A stretch of 57,067 bases of DNA, from positions 1 through 57,067 of IMG/VR virus record IMGVR_UViG_3300025909_000008; one strand, 5' to 3'. Below are positions 1-57,067 of the stretch, in pieces (positions within the stretch are counted from its first letter, which is position 1; each line of letters opens with the position of its first letter). The notes under the pieces are model-generated. The model was given only the letters and a program-made list of their open reading frames with translations. It did not search any database and was not told the origin of the DNA. This stretch comes from a virus. The position numbers were made by a program, and so were the translations under genes.

Positions 1-1
1 G

Positions 2-679
2 TCCGCCGGCCAGGACTACACGCTCGCGTGGGTTACCTGGGCCGACGCGACGGGCGAGACGATCACTCGGCAGGAGTGGGCCGACGCGCTGGCGATCCTG
101 GACGGTCTGGGGTTCATTCCCGACTATCCCGCTGTCGGCTTCGGTCGGATCATCCAGATCGAGCAGCCGTCCGGTCGGTATCTTCCCGAGGAGTTCTACC
201 TCTACAAGCGAGGGCAGAACGGCGACTCGGTCGGAGCCTTCGACGGCGGTGCCTTCGTCTTCAAGACGAGGGTGGCTCCATCGGCTTCGGGTAAGACGGG
301 GTGGGCAGTCTTCGTCGACTGGAACAACACGGTCGACATCCGCGCTCGGCGTGAGTTCCGCATCTACGCTGCCACCGTCATGGTGACCACGCTGAGCGAT
401 GGCTCCCAGGTGAGCTACAACATCAGCATCGACGATGCCACCTGCTTCCCGGTGGCCTCTGACTATCAGTCTTACCAGCAGGTCATGGTCAAGAACGGCA
501 ACAACGGTTCAGGGTCGACGGTCACTACGACTGGGTCGGCGACTGGGGTCAGCTTCAGTGCCTCGACGGGCACGATCACTCTGGCCACGGCACACGAGTA
601 CGAGATCATCGTCAACTTCAACTTCGAGCGTCGGCCGGGCGTCAAGCCTTGGTCGAACATGGCCCGTAAGCGACTCTGA
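2..679 (+). CDS. C-terminal part of Gly-rich virion surface/fibre-like protein (gene split by contig ends)
   Basis: This is the 3' part of the gene that starts at 56450. The frame entering at base 2 matches the frame leaving the right end, and 126 bases are shared, so joining the ends gives about 388 residues. The fragment has no domain I can name; it is rich in Thr, Ser, Gly and aromatics, as expected of a beta-rich virion surface protein, and ends near WSNMARKRL. It lies two genes upstream of the large terminase, after two other probable surface proteins. A capsid fibre, head decoration or tail-associated role is inferred from context and from the fibre-like N-terminal part on the other side of the junction. 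Confidence 0.7.
   Translation, partial: SAGQDYTLAWVTWADATGETITRQEWADALAILDGLGFIPDYPAVGFGRIIQIEQPSGRYLPEEFYLYKRGQNGDSVGAFDGGAFVFKTRVAPSASGKTGWAVFVDWNNTVDIRARREFRIYAATVMVTTLSDGSQVSYNISIDDATCFPVASDYQSYQQVMVKNGNNGSGSTVTTTGSATGVSFSASTGTITLATAHEYEIIVNFNFERRPGVKPWSNMARKRL
5..130. repeat. Terminal direct repeat, left copy
   Basis: Bases 5-130 are identical to 56942-57067 (126 bases). Because the repeat lies inside one continuous reading frame, it is best read as the overlap left by assembling a circular or circularly permuted genome, not as a biological terminal repeat. The first four bases (gtcc) differ from the corresponding bases at the right end. Confidence 0.95.
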
Positions 680-688
680 GGAGGCCGG

Positions 689-937
689 ATGGGCAGTGAG
701 TATGGCGGTACTGGCCCCAGACGGGTGCCGGTACAGCCAAAGGGCGTCTCGGCGCTGACGAACAGCGACCGGGTACTGCTCCAGAACACCACAATCAACG
801 GCGTCGAGGATCCTCGGATGCCGGAAGACCCGACGCGGGCTGCGTTGCAGGGTCTTCTGAGCTACCCGAAGTTCCCGCCGCCCATCTACCCGTTCCCGCC
901 TGACGATCACGACGACACGGCCGGCGGCGGGCGCTAG
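689..937 (+). CDS. Small Pro-rich protein upstream of terminase
   Basis: An 82-residue protein that I do not recognise. A good ribosome-binding site (GAGGAGG, 679-685) lies just before the ATG. The C-terminal third is rich in proline (FPPPIYPFPPDDHDD), with acidic and His residues and a Gly tail, and there is no membrane segment. It sits between the Gly-rich surface protein and the large terminase, so a minor virion or packaging-accessory role is possible but not shown. Confidence 0.6.
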   Translation: MGSEYGGTGPRRVPVQPKGVSALTNSDRVLLQNTTINGVEDPRMPEDPTRAALQGLLSYPKFPPPIYPFPPDDHDDTAGGGR

Positions 938-947
938 GAGGTAAGCG

Positions 948-2303
948 GTGGTAGCCGAGGCAGTGACGGGCGGGATACTCCGCAAAGAGGTGTATTACGC
1001 TCAGACCGGGTACTTCCCTCACGAGGGGCAAGTCATGGTCCACACTGACGGGACTCGCCACCGCGTCCTCCGATGCGGTCGACGGTGGGGTAAGACCCTG
1101 GCGGGAGCGAAGGAAGTCGAGCCTAACGCCTTCGTTAGAAACTGGCTGGGTGAGGCTCAGCGAGGCTGGATCGTTGGTCCTGAGTACTCGGACTGCGAGA
1201 AGGAGTTCCGGGTCATCTACGACACGTTCCGCAAGTTGGGCATCGACGGCATCAGTGGCAAGTTCCTGAACAACGTTGAGAACGGCAACATGCACATCCG
1301 GACGAACTGGGGGTTTGACCTCGAGTGCCGTTCTGCTAGACATCCGGAGTCCCTGGTCGGTGAGGGACTGGACTTCGTCCTTTTGGTGGAGGCGGGCCGA
1401 CACCAGCGGCGTACTTGGGCGCAGTACATCCGCCCGGCGCTCTCCGACAAGAGAGGGTGGTCGTTTATCTCTGGCGTTCCCGAGGGCGCCAGTCAGACCT
1501 CGCTGCTCTACGCGCTCAGTCAGCGTGGCGAGGACCCTCGGTACCCGTACTGGAAGAGCTTCTGCATGCCGAGTTGGACGAACAACGTCGTCTTCCCCGG
1601 TGGTCGGATGGACCCAGAGATCCTGGAGGCTGAGAGCGATCTCACGGAGGACGAGTTCAACCGCCAGTACGGAGCACAGTTCGTAGAGCGCGCAGGCCGG
1701 GTCATGAAGGAATGGGACGACGAGGTGCACATCACCGACCTCGAGTACCGGCCCGACCTGCCGCTCTACGCTGCGATCGACTACGGCTACACCAACGACT
1801 GGGTGATCCTCTGGATTCAGGTGGATCGCTGGAACAACGTCAACGTCTTGGCTGAGCAGAGGTTCAAGTTCAAGGACACCGCGGAGATCGCGGAGGAGCT
1901 GAAGGATTCGGCTCTGGTCCGACAGTTGGTGCGCTTCTACCCCGACCCAGCCAGGCCGGATGACACGAACATCCTCAACCGCGTTTGGAAGAAGCCGGCG
2001 AACACCAATACGGGAGGCGAGCTCCTGACTCGGTTGTCGCTGATCCGCAACGCGTTGAAGCTGAACCCGGACGACGTCTACCGCCCGAAGCTTCTCGTCG
2101 ACAGGCGGTGTGGAACCCTCATCTGGGAGATGCGAGAGGGTTATCGCTGGCCCGAGCACAAGAGCGAGGTCAAGAACGACAGCGAGAAGCCCATGGACAA
2201 GGATGACCACGGACCTGAGGCGCTTGGGCGCTTCTTCAAGGGATACTTCGGCGGCGAGGGCACCACTCGGCGTACGAGGATGTCGAAGGCGAGGATTGGC
2301 TGA
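948..2303 (+). CDS. terL: Terminase large subunit (packaging ATPase-nuclease)
   Basis: This 451-residue protein is the DNA-packaging motor. The N-terminal ATPase has a Walker A-like motif RCGRRWGKT (about 42-50) and a hydrophobic strand ending in VEAG (about 142-149), where the acidic residue is the expected catalytic Glu after Walker B. The C-terminal RNase H-like nuclease begins with AAIDYGYTNDW (about 276) and ends with the acidic motif DDHGPEALGRF. The start is GTG at 948, preceded by AGGAGGT (936-942); no better start fits. The stop overlaps the portal start (TGATG). The protein packages DNA through the portal and makes the headful or site cut. The Walker B acidic pair is reduced to one visible Glu, which is within family variation. 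Confidence 0.95.
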   Translation: MVAEAVTGGILRKEVYYAQTGYFPHEGQVMVHTDGTRHRVLRCGRRWGKTLAGAKEVEPNAFVRNWLGEAQRGWIVGPEYSDCEKEFRVIYDTFRKLGIDGISGKFLNNVENGNMHIRTNWGFDLECRSARHPESLVGEGLDFVLLVEAGRHQRRTWAQYIRPALSDKRGWSFISGVPEGASQTSLLYALSQRGEDPRYPYWKSFCMPSWTNNVVFPGGRMDPEILEAESDLTEDEFNRQYGAQFVERAGRVMKEWDDEVHITDLEYRPDLPLYAAIDYGYTNDWVILWIQVDRWNNVNVLAEQRFKFKDTAEIAEELKDSALVRQLVRFYPDPARPDDTNILNRVWKKPANTNTGGELLTRLSLIRNALKLNPDDVYRPKLLVDRRCGTLIWEMREGYRWPEHKSEVKNDSEKPMDKDDHGPEALGRFFKGYFGGEGTTRRTRMSKARIG

Positions 2304-3913
2304 TGGCAGTTGCTCGGCAGAGCGCGGTATTCACGCCGTACTCCACGGTTCGACCGCTCATCCAGAACATGCCTTCGTGGGTGCCGGAGCCCGACCAGGA
2401 GCGCATCGGAGCGTATGCCACATACGACCAGATGTACTGGTCCAACCCGACAGTGTTCCGCCTCCAGCAGCGCGGTGCCGAGTACGCCCCGATCTACGTT
2501 CCGAAGGCGAAAGTGGTCGTCGATACGACTTCTCATTACCTCCTAAAGGGCCTGAGGATCACGCTGGGCGATCCGGATGAGTATGAAGAGGGTGACGACC
2601 CTCTCGGCAACTTCCTCAAGCGAGAGAAGTTCTACTCCAAGTTCCACACCGCGAAGCACAGCGGGGTCGCACGAGGCGACTACGTTCTCCACCTGACCGC
2701 GGACCCGACGAAGCCGGCTGGCTCTCGCGTCAGCATGACCGTCGTCGACCCCAGCTCTTGGTTCCCGATCACCGACGATGATGACCAGGACGAGATCATC
2801 GGCGTGACGCTGGCTACTCAGTACATCTATGGGAAGCCGGGCGAGAAGCCCAAGACGCGTATCCGCCGACTCGACTACAAGTACGACATGGTCGGGGGCA
2901 GGAAGCGAGTCTTCCGCGAGCAGGCCATCTACGAGCTGGACGAGAAGTGGTTCGGGCCGAAGGCACGCAAGGTCGCCGAGGTCATCCCGTACGGGCCACT
3001 CCCCGACCAGATCGACATCATCCCCGTCTATGGGTTCAAGAACGCCCACTGGCAAGGAGACCAGTATGGCTCGTCGGAGATTCGTGGCTTCGAACGGCTT
3101 CTGGGAGCGATCAACCAGGGTATCTCCGACGAAGAGATGGCCCTTGCCCTTGATGGTCTGGGCGTCTACGCGACGGACGCGGGCCGCCCTGTCAATGATG
3201 CGGGCGACGAGGTCGACTGGGAGATCTCGCCGGGGCGAGTGATGGAGGTTCCGGCGGGGATGTACTTCCGCCGAGTCGAGGGCCTGAACACGGTCACACC
3301 GATGCAGGACCACTTGGGCTTCTTGCAGGATCGCCTGCACGAGGGCACCGGCACCTCTGACGTCGCGCTGGGTCAGATCGATGTCCAGACCGCTCAGAGC
3401 GGCATCGCGTTGGCTATCAAGTTCATGCCGACGCTCGCCAAGATCGAGCAGCGCGACACGGAGGGTGTGGAGACCCTTCAGCAGTTCTGGTACGACTGGC
3501 GGAAGTGGCAGCTGGCGTACGAGAACGAGAGCATCACCCAGGAGATCGAGGTCAGTATCGGAGAGAAGCTGCCTCAGGACCGGGTGGCACGTCTCAACGA
3601 GCTCAACAACATGTTCGACCGTGAGATCATCTCGGTGAAGTTCTACCGAGCCGAGATGGAGAAGCTCGGGTACAAGTTCCCCGACGACATCGACGAGCAG
3701 ATCGACGAGGACAACCAGAAGAAGGCGGAGCAAGCTGCCGCGATGGCGCCCCCTGGGTTGGCCGACAACGCTCTCGACGCGGCGAACGGACAAAAGCCAC
3801 CGCCTCCCAATGGCGGTATGCGGGAGAAGAACCGCAGCAACAACCGGAACAAGCCGAACGAGTCGGCGGGTACGGAGGCGACCCAGGACACTGGGCGTCA
3901 GACTAAGCGGTAG
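2303..3913 (+). CDS. Portal protein
   Basis: This 536-residue protein follows terL with a one-base overlap and has the size and layout of SPP1 gp6-type portals, which form the dodecameric ring for DNA entry and exit. Supporting features are the N-terminal region ending before KVVVDTTSHYLL, the central beta-rich crown and stem region, and a helix with TAQSGIALAIKFMPTLAKIE (about 372-391), a characteristic portal stretch. The C-terminal 60 residues are rich in Gln, Asn and Pro and are probably disordered. Gene order (terL-portal-scaffold-capsid) supports the call. Confidence 0.93.
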   Translation: MAVARQSAVFTPYSTVRPLIQNMPSWVPEPDQERIGAYATYDQMYWSNPTVFRLQQRGAEYAPIYVPKAKVVVDTTSHYLLKGLRITLGDPDEYEEGDDPLGNFLKREKFYSKFHTAKHSGVARGDYVLHLTADPTKPAGSRVSMTVVDPSSWFPITDDDDQDEIIGVTLATQYIYGKPGEKPKTRIRRLDYKYDMVGGRKRVFREQAIYELDEKWFGPKARKVAEVIPYGPLPDQIDIIPVYGFKNAHWQGDQYGSSEIRGFERLLGAINQGISDEEMALALDGLGVYATDAGRPVNDAGDEVDWEISPGRVMEVPAGMYFRRVEGLNTVTPMQDHLGFLQDRLHEGTGTSDVALGQIDVQTAQSGIALAIKFMPTLAKIEQRDTEGVETLQQFWYDWRKWQLAYENESITQEIEVSIGEKLPQDRVARLNELNNMFDREIISVKFYRAEMEKLGYKFPDDIDEQIDEDNQKKAEQAAAMAPPGLADNALDAANGQKPPPPNGGMREKNRSNNRNKPNESAGTEATQDTGRQTKR

Positions 3914-3943
3914 GCGAGAGGCCTACAGGAAGGAAGGCGCGAG

Positions 3944-4645
3944 ATGCGCACACAGCTATTTGACGAGGAGCCCTGGTTCAACCGCTTCACGGTCTTCACC
4001 TTCGCCGAGGGCGACGGTGACGGCGACGGTGGTGACGGTGGCACGGGCGATGCCGATGGTGACGGAGACGGCGATGGTGATGGCGACTCCGGCGGCGACG
4101 GCGACAAGGGTGGCTCCGGCGATGGCAAGGGCGGCGAGGACAACTCGGGCCTGAAGTCAGCCCTCGAGAAGGAGCGGCAAGCGCGCAAGAACCTCGAGAA
4201 GGAGATGCGCGCGCTCCGGAAGTTCAAGGAGGAGACCGAGAGCAAGGACAAGAGCGAAGCTGACAAGGCCAAGGAGGCTGAGCAGAAGTCGACTGAGAAG
4301 GTTGGCAAGCTCGCCACGAAGCTGCGTCAGCAAGCAGTCGAGTCCGCGATCGCCAAGGTGGCACGTTCGGAGAAGTTCCGTGACGTGGACGACGCGATCA
4401 GCCTCGTCAAGCTGAGTGACATCAGCGTCGAGCAGGATGAGGATGACCCGAGCGAGATCGAGATCGACGAGAAGTCGGTCGAGAGGGCCGTGAAGGAACT
4501 CGCGAAGAAGAAGCCACACCTGCTCATCGCCGAAGGCGACGGAACTCCCTCGGGAGGGAAGTTCGGCGGAGGCAAGAAAGGCAACGAGTCCAGCGAGGAG
4601 GCGCTCGCGAGGAAGTACCCCGCGCTGCGTCGACCTCGACAGTAA
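3944..4645 (+). CDS. Scaffolding protein (Asp/Gly-rich N-terminus, coiled coil)
   Basis: A 233-residue protein between portal and capsid genes. Residues about 24-65 form a low-complexity run of Gly-Asp repeats. About 70-125 is a highly charged Lys/Glu helix, probably a coiled coil, and the C-terminal part has the mixed charged helices typical of GP20-like phage scaffolds. Scaffolds guide procapsid assembly and bind the capsid protein, often through a C-terminal basic helix; here the tail is ARKYPALRRPRQ. There is no protease motif, so a separate maturation protease is not evident. The identification rests on composition and position. Confidence 0.82.
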   Translation: MRTQLFDEEPWFNRFTVFTFAEGDGDGDGGDGGTGDADGDGDGDGDGDSGGDGDKGGSGDGKGGEDNSGLKSALEKERQARKNLEKEMRALRKFKEETESKDKSEADKAKEAEQKSTEKVGKLATKLRQQAVESAIAKVARSEKFRDVDDAISLVKLSDISVEQDEDDPSEIEIDEKSVERAVKELAKKKPHLLIAEGDGTPSGGKFGGGKKGNESSEEALARKYPALRRPRQ

Positions 4646-4665
4646 CTCATCCTCTTGGAGGAGGA

Positions 4666-5115
4666 ATGGCACGGTACGACAAGTACGATCCGGTAAACTC
4701 CGGTTTCCGTGCTCCTCTCGCCGCGAACCTGACGCTGACCGCCGGCTCCAGCAACGGAGTCAATGGTCCTGCGGGCATCGGTCCGGTGGGTGTGAGCTTG
4801 GACGCCAACGGCCGGGTCGTCGTGGGCGCAGGACAGTCCGGCATCGTCGGTGTCCTCGTCAAGAACATGCCCATGGGAGCCATCGCTGGCTCTGCGCAGC
4901 TCGCAGGCATCACTGCGGCACCGATGGGGGCCATGGCCGGCGACATCGTCGACGTCATGACTCACGGCGAGATCACTGACGTGGCTGGCCTCGCGGCCGG
5001 CACGAAGTACTACGCCGACGCCACGACTGGGGCACTCACGACCACGTCGAGCGGCAACAAGGCCATCGGATACACCGTCGAGGCAACTCGACTCGTCGTG
5101 CGCTGCGGCGCCTGA
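4666..5115 (+). CDS. Capsid decoration / head-stabilising protein
   Basis: A 149-residue Gly/Ala/Thr/Val-rich, probably all-beta protein directly before the major capsid gene, the usual place for trimeric decoration proteins of the lambda gpD or DUF2190 type. Motifs such as GVLVKNMPMGA and DVMTHGEITDVAGLAAG resemble the DUF2190 repeat pattern (hydrophobic strand, small turn, 'G.itdv.gl.aG'). The ribosome-binding site GGAGGAGG lies immediately upstream. It probably binds the outside of the expanded capsid; this is inferred from position and composition. Confidence 0.75.
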   Translation: MARYDKYDPVNSGFRAPLAANLTLTAGSSNGVNGPAGIGPVGVSLDANGRVVVGAGQSGIVGVLVKNMPMGAIAGSAQLAGITAAPMGAMAGDIVDVMTHGEITDVAGLAAGTKYYADATTGALTTTSSGNKAIGYTVEATRLVVRCGA

Positions 5116-5127
5116 GAGGAGGGCAAG

Positions 5128-6348
5128 ATGCAGAACTTCATCGACCTCCTCAAGGGAGTCGAGGACCAGCACGGCCTGTCCATGTACCAGATCCTCACGG
5201 ACCCCTCGCTCGAGGGGCTCGTCGAGCTGGCGATGGCGGAGCGCGGCTTCAACGAGCGCGCTGACGTCCTGTACCAGACGCTCGATGGGGCGGACCTCAA
5301 CGAGATCTTCCGCGAGTTCGAAGAGACCCTTCGGCTCCGGCAGAGCTGGCGTGAGCCGCTGATCAACGCCCTCACCTTCCAGGTGACGACGCCCATCGAG
5401 CAGGTGTTCTACCCGTCCGAGGAGGACTTCGAGGAAGCCTCCGAGTACGGTCAGCCCAAGGGTCTCCGCATGGGCACGCCCTGGAACATGGGGTACGGGT
5501 TCAAGTGGTACGACCTGGCGATCCGCTACACCTGGATGTTCCTCGCCGAGGCCTCACAGGCCCAGGTCGAGGCGCTGCACAACCAGGCGCTGGACGCCGA
5601 CAACCGTCTGCTGTTCAACAAGGTGCTGCAGACGGTGTTCAACCCGCTCAACGGTGTGAGCTCTATCCGCAACATCCCCGTCACCACCTACAAGTTCTGG
5701 AACGGTGACGGGATCGCGCCGCCGGTGTACAAGACCTACACCCACACCGGCAGCCACAACCACTACATCACCTCGGGTGCCAGCACGCTGCAGACCGCAG
5801 GGCTGCTGGCCATCGAAGACCACCTGTACCACCACGGCTACAGCGTCTTCAACGGTTACCGCCTCGTGCTCCTGGTCAACCGCCAGGAGGGCAAGGTCAT
5901 CCGCGGTGCTCGCGTCACCGGTGGCTGGGAGTACGACTTCATCCCCAGCAACAACGTCGGTGGTGGCATCATCCTGCCGGCAAGTGCCGGCATCGTGGGC
6001 CGCCCGGATGAGGGCGCGCTCCAGGGGTTGAGCAACGTGATCGGGACCTACGGTCCGTTCGCCGTGATCGAGGAGGACTACGTGCCCGCTGGGTACGTCG
6101 CCTGCCTCGCTTCCAACGGCCCGGGCATGGACGGTCTCGGCGCGCTGGGCAACCCGGTGGGCATCCGCGAGCACGCGAACGACTCGCTGCGCGGCCTGAA
6201 GCTGGTCGGGGGTAGCAACGACGACTACCCGATCATCGACAGCTTCTACCGTCACGGGTTCGGCACCGGCATCCGGCACCGCGGAGGCGGCGTCGTGATG
6301 CAGGTCACCACGTCCGGCACCTACACCGTTCCGTCTCAGTACGCCTGA
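5128..6348 (+). CDS. Major capsid protein (HK97 fold)
   Basis: A 406-residue protein with the size, position and sequence character of actinophage major capsid proteins. The N-terminal helices (1-90) carry many acidic residues. The middle contains a long aromatic and His-rich stretch (KTYTHTGSHNHYITSG, about 204-219), and the C-terminal half has A-domain-like motifs (YGPFAVIEEDYVPAGYV). A strong GAGGAGGG site precedes the ATG. A hairpin follows the gene (6366-6392), as is common behind highly expressed capsid genes. I see no separate prohead protease nearby, so maturation may not require one. Confidence 0.92.
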   Translation: MQNFIDLLKGVEDQHGLSMYQILTDPSLEGLVELAMAERGFNERADVLYQTLDGADLNEIFREFEETLRLRQSWREPLINALTFQVTTPIEQVFYPSEEDFEEASEYGQPKGLRMGTPWNMGYGFKWYDLAIRYTWMFLAEASQAQVEALHNQALDADNRLLFNKVLQTVFNPLNGVSSIRNIPVTTYKFWNGDGIAPPVYKTYTHTGSHNHYITSGASTLQTAGLLAIEDHLYHHGYSVFNGYRLVLLVNRQEGKVIRGARVTGGWEYDFIPSNNVGGGIILPASAGIVGRPDEGALQGLSNVIGTYGPFAVIEEDYVPAGYVACLASNGPGMDGLGALGNPVGIREHANDSLRGLKLVGGSNDDYPIIDSFYRHGFGTGIRHRGGGVVMQVTTSGTYTVPSQYA

Positions 6349-6365
6349 GACCTCTGACGTCGGGG

Positions 6366-6392
6366 CCCCGGGGTCTGGACCCTGCCTCGGGG
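6366..6392 (+). terminator. Hairpin after the capsid gene
   Basis: CCCCG (6366-6370), an inner perfect hairpin GGGTC-TG-GACCC (6371-6382), and CGGGG (6388-6392) form a two-part stem in the gap between the capsid gene and the next gene. There is no T run, so partial termination or protection of the capsid mRNA 3' end is more likely than full termination. Confidence 0.5.
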
Positions 6393-6417
6393 CAACGACT
6401 CAAGAAAGTGAGGAAGC

Positions 6418-6954
6418 ATGTCGATCGACGCCAAGGAAGTGGCGGAGAAGTACGAGCAGAGCGGTGAAGAGGGCCTCTCCAGCGAGGAGAAGCGGTTCTT
6501 GCAGGACCGCGGGGTGACCCTCGACCAGCCGGTTCCGGTCGTCTTCAACTCGCCTCACGGCGGGACCGTCTCCAACGACCCGATGGCCATCCTGAACAAC
6601 CTTCAGGAGCAGCAGCAGACGGACATCGAGGCTGAGGTCAGCCGTCGGGTCGAGGCCGAGCTGGCTCGTCGGGCTGCCGTCGCTCTGGCGGACGTCCAGC
6701 ACGAGACCATCGTCGCCGGTACGCCCCACACCGGCACGGCCAACCCCAACCTCCACCCGACGAGTACCCCGATCAACCCCGCCCCCGAAGACCTCGAAGA
6801 TGACGAGGACGAGGGCGAGGAAGAGGAGGACTACGACGAGGGCTGGAACAACGATGAGCGTCGCGCCGAGCTCGCCAAGCGCGGGCTGGACACCTCCGGC
6901 AACAAGGAGGAGCTCATCGCTCGTCTCAAGGAGTCGGACCAGGAAGAGGAGTAG
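6418..6954 (+). CDS. Acidic virion-region protein with C-terminal SAP-like motif
   Basis: A 178-residue protein downstream of the capsid gene. The first 100 residues contain charged helices (about 50-90). A Pro/Asn/Thr-rich linker follows, then a strongly acidic run (about 120-142). The last 35 residues (RRAELAKRGLDTSGNKEELI) match the helix-loop-helix pattern of SAP-type motifs, in which a 'L..RGL.tsG.KaeLi.RL' core binds DNA or protein. Similar capsid-adjacent proteins with SAP-like ends occur in other actinophages. The role in head assembly is unknown. Confidence 0.72.
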   Translation: MSIDAKEVAEKYEQSGEEGLSSEEKRFLQDRGVTLDQPVPVVFNSPHGGTVSNDPMAILNNLQEQQQTDIEAEVSRRVEAELARRAAVALADVQHETIVAGTPHTGTANPNLHPTSTPINPAPEDLEDDEDEGEEEEDYDEGWNNDERRAELAKRGLDTSGNKEELIARLKESDQEEE

Positions 6955-6957
6955 GAC

Positions 6958-7299
6958 ATGGCGCTCGACCAGATCACCCGCCTTCGCCAGCTGATCGGCG
7001 AGCCCATTCCTGCCGGCGGGAGTGCAACTGACACGATGTACTCCGACATCGAGGTGCAGGACTTCCTCGATCGTGCCGGGAACGACCTGAACAGGGCCGC
7101 GTATATCGGCTGGCTAGCGAAGGCGGGCGTATACGCGAACCTGGTCACCACGACGGAGGGTAACGCCTCTCGTCTCAACAGCGACCTCCGCGACCATGCG
7201 ATGGGGATGGCCAAGCACTACGAGGGTCTCCTTCCTTTGGCCGTGGCGGGTCGTACTCGCATCGGGAAGATTGTGCGCCCGGGATCGGCGGCCATATGA
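6958..7299 (+). CDS. Head-tail connector (adaptor-like) protein
   Basis: A 113-residue, mostly helical protein at the first connector position after the capsid genes. Its pattern (ITRLRQLIGEP at the N-terminus, then 'YSDIEVQDFLDRAGNDLNRA') is typical of gp15/gp6-like adaptor proteins that sit under the portal. The ribosome-binding site overlaps the end of the previous gene, and its stop overlaps the next start (ATGA). The function is inferred from order and helical pattern. Confidence 0.78.
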   Translation: MALDQITRLRQLIGEPIPAGGSATDTMYSDIEVQDFLDRAGNDLNRAAYIGWLAKAGVYANLVTTTEGNASRLNSDLRDHAMGMAKHYEGLLPLAVAGRTRIGKIVRPGSAAI

Positions 7300-7685
7300 C
7301 ACCTTGGTCAACGTTCAACGAACGACGTCAGATCCAGGCATTCATCCAGGCTGACCCCGCGGTCATTACCATCAAGCGCCGGCCCAAAGTCGCCACCGAC
7401 GCGGGCGGGTACAAGCTTGGTGTGGAGCAGTCCCTGGCGCCACAAACCTTCCGGCTCGTCCCGTTCAAGCGACGCCTGACTCACGGTACATCTGCCGGGG
7501 GTGGCGCCGGTGAGGGGCGAGTCGCATCGTTGCCGTACGTCCTCGTCGGACGACACGACGCCGATGTGCAAGCTGGAGATTACTTCGACTACGGCGGTCT
7601 CCGCTACGAGGTGGTCTCCATCGCCCCTGACACCGAGTTCCGCAAGGCTGCGGAGCTGATCGAGAAGGGGGCATCAGGTGGCTAG
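7296..7685 (+). CDS. Head closure / stopper-like protein
   Basis: A 129-residue protein beginning in an ATGA overlap with the adaptor gene. It has basic strands (VITIKRRPKVATDAGGYK), a Gly-rich loop (SAGGGAGEG) and a closing beta region (YFDYGGLRYEVVSIAPD). This strand-rich fold and size fit the gp16-like stopper family, which closes the channel after packaging and receives the tail. Assigned mainly by synteny. Confidence 0.7.
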   Translation: MTPWSTFNERRQIQAFIQADPAVITIKRRPKVATDAGGYKLGVEQSLAPQTFRLVPFKRRLTHGTSAGGGAGEGRVASLPYVLVGRHDADVQAGDYFDYGGLRYEVVSIAPDTEFRKAAELIEKGASGG

Positions 7686-8037
7686 TACAGCAGCTGGTGG
7701 GATTGCTGTCTCGGATCTCATCAGCGGCAGGTTGGCTTTGCTCGAAGAACTGACGATCGAGCGCACCAAGGAGATCGTCAGAGAGTTCGCCGACCAAGCT
7801 GAGCAGTACGCTCAGGACAATGCACCCTGGGAGGACCGCACGGGCGAGGCTCGTGACGGGCTGACTGGGGTGATGCAGGAAGAGGGGATGGAGATCGAGC
7901 TCATCCTCTACAATGAGTCGGAACATGGTATCTGGCTGGAGATCGCGATGAGCCAGCGCTACCAGATCATCATGCCGACTCTAGACCACATCGGGCCTGA
8001 GCTGATGGCAGCGCTCGCCGCTGGTCTATGGGTATAG
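7678..8037 (+). CDS. Neck / HK97 gp10-like protein
   Basis: A 119-residue protein starting at GTG 7678, overlapping the previous gene by eight bases. Helices at 15-50 are followed by NAPWEDRTGEARDGLTG and a strand pair ending ESEHGIWLEIAMSQRY. The 'aPwdTG.lr.s' plus 'Y..y.E.G' pattern is the signature of the HK97 gp10 / minor-neck family at the head-tail joining site. The gene order (adaptor, stopper, gp10, terminator) is canonical. Confidence 0.78.
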   Translation: MASTAAGGIAVSDLISGRLALLEELTIERTKEIVREFADQAEQYAQDNAPWEDRTGEARDGLTGVMQEEGMEIELILYNESEHGIWLEIAMSQRYQIIMPTLDHIGPELMAALAAGLWV

Positions 8038-8046
8038 GAGGTGTGG

Positions 8047-8439
8047 ATGCAGCTTCGCGAGCACGTCTACGCCATCCTGACCGACAGCAGTATCACCGAC
8101 GCTGCGCCGGGCGGGATCCTCGAGCGGGGATCGTTCGAGACCACACCTCAGCAGCGGCCCTTCATCATCTACGTCTTCGGTGCGGCGCGGGGAGAGCCGA
8201 GATGGGCTGGTCCTAAGCGGACTGACCTGATCGTCTATGTCCACGACAACATCGGGGATTACCTGGTCATCGACTCGACCCTTGACCTGATCGAGGCGGT
8301 GCTCACTGCGGCCCCTTCGGCGACGGATGGCTCTGGGTTCATCCAGGCTGACTTCGTCGAGAGGTCGCAGGACTTCCAAGACAACGAGCTCAACACTTTC
8401 TACAAGTTCGCTCGGTACCAGGTGGTAGCGAGCCAGTGA
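8047..8439 (+). CDS. Tail terminator protein
   Basis: A 130-residue protein. I chose ATG 8047 because AGGAGG at 8036-8041 gives a five-base spacing, while the in-frame GTG at 8041 lies inside that site. The alternating strands and helices (REHVYAILTDSSITDAA; FIIYVFGAARGEPRWAG; DLIVYVHDNIGDYLVID) and the length fit tail terminators (lambda gpU-like), which cap the tail tube and join it to the head. It is followed by the tail-tube region, as expected. Confidence 0.75.
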   Translation: MQLREHVYAILTDSSITDAAPGGILERGSFETTPQQRPFIIYVFGAARGEPRWAGPKRTDLIVYVHDNIGDYLVIDSTLDLIEAVLTAAPSATDGSGFIQADFVERSQDFQDNELNTFYKFARYQVVASQ

Positions 8440-8447
8440 GGAGAAGC

Positions 8448-8828
8448 ATGACCGGGAAGAAGAAGGAAGAGGCCGACGAGGCCACCGGCGGCGTCAAGGT
8501 TCGCTTCAAGACCAACGTCCCGAATCACACCCGCGAGCTGAGCAAGGCGGACTTCGACCGTGCCGGCATCGACCACAAGAAGATCTCCGTCTCGACGGGC
8601 GAGGTCATCGAGGTCTCATCCGAGGCTGCTGACTTCCTGGTCGACGACCTCGGCGAGTTCGAGCGGGTGGACGACGAGGCAGCGACCGAGAAGGCCGAGC
8701 CGGCCACGGACCTGCAGGACACCGTTCCCGACGGGGCCGACGAGCAGACCGCTGGCGGCGGTGGCACCCAGACCGGTGCGAATGTCCGCGACGGTGCTGG
8801 GGCTCGCAGCGCGACGATCAATCGCTGA
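8448..8828 (+). CDS. Small acidic protein of the head-tail region
   Basis: A 126-residue protein starting at ATG 8448 behind GAGGAGA. The first half (VKVRFKTNVPNHTRELSKAD) may be a small beta domain. The second half is acidic and Ala/Gly/Thr-rich, probably disordered. The function is unknown; the position between tail terminator and tail tube genes suggests a virion or assembly role. Confidence 0.6.
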   Translation: MTGKKKEEADEATGGVKVRFKTNVPNHTRELSKADFDRAGIDHKKISVSTGEVIEVSSEAADFLVDDLGEFERVDDEAATEKAEPATDLQDTVPDGADEQTAGGGGTQTGANVRDGAGARSATINR

Positions 8829-8892
8829 TCGCGCGATCAGGATGCCCCTTTAGGGCGCCTGAGGGATTTACAGATCGAGCAGGATCTGCTCG
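8826..8892 (+). terminator. Cluster of hairpins before the tail tube genes
   Basis: Three structures fill the gap: a perfect 14-base palindrome TGATCGCGCGATCA (8826-8839), an imperfect hairpin AGG..GCCC/GGGC.CCT (8839-8860), and a perfect seven-pair stem CGAGCAG-GAT-CTGCTCG (8876-8892). No T run follows. They probably attenuate or process the late transcript so that head and tail genes are expressed at different levels. Confidence 0.5.
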
Positions 8893-8950
8893 TGCGGGTC
8901 GACTGATCGAGCGGCGCTTCCTCGCGCCCGTAGAGCGTTAGGAGACGCTG

Positions 8951-9190
8951 ATGATTCGACGAGTCGAGCTCCGCTGCCCAGGCCCAACTCTGCACGGCGT
9001 GATCGACCCAGAAGCCAAGACGATCGAGGTCCGTTGCAAGAGACGACGCTGCGGCGTCCGGCCCGGTGTGGTGGTACTCCACACCTTCGCACTCGACAGT
9101 GGACGACTGCTGAAGACGCAGAAGTTCAGAGACCCTGAGAAAGAGGTACGGAATGACACTTCCCACCGCACTGCCGTTCGGTCTGCGTGA
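8951..9190 (+). CDS. Small Cys-containing protein before the tail tube gene
   Basis: A 79-residue basic protein with RCPGPTLHGVI and EVRCKRRRCG near the N-terminus; the Cys and His residues could bind one metal ion. It overlaps the tail tube gene by 38 bases in another frame. I recall similar short 'RCP...LHG' proteins in other actinophages, with no assigned function. Its start is preceded by TTAGGAG. Confidence 0.6.
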   Translation: MIRRVELRCPGPTLHGVIDPEAKTIEVRCKRRRCGVRPGVVVLHTFALDSGRLLKTQKFRDPEKEVRNDTSHRTAVRSA

Positions 9191-9704
9191 GGTGGTGCTC
9201 TACCCCATCGACAACACTGGGGCAGTTGGCACCGGCGTCCCGCTGCCGAACAGCATGACCTTCAGCTTCAGCGACACCGAGTCGTTCGCAGAGCTGCGGG
9301 CCGGCGACCACCTGGTCGCGGAGCACGGGGATGGCCCGGTCGTCGAGTGGAAGCTCGAGGCTGGTGGCATCTCGTTCGAGGCGTACATCATCATGGCGGG
9401 CGGCACGCTCACCAGCGCGGGTACGACCCCGGCACAGAAGAAGACGTTCAAGAAGAACAACACCGACAGCCGGCCGTACTTCTGCGTCGCCGGTCGCGCC
9501 ATCAGCGACTCGGGTGGCGACGTCAAGGGCCTCGTCTTCCGCTGCAAGGCGGACGGCGCGCTCGAGGGTGAGTTCGGGCAGGGCGCCTTCTTCCTCACCA
9601 ACGCCAGCGGCAAGGGCTTCGGTGACGCGAGCACGGGCGAGCTCTACGACTTCATCCAGAGCGAGACCGCGGCGGCGATCAGCACGACTTGGCCGCCGAC
9701 CTGA
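9153..9704 (+). CDS. Major tail tube protein
   Basis: A 183-residue protein in the canonical position before the tail assembly chaperones. It is beta-rich with many Gly, Thr and Phe. The core (MTFSFSDTESFAELRAGDHL, about 31-50) and the following GDGPVVEWKLEAGGISFEAY are typical tube-protein strands. It should polymerise as stacked hexamers around the tape measure. The short length fits a single-domain tube protein without an Ig extension. Confidence 0.85.
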   Translation: MTLPTALPFGLREVVLYPIDNTGAVGTGVPLPNSMTFSFSDTESFAELRAGDHLVAEHGDGPVVEWKLEAGGISFEAYIIMAGGTLTSAGTTPAQKKTFKKNNTDSRPYFCVAGRAISDSGGDVKGLVFRCKADGALEGEFGQGAFFLTNASGKGFGDASTGELYDFIQSETAAAISTTWPPT

Positions 9705-9741
9705 TCCTTAGCAAGTCCACACAGACCCCCAGGAGGGCCAG

Positions 9742-10245
9742 ATGGTTACCAGCGCCAAAGACTGGAAAGGCAAGGCGAACCAGGCAGTCGAGCTCGAGCT
9801 GCCGAGCGGCAACACTGCGCTAGTGCGAAACCCGGGCATGCAGGCGTTCCTGCAGTCCGGCATCGTGCCCAACGAGCTCATGCCCATCATTCTCGAGGCC
9901 ATGCAGAAGAACGAGATGCCGGACCTCGATGAAGCCCAAGCAGACCCCAAGATGCTTCAGGCCGTGTTGGAGCTGATGGACAACATCCTCGTCTACTGCG
10001 TCGTTGAGCCGCCCGTTGCGGCAGTTCCGGCGGAGGGGGTGAAGAGGGACGAGGACACGCTCTACGCGGACGAGGTTGACATGGAGGACAAGACCTTCAT
10101 CTTCCAGTACGCCGTCGGTGGTACTAAGGACCTCGAGAAGTTTCGTAAGGAACAAGCCGCTGCTCTGGAGTCTCTACCAGCAAGCCCAGCTGTGGCACGT
10201 CCCGCCAAGCGAGCTGCTCGGCCTCCGGCCAAACGACGTCGGTGA
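9742..10245 (+). CDS. Tail assembly chaperone, short form (gpG-like)
   Basis: A 167-residue protein between tail tube and tape measure. The N-terminus (KDWKGKANQAVELELPSGN) and the helical body (LVRNPGMQAFLQSGIVP; MLQAVLELMDNILVYCVVEPP) match the actinophage gpG-like family, which keeps the tape measure soluble during assembly. The final 25 residues are a low-complexity Ala/Pro/Arg tail. A second reading frame with the matching downstream domain overlaps its end, the hallmark of programmed frameshifting. Confidence 0.85.
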   Translation: MVTSAKDWKGKANQAVELELPSGNTALVRNPGMQAFLQSGIVPNELMPIILEAMQKNEMPDLDEAQADPKMLQAVLELMDNILVYCVVEPPVAAVPAEGVKRDEDTLYADEVDMEDKTFIFQYAVGGTKDLEKFRKEQAAALESLPASPAVARPAKRAARPPAKRRR

Positions 10246-10441
10246 CTACGTCATCTACTGCGTCAACGAGGCGATCGCCACCTTCGGATCGGCCGTAGAC
10301 GCAGACCTTCAGAAGTGCGAGGGTAAGACGCAAGCAGAGATCGAACGCAAGCAGAAATCCGTACTCCAGAAGTACCTCGGCACTGACAATCCCTCGAAGG
10401 CTCGAGGGCAGTTCGCCGATCCGGCCCTCATGTTCAAGTAG
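9742..10441 (+). CDS. Tail assembly chaperone, frameshifted long form (gpG-T-like)
   Basis: The frame one base ahead of the gpG-like gene is open from about 10076 to 10441 and carries a plausible domain (YQQAQLWHVPPSELLGLRPN, then DVGDYVIYCVNEAIATFGSA) that ends just before the tape measure. It has no credible start of its own, so it is probably made by a shift near 10165-10180, where both frames continue sensibly (...ALESL to YQQAQLW...). The required shift is +1 or -2, not the usual -1. The fusion would be about 232 residues. The exact slip site is not evident by eye. Confidence 0.7.
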
Positions 10442-10463
10442 GCCCAAGTCAGGCGGGTGAAGC

Positions 10464-13400
10464 ATGGCTTACGACCTCGGGCAAGTCCGGGGTAGCATCT
10501 CCATCGACATCGCTCAGGCGGTGGCGGCGTATGCTGCACTTCGGCGTGCCAACGCTGCAACTGACACTGCACTGCTGGAGTCTTCACGGGCGCTGAGGAC
10601 GGTGGGAGCGGGCCTCGTCGGCATCGGCGCGGTCGCTCTCGCCGGCTTCGGCGTCGCAGTCAAGGCGGCGTCCGACTTCCAGGCGAAGATGCGGTACTTC
10701 CAGGTCATCACTGGAAGCTCGAAGAAGGACATGGATGCAGCGACCACCGCTGCGTTCAACCTGGCGAAGCAGTCTGGCTACACCGCAGGCCAGATCGCCG
10801 ACGCGTTCGTGGAGCTCGGTAAGGCGGGCATCAACGCGCACGACATCGTCCAGGGTGTGGGAGCGGCTGTCGCTCAGCTTGGCGCCGCGGCCCAGATCGG
10901 CACGAAGGATGCTGCGGAGATCATCGTCAACACGATGAAGACCTTCCAGATCGGCGCCAAGGGTGCGACTGGAATCGCCAACCTGCTCGCGGGCGCGGCG
11001 AACGCATCGACGGTCGACATCCAGGACCTCGCCTACTCCCTCAAGTACGTCGGTGGTACTGCACAGGCCATCGGCATCCCGCTCTCGGATGTGGTCAATG
11101 CTCTTGGTCAGCTGGGTAATGCTGGTGTTAGGGGTAGCACTGGTGGTACAGCTCTGCGCAAGATCCTTCTGTCGTTGGCTCCGGTCTCGAAGCAGGCGAC
11201 GGCGGAGCTAGAGAAGCTTGGCATCATCCAGACGAATGGTGGTGTCAGCGCGGATCAGTACGCCAAGGCTCAGGCCAAGCAGAAGACCGCAATCGACGCG
11301 TTGCGGAAGGCTCAGGAGCACCTGGTCTACGTTCAGCAACTCCAGAACGCAGAGCAGGCCAAGTCGAGCACTGCCAGCGTCGAGAAGCAGCAGGCCGCAG
11401 CGAACTCTCTAGCTGCCGCGCAACAGCGACTGGCCGCAGCCCAGGATCATCTTCAGGCCACACAGCAGAAGTATGCAGGTGGCGGACTGGCGAACACCGC
11501 CGCGAAGCAGGCCACGATGTTCAACTCGTTGGCTTCTGCTCAGAACCGGGTCAAGTCGGCACAGCTCGCTCTGGCCAGCGCGGAGGAGAAGGTCAAGGCC
11601 GCGCAGAGTGGCGGTACCTCAGCGTCCACACAGATCCGGGCGGCAGAGCAGTTGAAGCTGGCTCAGGAGGCAGTCGCCGCAGCGGCGGCGAAGGCGCGAG
11701 CGGCTGGCGTCACGGTAGCACCTGGGATCGAGAAGCTGACCAACCTGTTCTTCGACGCCACCGGTAAGGCCAAGCCCCTGTCGGAGATCTTCCAGATCCT
11801 GCAGGACCACATGAAGGGCATGTCACAGCAGCAGAAGGTGACCGCCCTGAACATCATCTTCGGTAACCGAGCGATCTCCTCGGCTCTGATCCTCTCTCGA
11901 GAGGGTGCCAAGGGCTTCCAGGAGTTCGGCAAGCAGATGAACCAGACTACTGCTGCCGACGTCATGAGGAAGCGCCTCGACACGCTGAGCGGTGCGTGGA
12001 AGCAGTTCAAGGCCGCGATGTCGGTGGCGCTGATCCAGGCGGGTGCGCCCGCGCAGACTCCGCTGAAGATCCTCGTTCATCTGATCACTGATGTGGTCAA
12101 GGTCTTCACCGACCTGCCCGGGCCAGTACAGGCCGTCTTGTCGGGGCTAGTGTTGCTCTTCGGAGCGATCACCGGTGGGCTCGGGGCCTTCATCCTCATG
12201 GTCAGCTTCATCGGCAAGGCGACTCGAGCCTACCGAGAGTTCAAGATGGCGCTGATCTTCGTCAAGGAAGTGCAGCTTCTGCAGCGAGCCTTCGCCCTCC
12301 TGAACATCACCATGCTGGCCAACCCGATCATCCTGATCGTCGTGGCGATCATCGCTCTGATCGCGGTCTTCGCCATTCTCATCATCAAGGTCAAGCCGGT
12401 TCGTGAGTTCTTCATCGCGCTCGGCAAGGACATCGTCGGTGCCTTCCAGGCCGTCGTCAGATGGTTCGAGGGCCTGCCGAAGTTCTTCGAGAAGGTGTGG
12501 AGCGACATCAAGGGCCTGTTCTGGGACGGGGTCCACCTGATCGAGAAGTACTGGTGGCTGCTCCCTGGCATCTTCCTCGGCCCGTTCGCCGGCATCGTGG
12601 CCATCATCATCCACTTCCGCTCACAGATCTGGAACGCTCTCAAGGCCGTAGTGTCTGGGGCGATCCGGCTGATCGTAGCACTACCGGGAGCGCTGGCCAG
12701 TGGCTTCGTGGCATTCCTGAAGTTCCTCGCTGGGTTGCCCGACCAGGTGCTCTACTGGCTGGGCTTCCTGATCGGTCGGATCCTGCGGTGGACGCTGGAG
12801 CTCATCTCGCTGATCGTCTCTACCGGCATCAGGTTCGTAGCTGCGGTGATCAACTTCTTCACCGCGTTGCCGGCCCGGGTCGAGCATCTGATGACCGCGT
12901 TGAAGAACGGGGTTGTCAGGCTCTGGAACGAAACGTGGAATGGCACGATCCGGATCGTCAAGAGCATGTACAACGGAGTGGTGGGTTTCTTCGAGAAGTT
13001 GCCCGGGCGAGTCTGGTCCGCACTGCAGACGCTCTGGAAGCGAGAGGTCCAGGGCTGGAAGAACATCTACAACACTGCAGTCCAGTGGGCGAAGGATGCC
13101 TTCTGGGGGGTCGTCCACTTCTTCGAGAAGCTGCCGGGTCAGATCTGGAACTTCTTGCAGCAGATCTGGAAGGACGCCGTCAACCTGGGCAAGACCATCG
13201 TCCAGGCGATGACGCAGTGGGGCTCGGATGCGTTCAACGGGATTATGAACTTCTTCAACAACCTGCCCGATGCCATCTACAACGCACTGCTGAACGCCAT
13301 CAAGTCCATCGGTCACCTCGCCCAGAAGGCATTCGACACCGCGAAGCACTGGGGTAGCTCGCTCTGGAACGGGTTCAAGAAGGGCCTCTTCGGCTCACCC

Positions 13401-13697
13401 CGTACCAAGATCGAGTATGCCCTGGAGGACATGACTGCTACGGCTGACCGCGAGACCAAGAAGCTGGCACAGCAGGTGAGATACCTGAACGGCCTGGCGA
13501 CGAAGCTCCCGAACGGCCAGTTGCTCAGTCAGTCGACGGGCGCGCATAGGGCACCCACTGCACCAACCCCAGGAGTCGCAGGGAGCGCTGGGACGCCGTC
13601 GAAGCAGTACGACATCATCGTCAATTACCCGAAGCCTGAGCCGGCGAGCGAGGGCATCGAACGCACACTCAACAACCTCGAGTTCGTGGGAGCCTGA
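10464..13697 (+). CDS. Tape measure protein
   Basis: This 1077-residue protein is the longest in the genome. Residues about 70-250 form the TP901-type core (ASDFQAKMRYFQVITGSS; FVELGKAGINAHDIVQGV; GVRGSTGGTALRKILLSL). A Gln/Ala-rich coiled-coil stretch follows (about 265-420), then several hydrophobic segments (about 555-580, 620-650, 715-760) that probably insert into the host membrane. About 800-960 holds repeated Trp-rich units (FFEKLPG..W..L...W). Its length sets the tail length, at roughly 1.5 angstroms per residue about 160 nm. No peptidase motif is visible. Confidence 0.95.
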   Translation: MAYDLGQVRGSISIDIAQAVAAYAALRRANAATDTALLESSRALRTVGAGLVGIGAVALAGFGVAVKAASDFQAKMRYFQVITGSSKKDMDAATTAAFNLAKQSGYTAGQIADAFVELGKAGINAHDIVQGVGAAVAQLGAAAQIGTKDAAEIIVNTMKTFQIGAKGATGIANLLAGAANASTVDIQDLAYSLKYVGGTAQAIGIPLSDVVNALGQLGNAGVRGSTGGTALRKILLSLAPVSKQATAELEKLGIIQTNGGVSADQYAKAQAKQKTAIDALRKAQEHLVYVQQLQNAEQAKSSTASVEKQQAAANSLAAAQQRLAAAQDHLQATQQKYAGGGLANTAAKQATMFNSLASAQNRVKSAQLALASAEEKVKAAQSGGTSASTQIRAAEQLKLAQEAVAAAAAKARAAGVTVAPGIEKLTNLFFDATGKAKPLSEIFQILQDHMKGMSQQQKVTALNIIFGNRAISSALILSREGAKGFQEFGKQMNQTTAADVMRKRLDTLSGAWKQFKAAMSVALIQAGAPAQTPLKILVHLITDVVKVFTDLPGPVQAVLSGLVLLFGAITGGLGAFILMVSFIGKATRAYREFKMALIFVKEVQLLQRAFALLNITMLANPIILIVVAIIALIAVFAILIIKVKPVREFFIALGKDIVGAFQAVVRWFEGLPKFFEKVWSDIKGLFWDGVHLIEKYWWLLPGIFLGPFAGIVAIIIHFRSQIWNALKAVVSGAIRLIVALPGALASGFVAFLKFLAGLPDQVLYWLGFLIGRILRWTLELISLIVSTGIRFVAAVINFFTALPARVEHLMTALKNGVVRLWNETWNGTIRIVKSMYNGVVGFFEKLPGRVWSALQTLWKREVQGWKNIYNTAVQWAKDAFWGVVHFFEKLPGQIWNFLQQIWKDAVNLGKTIVQAMTQWGSDAFNGIMNFFNNLPDAIYNALLNAIKSIGHLAQKAFDTAKHWGSSLWNGFKKGLFGSPRTKIEYALEDMTATADRETKKLAQQVRYLNGLATKLPNGQLLSQSTGAHRAPTAPTPGVAGSAGTPSKQYDIIVNYPKPEPASEGIERTLNNLEFVGA

Positions 13698-13698
13698 G

Positions 13699-14475
13699 AT
13701 GACGAATGCCATCGACGAGTACTGGGATGCTGACGGTACTTCGCTCCACACCTACGCTCACAGCATCGAGTCGACAGGTGAGCACATCAGAGGCACGGCA
13801 GCACTTCGAGGTAGCGACCTGCTAGTTCCATTTCGCCCTGGTGAGGTCTGGACGCCGAAGGTCCCGGGCCCACGCACTATCACGCTGAAGATGTGGGTCC
13901 GGGGCACCGACGCGGATGGTGTCTGGGACGCTGATCCGCACGGGAAGTTCAACGACAACTTCATCGCGTTGAGGCGGTTGCTCTGGCGGACGGATCGCCA
14001 GATCGCCCTGACGAAGCGGTGGAGGTCTGCGGCGGATGGCTTGATCCATGTAGCCACCGCTCATGCCGAGTACTCCAGCGGCCTCGACAACATGGCCATC
14101 CTGGACAACTACCGCGACTCGACGGCGGGCAAGTTCACGGTCGACCTGCGGTTGTCTTATCCGTACTTCGACGGGGCAGCTATCGCGGCGCCTGTGTCTG
14201 GGGTGGTCAACAACATCGGCGAGGATACGGCTCGCAAGATCACCATCGTGTTCTCGGGTGCAGGGTCGATCACCAACACCACCACCGGACGAACGCTGTC
14301 AGTGGGCGGCGCCTGCACGGTCGATGTGTGGAACTTCAACGCGCCGGGGCAACTCGCCTCGGTGTCACTCACGGGACAGAAGAACGAGGCGTTCTGGTTC
14401 ACCCTACGGCCAGGCGCTAACGCCATCACCTCGAGTCACGTCTCGAGCCTTACTTATGTGCCGGTGTATCAATGA
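13699..14475 (+). CDS. Distal tail protein (Dit-like)
   Basis: A 258-residue protein immediately after the tape measure. The N-terminal part (ALRGSDLLVPFRPGEVWTPK; then RTITLKMWVRGTD) has the pattern of Dit N-terminal domains that form the hexameric hub at the tail tip. The C-terminal strands (ARKITIVFSGAGSITNTTTG) suggest a galectin-like second domain. It ends in an ATGA overlap with the next tail-tip gene. Called from order and pattern. Confidence 0.82.
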   Translation: MTNAIDEYWDADGTSLHTYAHSIESTGEHIRGTAALRGSDLLVPFRPGEVWTPKVPGPRTITLKMWVRGTDADGVWDADPHGKFNDNFIALRRLLWRTDRQIALTKRWRSAADGLIHVATAHAEYSSGLDNMAILDNYRDSTAGKFTVDLRLSYPYFDGAAIAAPVSGVVNNIGEDTARKITIVFSGAGSITNTTTGRTLSVGGACTVDVWNFNAPGQLASVSLTGQKNEAFWFTLRPGANAITSSHVSSLTYVPVYQ

Positions 14476-16532
14476 TCAGGATTGCGGGCATCTACGACCA
14501 GGACCTAACGTACCTGGACCTCATCGCCGACCCCATCGAGCCGTCGTTCCAGGAGATCCTGAGCGACCCCGGGGCTGGCCAGTTCAAGTGTCACACTCAG
14601 GACGCCGCGGTGCAGCGCACGGGCTGGAAGACACTGCTGGCGTACGGCAACATCGTCGTCATGCACGACACCCAGACCGACAAGTGGTTTGCTTGGCTCA
14701 TCGAGAAGCGTGACCGTGTCGTCATCGCGGCGGGCGAGCACGCTGAGGAGCAGTGGACTGTCTCGGGTCGGGGCATCGGGGCTATGCTCCAGGACGCGGT
14801 GGTCTACCCTGAGTATGGCATCAGGCGGACTGCGGCTGACCAGCGGAACTTCAACTTCGCGTCGAAGCCGAGCGACTGGTACATCTCGAGCGAGTGGACT
14901 GGGACGCCTCACGGGGTCACCTGGTCAGCGAGCACCACACATACTCGGCACCCGAAGGGCTGGCCCGACCCGAGCGCGCAGTGGATCTGGAGCTCGAACC
15001 CTGACGCCAACTCGCCCGCCGGCACAGTGTTCTTCCGCAAGTCCTTCACCATCAGCTCTCCTGAACGAGTGTCGTTCTACTGCACGGCGGACAACCGGTT
15101 CAACCTGTACATCGACGGCGAGTTGGTCATGTCTGGGCGGCACTGGACACAGTACCAGCGGTTTGACATCGACCTCGATCCGGGCACTCACTGGGTGGCC
15201 ATTCGTGGTGTCAACGACCCGGGTGCAGCGAGCGGTGGCTCGAATCCTGCCGGCGTAATCCTGACCGCCTACCAGATCGACCCCCTCAGCGACAAGAAGC
15301 TCGCTCGCATCCTGCACACCGACACGACCTGGGACATGCGGCCCTACGGCACGAAGCCTCCGGGATGGGACCCCGGCGACCTCATGAAAACGCTGGTCTC
15401 CGAGGCGAAGGTGCGAGGCGTCGACGCTATGCAGCACTTCAACGTGAACGTGGGGACGAACACAGACAGTGCTGGGCACACCTGGCCGAACAACAGCATC
15501 GTCTCTCGGGCATTCGATGTCGGAGCAGACTACCTCGATGTGCTCAGCCAGACGGCTGAGACCTCGTGCGAATGGCTCTGCCGATGGAATAACCCTGGAG
15601 GTGTGGGAAGCAAGATCTACCTGGACCTTTGGACTAGCCATGGAGTAGACCGGTCGGTCTATGATCCCGTGCACAATCTTGACCCGGTGATCATCAGACG
15701 TGGCTTCAATGCTCTTGAGAGTTCCTACTCAGGAGACGCCTCCGGCCTCCAGACCGCCCTCTTGCTGAGGACGAACGACGGCTGGATCGAAGAGACGAAC
15801 AGCGGCGTAGGGATTCGCCGTAAGGAGTCCTTCCTCTCTCTGGGCGCCTCGACGGAGGATGACCACGCGCTCAATGTCGCTAACGCCACGTTCAACATCG
15901 CCAGCGTGCCGCAGGAGACATGGAGTGCTAAGGCGGTCGACATGTCAGGCCACGTTCCCTTCCACGACTTCAACGTCGGTGACTGGGTGCTGGGTCCTGA
16001 CGAGGATGGGGACCTGATCAAGCAGAGGGTCATCGGTATCACGCTGACGCAAGATGCCGAGGGCAACGTCTACTATGTGCCTCAGCTCAACGACACTCGA
16101 CACCAGCACATCAAGAGGATCAAGCGCTGGCTCAAGTCGATGGCCAAGGGTACTGCGTCAGGGCGAGTCGCCAACGCATCTCCTCACGATGCTCAGGACT
16201 TCGGCAACCTGGTGGACAGCAACCCGAACGAGGTACCCATCTCACATGCGGGGCGGCTGACCAACAGGGTGTCCACACCCTACTCGCCATGGTTCGACTC
16301 GACGCTGGTCGAGGTCTATGTCGGCCTTGACACTGCCGGCACGACCGACACAGTCTTGACCGTGTATCAGAACGGGTCATCCATCGGTACGATCACTATC
16401 CTCGCGGGGCACACGACGGGGTCGACCGCGTTCAACAACGACTTCGCCGCCAACTCCGACAAGCTCACGGTGCAGGTCACCACGATCGGTACCGGAGCAG
16501 CTGACCTCACCGCGCAAGCGAGGTTCCACTAA
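14472..16532 (+). CDS. Tail tip / baseplate hub protein with inserted jelly-roll domain
   Basis: A 686-residue minor tail protein in the Tal/hub position. The N-terminal 140 residues (YDQDLTYLDLIADPIEPSFQ; EKRDRVVIAAGEHAEEQWTV) and the region from about 270 onward (hub-like beta domains) are typical of actinophage tip proteins. Residues about 165-265 (PSAQWIWSSNPD; FFRKSFTISSPERVSFYCTA; FNLYIDGELVMSGRHW) resemble galactose-binding jelly-roll modules seen in glycosidases, so this insert may bind cell-wall sugars. It couples to its neighbours by overlaps at both ends. Confidence 0.82.
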   Translation: MIRIAGIYDQDLTYLDLIADPIEPSFQEILSDPGAGQFKCHTQDAAVQRTGWKTLLAYGNIVVMHDTQTDKWFAWLIEKRDRVVIAAGEHAEEQWTVSGRGIGAMLQDAVVYPEYGIRRTAADQRNFNFASKPSDWYISSEWTGTPHGVTWSASTTHTRHPKGWPDPSAQWIWSSNPDANSPAGTVFFRKSFTISSPERVSFYCTADNRFNLYIDGELVMSGRHWTQYQRFDIDLDPGTHWVAIRGVNDPGAASGGSNPAGVILTAYQIDPLSDKKLARILHTDTTWDMRPYGTKPPGWDPGDLMKTLVSEAKVRGVDAMQHFNVNVGTNTDSAGHTWPNNSIVSRAFDVGADYLDVLSQTAETSCEWLCRWNNPGGVGSKIYLDLWTSHGVDRSVYDPVHNLDPVIIRRGFNALESSYSGDASGLQTALLLRTNDGWIEETNSGVGIRRKESFLSLGASTEDDHALNVANATFNIASVPQETWSAKAVDMSGHVPFHDFNVGDWVLGPDEDGDLIKQRVIGITLTQDAEGNVYYVPQLNDTRHQHIKRIKRWLKSMAKGTASGRVANASPHDAQDFGNLVDSNPNEVPISHAGRLTNRVSTPYSPWFDSTLVEVYVGLDTAGTTDTVLTVYQNGSSIGTITILAGHTTGSTAFNNDFAANSDKLTVQVTTIGTGAADLTAQARFH

Positions 16533-18151
16533 TGCCTCCAGCCAACAACAACCTGATCAACGCGACCGTTATCTCTGGTCACTCTGGCACCGTCACAGTC
16601 GACACGGTGGGTGCTACCCTCGAGACCGGCGAGGCCTCACTGTTTCCCACTCGGCAAGGTCACAGCGTCTGGTACAAGTGGACTGCTGATGCTGACGGGT
16701 TCATCTCCATCGACACGTCGCAGACACCGATGCCCCTCTGGGACTCGACGATCGACGTCTTCACCGGGTCTGACCTGGACATCTCCTCGTTGGCTCTGGT
16801 GCAGGCCAACAGTGACGGGTTCTTGCAGGAGCCGAACTTGCAGGGAGGTGTGGGAGAGTACTCGGGCACAGACCTGGTGCACTTCGCGGTGATGAACGGC
16901 ACGACCTACTACATCCGCGTTGACAACTGGGTCTACACCGAGACTGGCACTGGGACAGTCTTCACCGACCGCTCTGACGGCGTATTGAGGTGGGCCTTTC
17001 ATCTCGTTGACATCACTACGATCATCTCGGGCTACGGGCAGTTCCTTATCCCGGGCATCGGTACGGGTGAGCCGTGGGACATCCAGGTCACTGACAACAC
17101 GCTGATCGCTCACATATACATCGGTGACATCGAGGCAGCTTGGGACGCAGACCCTGACCACATCGACGTCGCGGTGATGATCACCGATGACATGGCGGGG
17201 TCGTGGACGATGAAGGTGGTCGACACCTCGGGTAACGAGTTCTGGCGACCAACGTTTGTGCTCTACCCAGGGCCCTGGGTGCAGGCTGACGACGCAACTA
17301 GAGAAGATAACCAGCTTGGGCACTATAACTCCGTGAGCATCTCGCCCGGTGGGGGTGGTGGCTGGAGTCAGGTCTGGGATGGCACCGGAGATCGTACTGA
17401 GGATGAGGCTTACCCAGACTCTACCTCGGGTATGGTTATCACGCAAGAGGGCATCGTCTCTAGCCGCAACGCTGCCTCGTTCGACCTCTGGCATATCCCG
17501 CTGGGGCGTGAACCAATCTTGCCCCCAGACATCCCTGACGACCCGGACGCTTGGGCGGGGCCTCAGTATCACCCCACGGATGTCGGCGAGCTACGCTGGC
17601 CCATGACGACGAACATCCGCATCTGGAACCGCCCGATCGACCTCATCGTGCCGACGGGGCCAAACGGTATCTCGGGCGCATGGGACTCGAGTGGTACAGC
17701 TCATGCGCCCACCGGGTATCCGGGTGACGCTAGCTTCGAGGTTCTTCGGGTGCCCGAGAGCGAGTACACCATCGGCTCTGGGTCGAATGCTATCCCGCAC
17801 TTTACCGGAGGGTCGAACTGGAAGTCCGGCGCCACGATGTCCGACACAAGTACCTGGATACCGATGGGAGGTGTCATTCCTCCAGTCTCGAACGACTTCA
17901 CCGATGGACCGATGATCGAGATTGACTGGACGGACATCACTGACGCAGACACCAACGGTGAAGCCGCTCTGGTGATCGTGACCAACTACTACCTCGAGAA
18001 TAAGGAGATCAACCCCCCAGACTACTACGGCCTCAGCGCGGAGGAGATGTTCACCAATACGTACAGCTACCGCCCGCCGCCGTATCGGATGTTCTATCCG
18101 GAACCGTACGCAGACGTTGGTTGGGTCGTAGGAGCATTAGCTATCGGTTAG
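16532..18151 (+). CDS. Minor tail protein with N-terminal PPC-like beta domain
   Basis: A 539-residue protein starting in a TAATG overlap. The N-terminal 120 residues (NNNLINATVISGHSGTVTVD, then FPTRQGHSVWYKWTADADGF and STIDVFTGSDLDISSLALV) match bacterial pre-peptidase C-terminal (PPC) domains: 'N.....A..l', 'vWy.wta..sG', 'tvy.Gt.l..l.lv'. The rest is a Trp, Asp and Pro-rich structural region without a motif I know. It probably forms part of the tail tip or a side fibre. PPC domains often bind polysaccharide, so host surface contact is a reasonable guess. Confidence 0.75.
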   Translation: MPPANNNLINATVISGHSGTVTVDTVGATLETGEASLFPTRQGHSVWYKWTADADGFISIDTSQTPMPLWDSTIDVFTGSDLDISSLALVQANSDGFLQEPNLQGGVGEYSGTDLVHFAVMNGTTYYIRVDNWVYTETGTGTVFTDRSDGVLRWAFHLVDITTIISGYGQFLIPGIGTGEPWDIQVTDNTLIAHIYIGDIEAAWDADPDHIDVAVMITDDMAGSWTMKVVDTSGNEFWRPTFVLYPGPWVQADDATREDNQLGHYNSVSISPGGGGGWSQVWDGTGDRTEDEAYPDSTSGMVITQEGIVSSRNAASFDLWHIPLGREPILPPDIPDDPDAWAGPQYHPTDVGELRWPMTTNIRIWNRPIDLIVPTGPNGISGAWDSSGTAHAPTGYPGDASFEVLRVPESEYTIGSGSNAIPHFTGGSNWKSGATMSDTSTWIPMGGVIPPVSNDFTDGPMIEIDWTDITDADTNGEAALVIVTNYYLENKEINPPDYYGLSAEEMFTNTYSYRPPPYRMFYPEPYADVGWVVGALAIG

Positions 18152-18172
18152 TCCCACACCAGGAGGGTCGCA

Positions 18173-18910
18173 ATGGTAAGTTCAGCGGTAACGTTCATCG
18201 AAGAGGAAGTGGTCGAGGGTCTTCGCCTCGGTCGTCACATCGAGCACGACGTCAAGAGTGCCAAGTACGCGATCAAGGTGGACCTCTCGAAGCCGTTGCA
18301 GAGCGTGCTACACGATCGCAAGATCCCGATCCTCGATCAGGGTGACCTCGGCTCTTGCACCGGCAACGCTGGTACGGGCCTGCTCGGCACCGAGCCCTTC
18401 TACTCGACGGTCGGTCACACCCTCGAGCTCGACGAGAAGTTCGCGGTCCAGCTCTACTCCGACGCGACGAAGGTCGACGGGTTCGACGGGGACTATCCGC
18501 CGGACGACACGGGTAGCTCGGGTCTCGCCATCGGCAAGGTGCTGAAGAAGCGCGGTGACATCAAGAGCTACCGACACGCCTTCGGTCTGCTCCACGCACT
18601 CCAGGCGTTCCAGAAGGTGCCTGGCATCATCGGCATTCCCTGGCTCACCAGCTTCGACGAGCCGGGGCCGAATGGGGTCATCTCGATCCGCCCGGGTGCT
18701 CGTGCTCGAGGGGGCCATGAGCTCGAGGTCGTCGGTCTCGAGGTCCTCAACGGCGACCCCAACGGCTCCACCGGTGACATCATCATCGCCAACAGCTGGA
18801 GCCCGAGCTGGGGTGACTCTGGCTACTGCCGGCTCTCGTTCTCCGACTTCGGCACCTTGCTGAAGACCGGTGGTGACATGATGTCCTTCGGTCTCAAGGG
18901 TGTGGTATGA
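18173..18910 (+). CDS. Papain-like (C1 family) cysteine peptidase
   Basis: A 245-residue protein with the papain-fold active-site order: PILDQGDLGSCTGNAG gives the oxyanion Gln56 and nucleophile Cys62, HELEVVGL gives the catalytic His (about 182), and IIIANSWSPSWGDSGY gives the Asn (about 207). There is no signal peptide; the 35-residue N-terminus could be a short pro-region or a virion attachment segment. It lies between tail tip genes and the endolysin, with AGGAGGG before the ATG and an ATGA overlap into the endolysin gene. It may cut cell-wall peptides during entry or lysis, or process virion proteins. The peptidase call is firm; the target is inferred. Confidence 0.85.
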   Translation: MVSSAVTFIEEEVVEGLRLGRHIEHDVKSAKYAIKVDLSKPLQSVLHDRKIPILDQGDLGSCTGNAGTGLLGTEPFYSTVGHTLELDEKFAVQLYSDATKVDGFDGDYPPDDTGSSGLAIGKVLKKRGDIKSYRHAFGLLHALQAFQKVPGIIGIPWLTSFDEPGPNGVISIRPGARARGGHELEVVGLEVLNGDPNGSTGDIIIANSWSPSWGDSGYCRLSFSDFGTLLKTGGDMMSFGLKGVV

Positions 18911-19644
18911 GGACGGGGTATGACGCCGTAGCACCTCGCAACATGCCCCGAGATGGGCAGGTCTACGGCGGATACGTCGACGGCCACTGGCCAACGTTCC
19001 CCTCGCTCAACGAGCTGTTCCCCGGCAAAAGGTACCTGTCGATCACGGTCAACGGGACTCACGATGCGCTCTGCGCCGACGTGGAGAACGGTGACTTCAG
19101 TCCTCAGGGCGGTGCTCGCTGGGCCGCGGACAAGCTCAAGCGCAGCCCGCACGCGATGCTGTACTGCAGTGCCTCGCCCTGGCCACAGGTCCGAGGGACA
19201 TGCCAGGACCTTGGCATTCTCGGCAAGGTGATGTTCTGGATCGCTGGCTACGACAACCATGCAATCATCCCACCAGGAGCCATCGGGCATCAGTTCCGGG
19301 GCGACTTCCATGGGTATGACCAGAGTGTCTTCCTGGATCACATCCCCGGTCTCGATCCCGATCTGCCGCCTCCGCCCACACATCCAGCTTGGTTCGTCCG
19401 CGAGTTGTCGTTCCCGATCCCTCGCATTCAGGCTGGCGTGCTCAAGCGGGTCAACGTCAACGGCCAGGTCGTGCCGCTGCAGTTCGGCAAGGACGTCATG
19501 GTGGTCCAGAAGAAGGTCGGCGCCCACATCGACGGTCTCTATGGCCCTGGGACCAAGGCGAAGGTCGAGGACTACCAGGGCGAGCACAAGCTCACGAAGG
19601 ACGGCATCGTCGGCCCAGTCACCGCCCGAGTTCTCGGGCCTTAG
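18907..19644 (+). CDS. Endolysin: GH25-like/DUF1906-like glycosidase plus peptidoglycan-binding domain
   Basis: A 245-residue protein in two parts. Residues 1-150 (YDAVAPRNMPRDGQ; KRYLSITVNGTHDALCADVE; VMFWIAGYDNH; GYDQSVFLDH) have the TIM-barrel rhythm of GH25/DUF1906-type lysins, with acidic residues in DVENGDF as candidate catalytic residues. Residues about 195-245 (FGKDVMVVQKKVG; IDGLYGPGTKAKVEDYQGEH; DGIVGPVTARVLG) form a peptidoglycan-binding type 1 domain. The start overlaps the peptidase stop. Two membrane genes follow directly, making a compact lysis cassette. Confidence 0.85.
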   Translation: MRTGYDAVAPRNMPRDGQVYGGYVDGHWPTFPSLNELFPGKRYLSITVNGTHDALCADVENGDFSPQGGARWAADKLKRSPHAMLYCSASPWPQVRGTCQDLGILGKVMFWIAGYDNHAIIPPGAIGHQFRGDFHGYDQSVFLDHIPGLDPDLPPPPTHPAWFVRELSFPIPRIQAGVLKRVNVNGQVVPLQFGKDVMVVQKKVGAHIDGLYGPGTKAKVEDYQGEHKLTKDGIVGPVTARVLGP

Positions 19645-19653
19645 GAGGTCAGC

Positions 19654-19743
19654 ATGAGATTTACCGGTTCGGCGGCAGCATGGGTCTGTGCGGCCCTGCT
19701 GTTGCTCATCTTCTTGTTCGGTACGGGGGTGGTACAGCGATGA
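19654..19743 (+). CDS. 29-residue single-span membrane peptide
   Basis: A tiny gene with a perfect ribosome-binding site (TTAGGAGGT, 19641-19649) five bases before its ATG. The product has a short basic start (MRF) and one hydrophobic span (AAAWVCAALLLLIFLFGTGV). Its stop overlaps the next start (ATGA at 19740), so it is translationally coupled to the holin gene. It could be a holin partner, an antiholin or a small lysis regulator. Confidence 0.7.
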   Translation: MRFTGSAAAWVCAALLLLIFLFGTGVVQR

Positions 19744-20162
19744 ACCAAGTTCCCTTCTCATGGCCCCAGCTCATCGTGATGATCGTGGGCGGGGCTAGCG
19801 TGATGCTGTCGCACCTGGGGTTGACGCAGAGGCTCTCGGTCGGGGCGCGCAAGGCAGTCACCTTCGCCCTCGCTACCCTCGGCGCTGTCGTCACCCAGGT
19901 CGCCTACGACGCGGATAAGCCGGTCAAGGTCTATATCGGGGCCATCCTCTACGCATGGATCGCCGCGGTCGTACTCCATTTCACCGGTATCCCCGACGCT
20001 ATCAACAGTGCTACGCCAAACCTGGGCATCGGACCCAAGACGTACGAGGTCCATGCCGGCGTAAAGGTGCACGAGAGTGACGGACCGCCCGACCCACCGA
20101 AGTCTCGAGGGCCAGTCACTCAACCCCGTCAGTCCAAGATGCGGACCCCACGGAACCCGTAG
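19740..20162 (+). CDS. Holin
   Basis: A 140-residue membrane protein with hydrophobic segments at about 9-25 (QLIVMIVGGASVMLSHLG), 38-55 (AVTFALATLGAVVTQVAY) and 64-82 (VYIGAILYAWIAAVVLHF), followed by a hydrophilic charged tail with many Pro and Lys. The start at 19740 is set by the ATGA overlap with the preceding peptide gene; longer upstream reading frames run through the endolysin and are not credible. The position after the endolysin supports a holin that opens the membrane for lysis. A bidirectional terminator follows. Confidence 0.8.
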   Translation: MNQVPFSWPQLIVMIVGGASVMLSHLGLTQRLSVGARKAVTFALATLGAVVTQVAYDADKPVKVYIGAILYAWIAAVVLHFTGIPDAINSATPNLGIGPKTYEVHAGVKVHESDGPPDPPKSRGPVTQPRQSKMRTPRNP

Positions 20163-20173
20163 CGATGCGACAA

Positions 20174-20212
20174 TCCGACCCCCCGTCAGGGCGCTACCTG
20201 GCGGGGGGCGGA
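20174..20212. terminator. Strong hairpin between converging transcripts
   Basis: CCCCCCGTCAGG (20179-20190) pairs with CCTGGCGGGGGG (20197-20208) through 12 pairs with one G-T wobble; TCCG (20174-20177) and CGGA (20209-20212) extend the stem past a bulged A. It lies between the end of the late operon and the converging leftward UDG-like gene, so it probably ends transcripts from both sides. No long T run is present. Confidence 0.75.
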
Positions 20213-20243
20213 GTCGTGTGCGCTGATCGCGCTCGATCAAGCG

Positions 20244-20768
20244 CTAGGGGATGCGATTTAGCAGCGCCTCAGAGACCGACTGGTCGAGTGAGATACCTGC
20301 TCGAGGGTGATGAGCGCATGATGCAAGTACCCGAGCCCTCAGGAAACGTGAGGCGCGCAACACGTCATCCGGGGCATTCCAGAAGTGCGACAGGCCCGAC
20401 GGGTGTGGAAAGGCCCAGAGAACTACCCCGCCGCGTGAGTGGAAACCGAACCAGTCGAGGTGCTCCACACCGAACGCAGCCATCACCTTCCGGCCGCAGA
20501 GGATGACGTCGAGCAGATCTTCGGGATCGTGGTCGTGCCACTTGGTGAGGAGGTGGATGGCGCGCTGCCGAGCGAACTTGCGGTCGAACCGGTCCCAGGC
20601 GGGCTGAGATACCTTCTCGAAGATGTTGAGCATGTCGAGGGCGTCGGTCAGTTCGTCGTACGACTTGAGCCCGAGGAGCGATTGCAGTCGGCCACCGGAT
20701 GGCCCAGTGAAGGGTCGACCGTCGCCCTGTAGTGAGGGTGCCTCGCCGACCAGGATGGGTTTGGGCAT
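20244..20768 (-). CDS. Uracil-DNA glycosylase superfamily protein
   Basis: A 174-residue protein with both UDG superfamily signatures: motif 1 ILVGEAPSLQGDGRPFTGPS (about 5-24; 'GEAPg..G.PF.Gp.G') and motif 2 FPHPSGLSHFWN (about 118-129; 'HPSG.s..wN'). It lacks the four Cys of family 4, so family 5/6-like or MUG/TDG-like relatives are possible. It would remove a deaminated or otherwise odd base, or process a modified one. The start is supported by TAGGAGG. It converges on the late operon and follows a structured terminator behind the upstream gene. Confidence 0.75.
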   Translation of the reverse strand: MPKPILVGEAPSLQGDGRPFTGPSGGRLQSLLGLKSYDELTDALDMLNIFEKVSQPAWDRFDRKFARQRAIHLLTKWHDHDPEDLLDVILCGRKVMAAFGVEHLDWFGFHSRGGVVLWAFPHPSGLSHFWNAPDDVLRASRFLRARVLASCAHHPRAGISLDQSVSEALLNRIP

Positions 20769-20785
20769 GAGATCCTCCTAGACAT

Positions 20786-20827
20786 GAGCCCGCCCCCTAG
20801 CACGGGGGCACCAGGGGGCGGGAGCTC
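20786..20827 (-). terminator. Terminator of the leftward winged-helix-like gene
   Basis: CCCGCCCCCT (20789-20798) and AGGGGGCGGG (20813-20822) form a ten-pair stem, extended by GAG/CTC past a two-base bulge. It lies just after the stop of the 20841-21356 gene and before the UDG-like gene, so it may limit read-through between them. Confidence 0.6.
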
Positions 20828-20840
20828 GTTGGGGTGGCGA

Positions 20841-21356
20841 CTACTCGTCGTCGTCGTCCTCGAAGTCCTCGTCGTCGTCGTCCTCCTCGACCACGGGGGC
20901 CGGCGCCTTCTTCTGCGCCTTCTTCCCGGCCTTGGCGGGCGCGGCTTCGGCGTCCTTCTTGGCCTTGCGCTCCTTGAGCGCGGCGAGCTTCTCCTGCTTG
21001 TCCTTCTCGAGCTCGCCCGACTTGAGGGCCTTCAGGATGGCCTTGACCTCGGGGTCTTCCGGGCCGGACCAGCTGTAGCGGGTGCGGTTGCCCTGCTTGA
21101 CCTCGCGCTCGAGCCGGCCGTCGCGGGCCATCTTGCGGAGCAGAACGCGGAGGTTCTTGGCGTCGAGCTTGATGCCCAGCTTCTCGGAGGCGAGCTTCGC
21201 CAGGTCGCTGGCGCCGAAGGTGACTTCCTGGGTCTTGCTGGACTTCTTGGCAGGCGCGGTGTCCTCGACCTCGTCCTCGTCGAGCTCCTCGAGCTCGTCG
21301 TCGGTCTCGTCGATCTCCGGCTCAGCCGGCGCCGCGGTCTTCTTGGCACGTGTCAT
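20841..21356 (-). CDS. Acidic-tailed winged-helix-like DNA-binding protein
   Basis: A 171-residue protein with an acidic N-terminus, a central module (SDLAKLASEKLGIKLDAKNL, then RVLLRKMARDGRLE and RTRYSW) and a Lys/Ala-rich plus Asp/Glu-rich tail. The centre shares its pattern ('a.lA...g...k.lR.lLR', 'g..tRY.w') with five other proteins of this genome. The start at 21356 fits GGAGGG nine bases upstream; an in-frame upstream Met lacks one. A promoter reads it from 21480. A chromatin-like or regulatory role is inferred from the charged architecture. Confidence 0.72.
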   Translation of the reverse strand: MTRAKKTAAPAEPEIDETDDELEELDEDEVEDTAPAKKSSKTQEVTFGASDLAKLASEKLGIKLDAKNLRVLLRKMARDGRLEREVKQGNRTRYSWSGPEDPEVKAILKALKSGELEKDKQEKLAALKERKAKKDAEAAPAKAGKKAQKKAPAPVVEEDDDDEDFEDDDDE

Positions 21357-21450
21357 GGTGGAATCCCTCCACTTGCGACCGGGTAACAATGACCCTGATG
21401 TCTTGCCCCTCGGTCAAGCCCCGATCAGCCGGGGCGATTGCGATAGGGCC

Positions 21451-21480
21451 AATCTATACCCGCCGAGCCCTTCTTGTCAA
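21451..21480 (-). promoter_or_regulatory. Promoter for the 21356 leftward gene
   Basis: Read leftward: TTGACA (21480-21475) and TAGATT (21456-21451) with an 18-base spacer. The roughly 90-base leader contains ACCGAGGGG (21414-21406), the same box that serves as ribosome-binding leader elsewhere, but here it lies about 50 bases before the start codon. It is divergent from the promoter at 21519. Confidence 0.7.
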
Positions 21481-21518
21481 GGCGGTGCGGCAACTTCATT
21501 CCAAAGCTTCCAAGCGCC

Positions 21519-21547
21519 TTGACGGGGCATGCCCTATGCGATAGCAT
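21519..21547 (+). promoter_or_regulatory. Promoter for the 21583 gene
   Basis: TTGACG (21519-21524), 17-base spacer, TAGCAT (21542-21547). The leader contains ACCGAGGGAG (21566-21575) eight bases before ATG 21583. It is one half of a divergent promoter pair that separates the leftward and rightward early transcripts. Confidence 0.8.
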
Positions 21548-21582
21548 GATGCCAAGGCAATATCGACCGAGGGAGGCAGCAG

Positions 21583-22059
21583 ATGGGGAAGCCAGCTGCG
21601 GTGCTCGTGCAGTTCGACAACCACGAGACCGCCGAGGCATTCGTCGCCAAGATCAACGGCACGCTGGAGTATATCGAGGATAGTCCTCGCGGCTTTAGGG
21701 TCGTGGGGCTATGGCGACTGCCGACAGTCTTCTGCGAATGCGACAACAGCTCACGCATGAAGATGAAGGCCTACGCTCGAGGGCAGAAGTTCGGGTGGTG
21801 GGTCCACACCGCATGTGGGCGACCGAGTCGGGTATGGACTCACATCGCACCGAGGCTCTGGACTGCGCTGGGGCGCAACATCCTTCCGGGGGTGCCCGAC
21901 GACGGCGAGCCTCGAATGTATCCCGGGCACGCGCGCGACCATGACAACGCCGCCATCCCCTCAGAGCTGGGCATCTGGTACGATCCCGACAGCCCGAAGC
22001 GGGATAGGCAACAGGCCCGCAGAGAAGCACGGCGCGCTGCAAGGCCCCGGAGGACATGA
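21583..22059 (+). CDS. Unknown early protein
   Basis: A 158-residue protein that I do not recognise, first in the rightward early block and directly behind a strong promoter and the ACCGAGGGA leader. The N-terminus (AAVLVQFDNHETAEAFVAKI) could be a small alpha-beta domain. The middle has CECDNSS and TACGRPSRVWTHIAP with Cys and His residues that might bind metal, and the C-terminus is a basic Arg/Ala helix. Immediate early expression suggests a host-takeover or regulatory role, which is a guess. Confidence 0.62.
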   Translation: MGKPAAVLVQFDNHETAEAFVAKINGTLEYIEDSPRGFRVVGLWRLPTVFCECDNSSRMKMKAYARGQKFGWWVHTACGRPSRVWTHIAPRLWTALGRNILPGVPDDGEPRMYPGHARDHDNAAIPSELGIWYDPDSPKRDRQQARREARRAARPRRT

Positions 22060-22090
22060 TGCGCCTACGCAGTCACTACCCCCCAGTGGC

Positions 22091-22148
22091 GGTAAGTCAG
22101 TTAGTCTTGCAGCATCACCCCCATAGGGGTGAATGCATGCGACTTACC
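22091..22148 (+). promoter_or_regulatory. Structured RNA element A before the SNF2 helicase
   Basis: GGTAAGTC (22091-22098) pairs perfectly with GACTTACC (22141-22148). Inside are GTTAGTCT and a hairpin CACCCC-CATA-GGGGTG flanked by GCAT/ATGC. A second copy with the same order and compensating changes lies at 44597-44647. It could be a terminator, an attenuator or a protein-binding leader for the helicase gene. Confidence 0.6.
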
Positions 22149-22180
22149 GACGTTCTCCGCATCCAGGGCGGGTGAGTGAC

Positions 22181-23797
22181 ATGCAGGAGGCAACGCGCGA
22201 GGAAGTACTGATCCCAGAGATCAGGCAGAACAAGTACTACCGTGCTATCCAGAAGGATTGGCGCGGCCGGCCGAAGGGACAAAGGTTGAAGTACCGATGG
22301 AAGACGAGACCATATCGGCACCAGGTCGAGGCGGTCAAGAAGCTGATCTCGACGGGCTTCGGGGGAGCCTTGCTGATGGAGCCCCGGACGGGAAAGACCA
22401 AGGTCGCCATCGACTATGCCTCGATCCTACATGCAGCAGGCAAGGTTGGCCGCGTGCTTGTAGTCTGCCCAGTGAGTGTCCTTGGAGTCTGGCAGGACCA
22501 GATCGCGCAGCACTGCCCCTGGAAGACCCGAGTGGTGGTGTGGGACAAGGATGGCAGGAAAGAGACGAGATTGCCCAGCTACGGGAACGACTCTCTCGAC
22601 TTCGTCATCATCAACTACGACGCCTTCAGCACACCCGGGGCGGTCACCGGGAAGCGCGCCGACGGCACCCTGATCCGGTCGAACCGGAGGGGCGGGCGCT
22701 ACGACATCAAGAAGACGTTCATGCAGGACTGGGTGCCGGACCTGATCATCCTCGACGAGAGCCACCGCATCAAGAGTCCGAGTGCCGCGAAGTCCCGCAT
22801 GATCCACACCCTGGCATCTGTCGCTACATACCGCGTGATCATGACGGGGACGTTGGTCACCAAGAAGAAGCGGATCTTTGACATCTACAGCCAGTGGAAG
22901 TTCCTGAACCCGAAACGGTTCGAGGACTTCACCTTCTCGGCATTCAAGAGGTGGATCGGGGTCTGGGTCGAGAAGCCGATTCGCGGTAGCGAGCGGACTT
23001 ACCCCTACTGGGTCAAGAACCGCGAAGGGTCGATCAACCGACTCAAGAAGGAGATCCACGACGACTCATATGCCATCACGCGCGAGGAGTGCTTCGACCT
23101 CCCGCCGCGATTGGACCCCGTGCTCATCCGAGTGCCCCTCGAGTCTAGCGGGCCGCACTACGATGAGATGGCCGAACAGATGGTCACCAAGATCAAGACG
23201 GGTGAGATCGTCGAGGCGAGCATCCCGATCGTAGTCCGGCTGCGACTCCAGCAGATTACCTCTGGTCTCGGGCAGACTACCGGCCCCACGGGCGAGAAGG
23301 GCCCGCTGCGGATCATCGGCAACGAGAAGCTCCGCATGCTCGAGGACCTGATCGAGGACCAGTTCGAGCTGGATGAGAAGGTGGTGATCGGGGCACTCTT
23401 CCGCCCTGACATCCAGCGCATCGTCCGCATGATCAACAAGAAGTTCAAAGAGGTGCCCGCATTCGAGCTGCATGGCGGGGTGAGTCGAACCGATCGTGAC
23501 CTAGGAATCAAGCAGTTCAGGCAGCAAGAAGGGGCCGCAGCATTCATCATGCAGCCGAACGCTGGATCTCTAGGGATTGACCTATCGACTGCCTCGATGA
23601 TGGTGTGGTACAGCCTCACTGCCTCATATGTCGACTTCACCCAGTCGGAGGACCGCATCGCGCTCTCGGGCAAGGCGAACCGATACGTCTATCTCCTAGG
23701 CGGCCCAGTCGATGAGCTAATGTATCAGACCCTGCAAGAGGATGCCGACGTCTCCAAGATGATCTCACGACGACCCGAGCTGCTCCTTCGGGACTGA
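22181..23797 (+). CDS. SNF2/DEAD-like superfamily 2 helicase
   Basis: A 538-residue helicase. Motifs in order: YRHQVEAVKKL (Q-like), MEPRTGKTKVA (motif I, Walker A), VLVVCPVSVLGVWQDQ (Ia), LIILDESHRIKSPSAAKS (II, DESH box), VIMTGTLVTKKK (III), GALFRPDIQ (IV region), MQPNAGSLGIDLSTAS (V) and QSEDRIALSGKA (VI, with Arg in place). This is the SWI2/SNF2-type translocase common in actinophages. The start at 22181 (MQEATREE) is most likely; GTG 22172 is an alternative, and upstream ATGs fall in the structured element. It probably remodels or unwinds DNA in early replication or recombination. Confidence 0.9.
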   Translation: MQEATREEVLIPEIRQNKYYRAIQKDWRGRPKGQRLKYRWKTRPYRHQVEAVKKLISTGFGGALLMEPRTGKTKVAIDYASILHAAGKVGRVLVVCPVSVLGVWQDQIAQHCPWKTRVVVWDKDGRKETRLPSYGNDSLDFVIINYDAFSTPGAVTGKRADGTLIRSNRRGGRYDIKKTFMQDWVPDLIILDESHRIKSPSAAKSRMIHTLASVATYRVIMTGTLVTKKKRIFDIYSQWKFLNPKRFEDFTFSAFKRWIGVWVEKPIRGSERTYPYWVKNREGSINRLKKEIHDDSYAITREECFDLPPRLDPVLIRVPLESSGPHYDEMAEQMVTKIKTGEIVEASIPIVVRLRLQQITSGLGQTTGPTGEKGPLRIIGNEKLRMLEDLIEDQFELDEKVVIGALFRPDIQRIVRMINKKFKEVPAFELHGGVSRTDRDLGIKQFRQQEGAAAFIMQPNAGSLGIDLSTASMMVWYSLTASYVDFTQSEDRIALSGKANRYVYLLGGPVDELMYQTLQEDADVSKMISRRPELLLRD

Positions 23798-23813
23798 ACG
23801 TTCCCAGCGAGCA

Positions 23814-23843
23814 TTGACGCTCCCCTCTGTCGAGTGATACGAT
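23814..23843 (+). promoter_or_regulatory. Promoter for the 23876 gene
   Basis: TTGACG (23814-23819), 18-base spacer, TACGAT (23838-23843). The leader holds ACCGAGGAG (23862-23870), the ribosome-binding leader box, just before ATG 23876. It probably drives the nucleotide-metabolism genes downstream. Confidence 0.65.
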
Positions 23844-23875
23844 TACGTCGTAGTCAATACGACCGAGGAGGTTAT

Positions 23876-24319
23876 ATGACCCTGGAAGAGCATGCTCGAT
23901 CCGAGCTTGGTCGGCTCGGGTGGTTGAGCGGGGACAACATCCAGAGTGGCCAGGCGATGCTCGACGCGGTGATCGCTTTCTCGAAAGGCGGTTGGAGCGG
24001 GGGCAGTGCCCCCTTCGGCATCGCCATCGTGAACGACCTGCTCAACTACAGACCGCTAGGGCCCCTTACTAGCGATGATCGCGAGTGGCAGTATGTCCAT
24101 GATGACCCCGATTGCTGGCAGTCTCGCCGACGCCCCGACGCCTTCAGTGAGGATGGTGGGCTCACCTACTACTGCCTCGACGAGCTGCCGGTCCGACACG
24201 ACTTCTGGCCCTGGCTGAAGTGGAAGCTCAAGCTGGGCGAGCATCCGCCCGGCTATACTTCTCCAGGGCGAGACATGAAGAAGCTCAAGCGCTACAAGTC
24301 AGAGAGGCCGGGAGCATGA
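23876..24319 (+). CDS. Conserved early phage protein of unknown function
   Basis: A 147-residue protein with the stretch YRPLGPLTSDDREWQYV, then CWQSRRRPDAFSEDGG. The pattern 'l.PLt..ddEW..v' followed by 'c...R....f.' recurs in many unnamed phage proteins. The start at 23876 follows GAGGAGG; the longer upstream frame covers the promoter. It ends in an ATGA overlap with the kinase gene, so it belongs to that operon. Confidence 0.7.
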   Translation: MTLEEHARSELGRLGWLSGDNIQSGQAMLDAVIAFSKGGWSGGSAPFGIAIVNDLLNYRPLGPLTSDDREWQYVHDDPDCWQSRRRPDAFSEDGGLTYYCLDELPVRHDFWPWLKWKLKLGEHPPGYTSPGRDMKKLKRYKSERPGA

Positions 24320-24861
24320 TCATTGTCGAGGGGCCTGACGGGGCTGGTAAGTCGACCTTCGTGCAACAGCTGGCTGAACACCTCCAGATGCCTATCGCCG
24401 AGAAGGCGGTGGGCCATCAGATGGAGAGGCTGACTGACATCCAGCGCTACGTCGAGACCACGCTGCGAGAGGGCTTCCAGCCCAAGATCTTCGACCGGTT
24501 CGCACTCATCTCGGGGTGCATCTATGGGCCGGTCTTCAGCATGGATGGCACCAACGTCGAGTTCAAGAACTTCGACTGGCTCGAGTCGGCGCAGACAGAG
24601 CTCCTCGAGCGGGTCGACCCCGTGATCGTCTGGTGCCTGCCTCCGCTGAAGGAGGTCATCCACAACATCACCCACAGCCCGGAGAATGCCTTCCTAGCCA
24701 AGGCCAAGGGCATCGAGAAGGTTCGGCAGGTCTACTGGCTGTACCACTGCCGGGCCTCGATTGACTCCATCCCCATCATGTATGACTACACATCCGATGA
24801 CATCAAGAGGGTGTTCATGGATGTCGAGACAGAGTTGGAGCGGCGCGATGGCAACCAGTAA
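24316..24861 (+). CDS. Deoxynucleoside monophosphate kinase (thymidylate kinase-like)
   Basis: A 181-residue P-loop kinase. The start in an ATGA overlap gives MIIVEGPDGAGKSTFVQQL (Walker A, 9-17). KIFDRFALISGCIYG is the 'DR' motif region of dTMP kinases, and PVIVWCLPP is the strand before the lid. T4 gp1 is a functional parallel: it phosphorylates ordinary and hydroxymethylated dNMPs. Here the gene lies directly upstream of a MazG-like enzyme and two ThyA-superfamily genes, so it probably serves the same nucleotide pathway. Confidence 0.82.
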   Translation: MIIVEGPDGAGKSTFVQQLAEHLQMPIAEKAVGHQMERLTDIQRYVETTLREGFQPKIFDRFALISGCIYGPVFSMDGTNVEFKNFDWLESAQTELLERVDPVIVWCLPPLKEVIHNITHSPENAFLAKAKGIEKVRQVYWLYHCRASIDSIPIMYDYTSDDIKRVFMDVETELERRDGNQ

Positions 24862-25321
24862 CTGGCGCGATGTCGGGGAGTTCCACGAGAAGTTCGGGCT
24901 CCCTCACGTCAAGGGCGATCCCGGCCCTCGAGAGTTCGACGACGAGGCGTTCCGCTTCAGGTACAAGTTCCTGCGCGAGGAGCTCGACGAGTTCTCCGAC
25001 GGCTACTTCGATGGCGACCACGCCAAGATGGCCGACTCGTTGGTGGACCTGGTCTACGTCGCGCTCGGCACGGCTCACATGCTGGGCTACCCCTGGCAGG
25101 AGATCTGGAACGAGGTTCAGCGGGCCAACATGGCGAAGGTCCGCGCACAGCCCGACGGGTCTGACTCGCTCCGCGGCTCCTCTCTCGACGTTGTCAAGCC
25201 CGAGGGTTGGCAACCGCCGGACGTCGAGGCCATCATGGCTCGCTGGGGCTTCCCGACGCCCGATGAGGTCCAGGACCAGAGGTTGACAAATGTTCCAGTG
25301 TCCGATATCGTAGAAGGGTGA
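24848..25321 (+). CDS. MazG-like nucleotide pyrophosphohydrolase
   Basis: A 157-residue all-alpha NTP pyrophosphatase. The N-terminus (DVGEFHEKFGLP) and the metal-binding motifs (FLREELDEFSDGYFDGDH with the EExxE core; MADSLVDLVYVALGTAHMLG with the second acidic pair) are characteristic, and WNEVQRANMAKV closes the core. The gene overlaps the kinase gene by 14 bases. T4 uses an all-alpha dCTPase-dUTPase (gp56) to remove dCTP; the same role here is inferred from the neighbouring hydroxymethylase-like genes. House-cleaning of odd dNTPs is an alternative. Confidence 0.85.
   Translation: MATSNWRDVGEFHEKFGLPHVKGDPGPREFDDEAFRFRYKFLREELDEFSDGYFDGDHAKMADSLVDLVYVALGTAHMLGYPWQEIWNEVQRANMAKVRAQPDGSDSLRGSSLDVVKPEGWQPPDVEAIMARWGFPTPDEVQDQRLTNVPVSDIVEG
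25283..25311 (+). promoter_or_regulatory. Internal promoter for the 25326 gene
   Basis: TTGACA (25283-25288), 17-base spacer, TATCGT (25306-25311). It lies inside the 3' end of the MazG-like gene and starts a transcript about 8-10 bases before ATG 25326, with GTGAGGA as a short ribosome-binding site. Confidence 0.65.
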
Positions 25322-25325
25322 GGAA

Positions 25326-25559
25326 ATGCTGAACGCCAAGGCAGAGAGGATCTTGAAGGAATGCGAGGATACTGGGGAACCGGTCTTCATCTTCCGAGCC
25401 AAAGACTTCTTCGCGCCGCAGGTTATCGTTCACTACGTCGAGCTCGTCGAGAAGTTCGGGCCGACGGACCTGGACTTCCAGGCGCAGATCGTCGACCGGC
25501 TCCAGGAGATCAAGGACTGGCAGAGGGAGAACATGGGCCAAGTGAAATACCCCGACTGA
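25326..25559 (+). CDS. Small unknown protein
   Basis: A 77-residue hydrophilic protein, mostly helical (LNAKAERILKECEDTGEPVF; IVHYVELVEKFG; IVDRLQEIKDWQRENMG). It has its own promoter. The function is unknown; the position between the pyrophosphohydrolase and the ThyA-like genes suggests an accessory to nucleotide metabolism. Confidence 0.65.
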   Translation: MLNAKAERILKECEDTGEPVFIFRAKDFFAPQVIVHYVELVEKFGPTDLDFQAQIVDRLQEIKDWQRENMGQVKYPD

Positions 25560-25567
25560 TCGACTGG

Positions 25568-25669
25568 GTGTGGAAGATCAGTCACGCTGTCTTCTACGGC
25601 ACCATCTTCCTGCTCATCGTCCTCTTCGTCCTCGCCGCGCTATTCGTCGCGGTGGCCATGATCCTCTAG
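25568..25669 (+). CDS. Short single-span membrane peptide
   Basis: The frame encodes GTG-started WKISHAVFYGTIFLLIVLF followed by VLAALFVAVAMIL: one long hydrophobic span of a 33-residue peptide. No strong ribosome-binding site is visible and the start is uncertain. The strongly hydrophobic composition in an otherwise hydrophilic gene cluster argues that it is real. Confidence 0.45.
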   Translation: MWKISHAVFYGTIFLLIVLFVLAALFVAVAMIL

Positions 25670-25678
25670 GAGAACCAC

Positions 25679-26719
25679 TTGAAAGCCTACAGGGCACCGA
25701 CCCTGACTGAGCTCCACGACCTTCTCTGCACGAGATTGATCGAGGCGCCGGCCAGCGGGCTGGACGTCATCTCAACCGTCGACGTTCAGATCCACAACGT
25801 AATAGCCCAAGCCAACTCCATGGAATGGGACTTCGACCTCAAGAACATGTGGCTCACCAAGTCGCGGTGGTCCATGATGATCAACCAGTACCTCGACCCC
25901 GAGGAGCTGCGCATCTGGCTCGAGCGCTGCACCGGGATGATCGGCACTCGAGGGCGCGGTATCGCCACGCTCCGTACCAAGACCGTCCGACCCCGCGGGG
26001 GCGCTGCGACCGGGCACACCAACAAGGAGACGAGGCGGTGGGGATCATGCATGCTGGCCATGACCTACAAGGCAGTGCCACGGCCGCAGATCACCCTCTA
26101 CTCACGGACTTCATACCTGGGTTATATCGGTGCGCTGGACCTCTCGGTTGCGTGGATGGCTGCCCGGTACCTCGGATCTGCGATGGGGATGGACCCCGCG
26201 GAGTTCCGGTTCGTCTGGATGAACGAGGCGATCCAGTGGCACAACTTCAAGAGCCTCGCCTTCATGCTCAACCACCCCGATGAGGACCGTCGGAAGTTCT
26301 ACCGTGAGGTGATCCTCAAGCCTGACGTAAAGCTCAAGCCCAAGCACGTCGAGTACATCGAGGAGCACCCCGCCGTCCAGCTCTCGCGGAAATGGATGCA
26401 GAACCTCAAGAAGGACGACGCTGCCGGCAAGACCTACGGCGACATGAACTACAACACCTACCGCCGCATTCGCCGCCGCTACCACACCGAGGTGCTGGGC
26501 TTCGAGAAGGCTCAGGAGTTCGAGGGGTGGAGCTACTACAAGCAGGGCCCCAAGCAGGGCGAGCAGAAGGAGTTCTTCAAGGCCTACGGCGAGCTGCCTC
26601 ACGTTCCGATCCAGGAGTGCGACTTCAGTCGGTTCGGGCTGCTCCTCGGCGGTGACTGGGCTACACCCTTCGACGCTGACGCCGCGGCTCTCATGGAAGA
26701 TGAGGACGACGACGAATGA
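25679..26719 (+). CDS. Divergent ThyA-superfamily protein (Asp at the Asn177 position)
   Basis: A 346-residue protein starting at TTG 25679 behind CTAGGAG. The core WGSCMLAMTYKAVPRPQITL, YSRTSYLGYIGALDLSVAWM aligns by eye with E. coli thymidylate synthase from Cys146: Cys124 is the nucleophile, Arg143 matches Arg166 of the phosphate site, and the residue 11 past that Arg, Asn177 in TS, is Asp154 here. Asn-to-Asp at this site is known to mark dCMP hydroxymethylases. Later motifs (VWMNEAIQWHN) are diverged, and the last 150 residues form an unfamiliar extension with an acidic end. It may be a hydroxymethylase, a partner subunit of the next ThyA-like protein, or another pyrimidine C5 enzyme. Confidence 0.7.
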   Translation: MKAYRAPTLTELHDLLCTRLIEAPASGLDVISTVDVQIHNVIAQANSMEWDFDLKNMWLTKSRWSMMINQYLDPEELRIWLERCTGMIGTRGRGIATLRTKTVRPRGGAATGHTNKETRRWGSCMLAMTYKAVPRPQITLYSRTSYLGYIGALDLSVAWMAARYLGSAMGMDPAEFRFVWMNEAIQWHNFKSLAFMLNHPDEDRRKFYREVILKPDVKLKPKHVEYIEEHPAVQLSRKWMQNLKKDDAAGKTYGDMNYNTYRRIRRRYHTEVLGFEKAQEFEGWSYYKQGPKQGEQKEFFKAYGELPHVPIQECDFSRFGLLLGGDWATPFDADAAALMEDEDDDE

Positions 26720-27111
26720 TCCAGCTGGTGGTCTACTACCGCAGCGAGGGGTGGCGATGTTTCCAGGTACCTCCCGACTCTGGCTGGCGAGTCGACATCA
26801 CCCACCGACAGCTCATCGTCGGGCACGGAGTACCTCGAATCCATATCCCCCTCGACAACGTTCTCTACTACGAAGTGGAGCAAATACATGCTCGTCCTGA
26901 ACAGAACCTCGTTCGACTCCATGGAGCACGCGCTGACGGTGAGCCTGCTGAACGCGACCTCAGTGGACGTGGGGGAGTGGCACGCCCAGTCGACGGAGGG
27001 CAACCCGCTGCTGGTCACCAAGGAGCTCCAGGATGTCATCTTGGAGATTGCAGTACCCCGGCAGATGACCGAAGCCCAGGACGTATTCCGACCCAACCTT
27101 CCATGGGCTGA
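26716..27111 (+). CDS. Small protein with a long out-of-frame overlap into the next gene
   Basis: It begins in an ATGA overlap with the preceding gene. Residues 1-58 (MIQLVVYYRSEGWRCFQVPP; VDITHRQLIVGHGVPRIHIP; LDNVLYYEVEQI) look like a genuine small beta domain of a type common in actinophages. The remaining 73 residues overlap the next ThyA-like gene and have the Arg/Gly/Ala composition of a shadow frame. The product is translatable as 131 residues, but the tail may carry no function, or a base error may hide an earlier stop. Confidence 0.55.
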   Translation: MIQLVVYYRSEGWRCFQVPPDSGWRVDITHRQLIVGHGVPRIHIPLDNVLYYEVEQIHARPEQNLVRLHGARADGEPAERDLSGRGGVARPVDGGQPAAGHQGAPGCHLGDCSTPADDRSPGRIPTQPSMG

Positions 27112-27688
27112 AGCCCACTTCCAGGAACGGCTCGACCCCGACTGCCCCAACCCCCCGCCGTCGCATGAGCTCTGGCCTTGGGCCCATGCTACCCACCAGA
27201 AGGGTGAGCAAGGTGAGTTCAGCCACACCTACCCGGAGCGATACTGGCCCAAGTTTGCTAACGTCGGTGAGACGAGGCCTAATGGGCGCCAGGTCTTTGT
27301 GCCTCACAATGGCATCCGATATGAGTACGGGGATCTTGGCGATCTGGTGGCCATGCTTCGGCGGAATGGGAATACCCGCCAGGCCTATCTCCCGGTCTGG
27401 TTTCCAGAGGATACTGGCGCAACTCACGGCGAGCGCGTCCCTTGCTCACTCGGCTACCACTTCCTTATCCGAGAAGGCCGGCTGTCATGCCGTTACTACC
27501 TCCGGTCCTGCGACTTTGTCAGGCACTTCCGCGACGACGTCTACCTGACCGCCCGACTCATGCAGTGGCTCACGGAGCAGTTGCCGGGGGTCACGGTCGG
27601 GCGGCTCAACATGTACATCAGCAGCCTCCACATCATGTCGGGGGATGAGTTCAAGCTCAAGAGGGAGTTGGCCAGTGCCAAGGGATGA
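26888..27688 (+). CDS. Thymidylate synthase / dCMP hydroxymethylase family enzyme
   Basis: This 266-residue protein keeps the ThyA fold in full: N-terminal MLVLNRTSFDSMEHALTVSL, HTYPERYWPKF (the TS YG..W region), Arg164 before PVWFPED (the subunit-crossing Arg region), VPCSLGYHFLIREGRLSCRY with nucleophile Cys186, then YLRSCD with Arg206 and Asp209, and Tyr/His residues near 243-248. Exactly 31 residues past Cys186, where E. coli TS has Asn177, lies Asp217. In T4 gp42 the corresponding Asp selects dCMP over dUMP, so dCMP 5-hydroxymethylation (with methylene-tetrahydrofolate) is the best reading. The start is ATG 26888. Confidence 0.82.
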   Translation: MLVLNRTSFDSMEHALTVSLLNATSVDVGEWHAQSTEGNPLLVTKELQDVILEIAVPRQMTEAQDVFRPNLPWAEAHFQERLDPDCPNPPPSHELWPWAHATHQKGEQGEFSHTYPERYWPKFANVGETRPNGRQVFVPHNGIRYEYGDLGDLVAMLRRNGNTRQAYLPVWFPEDTGATHGERVPCSLGYHFLIREGRLSCRYYLRSCDFVRHFRDDVYLTARLMQWLTEQLPGVTVGRLNMYISSLHIMSGDEFKLKRELASAKG

Positions 27689-27887
27689 CTGCGAGAACTG
27701 CGGCAACCGTATCGAGGTAATGATCTTCCGCGGAGAGGGGCATTGTAGTGAGCTCTGTCGAAAGGCCCTCCAGGGACGAGACGCTGATGGCGCTCGCGAT
27801 GGTGTGGGCAAGAAGAGGAACGTGCGGAAGACTGCAAGTCGGGGCGGTAGTAAGCAGGGAGGGAAGAAGCCTCGTAAGCGGGTATAA
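27675..27887 (+). CDS. Small zinc-finger-like protein overlapping the deaminase gene
   Basis: It starts at GTG 27675, overlapping the ThyA-family stop region. Residues 6-33 (CENCGNRIEVM, then GHCSELCRKAL) give a C-x2-C...C-x3-C pattern fit to bind one zinc ion. The C-terminal 40 residues are very basic and overlap the deaminase gene by 140 bases in another frame, so this part may be incidental. The function is unknown. Confidence 0.55.
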   Translation: MPRDDCENCGNRIEVMIFRGEGHCSELCRKALQGRDADGARDGVGKKRNVRKTASRGGSKQGGKKPRKRV

Positions 27888-28188
27888 CGGCGCACCCGCA
27901 GGGCTTCCTCACTGCGTTCACGATCCTGAGGATTCAGGGGGATGCGATGTTTCGATGCATGCAGAGGCGAATGCGATAGCATATGCCGCTCGACATGGGG
28001 TTCGCCTGGAGGGCGCAGAGATGCACTGCACTGATTCGCCCTGCCTATCGTGCGCTCGCCTGATCATCAACGCCGGCATCAATCGCCTCGTATACGCCAG
28101 GGAGTACCGCATTACCGACGGCGTTAGACTACTCCAACAGGCGGGGTTGACAGTGGAGTTCCTACCGAATATGATGGATCCATGCTAG
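27748..28188 (+). CDS. dCMP deaminase
   Basis: A 146-residue zinc deaminase: VGAVVSREGRSLVSGYNGAP, GLPHC, then HAEANAIAYAARHG (His-Ala-Glu active site) and CTDSPCLSCARLIINAGI (P-C-x2-C zinc ligands), the standard dCMP deaminase layout. GTG 27748 gives the usual 'RPSRDE..M..A' start. It would convert dCMP (possibly a modified dCMP) to dUMP for thymidylate supply. It overlaps the polymerase gene by seven bases. Together with the two ThyA-family genes it shows active control of the dCMP pool. Confidence 0.92.
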   Translation: MSSVERPSRDETLMALAMVWARRGTCGRLQVGAVVSREGRSLVSGYNGAPAGLPHCVHDPEDSGGCDVSMHAEANAIAYAARHGVRLEGAEMHCTDSPCLSCARLIINAGINRLVYAREYRITDGVRLLQQAGLTVEFLPNMMDPC

Positions 28189-30674
28189 GCGATATCCGCG
28201 ACGATCAGTGCACCAAGTGCAAGCTCCATCAGACCGCGGAGAACGTCTGCATCACCGGCACTGGCCCTCGAGATGCGAAGGTCATGGTCGTTGGCCGCAT
28301 GCCAGACTCGAGGAGCTACCGTGAACAGATGGCTACGACGCTTTCCGAAGTGGGCATTGATCCCGCTGGGGTGTTTTTCACTTCTGCTGTCAAGTGCCGT
28401 ACGTTCGATCAGGACGTGTCGACGGCAGACATCAAGGCTTGTCGAGAGTACCTCGACGCTGAGATCGCCCTGGTCAAGCCCGACTTCGTCATCACTCTCG
28501 GAAATGAGGCTCTTACCGGAGCAACTGGGCGATCAGGGATTACGAAGTATCGTGGTCGCCCCATCGAACGAGAAGGCTACACTGTTCTTCCAACGGTTTC
28601 GCCTGCCGCGGTACGACGTAATCCTGGTCAGACGCAAGGATACCTAGCTGAGCTGAGGTCCTTCGCTAACAAGATCTCTGGTATCGAGGGCAAACTAGGC
28701 AAACCCAAGGTAATCGTAGTCGATACACCGCGCAAGGTCAGGGCCGTCTATCGCCTGTTCGAGCAGGCTGCGGAGATGCACTATGACATCGAGACGACGA
28801 TGGGTGATGAGTTCCGACCGGACTCTCGCATCATCTCCTTCGCAGCAACGATGGTATTTGCGGATGGCAGTACGAAGTGCGTGGCGATACCACTATACCA
28901 TCCTGAGAGTCCGTTCCGACGATCCTGGCGATCCGTACTTCGTTACCTTGCTCCGGCACTCCAAGCGGTACCCAAGCAGATCGCGCACAACGGCAAGTTC
29001 GACGCGCGGTGGCTCCGTCACTTTGGGGTCATGGTACGAGTTACGTTCGACACCATGCTTGCCCAAGCACTACTTGACGAGAATCGTCAGAAGGGGCTCA
29101 AGCCTCTCGGAGTCAGTCGACTAGGGGTTGACCCCTGGGGCGTCGACAAGGCGAACTTGCTCGCGATGCCCCTCCGCGAAGTCCTCGAGTACAACGTCCT
29201 CGACACCTGGTACATGCGGCACATCTACATCCAGCTCAAGGCTGAGCTCCAGCAGAATCCGCGCCTGCTCGCCATCTTCCGCTACATCACCACCAACGCG
29301 AACAACGACCTCATCGACACTGAACGACGCGGGGTGTGGATCGACGTCGACCGCCTCAAGAAGCGCAAGCCTGAGGTGCAGATCAAGCTCGACGAGATCG
29401 AAGCCAAGATCATGGAGTGGGTACCTGACCGCGATTCCACACCTACTTGGCCGACCGACTCTCGAGGGCGCAAGGTGGCGGTGAACTTCAACGCGAGTAA
29501 GTTCGCGCGGTGGTTCCTCTTCGATCACCTCGAGATGCCCGTCCTAGCTCGAGGGAAGAACAAGCCCAACGGTGATCCCGGTGACCCCAGCATGGCTGAG
29601 GACGTCATGCTGCAACTGCGCGACGACATCGGGCACCCAGTGATCCAGCTACTACTCGACCGAAGCTGGTGGTTCAAGGCACTCTCTAGTTTCTTCAACG
29701 CCTACGAGGAGCTGGTAGATGATGAGCACCGCATTCACACTACGTTCAAGCTTGCAGGTACTGTCACGGGTCGGCTTTCGAGTGGAAAGGCTGACGAGGA
29801 CAAGATCACTCAGCGGACAAGTAAGAGTCGCGGCGTCAATCTCCAACAAGTCCCTCGAGATCCTCTTGTCCGAGGGCTCTTTGGCGCCCCTCCTGGTTGG
29901 ACTTGGGTGGAAGCTGACTTCAGTCAAATCGAGCTACGGATTGTTGCCTACATCGCCAGGGTGGATCGTATGCTTAGAGCGTACGCCACAGGCGAGGACA
30001 TCCACCTCGTCACGACCGCGTCCGTCACGGGCCTCCCGATTGACCAGATCACCAAGGAGGTCCGTAAGAAGATCGGCAAGCCGGTCAACTTCGGCTTCAT
30101 CTACGGCATGGGCTGGCGCAAGTTCATCTACACCGCGTTCAACAACTATGGGGCAGTTTTCTCCGAAGCTGAAGCTCGAGCATACCGTACTCGGTTCTTC
30201 GAACTCTACCCCGAGCTTCTATCGTGGCATGCGAGACAGCGCTCGCTGGTCGAGAAGTATGGCCGAGTCAGCTCTCCTATCGGCAGAATTCGACACCTCC
30301 CCGACATCCGCTCTGCCGACGATGGAGTCCGACATGAAGCGGAACGTCAGGCGATCAATAGCCCGGTACAAGGGTTCGCCTCTGACATGACACAGCTCAG
30401 CATGGTGCTGATCAACCGCAGGGCGCGCAAGGATAACATGCAGGATGTGGTTCGATGCGTCGGGTCAGTTCACGACGCGCTCAACTTCGAGATCCGTGAC
30501 GACGCCGTGGGGTATGCCCTGCCGTTGATCAAGGATACGATGGAGAACCTGCCCTTCAAGAAGCTCTTCGGGATCGAGGTCGATGTCCCGATCATCGCCG
30601 ATCTGAAGGTGGGTACTCACTGGGGCGACGCAAGAGAACTCGAGGCCGAAGAGGTCTACGCATGGGCAAGCTGA
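28182..30674 (+). CDS. DNA polymerase I with N-terminal UDG-like iron-sulfur domain
   Basis: An 830-residue replicative polymerase with three parts. Residues 1-165 form a family-4 UDG-like domain: Cys10, Cys13, Cys72 and Cys87 match the 4Fe-4S ligands, but the catalytic motif 1 reads VVGRMPDSRSY and motif 2 reads TVSPAAVRRNP with no His, so glycosylase activity is doubtful. About 195-360 is a 3'-5' exonuclease (HYDIETT; IAHNGKFDARWLR; EYNVLDTWYMRH). About 440-830 is the polymerase: motif A DFSQIELRIVAYIA, motif B KKIGKPVNFGFIYGMG, motif C GSVHDALNFEI. SPO1 polymerase has a similar domain fusion. The gene probably replicates the phage genome with the primase-helicase encoded at 42481. Confidence 0.93.
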   Translation: MLGDIRDDQCTKCKLHQTAENVCITGTGPRDAKVMVVGRMPDSRSYREQMATTLSEVGIDPAGVFFTSAVKCRTFDQDVSTADIKACREYLDAEIALVKPDFVITLGNEALTGATGRSGITKYRGRPIEREGYTVLPTVSPAAVRRNPGQTQGYLAELRSFANKISGIEGKLGKPKVIVVDTPRKVRAVYRLFEQAAEMHYDIETTMGDEFRPDSRIISFAATMVFADGSTKCVAIPLYHPESPFRRSWRSVLRYLAPALQAVPKQIAHNGKFDARWLRHFGVMVRVTFDTMLAQALLDENRQKGLKPLGVSRLGVDPWGVDKANLLAMPLREVLEYNVLDTWYMRHIYIQLKAELQQNPRLLAIFRYITTNANNDLIDTERRGVWIDVDRLKKRKPEVQIKLDEIEAKIMEWVPDRDSTPTWPTDSRGRKVAVNFNASKFARWFLFDHLEMPVLARGKNKPNGDPGDPSMAEDVMLQLRDDIGHPVIQLLLDRSWWFKALSSFFNAYEELVDDEHRIHTTFKLAGTVTGRLSSGKADEDKITQRTSKSRGVNLQQVPRDPLVRGLFGAPPGWTWVEADFSQIELRIVAYIARVDRMLRAYATGEDIHLVTTASVTGLPIDQITKEVRKKIGKPVNFGFIYGMGWRKFIYTAFNNYGAVFSEAEARAYRTRFFELYPELLSWHARQRSLVEKYGRVSSPIGRIRHLPDIRSADDGVRHEAERQAINSPVQGFASDMTQLSMVLINRRARKDNMQDVVRCVGSVHDALNFEIRDDAVGYALPLIKDTMENLPFKKLFGIEVDVPIIADLKVGTHWGDARELEAEEVYAWAS

Positions 30675-30685
30675 GAATGAGGTAT

Positions 30686-30715
30686 TTGACTCGACGTTGT
30701 GGAATCTGATAGGGT
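30686..30715 (+). promoter_or_regulatory. Promoter for the recombination genes
   Basis: TTGACT (30686-30691), 18-base spacer, TAGGGT (30710-30715). The leader carries ACCGAGGGAG (30727-30736) six bases before ATG 30743. It probably drives the Cas4-like nuclease, Sak4-like ATPase and SSB genes as one operon. Confidence 0.8.
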
Positions 30716-30742
30716 AAAACCCACTGACCGAGGGAGCAACTG

Positions 30743-31804
30743 ATGCCGGCTTTGTATGCGCTCGATGATGGTACTGCCATCTCGACGAACAGCATGCTGC
30801 AGACCTTCCGGCGTTGCCCGAAGAAGGCTGACTACAAGTACCACCAACGCCTCAAGCCAAAGGTCGTCGGCACGCCGCTGTATCGGGGGGTGTGGATGCA
30901 CTCCCTGCTCGAGGCCTACCACGGCGGGCAGGACTGGCTCGATGTTCACCGGGAATACGTGGACAAGTACGACCAGCTGTTCGACGAGGAGAGGGAAGAT
31001 CTCGGCGATCTGCCTCGCGAGTGCCGGCGACTGATGAAGTCGTACATCTGGCACTACGCCGAGGCGGGTGACTGGGAGGTCATCGACGTCGAGGTCACGA
31101 TCGAGTGCGAGTTCCCCGATGGCAGCATCTTCCGCGGCAAGGTCGACGCCATCATCAGATGGAACGGCAAGCTCTGGTTCGTCGACCACAAGACGCACAA
31201 GCGGATGCCTGACTTCACGTTCCGACTACTCGACACTCAGTCCGCCCTCTATCTCAAGGCGGCCGAGCTGAACGGGCTGGATGTCCAGGGCTTCATCTGG
31301 AACTACCTGATCACCAAGCCCCCGACAGTACCGAAGCTCGTCTACGTCGGTACCTCTCGCGAGCGCTTGAGCACGCGGGAAATTACGACTGACTACATCA
31401 CCTTCCGCGCTGCGCTGAAGAAGTACGGGATCGACCCGAGCGAGCACGCCGAGACCCTGAGGTATCTCAAGGCCATGCGGTACAAGCCGGGTGAGCCGCA
31501 GCTCTCGCCATTCTTCTACCGGTCGATCCTCGAGAAGTCGCCGGAAGTGCTTGACCGCGTCTTCGCCGAGAACTTCCACACCGCACGACGGATGCATGCC
31601 TACGACTTCACGGGCGACGACGTCGAGAGGGTGCCCAGCCAACGCTGCACCTTCGACTGCCGTGAGTACAAGGACATTTGTTCCATCGAACTTCTCGGCG
31701 GGGACACGCGCCTGCTGAGGAAGCAGAAGTACCGAGTCGGCGATCCGCTCGAGTACTACGAGGACAGGGCGGGCGAGAGGCCCGACCAGGAGGAGGTAGG
31801 GTAA
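30743..31804 (+). CDS. Cas4-family PD-(D/E)XK exonuclease
   Basis: A 353-residue nuclease of the RecB/Cas4 type. FRRCPKKADYKYHQRL near the N-terminus gives the conserved first Cys region, FRGKVDAII with FVDHKTHK (about 131-152) supplies the GxxD...D-x-K catalytic core, and RCTFDCREYKDIC near residue 300 supplies three further Cys for an iron-sulfur cluster. Such phage exonucleases resect double-strand ends for recombination and pair with Sak4-like recombinases, as here. Its stop overlaps the next start (TAATG). Confidence 0.88.
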   Translation: MPALYALDDGTAISTNSMLQTFRRCPKKADYKYHQRLKPKVVGTPLYRGVWMHSLLEAYHGGQDWLDVHREYVDKYDQLFDEEREDLGDLPRECRRLMKSYIWHYAEAGDWEVIDVEVTIECEFPDGSIFRGKVDAIIRWNGKLWFVDHKTHKRMPDFTFRLLDTQSALYLKAAELNGLDVQGFIWNYLITKPPTVPKLVYVGTSRERLSTREITTDYITFRAALKKYGIDPSEHAETLRYLKAMRYKPGEPQLSPFFYRSILEKSPEVLDRVFAENFHTARRMHAYDFTGDDVERVPSQRCTFDCREYKDICSIELLGGDTRLLRKQKYRVGDPLEYYEDRAGERPDQEEVG

Positions 31805-32031
31805 TGCCACCAGAAGGGTACCAAGGCGAGGACGGCTTCGCCGACAACGACGGGCCGAAGATGGCGGGAGTCGCCAAGATGCCGAGTCTCCGCGACGACC
31901 CTTGGATTCTCAAGGAGAACCGCACGCTGGCGCTGGTCAAGGCCTGCGAGACGACGCGCGAGGGTGACGACGACCACGCCATCATCGCTCGGGCCGGCCG
32001 GTTCCTGAACTTCCTCCAGGAGGGGCAGTGA
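31804..32031 (+). CDS. Small unknown protein in the recombination operon
   Basis: A 75-residue hydrophilic protein starting in a TAATG overlap and ending in a GTGA overlap with the next gene, so translation is coupled on both sides. It has an acidic first half and a helix at the end (DHAIIARAGRFLNFLQEGQ). No family is recognised. Confidence 0.7.
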   Translation: MPPEGYQGEDGFADNDGPKMAGVAKMPSLRDDPWILKENRTLALVKACETTREGDDDHAIIARAGRFLNFLQEGQ

Positions 32032-32402
32032 CCGAGAAGGACAAGGAGGCACCGTACGGCCGCTACGCCAGCGGTCGTCCGAGGCCGAAGCCCGTGAAGA
32101 AGAAGCAGGGCAAGGGCTGGGGCACAGTCAAGTACTGGCTGATGATGAAGTGGTGGTCCAAGGCCATCGAGCGGTGGCGCAAGGGCAAGGTGCTGGTCGA
32201 GGCCTCACCGAGTCGCCGCGCTGCCCTGCGCCATCACCGGGTGGGTGTGGAAGGGCACGCCAAGTCATCACTGGCTCAGCGGCGCAAGGCGCCGGCGCGA
32301 TTCTTCACGCATCAGTATTCCTGGCACCCAGGGAAGGGCTGGGTTCTCGAGGAGCGCAACCCACCGGGCGTCTCGCTCGCTGAGCGGCGAGCCAATGGCT
32401 AG
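32028..32402 (+). CDS. Basic unknown protein in the recombination operon
   Basis: A 124-residue protein rich in Lys, Arg and Trp (KYWLMMKWWSKAIERWRKGK), starting at GTG 32028. The high positive charge suggests nucleic acid contact. It lies between the exonuclease and recombinase genes with overlaps on both sides. No known family is visible. Confidence 0.65.
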   Translation: MTEKDKEAPYGRYASGRPRPKPVKKKQGKGWGTVKYWLMMKWWSKAIERWRKGKVLVEASPSRRAALRHHRVGVEGHAKSSLAQRRKAPARFFTHQYSWHPGKGWVLEERNPPGVSLAERRANG

Positions 32403-33216
32403 AGTCTCGGGATCGATCGACTACAAGGCCATTGCCGAGAAGATGATCACCACACCCTCGGCGCAGAAGAACAAGCGCAAGCCGAAGTGGCTGATCTACG
32501 GCCGCAACAAGAAGGGCAAGACGTTCTTCGGCTTGACGGTCAACAAGATGCCGGGCGAGAAGATCCTCGTGATCGACCCGGAGCACGGCACCGACCACTA
32601 CGTCAAGCAGGATCCGAAGGTCTGGCACGTCGGCAAATGGGAGGATCTCGACCCCGTCCTCAAGTTCCTCGAGTCGGGTGACCACGACTTCACCTGGGTG
32701 CTAGTCGACGGACTGACGCGAATCTCCAAGATGGCGCTGCACTACGTCAAGGGGATTCGCCAGGACCGGGCGCTGACCGACAAGCCCACGATGATCGACC
32801 GGCGCGACTACGGTCGTGCGGGCGAGCTGATGATCGAGTTGCTCGTCCGCCTACACAACCTTGACATGGGGGTGATCTACACCGCACAGGAACGACAGGT
32901 CGAAGCGGATGAGAGCGAGGAAGATGAGGATGTGGAAGGCCTCGCCTCCTGGTTCGTCGCCGATCTGCCGAAGGGCGCTCGGGCCATGGTCAACAGCCTG
33001 GTCGATGTGATCGCCCGCATCTACGTCGTGAACGTCGAGCTGACCTCAGGCAAGGTAGTCCGGCAACGCCGGCTCTGGCTCGGGGTTAGTGAGAGGTACG
33101 ACACCGGCTACCGCTCAGAGTATGAGCTGCCGGACATGATCAAGAACCCGTCGGTGGAGAAACTACTGACGGCCATCAGGACCGGGACGGTCCCGACAAG
33201 GAGAAAGGCTAGCTGA
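32395..33216 (+). CDS. Sak4-like RecA-fold ATPase (single-strand annealing / recombinase)
   Basis: A 273-residue protein. WLIYGRNKKGKTFFGLTV has the Walker A of Sak4-type phage recombinases, WVLVDGLTRISKMA is the Walker B region, and MGVIYTAQERQVEA is the sensor strand. The start at 32395 (MARVSG) overlaps the previous gene by eight bases; the much longer upstream frame is a shadow. It probably works with the Cas4-like exonuclease and the SSB encoded next in homologous recombination and replication restart. Confidence 0.85.
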   Translation: MARVSGSIDYKAIAEKMITTPSAQKNKRKPKWLIYGRNKKGKTFFGLTVNKMPGEKILVIDPEHGTDHYVKQDPKVWHVGKWEDLDPVLKFLESGDHDFTWVLVDGLTRISKMALHYVKGIRQDRALTDKPTMIDRRDYGRAGELMIELLVRLHNLDMGVIYTAQERQVEADESEEDEDVEGLASWFVADLPKGARAMVNSLVDVIARIYVVNVELTSGKVVRQRRLWLGVSERYDTGYRSEYELPDMIKNPSVEKLLTAIRTGTVPTRRKAS

Positions 33217-33965
33217 TGGCGAAGGACTCAGTAACCCTCGACTTCACTAACGTGAAGGATGGGGCGAAGTTCAGCAAGAAGCACTTGCCCGCCGGCGACT
33301 ACAAGGCTCGAGTCAAGAGCTACGAGAAGACCATGCCGAAGGACAAGAACGACAAGACGCCGATGTGGCTCTTCACCATCGAGCTGGTCGACAAGCGCGG
33401 CGCCTCCTACCCCTACTACTGCAAGCTCCAGGAGAACCAGCTCTGGAAGATCCGCAACCTCTTCGGCGCCGCGGGCATCACGATCCCGAAGAAGCGGGTC
33501 ACCCTCGACCCCAGCCGCATCGTCGGCAAGATCATCGGGGTCACGCTCGAGGACGAGGAGTACGAGGGCAAGATGCAGTCGGTGGTCGACGCCGTGATCC
33601 CGGCCAGTGAGGTCGACGGCACGGTCAGCGCCGAGGACGACGAGGACGAAGAGACCGACGACGAGGCCGATGACACCGAAGACGACGACGAGGACGAAGA
33701 CGAGGACTCGGGCGACACCTTCGATGGCATGGACCGCACCGAGCTGAAGCAGTACATCGCCAAGAGCGAGCTCGGCATCACGGTCAAGAAGTCCATGAGC
33801 GACGACGACATCCGCGAGCTCATCCGCGCCGCGCAGAACGAGGGCGACGACGAGGACGAGGAAGACGATGAGGAGCCCGAGGAGGCTCCCAAGGCTCGGA
33901 AGAAGAAGAAGGCCCGCGCCGCTTCTGACGACGAGCTCGAGGAGCTGGAGATCGACGAGCTCTAG
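33216..33965 (+). CDS. DUF669-like single-strand DNA-binding protein
   Basis: A 249-residue protein. Residues 1-130 (LPAGDYKARVKSYEKTMPKD; WLFTIELVDKRG; LQENQLWKIRNLFGAAGITI) have the OB-like pattern of DUF669 phage SSBs. A very acidic linker follows (about 138-170), then a SAP-like helical pair (MDRTELKQYIAKSEL), a second acidic run and a short basic patch before an acidic end. Acidic tails are typical of SSBs and recruit partners. It overlaps the Sak4-like gene by one base, a classic recombinase-SSB pair. Confidence 0.82.
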   Translation: MAKDSVTLDFTNVKDGAKFSKKHLPAGDYKARVKSYEKTMPKDKNDKTPMWLFTIELVDKRGASYPYYCKLQENQLWKIRNLFGAAGITIPKKRVTLDPSRIVGKIIGVTLEDEEYEGKMQSVVDAVIPASEVDGTVSAEDDEDEETDDEADDTEDDDEDEDEDSGDTFDGMDRTELKQYIAKSELGITVKKSMSDDDIRELIRAAQNEGDDEDEEDDEEPEEAPKARKKKKARAASDDELEELEIDEL

Positions 33966-33975
33966 CAGATCGGCC

Positions 33976-34005
33976 TTGACAGGTCGCAGCGAGTCATGCG
34001 ATGAT
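33976..34005 (+). promoter_or_regulatory. Promoter before the VRR-NUC gene
   Basis: TTGACA (33976-33981) with GATGAT (34000-34005) at 18 bases; TAGCTA just beyond is an alternative -10. The leader holds the long hairpin at 34027-34081. A second weaker pair (TTGTCA near 34085 and GATAGG near 34108) might also start transcripts. Confidence 0.55.
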
Positions 34006-34026
34006 AGCTAGGCATCGCTGCGCAGG

Positions 34027-34081
34027 CGCGGCCCTTGCTCGACTTCATACCAACCCCTCGGTCGGTCGGGCAGGGGCCGCG
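34027..34081 (+). promoter_or_regulatory. Leader hairpin with the ribosome-leader box reversed in its loop
   Basis: CGCGGCCCTTGC (34027-34038) pairs with GCAGGGGCCGCG (34070-34081) over 12 positions with one G-T wobble. The loop contains CCCCTCGGTCGG, the reverse complement of the ACCGAGGGG box used as ribosome-binding leader elsewhere. It may attenuate transcription or act in trans on box-bearing mRNAs. Confidence 0.5.
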
Positions 34082-34121
34082 GCCTTGTCAATGCGCCCCT
34101 CGAGCGCGATAGGAGATAGCG

Positions 34122-34472
34122 ATGGCGCAACCAGAGTCAAGACTGAGCAGGCAGATCATGGCCGCCCTTCGTGCTGCCGGGTACTTCTGCTTCAAGGTCC
34201 ACGGAAGCGAACACATGATGAGCGGGCTGCCCGACATCATCGTCTGCGCGGGCGGTGCATTCGTTGGCCTCGAGACCAAGATGCCCGACAAACGCACCAA
34301 CACATCGGCCCGCCAGGAACTCGTCCACACCCAGATCAAGCACGCCGGTGGTGTGGCTGGGGTAGTCTGCTCCGTAGCTGAGGCGCTTGCGGTCGTGCAG
34401 GCAGCGGAAAGGCGAGTGAAACGTCGCCGCGCAGAAGTTCAAACGTCTAACGGCATCGAGGACCAAAACTGA
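34122..34472 (+). CDS. VRR-NUC domain nuclease
   Basis: A 116-residue protein with the VRR-NUC / Holliday-junction-resolvase-like core: FKVHGSEHMMSGLPDIIVCA, GGAFVGLETKMPDKRTN and HAGGVAGVVCSVAEAL. The G-x-PD and E-x-K residues are the PD-(D/E)XK active site. A ribosome-binding site GGAGA precedes ATG 34122. It probably cleaves branched DNA before packaging. Confidence 0.85.
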   Translation: MAQPESRLSRQIMAALRAAGYFCFKVHGSEHMMSGLPDIIVCAGGAFVGLETKMPDKRTNTSARQELVHTQIKHAGGVAGVVCSVAEALAVVQAAERRVKRRRAEVQTSNGIEDQN

Positions 34473-34510
34473 TGTTCGCACCAAAACAGACACAGCGGAG
34501 GTAAACGGCC

Positions 34511-34810
34511 ATGCAGCCATGTCAGGTACACGACGAGCACCGCCCCCATCCCCTACGCACGGTGGAACACCATATCCAGCCCCAGGCGATGGGCGGTCCG
34601 GACACGCTGGAGAACAAGGTCTGGACCTGCGACACTGGTCACTACAACATCCACCGTCTCATGGGACAGATCGAGACGCAAGGGCACATGGCGGGGCACG
34701 AGGGAACCGCCCGCGAGCGGGTACTGGCCCAACAGGGTTATGCCATGTGGGTCGATGCCGGCAAGCCAGGGACGTTCGTGTTTCAGCTGGGGACGATGCC
34801 GAGCGAATGA
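34511..34810 (+). CDS. HNH-type nuclease-like protein
   Basis: A 99-residue protein with VEHHIQPQAMGGPDTLENKV followed by TCDTGHYNIHRLM, the HH...N...H layout of HNH endonucleases, and an extra C near the start (CQVHDEH). GGAGG lies ten bases before the ATG. The gene follows the VRR-NUC gene and precedes an endonuclease VII, so it is part of a nuclease cluster. A homing function is possible, but there is no intron context. Confidence 0.75.
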   Translation: MQPCQVHDEHRPHPLRTVEHHIQPQAMGGPDTLENKVWTCDTGHYNIHRLMGQIETQGHMAGHEGTARERVLAQQGYAMWVDAGKPGTFVFQLGTMPSE

Positions 34811-34830
34811 GTTATTCCCTGCAGTGCAGG

Positions 34831-34865
34831 TATGCCCGCTTGATATGACGCATCGAGCGGGCATA
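34831..34865 (+). terminator. Terminator hairpin after the HNH gene
   Basis: TATGCCCGCTTGAT (34831-34844) pairs with ATCGAGCGGGCATA (34852-34865) over 14 positions with one wobble; the loop is ATGACGC. TCTTCG follows. It lies between the HNH gene and the endonuclease VII gene and probably ends or attenuates the transcript. Confidence 0.7.
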
Positions 34866-34964
34866 TCTTCGTCGATTAGGGTTGATCTGGGACGCCCTCA
34901 CGGCGCATCTCGTCGCGCTCGAGGGGCGCGCATGCGAGGGGCGACACACCAAGAAGGAGAAGGG

Positions 34965-35225
34965 ATGAACACTAAGAAGAGCGAACGCCAGAGCCGGCGG
35001 CGCCATTCAGGATATGTCAAGAAGGAGGCATGCGAAGGATGCGGAGCTGCCGAAAACCTTACCGTAGATCATGACCATCAGTGTTGCCCGCCGACCAAGC
35101 CGGCTACTTCTTGCGGGAAATGCGTGAGGGGTACTCTTTGCCGCGGATGTAACTTGATCCTGGGCTACGCCAAAGACAACCCTACCCTCCTCAGAGCCCT
35201 CGCCGATTACCTCGACAAGGGATGA
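34965..35225 (+). CDS. Recombination endonuclease VII-like protein
   Basis: An 86-residue protein with ACEGCGAAENLTVDHDHQCC and CGKCVRGTLCRGCNLILGYA: the zinc Cys pairs, the DHDH core and the 'CR.CN..LG.a.d' ending of endonuclease VII family resolvases. GGAGAAGGG precedes ATG 34965. It would resolve branched DNA. A second member of the family is encoded at 37037-37396 on the other strand. Confidence 0.88.
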   Translation: MNTKKSERQSRRRHSGYVKKEACEGCGAAENLTVDHDHQCCPPTKPATSCGKCVRGTLCRGCNLILGYAKDNPTLLRALADYLDKG

Positions 35226-35243
35226 GGAGGGCCCTTGGGTTGC

Positions 35244-35408
35244 TCAGTGACCGGGTCCGCAGTACTTGTCAATAGCCCACTGGGTGCCCTGCGATCTCCA
35301 GTAGTTGCACTGGCTGTCTTGACCGCTGTCGAAGGCGAGGAATGCCCCGATGGTCAGGGCGGTGGCGATGATCGCCCACACCAGCGTCGATACGAAGCGT
35401 CGCCGCAT
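35244..35408 (-). CDS. Small membrane-anchored protein
   Basis: A 54-residue protein: basic start MRRRF, one hydrophobic span (STLVWAIIATALTIGAFLAF), then a short outside segment with two Cys (DSQCNYWRSQGTQW, YCGPGH). Start 35408 is set by an ATGA overlap with the upstream gene. The role is unknown; such short early membrane proteins may act in superinfection exclusion. Confidence 0.65.
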   Translation of the reverse strand: MRRRFVSTLVWAIIATALTIGAFLAFDSGQDSQCNYWRSQGTQWAIDKYCGPGH

Positions 35409-35722
35409 CACTCCCCTCCCTCGGCGCCATCGGCGAGCCCGCCGATCTCCTCGTGCCAGTCGCTCCAGTTCGGCTTCTCCAGGCCCAGGACATTCGGGTT
35501 CACCTGGTGGTACCCCTCGCATCCGATGAGGACGTAGCCGTCAGCGTCGAGGACGTGGGGCGCGTCGTCGTTGATGTTGGGGATGCGGCCGCACTCGGCG
35601 CAGGCCACGGACTGCCATGCCCGGTACCTCGTGTCATCGTCAGGGCCCTTGTCCCCGATCGTCTTGGCGAGGTACGCCGCGAGATAAATCGCGTCCTCCT
35701 CGCGCACGGTGAATATCGCCAT
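35408..35722 (-). CDS. Small zinc-ribbon-like early protein
   Basis: A 104-residue protein with a helical N-terminus (FTVREEDAIYLAAYLAKTIG) and CAECGRIPN...GCEGYHQ, a plausible single zinc site. Start 35722 lies behind ACCGAGGGAGG and a promoter with TTGACT and CATAAT. The function is unknown. Confidence 0.68.
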   Translation of the reverse strand: MAIFTVREEDAIYLAAYLAKTIGDKGPDDDTRYRAWQSVACAECGRIPNINDDAPHVLDADGYVLIGCEGYHQVNPNVLGLEKPNWSDWHEEIGGLADGAEGGE

Positions 35723-35762
35723 GTCTTCCTCCCTCGGTCGCGGCGAATTGCCGCATACAGGG

Positions 35763-35791
35763 ATTATGGCATGACCGGCGACAGAAGTCAA
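35763..35791 (-). promoter_or_regulatory. Promoter for the 35722 leftward genes
   Basis: Leftward TTGACT (35791-35786), 17-base spacer, CATAAT (35768-35763). The leader box ACCGAGGGA (35738-35730) lies just before the start at 35722. Confidence 0.7.
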
Positions 35792-35834
35792 GGCGCGGCG
35801 CGCCGAGGGCAACACCGCGCCCGACCCAGCTAGA

Positions 35835-36008
35835 TCAGCTGTTGGACTTCCAGGTCGCGTACTGCCTCTTGAGCTTCCGGACCTGTCGAGAGTCAAACCG
35901 GTACCGCCCTTCGCTGGTGTGGGCGATGCCCGTCTGACGGAGGAAATACCGGAGTCGTTTCGGCTCGACTCCCATCTCCTCGGCGACCTGGCGCGTTGTG
36001 AGCGTCAT
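35835..36008 (-). CDS. 57-residue winged-helix/Xis-like DNA-binding protein
   Basis: A stand-alone copy of the genome's repeated DNA-binding module: TTRQVAEEMGVEPKRLRYFL, RQTGIAHTSEGRYRF, then RQVRKLKRQYATWKS. The first stretch is a helix-turn-helix, and 'GRYRF' is the wing strand. AGGAAAGGGG precedes start 36008. Small proteins of this kind act as excisionases or transcription regulators; which of these applies here is not shown. Confidence 0.75.
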   Translation of the reverse strand: MTLTTRQVAEEMGVEPKRLRYFLRQTGIAHTSEGRYRFDSRQVRKLKRQYATWKSNS

Positions 36009-36062
36009 GGTTGCCCCCTTTCCTGGGCGGCGCATAGGGGAAGGTGCAGCGCCGATATGTAG

Positions 36063-36091
36063 ATCATCGCATAGGGTATGGACTGCGGCAA
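36063..36091 (-). promoter_or_regulatory. Probable promoter for the 36008 gene
   Basis: Leftward TTGCCG (36091-36086) and GATGAT (36068-36063) with a 17-base spacer. The -35 is weaker than at other promoters; the same GATGAT -10 occurs at 42354. Confidence 0.45.
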
Positions 36092-36122
36092 GGAACGTTG
36101 GAGTAAACGACCGGCGCGCCAC

Positions 36123-36151
36123 TTGACAAGAGTGATATGTTCTGATATGAC
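36123..36151 (+). promoter_or_regulatory. Rightward promoter without a downstream gene
   Basis: TTGACA (36123-36128), 17-base spacer, TATGAC (36146-36151). No rightward gene follows; only 20-odd bases on lies the hairpin at 36175-36207. It could make a short RNA of about 50 bases, or be a chance match with the leftward genes controlling this gap. Confidence 0.4.
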
Positions 36152-36174
36152 CCAAATACAACCGTTGGCATACA

Positions 36175-36207
36175 CACCACGAAGCCCGCCGAAGCGGGCC
36201 CGTGGTG
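36175..36207 (-). terminator. Terminator of the 36617 leftward gene
   Basis: CACCACG (36175-36181) pairs with CGTGGTG (36201-36207), and GCCCGC (36184-36189) with GCGGGC (36194-36199) around a CGAA tetraloop. It follows the stop at 36213 directly. It may also end the possible rightward transcript from 36123. Confidence 0.7.
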
Positions 36208-36212
36208 ATGGG

Positions 36213-36617
36213 TTAGGCGAGATCTTCGAGGTCAAGCTCCAGGTCTTCCAGCGCCGCGAGCTCCTCGTCGCTGGGCTCATCCTCGTCGTCCATCGTCGCC
36301 TCGGCCCGGAAGGCTTCGAGCTCTTCCTCGGTGTCATCTTCCACCACCGGCGCGGCGGGCTTCTTGCTGCGCTTGGGCTTGTCCTGAACCTCGACCTCGA
36401 ACTGCTCGGTCTTGGTCGCGCCGTCGCGGGGCTTGCGCCACCCGAGGAACTGCTTCTTCAGGGGCTCGAGGTCCTTCGTGCTGAACTCGTACCGGCCTCC
36501 CTGACCCACCGGCTCGACCGTGCATGCGCTGCTCCGCAAGAACCGGCGGAACGTCTTGGCGTCAGTGCCAAGTTTCGTTGCCACCTGCTTCGCGGAGAGT
36601 GTGGACTGCTCTGCCAT
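36213..36617 (-). CDS. Winged-helix-like protein with long acidic tail
   Basis: A 134-residue protein. Residues 7-60 (SAKQVATKLGTDAKTFRRFL; GQGGRYEFSTKDLEPLKKQF) are the genome's repeated DNA-binding module. Then comes a Lys/Pro linker and a very acidic C-terminus (about 85-134). Start 36617 follows a GAGGGGAG site and an upstream promoter. The same frame is open upstream to 37037, so a longer fused product is possible. An architecture of DNA-binding head plus acidic tail suggests a regulator or DNA organiser. Confidence 0.72.
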   Translation of the reverse strand: MAEQSTLSAKQVATKLGTDAKTFRRFLRSSACTVEPVGQGGRYEFSTKDLEPLKKQFLGWRKPRDGATKTEQFEVEVQDKPKRSKKPAAPVVEDDTEEELEAFRAEATMDDEDEPSDEELAALEDLELDLEDLA

Positions 36618-37037
36618 GTCCCGCTCCCCTCGATCCTCACCGCGCTCCGTGCGCGGTGATAGGTCTATCTTGCCACTCCCGTGAGGCGATGTCAAGGCGG
36701 GCGCGCCGGGGGCGGGTGACACTTTGCTTACCCCTGCGATAGCCTCCAGCGGATTGAGTTTGCCGGGGCCGGTGATGCGCCACCGTCCGCGGTCAACCTC
36801 GTACCGGGCATCCCCTTGGCTCCAGGGCTCTGCATCCTGAGCATTGTCCCAGAGCACCCACACAGTATCTCTCGACTGTCTCATCAGCGTGCCGAGTCGC
36901 ACGCCCCGGCCCCACCTCCCATACTTGTCCAGGCACATCGCTATGCGACTGCCGCGTTGCACTCCGTTGAGTCGGTATGACGACCGCTCGCTCAGCTCGG
37001 CCAGTCGACGACGAGCTCCGGGTCCACCTCGACCCAT
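36618..37037 (-). CDS. Upstream in-frame extension with SH3-like pattern (possible 274-residue fused protein)
   Basis: From ATG 37037, which overlaps the endonuclease VII stop (ATGA), the frame stays open into the winged-helix-like gene at 36617. The stretch IAMCLDKYGRWGRGVRLGTL, then DTVWVLWDNAQDAEPWSQGD looks like an SH3/KOW-type domain that should be a real product. The 45 residues before 36617 look like linker and cover a promoter. Either one 274-residue protein is made, with a shorter form from the internal start, or a stop has been lost. Confidence 0.55.
36667..36695 (-). promoter_or_regulatory. Internal promoter for the 36617 gene
   Basis: Leftward TTGACA (36695-36690), 17-base spacer, CAAGAT (36672-36667). 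A hairpin CCGCGC-ACGGA-GCGCGG lies in the leader before the GAGGGGAG site. It supports separate expression of the 134-residue protein. Confidence 0.6.
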
Positions 37038-37396
37038 CACATCCCCCGCTTCTGGGTGATGTACCGGTACAACCAATACACCCGCTCAGCTCGGTCATTG
37101 AGGTAGCCGAGAGCGCTGTTGCATGGCCCGCACAAGATGCCTCGAACCTTGCCAGTGTCATGGTCGTGGTCGATGTGCAGTCGTTCAGTAGAACCGCAAG
37201 CTTCACACTTCTTCGGGAGCTTCTCCCATTCTTCTTCTGTGAGCTTGTACCGGCGAAGCGTAGCGAGGAAGCGATAGCACACCTTACAGATGTTTTGGTG
37301 GCTACTAGCATCTGAGTCGCCACGAGACTTCTTCATCTCGATAAGTGGTTTTACTTCACCGCATCGGCGACACTGTCTCTGTCGACTTCGATCCAC
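37037..37396 (-). CDS. Recombination endonuclease VII-like protein (second copy)
   Basis: A 119-residue protein. QCRRCGEVKPL with NICKVC gives a first zinc site, KCEACGSTERLHIDHDHDTG the second site and catalytic DHDH, and RGILCGPCNSALGYLND the conserved ending. GTG 37396 is the start that keeps the first Cys pair. It overlaps the upstream gene by 46 bases. It differs clearly from the copy at 34965, which lacks the long N-terminal finger. Confidence 0.85.
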   Translation of the reverse strand: MDRSRQRQCRRCGEVKPLIEMKKSRGDSDASSHQNICKVCYRFLATLRRYKLTEEEWEKLPKKCEACGSTERLHIDHDHDTGKVRGILCGPCNSALGYLNDRAERVYWLYRYITQKRGM

Positions 37397-37713
37397 TTCC
37401 CGTTCACCTGCCTCCCCTTGAGCCGGCCGTCGCGCAGCATGGCGCGGAGGCGCTTGAGATCAACCCCAAGGATTGCGGCAGCGCGATCGGGCGTCATCAT
37501 ATTAGCCGCCTGCGCTTCGTCGATGAGGGTGGCTTTGGGAGGCTCCTTGATGAGCCGAAGTTCGCCCGCTGCATATTCGAGCACTGGGATGACTGTGGGC
37601 TCATCGCGCCCCAGGAACTGAATCTCGAGGGACACGCCCTCGGCGCGCACCACTCGGCCCTGCCGCAGGAACACCCCGGGCAGATGCCACTCGACCCAGT
37701 CGCCCGGGTTCAC
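37351..37713 (-). CDS. SH3-like plus helix-turn-helix protein
   Basis: A 120-residue protein starting in a GTGA overlap at 37713. Residues 1-60 (NPGDWVEWHLPGVFLRQGRV) look like a small beta-barrel. The last 48 (TPDRAAAILGVDLKRLRAML, RDGRLKGRQVNGKWIEVDRD) are an Xis/MerR-like helix-turn-helix with wing, related to the module repeated in this genome. It is probably a DNA-binding regulator. Confidence 0.68.
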   Translation of the reverse strand: MNPGDWVEWHLPGVFLRQGRVVRAEGVSLEIQFLGRDEPTVIPVLEYAAGELRLIKEPPKATLIDEAQAANMMTPDRAAAILGVDLKRLRAMLRDGRLKGRQVNGKWIEVDRDSVADAVK

Positions 37714-37904
37714 TTGAAACACAGCTCGTTGGTGTGGAGGATCTTGTCTGGCGAGGCGGCGCTCTTGCCGCATAACTCGCAGTACCAGACTACCCCTGAC
37801 TCATCCATCCCGCACTGCGGGCAAACGTAGCCCTGGTCGCCATCTTCACTCTCAAACTGCTGCGGTGCCCCGTTGAAGGAGCATTCGTTGCAGTGGATGT
37901 ACAT
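37710..37904 (-). CDS. Small protein with three CxxC zinc knuckles
   Basis: A 64-residue protein with CNEC, CPQC and CELC pairs plus a C-terminal Cys: a double zinc-ribbon. Start 37904 lies behind ACCGAGGGGG and a strong promoter. The function is unknown; it may bind nucleic acid or a host protein. Confidence 0.72.
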   Translation of the reverse strand: MYIHCNECSFNGAPQQFESEDGDQGYVCPQCGMDESGVVWYCELCGKSAASPDKILHTNELCFK

Positions 37905-37933
37905 CCGACCCCCTCGGTCGTGTCGAATATGGG

Positions 37934-37962
37934 ATGCTATCACTCCGCCGTCTCGGCGTCAA
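37934..37962 (-). promoter_or_regulatory. Promoter for the 37904 leftward genes
   Basis: Leftward TTGACG (37962-37957), 17-base spacer, TAGCAT (37939-37934). It lies inside the end of the upstream zinc-finger gene. The leader box ACCGAGGGGG (37918-37909) follows. Confidence 0.78.
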
Positions 37963-38122
37963 GGCGCTTCCGCAGTCGTTCTCTCTTCTTCTCGAGACAC
38001 CATGCGCAGATGAGGACATGGCGGTTGCGCTTCTTCGACCACACCCTGGAGGGCGGGCCCATGTTGCCGCACCGCGGGCAAGTGACGAAGTGTCGGCGGC
38101 GGCCGAGTGCGTCGGTAAACAT
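37940..38122 (-). CDS. Small basic zinc-finger protein
   Basis: A 60-residue protein with CPRCGNMG and CAWCLEKK pairs and a basic helix (KKRERLRKRLDAETAE). Its 3' end overlaps the promoter of the next gene. The function is unknown; charge and finger suggest nucleic acid binding. Confidence 0.7.
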   Translation of the reverse strand: MFTDALGRRRHFVTCPRCGNMGPPSRVWSKKRNRHVLICAWCLEKKRERLRKRLDAETAE

Positions 38123-38292
38123 CAGGCTTCCCCTCGAGCTCTCCGTGAGTCATAGTCCTGGGGCTGCTGCTCACGGATCAGATCCGCTCGAGCGAACATC
38201 CCGTCGATGTAGAGTTCCATCAGGGCGAGGCATCTCACCAGCTCGTTGATCTGCTCCAGCAGCCAGATGGTGCGCAGCAGGGCGAGGATCAT
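38122..38292 (-). CDS. Small hydrophobic-helix protein
   Basis: A 56-residue protein with an amphipathic to hydrophobic first half (ILALLRTIWLLEQINELVRC, LALMELYI) and a charged end. Start 38292 overlaps the upstream stop (ATGA). It might be membrane-associated or a helical dimer. Unknown function. Confidence 0.6.
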   Translation of the reverse strand: MILALLRTIWLLEQINELVRCLALMELYIDGMFARADLIREQQPQDYDSRRARGEA

Positions 38293-38486
38293 CGCATGAC
38301 CTCCACTGCCATGTGTAGCGCGGAGGCGAGTCGCTCGGCTTCCTCGAGCGTCAGCCGCGAGGAGAGGGTGACCGCCCCGACCAGCTCCACCCCCGGCTCC
38401 CCGATCGTTAGCTTGAGTTCCCTCGAGTCGCGGAGCGCGTCGACCCTGACCTCGTGCCCGTCCTGAGTGGCGATGATGAGTGCCAT
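38289..38486 (-). CDS. Small unknown early protein
   Basis: A 65-residue protein (ALIIATQDGHEVRVDALRDS; LTLEEAERLASALHMAVEVM) that looks like strands followed by one helix. The gene lies directly after the DUF2786-like gene and ends in an ATGA overlap. No family is recognised. Confidence 0.65.
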   Translation of the reverse strand: MALIIATQDGHEVRVDALRDSRELKLTIGEPGVELVGAVTLSSRLTLEEAERLASALHMAVEVMR

Positions 38487-38488
38487 GA

Positions 38489-39487
38489 CTAGTTCTCCCC
38501 GATCTCGTTGGCCTTACCACCCAGGTCGACTGACTGGGCAGCGATCCGGCCCCGTTCGGCACCGGCAGCGGAGTGGCGGTATTCGCGGTACTGAATCTTC
38601 CGCGGCTTCATCCAGTTGTGCTCGCGGCAGTACCCTGAGCTCGCCTTCTTGCAGCGTGCGCAGTTGCCTCCTGGGCCGCCCGAGGGGCCGATGGCGGTGG
38701 CTGCCGCGGGGGCGGGGCGCAGATTCGGGTACTTGCCGTAGAATGCCTCCTTGACGGCTTCCTTGCGGCTCGCGAGCTCGATCGCGCCATCACCATGGGA
38801 CTGCCGCATGCGCCGGAGGCGAGATGCAGCCTCGTACTGGAAGGCCTGTTCGTAACTGGCGCGGAAGTCGCTGACCCGGTTGGAGTGACCGAGCAGGGGC
38901 GCGGGGTCCTCACCGATGCTGGTCGCCCACTGGGCGAAGAGCCGGCGCGCCTTGGATCGGTGAGACTTGTCGTTGATGCCCCAGAGAGCCTGCGCGATGC
39001 GGCCCCCTTCCCATCCCGCGGAGCGCATGATGTAGGCGTTCTCCGCGTCGCTCTTGGCGGGATTGACCCTCGGCTCCATCTTCGAGGCGAAGGCCAGCGA
39101 GAAGGCGGTGAACAGCATCTCCGCGTAGCGCAGGTCGCTGTCGTAGCCGCAGGCATCGACGATGTACCAGGGCTCCCCGTCGCGGATCTCGGTGCCCCGC
39201 GTCGTGGTCGCCATCGCGTCGACGTGCTGGAGGCAAGCACCGAGCAGATAGCGGTAAACCTGGTAGTACTGGGTCGAGATCGGCGCGGCGAAGATCGTGC
39301 GCCACTTCGGGACGATGTTCGCCTTCTGCTCCGGCGTGCCCAGCTCGGTGATGCGGTACTCGAACATCAGCGCCTCGGCCTTCGTTCGAGCCAGTTCCGC
39401 TTCAGCCGTCGGCGTCTTCGGGTGGTCGGCGAGTGCGATCAGCGCCTGAACCTTGCGCAGAATCGCGTCGAGCTTGTTGTCGTTCAT
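38489..39487 (-). CDS. DUF2786-like protein with C-terminal zinc motif
   Basis: A 332-residue protein. Residues 5-55 (LDAILRKVQALIALADHPKT, PTAEAELARTKAEALM) match the DUF2786 domain, common in actinophages and actinobacterial plasmids. The middle (YYQVYRYLLGACLQHVDAMA; GYDSDLRYAEMLFTAF) is the usual following domain. Near the end CARCKKASSGYCREH is a likely metal site. Start 39487 follows ACCGAGGGAG. The function is unknown; plasmid and phage maintenance contexts are known for the family. Confidence 0.82.
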   Translation of the reverse strand: MNDNKLDAILRKVQALIALADHPKTPTAEAELARTKAEALMFEYRITELGTPEQKANIVPKWRTIFAAPISTQYYQVYRYLLGACLQHVDAMATTTRGTEIRDGEPWYIVDACGYDSDLRYAEMLFTAFSLAFASKMEPRVNPAKSDAENAYIMRSAGWEGGRIAQALWGINDKSHRSKARRLFAQWATSIGEDPAPLLGHSNRVSDFRASYEQAFQYEAASRLRRMRQSHGDGAIELASRKEAVKEAFYGKYPNLRPAPAAATAIGPSGGPGGNCARCKKASSGYCREHNWMKPRKIQYREYRHSAAGAERGRIAAQSVDLGGKANEIGEN

Positions 39488-39525
39488 TTCCCTCTCCCTC
39501 GGTCGGTGGTGCATCGCATATAAAG

Positions 39526-39554
39526 ATGCTATCGCACTGGTGTGGACCAGTCAA
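39526..39554 (-). promoter_or_regulatory. Promoter for the DUF2786-like gene
   Basis: Leftward TTGACT (39554-39549), 17-base spacer, TAGCAT (39531-39526). It overlaps the end of the upstream gene. The leader box ACCGAGGGA (39503-39495) lies eight bases before the start. Confidence 0.82.
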
Positions 39555-39834
39555 GGCTCCCTGAATATTCGCCCTCCATCTCCTTGACAGCCTCGTCGCT
39601 GGGCGAGTAGTCATCCTGGGTGATGATCCGCTGTTTGGCGCAGTCCGTGCACGTCAGCAGGATGTAGTCGCGGACCGTGACGTCGGAGACTCGGATGGTG
39701 CCGAGCAACTGCTCGATCACCTCCCCCTCGTCACCGCTGCCCTTGTAGCAGTCGTGGATGAAGAAGCTGCCGAAGATACCAACCGAGGGGTCGGGACCCT
39801 CCCAGCTCCACTCGTCGTTGAAGGTGTGGATCAT
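39529..39834 (-). CDS. Small unknown protein
   Basis: A 101-residue acidic protein (WEGPDPSVGIFGSFFIHDCY; TIRVSDVTVRDYILLTCTDC) with a CTDC pair that may bind metal with a further Cys. Start 39834 overlaps the upstream gene (ATGA). No family is recognised. Confidence 0.68.
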   Translation of the reverse strand: MIHTFNDEWSWEGPDPSVGIFGSFFIHDCYKGSGDEGEVIEQLLGTIRVSDVTVRDYILLTCTDCAKQRIITQDDYSPSDEAVKEMEGEYSGSLDWSTPVR

Positions 39835-40130
39835 GGTGTCACCAACTTCGGCTCGGTGCTGACGATCTCCGTGAGCTGCGCACAGAGCTCTGTGTCCTCG
39901 TCGCCGATGCGGTCCTTGATCTCGACCAGCTCCCCCAGGGCGTCGACGATGTCGTCGAGCAACGACCCGCTGATCTCGTACGCGGGCGAGTGGTGGTTGG
40001 TCATGGGGTGAGACTGGGTCTCGGCGTCGTAGCAGGTGTCCTCGCCCCACACCTTGTCGATCCAGAGCTTCTCCTCGTCTCGCCTCTCGGGCTCGGGGAA
40101 GAGCTCGAGCCGGCAGTGGATGCAGATCAT
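39831..40130 (-). CDS. Small zinc-ribbon-like protein
   Basis: A 99-residue protein beginning MICIHCRLELFPEPE with a second site near DTCYDAETQSHPMTNHHS. The 'ICIHC...W.h...C...' pattern is frequent among actinophage hypothetical proteins. The C-terminal half is helical (LLDDIVDALGELVEIKDRIG). It is translationally coupled on both sides. Confidence 0.72.
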   Translation of the reverse strand: MICIHCRLELFPEPERRDEEKLWIDKVWGEDTCYDAETQSHPMTNHHSPAYEISGSLLDDIVDALGELVEIKDRIGDEDTELCAQLTEIVSTEPKLVTP

Positions 40131-40279
40131 CGGATCCCCCTCTGCTTGCGGATGTTGTCGCGCTCGAACTGAGCGACCCGGCGATTGAGCCCCGTCATGA
40201 CCGGGCGGCCGTCGACGAAGACTGCCCAGCTGTAGGCGTCGTCGCCACCGTACTTGCGGATGGTAACTCGAGTGGTCAT
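40127..40279 (-). CDS. 50-residue unknown protein
   Basis: A small basic protein (TTRVTIRKYGGDDAYSWAVF, VDGRPVMTGLNRRVAQFERD) that reads as a beta hairpin plus a helix. Both ends overlap neighbouring genes by four bases. The function is unknown. Confidence 0.65.
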   Translation of the reverse strand: MTTRVTIRKYGGDDAYSWAVFVDGRPVMTGLNRRVAQFERDNIRKQRGIR

Positions 40280-40416
40280 CGCTTGATCCCCCTGATCTTG
40301 TCGCAGCGCGGGCAGTAGTTCCGGAAAGGTCCGCGTCCCGAGTACTGGTAGCGGAAGAAGGAGTGGCATGACCGGCACCAGGCGGTGATCCGGCGCGGCC
40401 CCTTGCGCTGCGTCAC
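40276..40416 (-). CDS. 46-residue zinc-finger protein
   Basis: It starts at GTG 40416 in a GTGA overlap. CRSCHSFFRYQYSGRG and CPRCDKIRG give two CxxC pairs of a zinc ribbon on a basic chain. The function is unknown. Confidence 0.65.
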   Translation of the reverse strand: MTQRKGPRRITAWCRSCHSFFRYQYSGRGPFRNYCPRCDKIRGIKR

Positions 40417-40760
40417 GGGGTCACCTCCACCGTGGCGCGGGGGCCGGCGATGATGTGGACGAGGGAGGGGTCGGTGACGATGCGACCCGAGCGGAACTTC
40501 CCGACCGGCCCGTGGGTCAGCTCGATCGTCACCCGCGTCTGGCGGAACTCGACCACCCGGCCGGTGCTGCCGCGGAGGTAAGTGGGGCGAACGTTGTCGT
40601 TGAAGGCGACCAGCGTACCGGGCTCCAACTTCCCCATCATCTCGGCGCGTGAGCGGGCGCGCAGTACCTTGTAGCGCTTCGACAGCAGCTCGTTGATGTC
40701 CTGCAGATCCTGTGCGGTGGCGTGCTTGGTGATGAACTCCATCACCTCGTCCTTGGTCAT
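40413..40760 (-). CDS. KOW/SH3-like early protein
   Basis: A 115-residue protein. A helical N-terminus (TKDEVMEFITKHATAQDLQD) is followed by a small barrel: LEPGTLVAFNDNVRPTYLRG, STGRVVEFRQTRVTIELTHG and a closing strand. The 'G..V.f......G.Vv.....rV.v.l' rhythm is KOW/SH3-like. Start 40760 follows ACCGAGGGG and a promoter. It could bind RNA or nucleoprotein; the function is unknown. Confidence 0.7.
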   Translation of the reverse strand: MTKDEVMEFITKHATAQDLQDINELLSKRYKVLRARSRAEMMGKLEPGTLVAFNDNVRPTYLRGSTGRVVEFRQTRVTIELTHGPVGKFRSGRIVTDPSLVHIIAGPRATVEVTP

Positions 40761-40804
40761 AGCCGTTCCCCTCGGTCGGCCGCCCCCTTGGCGGCGATAT
40801 AGAG

Positions 40805-40833
40805 ACTCTATATGACTGGAGTACTCTAGTCAA
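40805..40833 (-). promoter_or_regulatory. Promoter for the 40760 leftward operon
   Basis: Leftward TTGACT (40833-40828), 17-base spacer, TAGAGT (40810-40805). The leader box ACCGAGGGG (40776-40768) follows. It should express the five coupled genes down to 39529. Confidence 0.8.
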
Positions 40834-40878
40834 GGCATCCCGCCAAGGGGGCCGAACAAAGTTGTACCGGCGAGTAAC

Positions 40879-41055
40879 TTACGAGAAGATGACCCGCCCA
40901 AGAAGGATCACGGCTGACACGAAGATGAACATCAGCGCGGCGAGCACGACCACAGTGGCCGAGTACGCCAGTACCTCGATGAACCGCGAGGGCTTCGGGT
41001 CTCCACACACCGGGCAAGTTCGGGGGTCGAGCTGCTCCTCAGTGGGGTCGGTCAT
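40879..41055 (-). CDS. Small membrane protein with N-terminal CxxC
   Basis: A 58-residue protein: CPVCGDPKPSRF followed by one long span (VLAYSATVVVLAALMFIFVS, AVILLG). Start 41055 overlaps the upstream gene. The combination of a cytoplasmic Cys pair and a C-terminal anchor is unusual. The function is unknown. Confidence 0.66.
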   Translation of the reverse strand: MTDPTEEQLDPRTCPVCGDPKPSRFIEVLAYSATVVVLAALMFIFVSAVILLGRVIFS

Positions 41056-41249
41056 GTCTTCTCCCCCTTCTTGTGCCGGCGCTCCAGCTCGCGTCGGGCG
41101 CCTGGGTCGCCCTCTGCGGCCATCTTGACGATGAGCTCCTGTTGGCGCTTCGCCGCCAGGGCCCGCTTCTTCCCCTGCACGATGGGATCGACAGCGCGGC
41201 GTTCCCGTCGGTGCGCCTTGGCCTCCTCCCATTTGCTACTGCCCATCAT
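41052..41249 (-). CDS. Small basic unknown protein
   Basis: A 65-residue, highly charged helical protein (KWEEAKAHRRERRAVDPIVQ; KKRALAAKRQQELIVKMAAE). Two adjacent ATG codons (41249, 41246) could start it. It overlaps both neighbours by a few bases. A role in binding nucleic acid is possible. Confidence 0.6.
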   Translation of the reverse strand: MMGSSKWEEAKAHRRERRAVDPIVQGKKRALAAKRQQELIVKMAAEGDPGARRELERRHKKGEKT

Positions 41250-41448
41250 CACTCCCTGGGCACTGGGTGCCGAACGCCTCGCTGAGCGGTGCGGAGCAGG
41301 CCATGCAGCCATACACCGCGCCCTCCTCGGCGGCTGCTCTCTTGTCGGGGTCGACTACGACGACTGGTTCGCCCTCGAGCCCCGGTAGAACTTCGACCGG
41401 CGTGAGTACGTGCATAATCCATTGGTGCTGCCGGACGGCAGTCTTCAT
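41236..41448 (-). CDS. Small unknown protein
   Basis: A 70-residue protein (WIMHVLTPVEVLPGLEGEPV; VVVDPDKRAAAEEGAVYGCM) with CMAC and a later Cys that might bind metal. Start 41448 is set by an ATGA overlap. No family is recognised. Confidence 0.62.
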   Translation of the reverse strand: MKTAVRQHQWIMHVLTPVEVLPGLEGEPVVVVDPDKRAAAEEGAVYGCMACSAPLSEAFGTQCPGSDDGQ

Positions 41449-41984
41449 CGGTGGGCTCCGTTCCGAGCTAGGTCCTCGCTGCATCCACATACGGTGCAGC
41501 GCGGTCGGGTGGGGTCTTGCGGTACGGGCGCGTTCTTGAACGCATGGTGCCTAGGGAAGTACCGGAACTCAGTCGGTCGTCGGCAGTATGGGCACCAGCG
41601 GTGTGGGCGGTCACCTCCCTCCATGTCGAGCAACTTGCCCCAGCTCCACTCGACGATCCGCGTCTCCTGCTGCGGACCGCTGGGCGTCTGGACCATCTTG
41701 GGCTTGCCGTTCTTCGTCACCTTCACCGTGCGTGTCGGTGGACCGAAGGCGACGCGGCGGGACACGATGACCACATCGTGCACCCCGGGCAGATACTGCT
41801 TGAGCACCGCATAGGCGTCACGGTAATTCGCCGCACTGGTTCTCGCCCATCTACCATGCGGCTCGCGCTGCACGTACACATAGAAGGGATCGCCCAGCGC
41901 TCGGGCTGCGGGCGGAAGCTTGGGCGCCTTGAGAAAGTACGCCTTGTAGATGGGGTCACTGAGCAGCCGGCGGATGTCGATCAT
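41445..41984 (-). CDS. Unknown early protein with two zinc CxxC pairs
   Basis: A 179-residue protein. The N-terminal part (YKAYFLKAPKLPPAARALGD; FYVYVQREPHGRWARTSAAN) may form an alpha-beta domain. The C-terminal part has CPYCRRPTEFRYFPRHHAF and CTVCGCSEDLARNG, a zinc ribbon also seen in other actinophage proteins. It is coupled to its neighbours by overlaps. The function is unknown. Confidence 0.7.
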   Translation of the reverse strand: MIDIRRLLSDPIYKAYFLKAPKLPPAARALGDPFYVYVQREPHGRWARTSAANYRDAYAVLKQYLPGVHDVVIVSRRVAFGPPTRTVKVTKNGKPKMVQTPSGPQQETRIVEWSWGKLLDMEGGDRPHRWCPYCRRPTEFRYFPRHHAFKNAPVPQDPTRPRCTVCGCSEDLARNGAHR

Positions 41985-42142
41985 ACCTCGACCGCCCTCT
42001 CCATGATGACCTGGTAGGACTTGGTGCCCACCTTGACGATGGGCTGCGCGAGTCGATAGCCCTGGGCGCCTGCGCGGTCGAGTAGCTTCTGGAGCTGCCC
42101 CCAGTGATCCACTCGCTCGACGATGTAGTCGTACTTCGTCAC
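41981..42142 (-). CDS. 53-residue unknown protein
   Basis: It starts at GTG 42142 in a GTGA overlap. The sequence (TKYDYIVERVDHWGQLQKLL, DRAGAQGYRLAQPIVKVGTK) reads as strand-helix-strand, with a small-protein pattern seen in many phages ('ydY.v.......le.lLn..g.~GW.lv'). The function is unknown. Confidence 0.68.
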   Translation of the reverse strand: MTKYDYIVERVDHWGQLQKLLDRAGAQGYRLAQPIVKVGTKSYQVIMERAVEV

Positions 42143-42318
42143 TCCGTCTCCCCCAGCGCGCGTACGATAGCATCGCCGAGCTCCACGACCTCGTTGCGGT
42201 TGAACGCCGCGATGAGCCGCAAGCTCGGGCCCTCGGTGTGGGTGGGCCGCGCCGGTGTACTGCGCACCAGCAGGAACGGTTTCTCCCCGTTCTCCGGGCA
42301 GTGAATCAGGTGTAGCAT
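42139..42318 (-). CDS. 59-residue unknown protein, first of a leftward operon
   Basis: It starts at 42318, four bases after the leader box ACCGAGGGGA (42332-42323). The product (MLHLIHCPENGEKPFLLVRS; SLRLIAAFNRNEVVELGDAI) reads as strands then a helix. It ends in a GTGA overlap with the next gene. The function is unknown. Confidence 0.68.
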   Translation of the reverse strand: MLHLIHCPENGEKPFLLVRSTPARPTHTEGPSLRLIAAFNRNEVVELGDAIVRALGETE

Positions 42319-42353
42319 GATGTCCCCTCGGTTGGTGGAAGTATCGCCCCATC

Positions 42354-42382
42354 ATCATCGCGCACCCCAAATAACCTGTCAA
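42354..42382 (-). promoter_or_regulatory. Promoter for the 42318 leftward operon
   Basis: Leftward TTGACA (42382-42377), 17-base spacer, GATGAT (42359-42354). Its -35 forms an inverted repeat with the -35 of the divergent promoter at 42410 (GTCAATT ... AATTGAC), so one protein could control both. Confidence 0.65.
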
Positions 42383-42409
42383 TTACCCCAATCTCTGAGA
42401 TCAATCCAA

Positions 42410-42439
42410 TTGACCCGATAATCACCCGCATGATAGAGT
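42410..42439 (+). promoter_or_regulatory. Promoter for the primase-helicase gene
   Basis: TTGACC (42410-42415), 18-base spacer, TAGAGT (42434-42439). The ATG at 42430 overlaps this -10 region, so translation must start further on; the leader box ACCGAGGGAG (42464-42473) points to TTG 42481. Confidence 0.75.
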
Positions 42440-42480
42440 CACTTCTACTTCACTTCACGACTTACCGAGGGAGCACCGCG

Positions 42481-44571
42481 TTGGCGATTCACTTGGGTCA
42501 GTCTCGACAAGACTTCGAGCGACGACTTGACCTCATCTCCAAGGCTTGGGGACCGAATCGGGGGTACGTCTTTCTAGCGTGGATCGACCGGGAGGAACAG
42601 GCCCAGTCCGGCACCCGCAAGGCGGGCTTTTACGAACACGCCTACCGCTGGCCGCAAGACCGCGAGAAGATCATCGTCGGCATGGAGGAGCACTGGATTC
42701 ACGACGCCTACTGGTGCCCCTCAGTCTTCGAGTTCGACCAGCGCAAGACCGAGTACGCCATGGAGGAGTACGCCCTCTGGGCTGACCTCGACGAGGTCGA
42801 CCCCGCGGGCATCGACGACTACCCGCCCACCATCGCCTGGGAGACATCCCCGGGCCGTTACCAGGCGCTCTGGATCGTACGCAACGGGGACATGCTGGGC
42901 GCGTCCTGGCCCGGCGGCGAGAACCAGCGCCTCACCTACCACATCGAGGCCGACAAGGGCGGGTGGGATACCACACAGCTTCTCCGTCTACCGGCATGGC
43001 CTAACCACAAACTGCACTACGTCAAGGACAACGGCGGTAACCCGCCGATGGGCCAACTCCTCTGGAAGGGAGGCCGCTGGTACCTGCCCGACGACTTCGA
43101 GGATCTCCCCGATGTCGGCGGCGCCGGCAACGTAGCTGAGGACATCGTCGAGGCCGAGATCGACAAAGTCGACCGCGACACCGTCCTGGGTCGGATCAAG
43201 CTCAAGCTACCCAAACACATCAGGGAGTACATCTATGCGCGTTCCACCGATGGGCAGGATAGAAGTTCGGTACTATGGCAGATTGAGAGATCTCTCGCTG
43301 ACGTTGGTTGCAGTGCAATCGAGATTGTCGCCGTCATCCGCGAGCTCGTCTGGAACAAGTACTCTGGCCGTCACGACGAAATCCGCCGGCTTATCCTTGA
43401 AGCCAACAAGGCTGTTGATCAACGGCCAGATACTGACGCCGAGGACGATCGTGACATCGTCGCTGAGGCCGCTGAGAAGCCTGCACTCCAGAATCTCTTC
43501 ACTATCGTCAGCACGGTCAAGCGCCCAGAATGGCTCGTCCAGAACATCTGGGCCCAAGGATCCTGCGGATTCATCGCCGGACAGCCCAAGTCCTGGAAGT
43601 CCTGGGTCGCCCTCGACTTCTGCCTCTCAGTGGCATCTGGCCGCCCTTTCCTCGATACCTTCACTGTCCTTCGACCGCGACCCGTGATCTACCTCCAGGA
43701 GGAAGATAGCGCAGCGCTGCTCAAGGACCGGGTCGAGAAGATGTGGCCCGCGAAGAATCAGGCCCGGTACGGTCTCGAGGGCGATGAGGTGTGGGTCGAG
43801 CCCCCGCCCGACACCATCCGCGCAGGCGAGGACCTGCCCATCCAGAGTCTAGTGAGGGCCGGATTCACCATCTCCGACGAGGGCTGGATGCACTGGCTCG
43901 CCGGGGTGCTCGAGGAGGGCTGCGACACCTGGGACGGTGGCTACGGCCTACTCTGCATCGACCCGCTGATGATGGCCGCCGGCGATGTGGAGGAGAATAG
44001 GGCTCAGGAGATGACCTCCAAGGTCTTTCGCCCGCTGAAACAACTCGCCGAAGAGTACAAGGTCGCTATCTGCGTCGTACACCACATGAGGAAGCAGGGT
44101 CAGGGGCAGGACGGGATCCGAGGGGGTCAGCTCATGCTCGGGTCCATGGCGAACCATGCATGGGCCGAGGACAGTCTATACATCACGCACCGCCGCGGGA
44201 AGCTACAGGTAGAGCACGAGAGCAAGCACGCCGAGGGTGGGAAGTACATGCTCAACGGCCTACGTAAGGCTGGGTGGCAGCCATCGGTAAGTCATAACGT
44301 GGAAACTTCAGGTGAGACTATGGGTGCGCCTGGAGCATCATCTGACGGGTCAGCCACTCGCGCGCGTGCCCGGAGGAATAAACCTCCGGCACTGACGGCG
44401 CTCGAGCAACTGGGCCGCGGATCACACACGACCCGCCGCGTAGCGCAGATGATGGGCGAAGACGCCACAAACGCACGAGCTCTCGCCCAACTGAAGCGGC
44501 TCGCTAGTCAGGGAATAGTACGTAGTCACAATAATCGGGAATGGTCACTGACTGGACGTGGGCCAGCGTAA
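42481..44571 (+). CDS. Primase-polymerase/RepA-like helicase replication protein
   Basis: A 696-residue protein from TTG 42481. Residues about 1-220 form an archaeo-eukaryotic-type primase region: EYALWADLDEVDPAG carries the acidic pair, and YHIEADKGGWDTTQLLRLPA holds the 'h...D...lLR.PG' pattern. About 365-600 is a RecA-fold RepA/AAA25 helicase: IAGQPKSWKSWVALD (Walker A), PVIYLQEEDSA, GLLCIDPLMMAAGDVE (Walker B) and VHHMRKQ. The last 60 residues are a winged helix (ALEQLGRGSHTTRRVAQMMG). It probably primes and unwinds at the origin. I placed the start by promoter and leader box. Confidence 0.85.
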   Translation: MAIHLGQSRQDFERRLDLISKAWGPNRGYVFLAWIDREEQAQSGTRKAGFYEHAYRWPQDREKIIVGMEEHWIHDAYWCPSVFEFDQRKTEYAMEEYALWADLDEVDPAGIDDYPPTIAWETSPGRYQALWIVRNGDMLGASWPGGENQRLTYHIEADKGGWDTTQLLRLPAWPNHKLHYVKDNGGNPPMGQLLWKGGRWYLPDDFEDLPDVGGAGNVAEDIVEAEIDKVDRDTVLGRIKLKLPKHIREYIYARSTDGQDRSSVLWQIERSLADVGCSAIEIVAVIRELVWNKYSGRHDEIRRLILEANKAVDQRPDTDAEDDRDIVAEAAEKPALQNLFTIVSTVKRPEWLVQNIWAQGSCGFIAGQPKSWKSWVALDFCLSVASGRPFLDTFTVLRPRPVIYLQEEDSAALLKDRVEKMWPAKNQARYGLEGDEVWVEPPPDTIRAGEDLPIQSLVRAGFTISDEGWMHWLAGVLEEGCDTWDGGYGLLCIDPLMMAAGDVEENRAQEMTSKVFRPLKQLAEEYKVAICVVHHMRKQGQGQDGIRGGQLMLGSMANHAWAEDSLYITHRRGKLQVEHESKHAEGGKYMLNGLRKAGWQPSVSHNVETSGETMGAPGASSDGSATRARARRNKPPALTALEQLGRGSHTTRRVAQMMGEDATNARALAQLKRLASQGIVRSHNNREWSLTGRGPA

Positions 44572-44596
44572 TCGGTCATCCAGTCATGCACTCATC

Positions 44597-44647
44597 GGTT
44601 AGTCTGCATTCATTCACCCCTAAAGGGTGATGATGCGAAGACTGACT
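44597..44647 (+). promoter_or_regulatory. Structured RNA element B after the primase-helicase gene
   Basis: GGTTAGTCT (44597-44605) pairs with AGACTGACT (44639-44647) with two wobbles. Inside, GCAT/ATGC and TCAttCACCC/GGGTGaTGA form the inner stems. The order GTTAGTCT, GCAT, CACCCC loop matches element A at 22091-22148. The sequence TGATGATGCGA is repeated just after it. Confidence 0.6.
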
Positions 44648-44730
44648 GATGATGCGAGGATGACGACGAGACTTCACTTCGAGAGAAGGGTACGGGGGTA
44701 ATGACGCAAAGAATACCTAGGGAGGTAAAG

Positions 44731-44934
44731 ATGGCTGGAAAGCGACCAAGTCTGGGTCGGGCAGGGAACTTCGAGAAGCATGCGGATGCTGCAGGGCTCG
44801 TCGAGAAGGGTCGACGGTTCATCTGCTTGAGCTGCGTGCCGACTAAGAATCTGACGGCTGATGAGGTTCTGGGCAACGCGATCTCTGGCTGGTGGCACAA
44901 GGGTCATATCGGACACAAAGTCGAGGCGGTGTAA
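44731..44934 (+). CDS. Small unknown protein
   Basis: A 67-residue protein. ATG 44731 has a strong GGGAGGT site (44720-44726); the ATG at 44701 does not. FICLSCVPTKNLTADEVLGN could hold a metal site with the later His residues (GWWHKGHIGHK). Unknown function. Confidence 0.6.
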   Translation: MAGKRPSLGRAGNFEKHADAAGLVEKGRRFICLSCVPTKNLTADEVLGNAISGWWHKGHIGHKVEAV

Positions 44935-44935
44935 G

Positions 44936-45478
44936 GTGCCCAGTGACGAGGAGATTAGGTCGGTACTCAAGGAGATGAAGAGCGCGGCTGGGGTGGGGCA
45001 CTCGGTCGAGAGCCTGGAGGTCTTCCTGCTCTTTCCCGACGAGTTCAGGAGGAACTATGCTGAGCTAGTGGCTAGGGCTCTCAAGGGGGCTGTTGAGGAT
45101 CAGGCTGGGAGGACACTGGAGCGAGAGAGTGGGGTCGGGCGAGCGCAGGTGAGCTCTAAGTACAAGGGGAAGCGGGTTGGCGCTGGGGCTGGAGGGGCGG
45201 GGAAAAGGTACAAGAAGTTCTGGACGGTGAGGGATGAGAATGCGCTAGAGGTCAAGGCGAAGATTGATCGACGCTTGAGGGCGCTATCGAGAGACATCGT
45301 AAGGATGCTTGAGGTTCGTGAGGGGCTGGCGGTTGACGCTGCGAAGGTGACGACCTCGATGAAGTGTGCCGATTGTGGGCGGTTCTGTGAGGTCGGGTGG
45401 AAGTATTGTCCCGGATGCGGGGAACAAGTTCGCCTGGATGTGAGATCGAGGGCGCGCCGCTCGGGTGTGGAAGAGTGA
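44936..45478 (+). CDS. Unknown protein with C-terminal zinc ribbon
   Basis: A 180-residue protein from GTG 44936. The N-terminal helices (DEEIRSVLKEMKSAAGVGHS; DEFRRNYAELVARALKGAVE) and a basic Gly-rich middle are followed by CADCGRFCEVGWKYCPGCGE, a clear zinc ribbon. The gene uses GGG and AGG codons more than its neighbours, which hints at different ancestry. Unknown function. Confidence 0.65.
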   Translation: MPSDEEIRSVLKEMKSAAGVGHSVESLEVFLLFPDEFRRNYAELVARALKGAVEDQAGRTLERESGVGRAQVSSKYKGKRVGAGAGGAGKRYKKFWTVRDENALEVKAKIDRRLRALSRDIVRMLEVREGLAVDAAKVTTSMKCADCGRFCEVGWKYCPGCGEQVRLDVRSRARRSGVEE

Positions 45479-45896
45479 CTCGGACATTTCTTCCTGATGG
45501 AGCTTGAGATATACGGTGGTTTTCTTCAGGGTTTGAGATGAAGAGCGCTCTCCCACGGGTGAGGAGAAAACTCTTCCTGAGTATCCCACCTTCCTAGGGA
45601 CGTAGACGCGTCGGAGTCTGGTCACGGAAAAGTATCGACGTCTAGGGCGGGAGGGTCCCAAAACCGATGTTATTACCAAACCGGACACAGCGGACATGAC
45701 CTTCCAACGCACGCGTCGGACTGGGGTTCCGTCCGGGGCTCCGTGGGGGGCTCCAGGATCGAACGTGGAGGACCGGCAGGGATGCCCTGTATGCCAGCAT
45801 TCCGCCTCGGCACGTCTCGACGCACGTCGCATCCTAGAGCCGCCCTAGTCAGGAATGACTAGGCTCAAGATAGTCAGCCGCGTTTGAACAAAAGCC
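45479..45896 (+). other. Intergenic region with dispersed boxes, no gene seen
   Basis: About 420 bases without a convincing gene. It holds CTCGGACATTTC at the left end, a copy of the repeat shared with 34462-34496, one copy of the TATGCCAGCATT palindrome (45790-45801) and the perfect palindrome CCTAGTCA-GGAA-TGACTAGG (45844-45863). Confidence 0.6.
45844..45863. promoter_or_regulatory. Perfect inverted repeat upstream of the 45977 gene
   Basis: CCTAGTCA (45844-45851) and TGACTAGG (45856-45863) are perfect inverted copies around GGAA. They end 34 bases before the -35 box at 45897. Either an operator or a terminator for the upstream transcript. Confidence 0.55.
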
Positions 45897-45925
45897 TTGA
45901 CGGGGGCGATGGGGAGGGATAGATT
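45897..45925 (+). promoter_or_regulatory. Promoter for the 45977 gene
   Basis: TTGACG (45897-45902), 17-base spacer, TAGATT (45920-45925). The leader carries TCGAGGGGAG, a variant of the ACCGAGGGGA box, shortly before ATG 45977. Confidence 0.75.
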
Positions 45926-45976
45926 GATGGCATCAACGAATCGCACAGGGCGATTCAAGATCGAGGGGAGCCAGCA

Positions 45977-46237
45977 ATGGCCGCAACAACGCTCACGACG
46001 ACGGAACTCGCCGAGGAGATCGGGACGGACACCCGTACCCTGCGGAAGTTCCTGCGCGACTCGCGCGGCGAGGGGAAGGCAGTGGTCGGGAAGGGCGCCC
46101 GGTACTCGTTCGAGAAGCGCGAGATCCGGTCCCTGAAGTCGCAGTTCTCCAAGTGGCTCGCCGCACGGGAGGCCGACAAGGCGGACAAGACGCCCGCCGC
46201 GGACACGACGCCCGAAGAGGTCACCGAGGCCGAGTAG
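45977..46237 (+). CDS. Winged-helix-like protein with acidic tail
   Basis: An 86-residue protein. TTTELAEEIGTDTRTLRKFL, RDSRGEGKAVVGKGARYSFE and SLKSQFSKW form the DNA-binding module shared with the genes at 46763, 36008 and 36617; the tail is Lys/Ala/Glu-rich. It is closest to the 46763 product (both have RTLRKFLRD and GKAVVGKGARY). The gene sits in the box-rich array, so it may bind one of the boxes. Confidence 0.78.
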   Translation: MAATTLTTTELAEEIGTDTRTLRKFLRDSRGEGKAVVGKGARYSFEKREIRSLKSQFSKWLAAREADKADKTPAADTTPEEVTEAE

Positions 46238-46249
46238 GGACGCAGCGCC

Positions 46250-46276
46250 CGAGGCCCCAGGAAACTGGGGTTCTCG
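46250..46276 (+). terminator. Terminator after the 45977 gene
   Basis: CCCCAG-GAAA-CTGGGG (46255-46270) with outer CGAG/CTCG. It lies 13 bases past the stop. The GAAA tetraloop makes it stable; two T's follow. Confidence 0.65.
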
Positions 46277-46685
46277 GGACGTGTGTGTACAGGTTTAGAC
46301 GTCCCGTGCGGAACTATCTCAAATCCTTCCGTGGGGGACAAAACGGACAGAGGACACATCGGACAAAATCGGACATTTTACCGACGCGCCGCCGGTGGAT
46401 GCCGCGTGCGTGGCGCTCAGATCGATCCTGAGGCATGATCATCGGGACCGGGATAGTAGTACTATCCAACCCATGATCAACTCGCGCAGGACGCTTCTCA
46501 GGGCCGCGCAGGGGGAGAGGCGCTCAGAGCGATCCTAAGGAGATCAACATCTCGCCCCGTATGCCAGCATTCCGGGTCGGAACATCTTGCTCCTACGGCG
46601 ATCTCAGCGTCGCGACGCCACGATGTCCGATTTGTCCCGGTATCCCTAGTCCTCGGTTGGTCCTTTTTGCCTATGCGGTACTACC
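46277..46685 (+). other. Intergenic region with repeats and boxes, no gene seen
   Basis: About 410 bases holding two ATCGGACA boxes in the reverse orientation (46351-46376), the odd palindrome GGATAGTA-G-TACTATCC (46451-46467), a palindrome box (46560), a forward ATGTCCGATTTGT (46623) and two copies of GCGCTCAGA.CGATCCT.AGG (near 46407 and 46523). I see no credible coding frame. Confidence 0.6.
46451..46467. promoter_or_regulatory. Perfect 8+1+8 palindrome
   Basis: GGATAGTA and TACTATCC flank a single G. ATGATCA occurs on both sides (46435 and 46473 areas). It has the form of a dimeric repressor operator, but no promoter is obvious beside it. Confidence 0.5.
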
Positions 46686-46714
46686 TTGACGCGCCCCAGG
46701 GGCGATGGTAAGTT
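46686..46714 (+). promoter_or_regulatory. Promoter for the 46763 gene
   Basis: TTGACG (46686-46691), 17-base spacer, TAAGTT (46709-46714). The leader contains ACCGAGGGGA (46744-46753) ten bases before ATG 46763. Confidence 0.72.
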
Positions 46715-46762
46715 TATGGCATCGCACCAAGGGGGTGCGAATGACCGAGGGGAATGATCATC

Positions 46763-47032
46763 ATGGCCGCTGCATCAATGACCACCGCGCAGGTCGCCGA
46801 GGCGCTCGACACCGACCCGCGCACGCTGCGCAAGTTCCTCCGCGACGACATGGGGGGCGGCAAGGCGGTAGTCGGCAAGGGGGCGCGCTACGAACTGCCC
46901 GGCGACAAGCGCTCGCTCAACGCGCTCGCCAAGCGCTTCACGAAGTGGGACGAGGCGCGCAAGGCGGACAAGGCGCCCGAGGCGCCCGCAACCGCCGAGA
47001 CCGAGACAAACGAGGAGGAATCCGCGGAATAG
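46763..47032 (+). CDS. Winged-helix-like protein with acidic tail (paralogue)
   Basis: An 89-residue protein. TTAQVAEALDTDPRTLRKFL, GGGKAVVGKGARYELPGDKR and ALAKRFTKWDEARK are nearly the same module as in the 45977 product; the tail is Ala/Pro/Glu-rich. ATG 46763 is preferred over ATG 46754 because the latter touches the ribosome-binding box. The pair with the 45977 gene looks like a recent duplication. Confidence 0.78.
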   Translation: MAAASMTTAQVAEALDTDPRTLRKFLRDDMGGGKAVVGKGARYELPGDKRSLNALAKRFTKWDEARKADKAPEAPATAETETNEEESAE

Positions 47033-47040
47033 GCGCCGCG

Positions 47041-47069
47041 CCTCACGCCCCCCACGGGGGGCGCTGAGG
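47041..47069 (+). terminator. Terminator after the 46763 gene
   Basis: CCTCA (47041-47045) pairs with TGAGG (47065-47069) and GCCCCCC (47047-47053) with GGGGGGC (47056-47062). The same CCTCA...TGAGG outer pair is seen at 48466-48499. Confidence 0.7.
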
Positions 47070-47196
47070 TGTGTTCTAAGGCGGCAACGCCGTCGCCCCG
47101 TATGCTAGCATTCCGGGAGGGGGTAACCCGCGCCTACGGCGCCGTGAGGGGGCAAGGATTCGAGGCAAGATCTTTTGACAATGTCCGATTTGTACC

Positions 47197-47225
47197 TTGA
47201 CCCGCCTGCGCCGCGTTGGTAGGAT
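47197..47225 (+). promoter_or_regulatory. Promoter of a leaderless transcript (47232 gene)
   Basis: TTGACC (47197-47202), 17-base spacer, TAGGAT (47220-47225). ATG 47232 follows after exactly six bases, so the transcript should start at or beside the A of the ATG. An ATGTCCGATTTGT box ends four bases before the -35. Confidence 0.82.
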
Positions 47226-47231
47226 CATCGC

Positions 47232-47399
47232 ATGACGATGACCGAATCACCCGCCACCACCGCCACCGCCGACGCCATGCGCGCCGCATCCGCTCGCCGC
47301 CTCGCCGCTCGCGCCGAGTTCGTGATGAACGATCGCCCCGCTCGCCGACTGCCCCCGAAGTCGCGCCGCCACTCCGTCAAGCACCGCGCCATCCGATAA
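47232..47399 (+). CDS. 55-residue basic protein from a leaderless mRNA
   Basis: ATG 47232 lies six bases past the -10 box and has no ribosome-binding site. The product is Ala/Thr-rich at first (ATTATADAMRAASARRLAAR), then very basic (RPARRLPPKSRRHSVKHRAI). It could bind nucleic acid. No family is recognised. Confidence 0.65.
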   Translation: MTMTESPATTATADAMRAASARRLAARAEFVMNDRPARRLPPKSRRHSVKHRAIR

Positions 47400-47408
47400 C
47401 GAGAGGAA

Positions 47409-47708
47409 ATGGACATCATGCCCACACGCGAGGAACTCGAGACAAAGCAGGCGGAGATCGCCGATCGCGGGAAGATCGACCCATGCGACACGATCGGGGC
47501 GATCTCGGTCATCGCGGACGCCTTCGACATTGACCCCTTGCAGGTCATCCGCGACATCAAGGGCGGTGCCCGCCGATTCGGGGAGGGATCGGTCGAACAG
47601 GTCATCCTCGACATCATCGAGATCTCTCAGTCCAATTTCGACATGGCGGTCAATGATCTCGAAGAGTTCTTTTCTCTCGAATCGGACATCGCCGCGCTCG
47701 ACGACTGA
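47409..47708 (+). CDS. Small acidic unknown protein
   Basis: A 99-residue helical acidic protein (TREELETKQAEIADRGKIDP; VEQVILDIIEISQSNFDMAV). GAGAGGA lies before ATG 47409. It is co-transcribed with the basic protein just upstream; the pair of one basic and one acidic small protein is noteworthy. The function is unknown. Confidence 0.65.
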   Translation: MDIMPTREELETKQAEIADRGKIDPCDTIGAISVIADAFDIDPLQVIRDIKGGARRFGEGSVEQVILDIIEISQSNFDMAVNDLEEFFSLESDIAALDD

Positions 47709-47720
47709 CCGCCCGCGACG

Positions 47721-47736
47721 GCGCCCTACGGGGCGC
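47721..47736 (+). terminator. Terminator after the 47409 gene
   Basis: GCGCCC-TACG-GGGCGC hairpin 12 bases past the stop. The next cassette starts after it with a palindrome box at 47761. Confidence 0.6.
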
Positions 47737-47846
47737 TGATCGCGCGTCAGGTAGGTGTGGAATGCTAGCATCGCGGCAGGGGGTAAGGTGCCTTAGGATC
47801 GATCCTAGGGGTCGTAAATTGCCTCGGCGAATGTCCGATTCGTGCC

Positions 47847-47874
47847 TTGACAATGCCGCAGGATCGGATAGGAT
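47847..47874 (+). promoter_or_regulatory. Promoter of a leaderless transcript (47881 gene)
   Basis: TTGACA (47847-47852), 16-base spacer, TAGGAT (47869-47874), then six bases to ATG 47881. An ATGTCCGATTCGT box ends three bases before the CTTGACA. Confidence 0.82.
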
Positions 47875-47880
47875 CGTGGT

Positions 47881-48036
47881 ATGACCACGAACCGATCGCT
47901 CGACCGCACCATTGACCTGCGCTTCGACCTCGACCTGGTCGACGGTACACTCGACCTCGCCTTCGGCGAGATCGCCTACCACCTCGCCGCGCTCGAGACC
48001 GAGTGCGACGCCCTCCTCCCGCTCTACGAAGGGTGA
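47881..48036 (+). CDS. 51-residue acidic protein from a leaderless mRNA
   Basis: The product (TTNRSLDRTIDLRFDLDLVD; LDLAFGEIAYHLAALETECD) is acidic and looks like a strand pair followed by a helix. It has no ribosome-binding site; ATG is six bases past the -10. No family is recognised. Confidence 0.62.
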   Translation: MTTNRSLDRTIDLRFDLDLVDGTLDLAFGEIAYHLAALETECDALLPLYEG

Positions 48037-48092
48037 TCTAGCATTTCCTGGCGGGCAGGCTAAAGATAGTTACTTCGGACTACTCCTCAGCC

Positions 48093-48121
48093 TTGACTTC
48101 GCCTCTTGGGCACGATAGAGT
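48093..48121 (+). promoter_or_regulatory. Promoter of a leaderless transcript (48128 gene)
   Basis: TTGACT (48093-48098), 17-base spacer, TAGAGT (48116-48121), six bases, then ATG 48128. A variant leader box (ACCGAAGGGA, 48149-48158) lies inside the frame before an internal ATG at 48167. Confidence 0.8.
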
Positions 48122-48127
48122 GAGGGC

Positions 48128-48382
48128 ATGCCCGCACGAACCGCAACGACCGAAGGGACTACCACCATGGCACGCACCGCCGAGCAGGGCCACACCAAGA
48201 AGTGCATGGCTCGCGCCCTCATCTGCGCCATCGAGAACCTCCGCGACGACGAGAACCTCTCGGACATTGGGTTCGCGCTCGAGGTGCAGGACGGGACGAA
48301 CCTCCGCTCCATCGCCCTCGACTACTACGACGGCCTGCTCGACTGCATCTGCCCGCCCTTCGAGTACAAGGTCCGGGGGTGA
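48128..48382 (+). CDS. Small unknown protein
   Basis: An 84-residue protein (HTKKCMARALICAIENLRDD; LRSIALDYYDGLLDCICPPF) with several Cys. ATG 48128 is placed as for a leaderless mRNA; ATG 48167 behind ACCGAAGGGA is a second possible start that removes 13 residues. Both could be used. The function is unknown. Confidence 0.62.
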   Translation: MPARTATTEGTTTMARTAEQGHTKKCMARALICAIENLRDDENLSDIGFALEVQDGTNLRSIALDYYDGLLDCICPPFEYKVRG

Positions 48383-48386
48383 CACC

Positions 48387-48464
48387 ATGACCGCGACCCG
48401 CGTCTACCTGGGGCTGGCCCTCTTCCTCAGCCTCCTGGCACTCGCCTCCTTCCTGACATCCTGA
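48387..48464 (+). CDS. 25-residue membrane peptide
   Basis: A tiny frame behind GGGGGTG encodes MTATRVYLGLALFLSLLALA followed by SFLTS: a single hydrophobic span. It begins four bases after the previous stop, so it is translationally linked to it. A terminator follows directly. Confidence 0.55.
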   Translation: MTATRVYLGLALFLSLLALASFLTS

Positions 48465-48465
48465 C

Positions 48466-48499
48466 CCTCACCGGGGGCTCCCATAGGGAGTCCCTGAGG
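48466..48499 (+). terminator. Terminator at the end of the small-gene array
   Basis: GGGGCTCCC (48474-48482) pairs with GGGAGTCCC (48486-48494) with one wobble around ATA; outer CCTCA/TGAGG (48466-48470, 48495-48499) extends the stem. Confidence 0.72.
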
Positions 48500-49180
48500 A
48501 GCGTGTATAGGCGCCGGGGGCGTGTATAGGCGTATGCTGGCATACCCGATGCCCTGCGTCGAACTCAGGCGCGCAGGTTGCGATCCTTCGTGATGCATCA
48601 TGGCGCGATGATGGCGAGGTGCAGGTGCAGGTGCAGGTAGAGGTGGTGCATATCGGACATATAGGATCCGGGGGCATATATGCCGGGGGCATATAGGAGG
48701 GATAGTAGGATAAGATGGAAACCGATCTGACATATCTCATCCTCATCCATAATTCGGACATAACGATACCGCATTGACATTGGCGAACCGCAATCCCATA
48801 TCGGACATATGCGAACCGATGCCATAAGAAGGAACCGCATCCCCATATAGGACTGTCTTGTGTCTATCTTTGTCCGATTTTTTCCTCTTCATCCTTCCTT
48901 TCTGGAGACGACAAATCGGACATTGTTCCGACCCGCGCATTGAACCCCCCCGGTGGAATAAACCGCCCAAAACCGACCCCACACATTCCGGACCGTGGTA
49001 CGTGCTGACTGTACACTGTTTTCCAAATGTCTCACCACGGTAAACCAAGTCACCTCGTGACCCGGAGGTACGTGCTGACTGTGAGCTCCTGTCCAAATGT
49101 CTATCCCACGTGTGCCTTACGATACTCAGGTTGGAACAAACTCATCAACTCGTCCGGCCCCGTGGCCCCTCATGAGTTCC
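48500..49180. other. Repeat-rich noncoding region, candidate replication origin or control region
   Basis: Nearly 700 bases without a gene. It contains four related units around GGGGGCRTRTAKR (48503-48690), a TGCAGG tandem (near 48617), five ATGTCCGATTT-type boxes, two near-copies of GAACCGCAATCCCATATCGG (48785 and 48835 areas) and a direct repeat with 70-base period (48997 and 49067). The AT content is higher than in the genes. Iteron-like repeats in a large gap suggest an origin or a complex control region. Confidence 0.55.
48997..49110. repeat. Direct repeat pair, 70-base period
   Basis: GGTACGTGCTGACTGT starts at 48997 and again at 49067. Both continue with TCCAAATGTCT and end in CCACG, giving two near-identical units of about 44 bases. 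They lie 70-180 bases before the late promoter at 49181, a natural place for an activator or antiterminator site. Confidence 0.75.
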
Positions 49181-49210
49181 TTGACAAATCGCTCCTAGAG
49201 ATGATAGTCT
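49181..49210 (+). promoter_or_regulatory. Promoter directly upstream of the late-operon terminator
   Basis: TTGACA (49181-49186), 18-base spacer, TAGTCT (49205-49210). The expected start near 49217 is only about 10 bases before a strong intrinsic terminator. It is the only good promoter found before the virion operon. Confidence 0.7.
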
Positions 49211-49227
49211 TGTATCGTCGCACGAAG

Positions 49228-49249
49228 AGCCGCCTCTGGCGGCTTTTTT
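49228..49249 (+). terminator. Strong intrinsic terminator/attenuator before the late operon
   Basis: AGCCGCC-TCT-GGCGGCT (49228-49244) followed by a T run (49244-49249). This is the only classical intrinsic terminator with a U tract that I noticed here. It lies between the promoter at 49181 and the first late gene at 49277, so late transcription must bypass it. Confidence 0.88.
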
Positions 49250-49276
49250 CTTGTCAAGACACACTGGAGGCGTACA

Positions 49277-49567
49277 ATGGCCGTCAAGGGCATCCAGCTG
49301 GCTGTCGCCGCGACGGCCACTCGGCTCAGCCAGCCCGAGAACGACGCGAACACCGGCAACTCGGTCATCTTCACCAACCCCACACCCAAGAACCTCTACG
49401 TCGGCGGCTCCGGCGTCACCAACAGCACGGGCGGCAACCCCGGGGCCCTGGTGCCGGCGGGCTCGGTGATGAGCTTCGACCTCACCCAGAGCGACGACAT
49501 TCTCTACGGATGTGTGGATACCGCCGACGCCGGCGCCGTGTTCCACATCCTGGTTACGGGGGTCTGA
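49277..49567 (+). CDS. First late gene: small virion-type beta protein
   Basis: A 96-residue protein with GGAGG before ATG 49277. The sequence (AVKGIQLAVAATATRLSQPE; IFTNPTPKNLYVGGSGVTNS; GALVPAGSVMSFDLTQSDD) reads as all-beta with many Thr, Ser and Gly, as in small surface or fibre-accessory proteins. It directly precedes the fibre gene. Confidence 0.7.
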   Translation: MAVKGIQLAVAATATRLSQPENDANTGNSVIFTNPTPKNLYVGGSGVTNSTGGNPGALVPAGSVMSFDLTQSDDILYGCVDTADAGAVFHILVTGV

Positions 49568-49569
49568 CC

Positions 49570-52008
49570 ATGGCTGGTCCTCGCAAGTCCGGCGGGGTCG
49601 TCACTCCCCCCGCTCCATCCACCGCCCACACCCACATCGAGGCCGATGTCACCGGCTTGACGACTGACCTCGCCGCCAAGGCCCCCGCCTCTCGCCTGGT
49701 GGCGGGGCTGGCGCTGACCGCCGACATCACCGTGAGCGCTCTGAAGACTGCTCTGGCCTTGGTGAAGGGTGACGTCGGGCTCGGCAACGTCGATAACACG
49801 AGCGACGCGAACAAGCCGGTCTCGACAGCCCAGGCCACTGCCCTCGCTAACAAGCTACAGTACAAGGGTGCCTGGGATGGCACGGCGACAGCCTACTCCA
49901 CGAATGACGTTGTAAGTTCTGCTGGCTCGCTGTATCGAGCCAAGCGGAACATCGCGGCGCCCTCATCGACACTGACCTACAGGGGGTATGGGGTCAAGGC
50001 GGCTGGCACTGGTAACGGCAGCACGATCCAGGTGCCGCTGCCGGCCGGCTCGGTTGCTGGCGATCTCTGCATCGCCCTCTGGGGTGGTCCGCAGTCGGCT
50101 GGTGTTGCGCTGAGCGTTCCATCGCCCGCTGGGTGGACAATCTTCGGCAGCCGGCAGGACAGTAACATCAACAGCTGGATCTTTTCGTACCTGATGTATA
50201 GGACGCTGACAGCCACAGACATCACGAACGGCTATGTCGACGTCAGTAACCAGAGTTATCCGACCGGCTATGGTGACGCCGGCGTGATCTGGGTCTACGC
50301 ATCCAACGCGAGCATTGACGCGGCGACGATCAGCCAGACTGGTGGTAGCGCGGGCACACTGACCTGGCCGTCCGTGACATCGACGCAGGCCAACGACGAC
50401 ATCTTGCAGGGCGTCGTTGGTGGCATCAACTCGACGCCGACTGGGTGGGACACGAGCGGGGCGTTCGAACGGAACACGACGTCGGGCGCGCTGGCTGGAG
50501 CAGAGTCTCCAGTGACTCGGGTAAGTGCCAGCGCGGGCGTACCGGCGCGGACGTTTACGACGAGCGGGGCGGCCCAGGGCTTGCACAACTGGTCGATCGC
50601 GGTCAAGGGCACATCTATCCCTAATACGCTAAATGCAAGTGACTGGGACCTCTTAGCTAACGGCGCATCTCTGACGGTTCAGGACGAGAACGCGAACGTC
50701 TCGACCGCCGTCACGCAGATCGACTTCCAGGGCGCCGGGGTCACGGCTACCGCCGGAACCGGCGAGGTCGTCGTCACCATTCCCGGAGGCACCACCACGA
50801 CTTCTGGTCTGCTGTCGGCACGGCCGACCGCAACCGGGTCGAAGAACCTCTACTACGCGACCGACGTGCAGCAGGTCTACGTAGACACGGCTGCGGGGAC
50901 GTGGTCCCCGCTGGCGCAGGCGTCCTACGACCCGCGCCTGTTCGCCTACAACACTTGGGCAACCCCGAAGCATCGTGCGGCTAATGCTCGTGCCCGCAAC
51001 GCGGAGCAGACCGAGCATGTCCTTGGCGTCTTCGATTCGATCGGTGCTGGCTCTACCGGCATTTCAGGCAACCAGGCAACCAACTCCTGGCCTGGACGCG
51101 CCCGGACGCTTCTGGAGCAGAAGACCGGCGTCATAGTCGGCACCGGCATTGTGGAGATCGCATCGGCAGCTACGGGTGGCGGGGGGCAGCCTGTCGCTAC
51201 GTCGGCCGGGTCGACGTACCCCTACGTCACGTCGAGCGGCCTGTCACAGTTCAGCCAGGGCGGTCTGTCCGGTTTCGCCTATACCAACAGCGCGGGCGGG
51301 ACGCTCACGTTCGGCTTCCAGACGGTCGGCAGCAACGCGACGATCAAGGTCTGGTGCTACAACTACAACGGCAACTTCGCGTCCACGTCGGTCAGCCTCG
51401 ACTCGGTGGGACAGACTGCCATCACCAAGGGCGCGACCGCTTCCAACGCCTTCTTCACCGCCTCCTACACGGTGGCGAGCGCCGGGAACCACACGATCGT
51501 CCTGACCTCCACGGCCGGCATGTACATCATCGGCTTTGAGGTAATCGAGAACACGACCAGCGGTGTCAAAGTCACGAACCTCGGCCAGGCGGGCCGCAAG
51601 ACCAGCGACATCACCGGCCGCATCTCGGGCGCACTAACCGCCTACGCGCCTGACGTGACGCTCATCGGCCTCGGCACCAACGACATGTTGCAAGGTGTCT
51701 CCACCTCCACGTTTCAGACGAACATGCAGACCCTCATCACGGCCGCTCTCACGACGGGCGACTGCATCCTTGTCGTCCCACCCACGGACGGCAGCGGAAA
51801 CAACAATTCGGCGCTCATGCAGTCCTACTCGGCCGTGTACTACGCCCTAGCGGACAGCAACAACATCCCGATCGTGGACATGAACAAGCGGTTGATCAAC
51901 TACTCGACGGGCCTGCTCAACGACGGCGTCGGTCACCTGACGAACCGTGGCGCGTGGGAGTTCGCCGCAGCGGTCGGCGCTGTCCTAGGCCAGGCGGTCT
52001 GGCTCTAG
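49570..52008 (+). CDS. Tail fibre / receptor-binding protein with SGNH hydrolase domain
   Basis: An 812-residue protein. The N-terminal 120 residues (VKGDVGLGNVDNTSDANKPV, STAQATALANKLQYKGAWDG) are a widespread phage fibre module. About 130-340 is an all-beta domain, and about 345-440 holds further fibre repeats. From about 480 an SGNH hydrolase begins: VFDSIGAGSTG (block I, nucleophile Ser), TLIGLGTNDML (block III Asn) and DGVGHLTN (block V Asp/His). A carbohydrate-binding-like beta domain is inserted between blocks I and III. It probably deacetylates or cuts host surface glycan during adsorption. Confidence 0.88.
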   Translation: MAGPRKSGGVVTPPAPSTAHTHIEADVTGLTTDLAAKAPASRLVAGLALTADITVSALKTALALVKGDVGLGNVDNTSDANKPVSTAQATALANKLQYKGAWDGTATAYSTNDVVSSAGSLYRAKRNIAAPSSTLTYRGYGVKAAGTGNGSTIQVPLPAGSVAGDLCIALWGGPQSAGVALSVPSPAGWTIFGSRQDSNINSWIFSYLMYRTLTATDITNGYVDVSNQSYPTGYGDAGVIWVYASNASIDAATISQTGGSAGTLTWPSVTSTQANDDILQGVVGGINSTPTGWDTSGAFERNTTSGALAGAESPVTRVSASAGVPARTFTTSGAAQGLHNWSIAVKGTSIPNTLNASDWDLLANGASLTVQDENANVSTAVTQIDFQGAGVTATAGTGEVVVTIPGGTTTTSGLLSARPTATGSKNLYYATDVQQVYVDTAAGTWSPLAQASYDPRLFAYNTWATPKHRAANARARNAEQTEHVLGVFDSIGAGSTGISGNQATNSWPGRARTLLEQKTGVIVGTGIVEIASAATGGGGQPVATSAGSTYPYVTSSGLSQFSQGGLSGFAYTNSAGGTLTFGFQTVGSNATIKVWCYNYNGNFASTSVSLDSVGQTAITKGATASNAFFTASYTVASAGNHTIVLTSTAGMYIIGFEVIENTTSGVKVTNLGQAGRKTSDITGRISGALTAYAPDVTLIGLGTNDMLQGVSTSTFQTNMQTLITAALTTGDCILVVPPTDGSGNNNSALMQSYSAVYYALADSNNIPIVDMNKRLINYSTGLLNDGVGHLTNRGAWEFAAAVGAVLGQAVWL

Positions 52009-52100
52009 CCGATCGGCCCGCGCACACGCAGGCGCAGCGGCTTCGGTCCCGCCTGGGAACCGTCTGTTAGTGCCCATTATCAGTGGCTGGATAGAGCTCA

Positions 52101-52131
52101 ATCTCCATTGACAAGAGTAAACGATGGAGAT
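52101..52131. promoter_or_regulatory. Inverted repeat over the recombinase promoter
   Basis: ATCTCCAT (52101-52108) and ATGGAGAT (52124-52131) are perfect inverted copies that touch the -35 and -10 boxes. AGATAATATCT (52128-52138) is a second palindrome over the -10. This looks like an operator for tight control. Confidence 0.65.
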
Positions 52132-52136
52132 AATAT
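52108..52136 (+). promoter_or_regulatory. Near-consensus promoter of the tyrosine recombinase gene
   Basis: TTGACA (52108-52113), 17-base spacer, TAATAT (52131-52136). ATG 52144 follows seven bases later with no ribosome-binding site, so the transcript is probably leaderless. Confidence 0.78.
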
Positions 52137-52143
52137 CTACTGC

Positions 52144-53016
52144 ATGACGACAAGCAACGCAGTAGTCGCGGCTCGTAACTTCCTCATCAGGTATCAAAGA
52201 AGTACAAGAAGAGTTTACAAACTCGACCTGAAGCGATACTTCCGCTGGTGTGCGGCACAAAGGCTCGATCCGCTTCAGGTTACCCGGGTGGATTTTGACC
52301 GTTACGTTGCTCAGCTAAACCGAGAACCTCTAGCAGCGGCAACTAAAGCTCGCTTCATCGGTACTGTGATGGGCTACTACAAGCTTGCCCAGATCGACAA
52401 CTTCATTACTAAGGATCCTACGATTGGCGTACGGCGAATCAAGGTGCCGAAGGACTCGCCAGTACTAGGGTTAACTTACCTCGAATTCGCTCGATACCTC
52501 AACGAGGCCTCTAAGCTTGGGCCTCAAGCTCATGCCCTCGTTTTACTGATGGGCATGATGGGTCTTAGAGTGAGCGAGGTCTGCGCAATTCAGATCCAAG
52601 ACTTTCGAGAGGATCGAGGCCATCGCCTACTTTCGATAGTCGGCAAGGGTAGTAAGCCCGCAGTATGCCCCATACCTATTCCGGTGTGGCAGGTGCTACA
52701 AGAACTTATCGGCGATCGTCAGTCAGGGCCTTTGTTTAAGAACAAGTATCAACTCGACATGACTCCGATCAACGTTCGCCGAATCCTGAACAGAGTAACT
52801 AAGGCTTGCGGTATCACGAAGCGAATTACTCCACACTCACTGCGTCACACCTATATAACTCAGCTACTGGACGCTGGGATTCCTCTTCGTGACGTACAGA
52901 TTGGCGCGAGGCATGCTGACCCTCGGACGACACTTAGGTATGATCGTAGTAGAGAACAGATCGACAAGCATGCCAACTACTCTCTCGCCATCAGGATGGC
53001 GGGTAACGTAGACTGA
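52144..53016 (+). CDS. Tyrosine recombinase / integrase
   Basis: A 290-residue protein. The N-terminal core-binding domain (NFLIRYQRSTRRVYKLDLKR) is followed by the catalytic domain: GLRVSEVCAI (first Arg), IVGKGSKP (Lys), HSLRHTYITQLLDAG (His-x2-Arg), GARHADPRTTLRYDR (His, then nucleophile Tyr). All expected active-site residues are present. The gene has lower GC and more AGA, CAA and TTT-type codons than the virion genes around it, and its own promoter. It may integrate the phage or act as a resolvase; no attP core or tRNA fragment was identified. Confidence 0.9.
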   Translation: MTTSNAVVAARNFLIRYQRSTRRVYKLDLKRYFRWCAAQRLDPLQVTRVDFDRYVAQLNREPLAAATKARFIGTVMGYYKLAQIDNFITKDPTIGVRRIKVPKDSPVLGLTYLEFARYLNEASKLGPQAHALVLLMGMMGLRVSEVCAIQIQDFREDRGHRLLSIVGKGSKPAVCPIPIPVWQVLQELIGDRQSGPLFKNKYQLDMTPINVRRILNRVTKACGITKRITPHSLRHTYITQLLDAGIPLRDVQIGARHADPRTTLRYDRSREQIDKHANYSLAIRMAGNVD

Positions 53017-53028
53017 GAGGGTGGGCTT

Positions 53029-53400
53029 ATGCCACACCGAGACCTCGTGACCGAGCTGCCGCCGAAGGAGCCGGTGTTTCGTTGGCGAGACATCGCGGTG
53101 GTAGTTCTCACGGTCGGCATGATCGGCATGATCTGGTATGTCGAGCACACTGTGATCCAGCTCAACAACGACAGCAAGGTACGCGGCTACAAGAACCGGG
53201 CCGCGGTCTGCGACTTCGTCAAGGAGTTCGCCGGAAACTTGCCCAGGACCTGCCACGATCCGGCGTTGACGCCGTATCTTGATCCGACGATCGTGCCGGG
53301 TGCGGGGGAGAGACAGAACACGACGCGGTTGCTTTGCCTGGTGCTGAAGAAGGTTGCGCCCGAGGTGAAGGACCCACAATGCGCGCCCATAGTGCCATGA
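53029..53400 (+). CDS. Membrane-anchored protein with four external Cys
   Basis: A 123-residue protein with one span at about 20-40 (RDIAVVVLTVGMIGMIWYVE) and a C-terminal outside domain holding four Cys (VCDF, TCHD, LCLV, QCAP), probably two disulfides. It overlaps the next, holin-like gene by four bases. The same layout occurs in the product of the 53802 gene. It could be part of lysis or of superinfection exclusion. Confidence 0.7.
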   Translation: MPHRDLVTELPPKEPVFRWRDIAVVVLTVGMIGMIWYVEHTVIQLNNDSKVRGYKNRAAVCDFVKEFAGNLPRTCHDPALTPYLDPTIVPGAGERQNTTRLLCLVLKKVAPEVKDPQCAPIVP

Positions 53401-53654
53401 TCCTGCTCGCCGGTGCCAGCGATCCGACTGGGGTCTTCCTCCAGTACGGCGCGGTCGGCGCGGCGGTTGTGGTGCTCGGTGCATTCGCCTGGTCTACGAT
53501 CAAGCGAGAGAGAGACAGGGCTGACCGGATGGAGCGGGAGCTCCAGGAGATGAACAACAGGGTCATCGACCGGTTGGCTGACGTTCTCAAGGAGGCTAAG
53601 GACGCGCTGGTAGCTGCGAACGACTACCTCCGCGATCTCGCCAGGAAGCGGTAG
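53397..53654 (+). CDS. Holin-like protein with one span and a coiled-coil tail
   Basis: An 85-residue protein. Start 53397 is set by an ATGA overlap. A hydrophobic N-terminal segment (VFLQYGAVGAAVVVLGAFAW) is followed by a charged helical tail (RERDRADRMERELQEMNNRV). This layout is common among small actinophage holins or their partners. A second holin candidate lies at 19740, next to the endolysin. Confidence 0.65.
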   Translation: MILLAGASDPTGVFLQYGAVGAAVVVLGAFAWSTIKRERDRADRMERELQEMNNRVIDRLADVLKEAKDALVAANDYLRDLARKR

Positions 53655-53656
53655 TG

Positions 53657-53947
53657 ATGTGGCGACGCAGATGGAAGCAGACGCCACGGGGGAGCTTACC
53701 CCAGCCAGCGATCATCGAGCTGGACAGGTTGGCCGACGACGTACTGAAGACGGCCAAGGAGCTGAGAGAGGCAATCGACCGCCTCAGAGTGGAGGAGTTT
53801 GATGAGCGAGATGACACCGGAGAACCCTCAGCCGGGGGTACCGATGCACGACGCTCTGTTGGCGGCGGTGATTCAGCAAGTTCACGCGGCGAACGACAGC
53901 GCCCAGCACCTGACGGCGGCGGCCCTGGAGCTGAAGGAGAGCTATAA
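53657..53947 (+). CDS. Small helical protein overlapping the next gene
   Basis: ATG 53657 (or GTG 53654) starts a basic N-terminus (MWRRRWKQTPRGSL) and a helix (IIELDRLADDVLKTAKELRE). From about residue 49 it overlaps the next gene by 146 bases and becomes Gly/Arg/Ser-rich. The first half looks real; the tail may be incidental. The function is unknown. Confidence 0.55.
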   Translation: MWRRRWKQTPRGSLPQPAIIELDRLADDVLKTAKELREAIDRLRVEEFDERDDTGEPSAGGTDARRSVGGGDSASSRGERQRPAPDGGGPGAEGEL

Positions 53948-54302
53948 GTTCTCACGGCGTCTCAAGGCCATCTTGGCCATTGGTGCCGGCGTCATGGCGC
54001 TACTTCTGTTGCTCCTGACCGTCCAGGTCATCATCACCTTCGACAACCACAGCCTCGCGGCGAAGATCGACTCCTGCACAAACCCTGGTTCGAAGGACTC
54101 ACCGCCGGGGAAGTGCTACGCGGACGGCTCGGCTCGCTCTCAGGCTGCTGTCGCAGCGATCGTGGCGCTCGACCTGAAGAACGCAGAGATGGTCGCGGTC
54201 TGCCAGAGTTCGCCGTCGGTTATCTCGGCGGCGACCGCGAACAACGACAAGGCCTATCTCGCCGCCCTGATCGGCTGTGTGGAGAAGCTGAAGCATTCCT
54301 GA
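53802..54302 (+). CDS. Membrane protein with external Cys-containing domain
   Basis: A 166-residue protein from ATG 53802 behind GGAGG. An N-terminal cytoplasmic helix region is followed by a span at about 57-79 (AILAIGAGVMALLLLLLTVQ) and an outside domain with four Cys (SCTNPG, KCYADG, VCQSSP, GCVEKL). The layout resembles the 53029 product, so the two may work together. Confidence 0.68.
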   Translation: MSEMTPENPQPGVPMHDALLAAVIQQVHAANDSAQHLTAAALELKESYKFSRRLKAILAIGAGVMALLLLLLTVQVIITFDNHSLAAKIDSCTNPGSKDSPPGKCYADGSARSQAAVAAIVALDLKNAEMVAVCQSSPSVISAATANNDKAYLAALIGCVEKLKHS

Positions 54303-54319
54303 CCCCCTGGAGGGCCGAA

Positions 54320-54979
54320 GTGGGATACAAGAAGCCTGGATCGAAGGCGGACCTGGCCGAGAAGCGAGCTCGGGCCAGGGCTGAGGCGCCTGAGACCATC
54401 GGCCTGAGCATGAGCGAGAAGCAGATCCGTGCGCGGGCGAGGCGGAAGGCCACGAAGCATCAGCGGATTGCACAGAGTGAGCTGGAGACTCTGTACAAGC
54501 CGTTGGAAGAGTGGGACATGGAGGAGCTGGCTCGGGGTCGGCCAAGGGCGTCTGACGGCACGTTCAAGGGCCGGCCTCCTGCGTATATCTCGCGCGAGGT
54601 GCACGAGAAGGCCATGGAGCGATTCCGCGACATGGTGCGTGGTGAGATGCAGATCCACACAGTCAGCGCGCTGAAGCTGCTCGGCAACATCATCGACAAC
54701 GATGAGGCCGACGACAGGGGCAAGCCGCTGGTGAATGCTTCCACGAAGCTCGAGGCGGTCAAGTTCCTTCTCGAGCACGTGGTCGGCAAGCCGAAGCAGC
54801 CGGTCGAGGCGGATATCTCGGTGAAGCTGCAGGGCATCCTGGGTGCTGCTCTGGTTACACCCGGGGATGCATCCGCTTTCGCCGCGTTTCAGCCGGCTTC
54901 TCCGTCGGCGGCTAGGGCGCTGGGGCGGTCCGAGGAGATCTTGGACGCTGAGGGGGAGGAGGACGAGGATGAAGAGTGA
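54320..54979 (+). CDS. Probable terminase small subunit
   Basis: A 219-residue protein from GTG 54320 behind TGGAGGG. RGRPRASDGTFKGRPPAYIS is a stretch I associate with actinophage small terminases, followed by helices (HEKAMERFRDMVRGEMQIHT; STKLEAVKFLLEHVVGKPKQ) and an acidic tail. Small terminases recognise phage DNA and recruit the large subunit, which is encoded about 3 kb further on past the contig junction. Called by pattern and context. Confidence 0.65.
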   Translation: MGYKKPGSKADLAEKRARARAEAPETIGLSMSEKQIRARARRKATKHQRIAQSELETLYKPLEEWDMEELARGRPRASDGTFKGRPPAYISREVHEKAMERFRDMVRGEMQIHTVSALKLLGNIIDNDEADDRGKPLVNASTKLEAVKFLLEHVVGKPKQPVEADISVKLQGILGAALVTPGDASAFAAFQPASPSAARALGRSEEILDAEGEEDEDEE

Positions 54980-55367
54980 TCCTCGTGACGGCCTACCCGC
55001 GACACCGAACGAGAAGAAGTGCGCGATCTGCCTGATCGCCCGGACCGAGCATGATACGAGGGTTCGGGCGGGGGAGCTGCATCACGCGTTCAGTGAGAAC
55101 GGCGAATTGATCCACTCAACCCCTCGTAAACCTGAGGCTCGTCGCGTGACGGTCACTGCTGATCTGGCGTTGAGGGTCGCGCTGATCGAGGCGGGGGTGA
55201 TTACCTATGAACAACTCGCTCGAGCAGAGGCGGCGCTCCGTGAGGTACCCGATCCTGGACGACAGGGATCTAGAGGAGATAGAGAGGATCGGCCGGCTGA
55301 GGGCGCCGAACGAGGCGGGCGGGCTGATGGTGCCCCGGAGTCATCCGGTGAGGGGTGCGACCGTTAG
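54969..55367 (+). CDS. Small Cys/His protein overlapping the JAMM protease gene
   Basis: A 132-residue frame from ATG 54969. Residues 18-50 (CAICLIARTEHD; GELHHAFSENGELIH) could form a zinc site; HSTPRKPEARRVTVTADLAL and a helix follow. The last 54 residues overlap the next gene by 161 bases and are Arg/Gly-rich. The N-terminal part is probably the functional one. Confidence 0.58.
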   Translation: MKSDPRDGLPATPNEKKCAICLIARTEHDTRVRAGELHHAFSENGELIHSTPRKPEARRVTVTADLALRVALIEAGVITYEQLARAEAALREVPDPGRQGSRGDREDRPAEGAERGGRADGAPESSGEGCDR

Positions 55368-55650
55368 AGAACTGCCCAACAGGTCGCCCCGACCGTTGGA
55401 CGGTACGCGGATTTTGCTCGATGATCTGCGGTATGAGCTCGGCGACTGGCTGGGCGAGACACCGCAGGAGGTCGTCGAGAAGCTGGTGGTGTGGCATACG
55501 CATCCGGGCGGGCTGATCGGGCCGTCGCAGGACGATCTTCGGCAGGCGGTACCCGACGTACCCTTTCTCGTGGTGACGCTGCTGCCTGACAGGGCGGTAC
55601 CGACGTGGTATTCGAGGGTGAGTAGGGAGGTGCCAGATGGCGGTGACTGA
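55207..55650 (+). CDS. JAMM/MPN metalloprotease-like protein
   Basis: A 147-residue protein with the JAMM motif: upstream Glu in APNEAGGLMV (about 34-43), then VVWHTHPGGLIGPSQDD (about 94-110) with the H-x-H-x7-S-x2-D zinc site. In lambda gpK this domain is fused to an NlpC peptidase in the tail tip; here it stands alone among head and packaging genes. It could trim a virion protein or act on host cell-wall peptides or tagged proteins. The zinc-site residues are complete. Confidence 0.82.
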   Translation: MNNSLEQRRRSVRYPILDDRDLEEIERIGRLRAPNEAGGLMVPRSHPVRGATVRELPNRSPRPLDGTRILLDDLRYELGDWLGETPQEVVEKLVVWHTHPGGLIGPSQDDLRQAVPDVPFLVVTLLPDRAVPTWYSRVSREVPDGGD

Positions 55651-56080
55651 AGTCACGATTACCGGTAAGTACGTTCGTCAGGATGGCACGACGCCGGCTA
55701 CTGGCACTATCCAGTTTACCCTGAGCGACCCGCTACAGGAGCCGGACAGCGGCTTCATTCTGGCCCCGTTCACTCAGACGGCGACGCTGGATGGTACTGG
55801 CTCTTTCAGCATCACCCTGGCGGCCACCGATGACGTGGACTCGATGCCCGACGGGGTCAGCTACTCGGTTACGGAGCGAGTGGAGGGGGCGCACCGGCAG
55901 TTCAGTATCATCCTGCCCTACACCGATACTTCGGTGGACTGGACGACCGTAGTACCCGCTCTGGCGGCGGCCGCGGCGTATAACTACGCCCTGGTTCCAT
56001 ACGTTGACGAGGGCGATGCGGAGACACTCGCAACATCAACCGGGCGGGCAGTAGCTTTCGCCCTCGTCTTCGGAGGATGA
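55637..56080 (+). CDS. Beta-sandwich virion surface protein
   Basis: A 147-residue protein overlapping the JAMM gene by 14 bases. The first 95 residues (VTEVTITGKYVRQDGTTPAT, GTIQFTLSDPL, GSFSITLAATDD, SYSVTERVEG) have the Ig-like 'l.G.v...dG.pa.G.v.f.l' pattern often found in actinophage tail and head fibres. The C-terminus is Ala/Tyr-rich (PALAAAAAYNYALVPYVDEG). Confidence 0.7.
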   Translation: MAVTEVTITGKYVRQDGTTPATGTIQFTLSDPLQEPDSGFILAPFTQTATLDGTGSFSITLAATDDVDSMPDGVSYSVTERVEGAHRQFSIILPYTDTSVDWTTVVPALAAAAAYNYALVPYVDEGDAETLATSTGRAVAFALVFGG

Positions 56081-56081
56081 C

Positions 56082-56453
56082 ATGGCCACACCGAACATGA
56101 TGACGGCAACAACGATGACACCGACTGTGCTGGTGTCAACACAGGTGCACCCCACGGCGGAGACTGCGATCTACACCGTGGCGGCGAACAAGGCGGTCAA
56201 GATCGCTCATGGGGTGATCAGCAACGTGGGTGGGGCGGACGCTACCATCGGCTTGAGCATCGTGCCGAGCGGCGGTAGCCTCGACGCCACGCACAAGGTG
56301 ATTCCGGACAGCTTCAGCTTGGCGGCCGGCGACTCGCTGAGCCTGAGCGACCTCCTCGGTGGGGCGATGCTTGGCGACGGCGACAAGATCGCGGTCAAGG
56401 CCGGCACGGCTGACGTGATCGACGTGGTGATCACCGGGGTCGTGATCGCATGA
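56082..56453 (+). CDS. Small beta-rich virion protein
   Basis: A 123-residue protein (TVLVSTQVHPTAETAIYTVA; VKIAHGVISNVGGADATIGL; HKVIPDSFSLAAGDSLSLSD) of strand-rich, Thr/Ala/Gly-rich type. Such proteins in phages commonly form part of the head or tail surface. It ends in an ATGA overlap with the Gly-rich fibre-like gene. Confidence 0.7.
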   Translation: MATPNMMTATTMTPTVLVSTQVHPTAETAIYTVAANKAVKIAHGVISNVGGADATIGLSIVPSGGSLDATHKVIPDSFSLAAGDSLSLSDLLGGAMLGDGDKIAVKAGTADVIDVVITGVVIA

Positions 56454-57067
56454 GCGTCACACTGAAGAAGAAGTTCACCCTGCTCCAGAAGCCGGTCATC
56501 GACACCGGTGGCGGAGGGGGTGGCGGAGGTGGTGTGGCATCGGTCGTCGCTGGCACCGGCATCGCGGTCGACGCGACTGACCCGGCCAATCCGGTAGTCA
56601 GTGCTACCGGCGGTGGTGGCGGTGGAGGTGGCCTTGATTGGCCCACGCTGGCTGACCACACCTACACGAGCGGCGAGCTGACTGCCTCGGACTCTTGGTA
56701 CGGCACTGCGAGTGTCCACTTCGAGACGTGGACGGCTCCGTGCGATGCCTGGCTGATGGTGTTGCCGCCTACGCCACAGACGCCGCAGTACGCCGACCTC
56801 TACGTCTGGAAGGGTACGACGGCGAACACCGACTACCCGGACGGGACGTCGGCTTCTGGGGCTTTCAGTGGTCAGCAGGTGGTCGACGCAGGGTGGAACT
56901 CGAGCAGTGACACCGCAGTGGGCCACTTGTTCCAGGTGGAGGCCGGCCAGGACTACACGCTCGCGTGGGTTACCTGGGCCGACGCGACGGGCGAGACGAT
57001 CACTCGGCAGGAGTGGGCCGACGCGCTGGCGATCCTGGACGGTCTGGGGTTCATTCCCGACTATCCC
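56450..57067 (+). CDS. N-terminal part of Gly-rich virion surface/fibre-like protein
   Basis: The gene starts in an ATGA overlap at 56450 and runs off the window in frame; it continues at base 131 of the left end and stops at 679. A basic start (MSVTLKKKFTLLQKPVIDTG) is followed by a nine-Gly run, then ASVVAGTGIAVDATDPANPV, a motif frequent in phage fibres, and a second Gly run. A beta-rich region (WYGTASVHFETWTAPCDAWL) comes next. The poly-Gly linkers suggest an anchor tethered to an exposed binding domain. Confidence 0.78.
   Translation, partial: MSVTLKKKFTLLQKPVIDTGGGGGGGGGVASVVAGTGIAVDATDPANPVVSATGGGGGGGGLDWPTLADHTYTSGELTASDSWYGTASVHFETWTAPCDAWLMVLPPTPQTPQYADLYVWKGTTANTDYPDGTSASGAFSGQQVVDAGWNSSSDTAVGHLFQVEAGQDYTLAWVTWADATGETITRQEWADALAILDGLGFIPDYP
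56942..57067. repeat. Terminal direct repeat, right copy
   Basis: Identical to bases 5-130. It marks the circular overlap of the assembly; removing one copy restores a continuous 388-residue gene. Confidence 0.95.

Follow-up and report, generated by a model that had tools for sequence, protein, structure and literature searches.

The closest described systems modify cytosine nucleotides with relatives of thymidylate synthase (TS) that carry an Asp at the position of Asn177. The Asn177Asp exchange is an established switch from dUMP to dCMP, and in the MetaGPA study Asp is the dominant residue in cytosine-modified viral contigs, where the TS co-occurs with PF01503, PF00383 and PF14437 (PMC8670742). 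In the T4 pathway (gp42, gp56, gp1 and cd), the TS-fold enzyme is gp42, and the signature of T4-type dCMP hydroxymethylases comprises an Asp or Glu three residues before the Cys (D145) and a Ser/Thr-x-Tyr motif (S94, Y96) (PMC6400193). MilA, the CMP 5-hydroxymethylase of mildiomycin, uses Asp186 for cytosine. The TS fold is also adopted by the dCMP-specific AfhB of phage HY126 (9iqu/9iqc, entries with dCMP and FAD) and by the 5-hydroxy-dCMP synthase of RB69, both with Asp177. Finally, AXL1, which is related to the 5mC phage Xp12 and stands in for it in our comparisons, has an Asp177 TS adjoining MazG-like and deaminase genes (PMC9206674).

We analysed a stretch of viral DNA of 57,067 nucleotides, hereafter the window. 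The original prediction had placed a T4-like set for cytosine modification at 24316-28188, comprising a kinase, a MazG-like pyrophosphohydrolase, two ThyA-superfamily genes and a dCMP deaminase, with a polymerase directly behind. All five gene classes were found there on the + strand, and the start of the polymerase gene overlaps the end of the deaminase gene (Table 1). The polymerase matches PF03167 over residues 26-151 (5.8e-17), and the deaminase matches PF14437 as well as PF00383.

Table 1. Genes of the cluster and the adjoining polymerase in the window.
Feature	Position	Strand	Evidence
P-loop (deoxy)nucleoside monophosphate kinase, thymidylate-kinase-like	24316..24861	+	phrog_761 thymidylate kinase 9.6e-16
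MazG-like all-alpha NTP pyrophosphohydrolase	24848..25321	+	PF01503 (PRA-PH) 6e-13
T1, divergent thymidylate-synthase-fold protein (phrog_13667)	25679..26719	+	predicted structure, Foldseek
T2, thymidylate-synthase-superfamily protein	26888..27688	+	PF00303 (Thymidylat_synt) 5e-8
dCMP deaminase, zinc motifs HAE and PCxxC	27748..28188	+	PF00383 1e-21, phrog_174 4e-51
Family A DNA polymerase (PolA) with N-terminal UDG/UdgX-like domain and 3'-5' exonuclease	28182..30674	+	PF03167, PF01612, PF00476

The analysis supports a cytosine-directed nucleotide-modification module as the best explanation of this locus; the operon probably produces a cytosine nucleotide modified at C5, which takes the place of cytosine in the phage DNA. 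The genes and their order, their conservation, the folds and the active-site residues of cytosine type come from the analysis itself; for substrates, product, direction of flux and incorporation into DNA, we infer the following scheme. The MazG-like enzyme would convert host dCTP to dCMP, and T2 would recognize cytosine via Asp217 and modify C5 of dCMP, most likely by hydroxymethylation. Phosphorylation of the modified dCMP by the kinase would lead towards the triphosphate, which the adjacent PolA would build into DNA, while the deaminase would turn surplus dCMP into dUMP for thymine supply. T1, as a second cytosine-type TS-fold protein, may act on the same or on the modified dCMP, or assist T2.

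The set was predicted to co-occur in relatives, as opposed to its genes occurring separately, and this expectation held. Among 68 viral loci with enough flank, which were chosen by T2 similarity, 57 contain the complete order kinase-MazG-T1-T2-deaminase-Pol within 4 kb and 9 more miss only a detectable MazG; the cluster is therefore conserved far beyond chance. Every one of the 66 flanked loci having the module carries the kinase upstream of T2, and T1 directly precedes T2 in 66/68. The module also occurs in Gordonia, Streptomyces, Microbacterium, Curtobacterium, Serratia, Pseudomonas and Yersinia phages, and the isolates carrying it have hosts from two bacterial phyla. T1 was present in 85 + 15 phage records and T2, at no less than 80% coverage, in 106; some fragmentary records contain T2 but no T1 or no deaminase. 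The fusion of UDG and Pol is shared by seven of ten relatives.

T1 is labelled 'hypothetical' in nearly all records, and searches of Pfam, PDB sequences and NCBIfam gave no match, the sole hit being the 'unknown' family phrog_13667. Profile linking of T1 to T2/TS yielded hhalign E values of 0.06 and 0.006 in the wrong region, and hmmsearch of the PDB returned none. Sequence profiles were rejected as too insensitive for establishing T1 kinship, and the fold was settled by structure prediction. The AlphaFold (AF2) model (pLDDT 93.6) gave the dCMP hydroxylase AfhB as best Foldseek match (E 2.8e-7); the top matches also included the CMP hydroxymethylase MilA and TSs, and all 50 matches listed belong to the TS family. 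T1 is thus predicted to have the TS fold, and because its modelled structure matches TS-family structures, the assignment of two ThyA-superfamily genes proved right, one of them being visible only by structure. Cys124, Arg143 and Asp154 are invariant in 71 T1 sequences, and Asp154 sits at Arg+11, with the Cys, Arg166 and residue-177 positions of TS in register. The model suggests that T1 is a dCMP-type TS-fold protein, and phrog_13667, whose function was so far unassigned, would thereby acquire a fold, a set of active-site residues and a candidate substrate. T4 has no counterpart to a pair of dCMP-type ThyA proteins, a point absent from the original prediction, and the MetaGPA sections considered here describe no T1-type proteins.

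It is possible, if doubtful, that T1 has no catalytic activity and serves T2 as a TS-fold partner in the active enzyme, a role compatible with cytosine modification. The adjacency of the two genes fits such a pairing, as does the use of partner-subunit Arg residues in TS active sites (T4 Arg123/124), but a dead subunit would not be expected to keep the three active-site residues in 71/71 sequences, and T2 stands without T1 in some fragmentary records. Moreover, in a mirror-tree analysis, a test weakened by the choice of loci on T2 similarity, T1 co-varied with Pol (partial r 0.61) and also with the kinase, but not with T2 (0.02); T1 and T2 thus had no mutual co-variation beyond shared history. 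Complementary half-sites in T1 and T2 were likewise rejected, given that both proteins keep Cys and Asp and that the same analysis gave no T1-T2 signal for these T2-selected loci.

A bolder proposal, which we consider rather unlikely, is that T1 represents a novel TS-fold enzyme, independent of folate, that acts on the T2 product to yield a hypermodified cytosine. Its Cys would add to C6 of 5-hydroxymethyl-dCMP, the hydroxyl would leave, and another nucleophile would join the exocyclic methylene; the hypermodification would thus be made at the nucleotide level before replication, in contrast to the decoration of hydroxymethylcytosine within DNA. The invariant Cys, Arg and Asp of T1, its co-variation with polymerase and kinase, and the absence of any recognised glycosyl- or carbamoyltransferase are consistent with such a role.

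In T2, residues C186, R206, D217 and H248 are invariant in 79 sequences; Cys186 is the predicted nucleophile, and Asp217 occupies the Asn177 position of TS. The C-terminal tail of TS is absent. MilA was the best PDB profile match (2.6e-9), and Foldseek put AfhB ahead of MilA by a tiny margin (2.9e-12 vs 1.2e-11). The nearest structural and profile neighbours are dCMP/CMP C5-modifying enzymes, and T2 is a putative enzyme of this kind. With gp42 it shares the TS fold, the catalytic Cys, Asp at 177, Thr/Ser at 147, the SLH motif and the missing TS tail, and with MilA the Thr/Ser at 147 and an Arg six residues past the Arg of the R-S/A-x-D motif. MilA differs in its ribonucleotide preference, an Asp three residues before the Cys and its role in antibiotic synthesis. 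Unlike gp42, T2 lacks both parts of the hydroxymethylase signature: Arg183 (79/79) stands where T4 has Asp145, and in the His113-Thr-Tyr115 motif, His113 stands where T4 has Ser94. In the tree, T2 forms its own deep, long-branched clade of the TS superfamily (100/99), with neighbours unsure owing to long branches; placement beside T4 gp42, RB69, ViI or AXL1 was rejected. Because T2 is a separate deep clade without D145 and S94-x-Y96, it is at most a candidate hydroxymethylase.

The position of Glu58/60, otherwise universal and needed for folate activation, is Asn in T2 by sequence alignment, and the nearby Glu75 (67/79) and Glu80 (79/79) may substitute. The unaligned Glu58, together with AfhB topping the Foldseek matches of both T1 and T2, would suit a flavin-dependent 5-hydroxylation, in which one of the two proteins, T2 or T1, works as a 5-hydroxy-dCMP synthase of the AfhB and RB69 kind and the DNA contains 5-hydroxycytosine. 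We regard this as unlikely in view of the slim T2 margin over MilA. AfhB and the RB69 enzyme also differ from T2 in having a Glu three residues before the Cys and an Asn at 169, T2 having Asp209 against an Asn of RB69 and Arg183 against a Glu, and neither an RB69-like sugar-transfer gene set nor a flavin reductase was recognised.

Reductive methylation oxidises folate, and DHFR was found neither in the window nor in any of 46 large relatives. In AXL1, by contrast, DHFR lies beside the TS, a difference that makes an Xp12-type reaction with 5-methyl-dCMP as T2 product quite improbable, although Asp177 enzymes can methylate dCMP, AXL1 shows a similar gene neighbourhood and host DHFR could serve. 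AXL1 gp63 further retains the TS-like tail missing from T2, its phage has a single TS gene, and Pol and helicase lie outside the block. A separate, real TS besides T1 and T2 is encoded by 18/46 of the relatives (ThyX in 17, canonical ThyA in one); the Triscuit protein gp67 is a canonical ThyA and has Asn177, MW202455 and MW202777 encode ThyX, and no ThyX was found in the window. Because of these separate TSs, the lack of DHFR in 46/46, and the Asp that replaces Asn177 in all T1 and T2 sequences, we favour cytosine modification at the dCMP level over dTMP synthesis. The same observations make it very unlikely that the genes serve ordinary thymidylate supply, with a MazG-like 'dUTPase' and the deaminase producing dUMP, T2 converting it to dTMP and the kinase yielding dTDP; this reading matches the label 'thymine synthesis' under which they appear in Gordonia CT phages (PMC10353413) and the presence of a deaminase and a thymidylate-kinase-like protein, but also has the missing T2 tail against it and leaves T1 unexplained.

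For the preferred cytosine-modification module, the remaining proteins agree with T4 in part. An HMM of the MazG slot matches the T4 dCTPase gp56 (39.6 bits), and in Serbin, Muddy, KimJongPhill and P744 the slot holds PF08761 proteins, the family of gp56, which points to a putative dCTPase. A gp56-related pyrophosphohydrolase, a dCMP deaminase and a nearby polymerase are thus common to both systems, whereas the kinase HMM gave no match to T4 gp1 (E 0.12) and the polymerase here is of family A with a UDG domain. The likeness to T4 therefore stands for the gp56-related MazG family, the Asp at Asn177 in T1 and T2 and the co-occurrence of the genes, but not for gp1, the gp42 signature or a strict copy of the pathway. 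As in the MetaGPA contigs, the window combines an Asp177 TS with PF01503 (MazG) and PF00383 plus PF14437 (deaminase). A carbamoyltransferase, which co-occurs with the set in the MetaGPA contigs, was ruled out as a partner by its occurrence in 0/46 relatives. As originally stated, no glycosyltransferase, including a T4-like glucosyltransferase, was recognised among the window ORFs scanned, nor was another decorating enzyme found, and GT2 (PF00535) was present in only 6/46 relatives. Counting against the module are the missing T2 signature, the Asn that T2 aligns with Glu58/60, the kinase unlike gp1, the lack of a decorating enzyme, the absent T1-T2 co-variation and the fragmentary records with T2 minus T1 or the deaminase.

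If the module acts as proposed, a large number of sequenced phages, Muddy (T1 gp47, T2 gp46) and the Gordonia CT cluster among them, have modified cytosine in their DNA. This would have a bearing on restriction, on CRISPR and on how these phages behave in sequencing, and what is called their 'thymidylate synthase' would be misannotated, as would the adjoining 'hypothetical protein'. Our search found no published report of modified DNA in isolates with the operon; two 2025 works on glycosylated 5-hydroxycytosine lie outside that search and may describe it. In dozens of well-studied bacterial viruses, the same set is labelled ordinary 'thymine synthesis'. Cultured isolates with the operon exist, among them GTE2 and Cozz (Gordonia terrae) and KimJongPhill; Muddy was isolated on M. 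smegmatis, with close relatives on record from M. abscessus.

The window spans a complete viral entry of IMG/VR (57,067 bases) and carries on its plus strand every gene class originally predicted for 24316-28188: the kinase, MazG-like pyrophosphohydrolase (MazG), dCMP deaminase and ThyA-like T2 by Pfam and PHROGs, and the second ThyA-like protein, T1, by its predicted fold. Several module genes overlap end to start, and the family A DNA polymerase (PolA), said to follow directly, begins within the end of the deaminase gene.

Module genes and neighbouring features of the window
Feature	Position	Strand	Evidence
Stand-alone UDG-superfamily protein	20244-20768	-	PF03167, 3e-7; GEAP and HPSG motifs, more canonical
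Tad3 ('Type I Thoeris inhibitor') match	23876-24319	+	Pfam, 2.3e-25; immediately upstream of kinase, overlapping
Kinase	24316-24861	+	Pfam and PHROGs
MazG	24848-25321	+	Pfam and PHROGs
Small ORF	25326-25559	+	
T1	25679-26719	+	phrog_13667 (function unknown)
T2	26888-27688	+	Pfam and PHROGs
dCMP deaminase	27748-28188	+	Pfam and PHROGs
PolA	28182-30674	+	Pfam and PHROGs
UDG/UdgX-like domain, PolA N-terminus	28182-28650	+	
Long ORF	49027-52008	+	C-terminal GDSL-like lipase/acylhydrolase domain, 1.1e-14

The module is real and strongly conserved. A T2 profile search of IMG/VR returned 450 relatives, the best 80 of which were analysed, 68 with sufficient flank. Among these, the order kinase-MazG-T1-T2-deaminase-PolA was kept within 4 kb at 57 of 68 loci, and only a detectable MazG was missing at 9, in line with the co-occurrence that the original prediction requires. 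At 2 of the 68 loci, T2 was found with kinase and MazG behind a primase gene, without T1, deaminase or a neighbouring polymerase. Direct inspection showed the same gene arrangement in phages of Streptomyces, Microbacterium, Curtobacterium, Gordonia, Serratia, Pseudomonas and Yersinia. Across the phage collection, T1 was present in 85 records of actinophages plus 15 others (GenBank/RefSeq duplicates included) and T2, at coverage of at least 80%, in 106 (some likewise duplicates). Mycobacterium phages Muddy and JacoRen57 keep T1 and T2 with a hypothetical protein in the slot of the deaminase, none being annotated; a QueC-like protein has been noted in Muddy in the literature. Cellular genome collections yielded only 8 matching MAG contigs, most also with other module genes, and the module therefore looks viral. 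Among fragmentary viral records, a Prim-Pol primase separates T2 from the downstream kinase and MazG in L065 and L088; in these and in L092, which also has T2, T1 and dCMP deaminase were not detected. Another viral record carries a tandem pair of T1 copies upstream of a single T2 (L085:5110-6980).

T1 had no match in Pfam, NCBIfam or PDB sequences, and sequence profiles did not reveal its link to the ThyA fold. For its predicted structure (AlphaFold2, 71 sequences, pLDDT 93.6), the best 50 PDB matches listed by Foldseek all belonged to the thymidylate synthase (TS) superfamily, in the order AfhB dCMP hydroxylase (2.8e-7), MilA CMP hydroxymethylase, thymidylate synthases and T4 gp42, with modest TM-scores against AfhB (0.56 normalised to target length, 0.37 to T1 length). 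Cys124 opens a strand, Arg143 lies on the following strand and Asp154 eleven residues beyond, in register with Cys146-Arg166-Asn177 of E. coli ThyA. The three T1 residues are invariant (71/71), and the register persists in divergent Serratia, Pseudomonas and Yersinia versions. Fold and active site thus support a second ThyA-superfamily gene, though profiles miss it.

In T2, Asp217 occupies the ThyA Asn177 position in 79/79 sequences. According to PMC8670742, Asn177Asp makes thymidylate synthase act on dCMP, and TS genes on cytosine-modified viral contigs are marked by Asp at 177; Asp179 of T4 (PMC6400193) and Asp186 of MilA (PMC5175136) play the same role. Like T4 gp42, T2 also has Thr/Ser at residue 147 and an SLH motif, and it lacks a C-terminal tail. 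These traits speak against thymine synthesis, as published for Gordonia CT phages (PMC10353413). Independently, and in agreement, 17 of 46 large relatives encode a separate ThyX and one a canonical ThyA in addition to T1/T2, and DHFR was found in none of the 46. Beyond this count, Triscuit has a canonical ThyA with Asn177 adjoining T2, and in MW202455 and MW202777 a ThyX gene lies within the same operon. In the window, neither ThyX nor DHFR was found. Thymine synthesis is therefore unlikely.

T2 probably acts on cytosine, as predicted for a gp42 counterpart, yet it cannot be classed among hydroxymethylases of the gp42 type. Glu58/60 is required for folate activation; in the alignment T2 has Asn there, and the nearby Glu75 or invariant Glu80 may substitute. 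Phylogenetically, T2 forms its own deep clade. It carries invariant Arg183 and His113-Thr-Tyr115, where the published T4-type signature (PMC6400193) calls for an acidic residue three positions ahead of the Cys, together with Ser-x-Tyr. The proposed T4-like set hence stands in part: the MazG slot is related to gp56 dCTPase (HMM, 39.6 bits), whose Pfam family includes several of its members, and T2 has the Asp and gp42-like traits, but the gp42 signature is absent and the kinase HMM did not match T4 gp1.

Taken together, the module probably serves cytosine modification and is an operon arranged in a new way, in that it combines two divergent TS-fold enzymes of cytosine type. Most likely, MazG would convert dCTP to dCMP, T2 would functionalise it at C5, the kinase and host enzymes would form the triphosphate and PolA would incorporate it. 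In our judgement, the C5 group could well be hydroxymethyl, if short of probably so. Hydroxyl is rather unlikely, being considered because AfhB is the top Foldseek match of T2 as well as T1 and Mosigvirus TS homologues produce 5-hydroxy-dCMP (PMC13390438); methyl is more doubtful still, and another group or none takes the remainder. No sugar or carbamoyl transferase was recognised with the module. In a mirror-tree test, T1 was linked to PolA and the kinase, T2 to the deaminase and MazG, and the two were not linked to each other; because loci were selected on T2 similarity, this is only a hint, which would fit T1 setting the final nucleotide form.

The Tad3-matching gene, without a phmmer relative in the 80 IMG/VR loci, is a predicted anti-defence gene beside the modification cluster. 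The UDG/UdgX-like domain of the polymerase recurs in 7 of 10 relatives tested; its motifs (GRMPD, TVSPAA) look degenerate, and it may therefore bind rather than cut.
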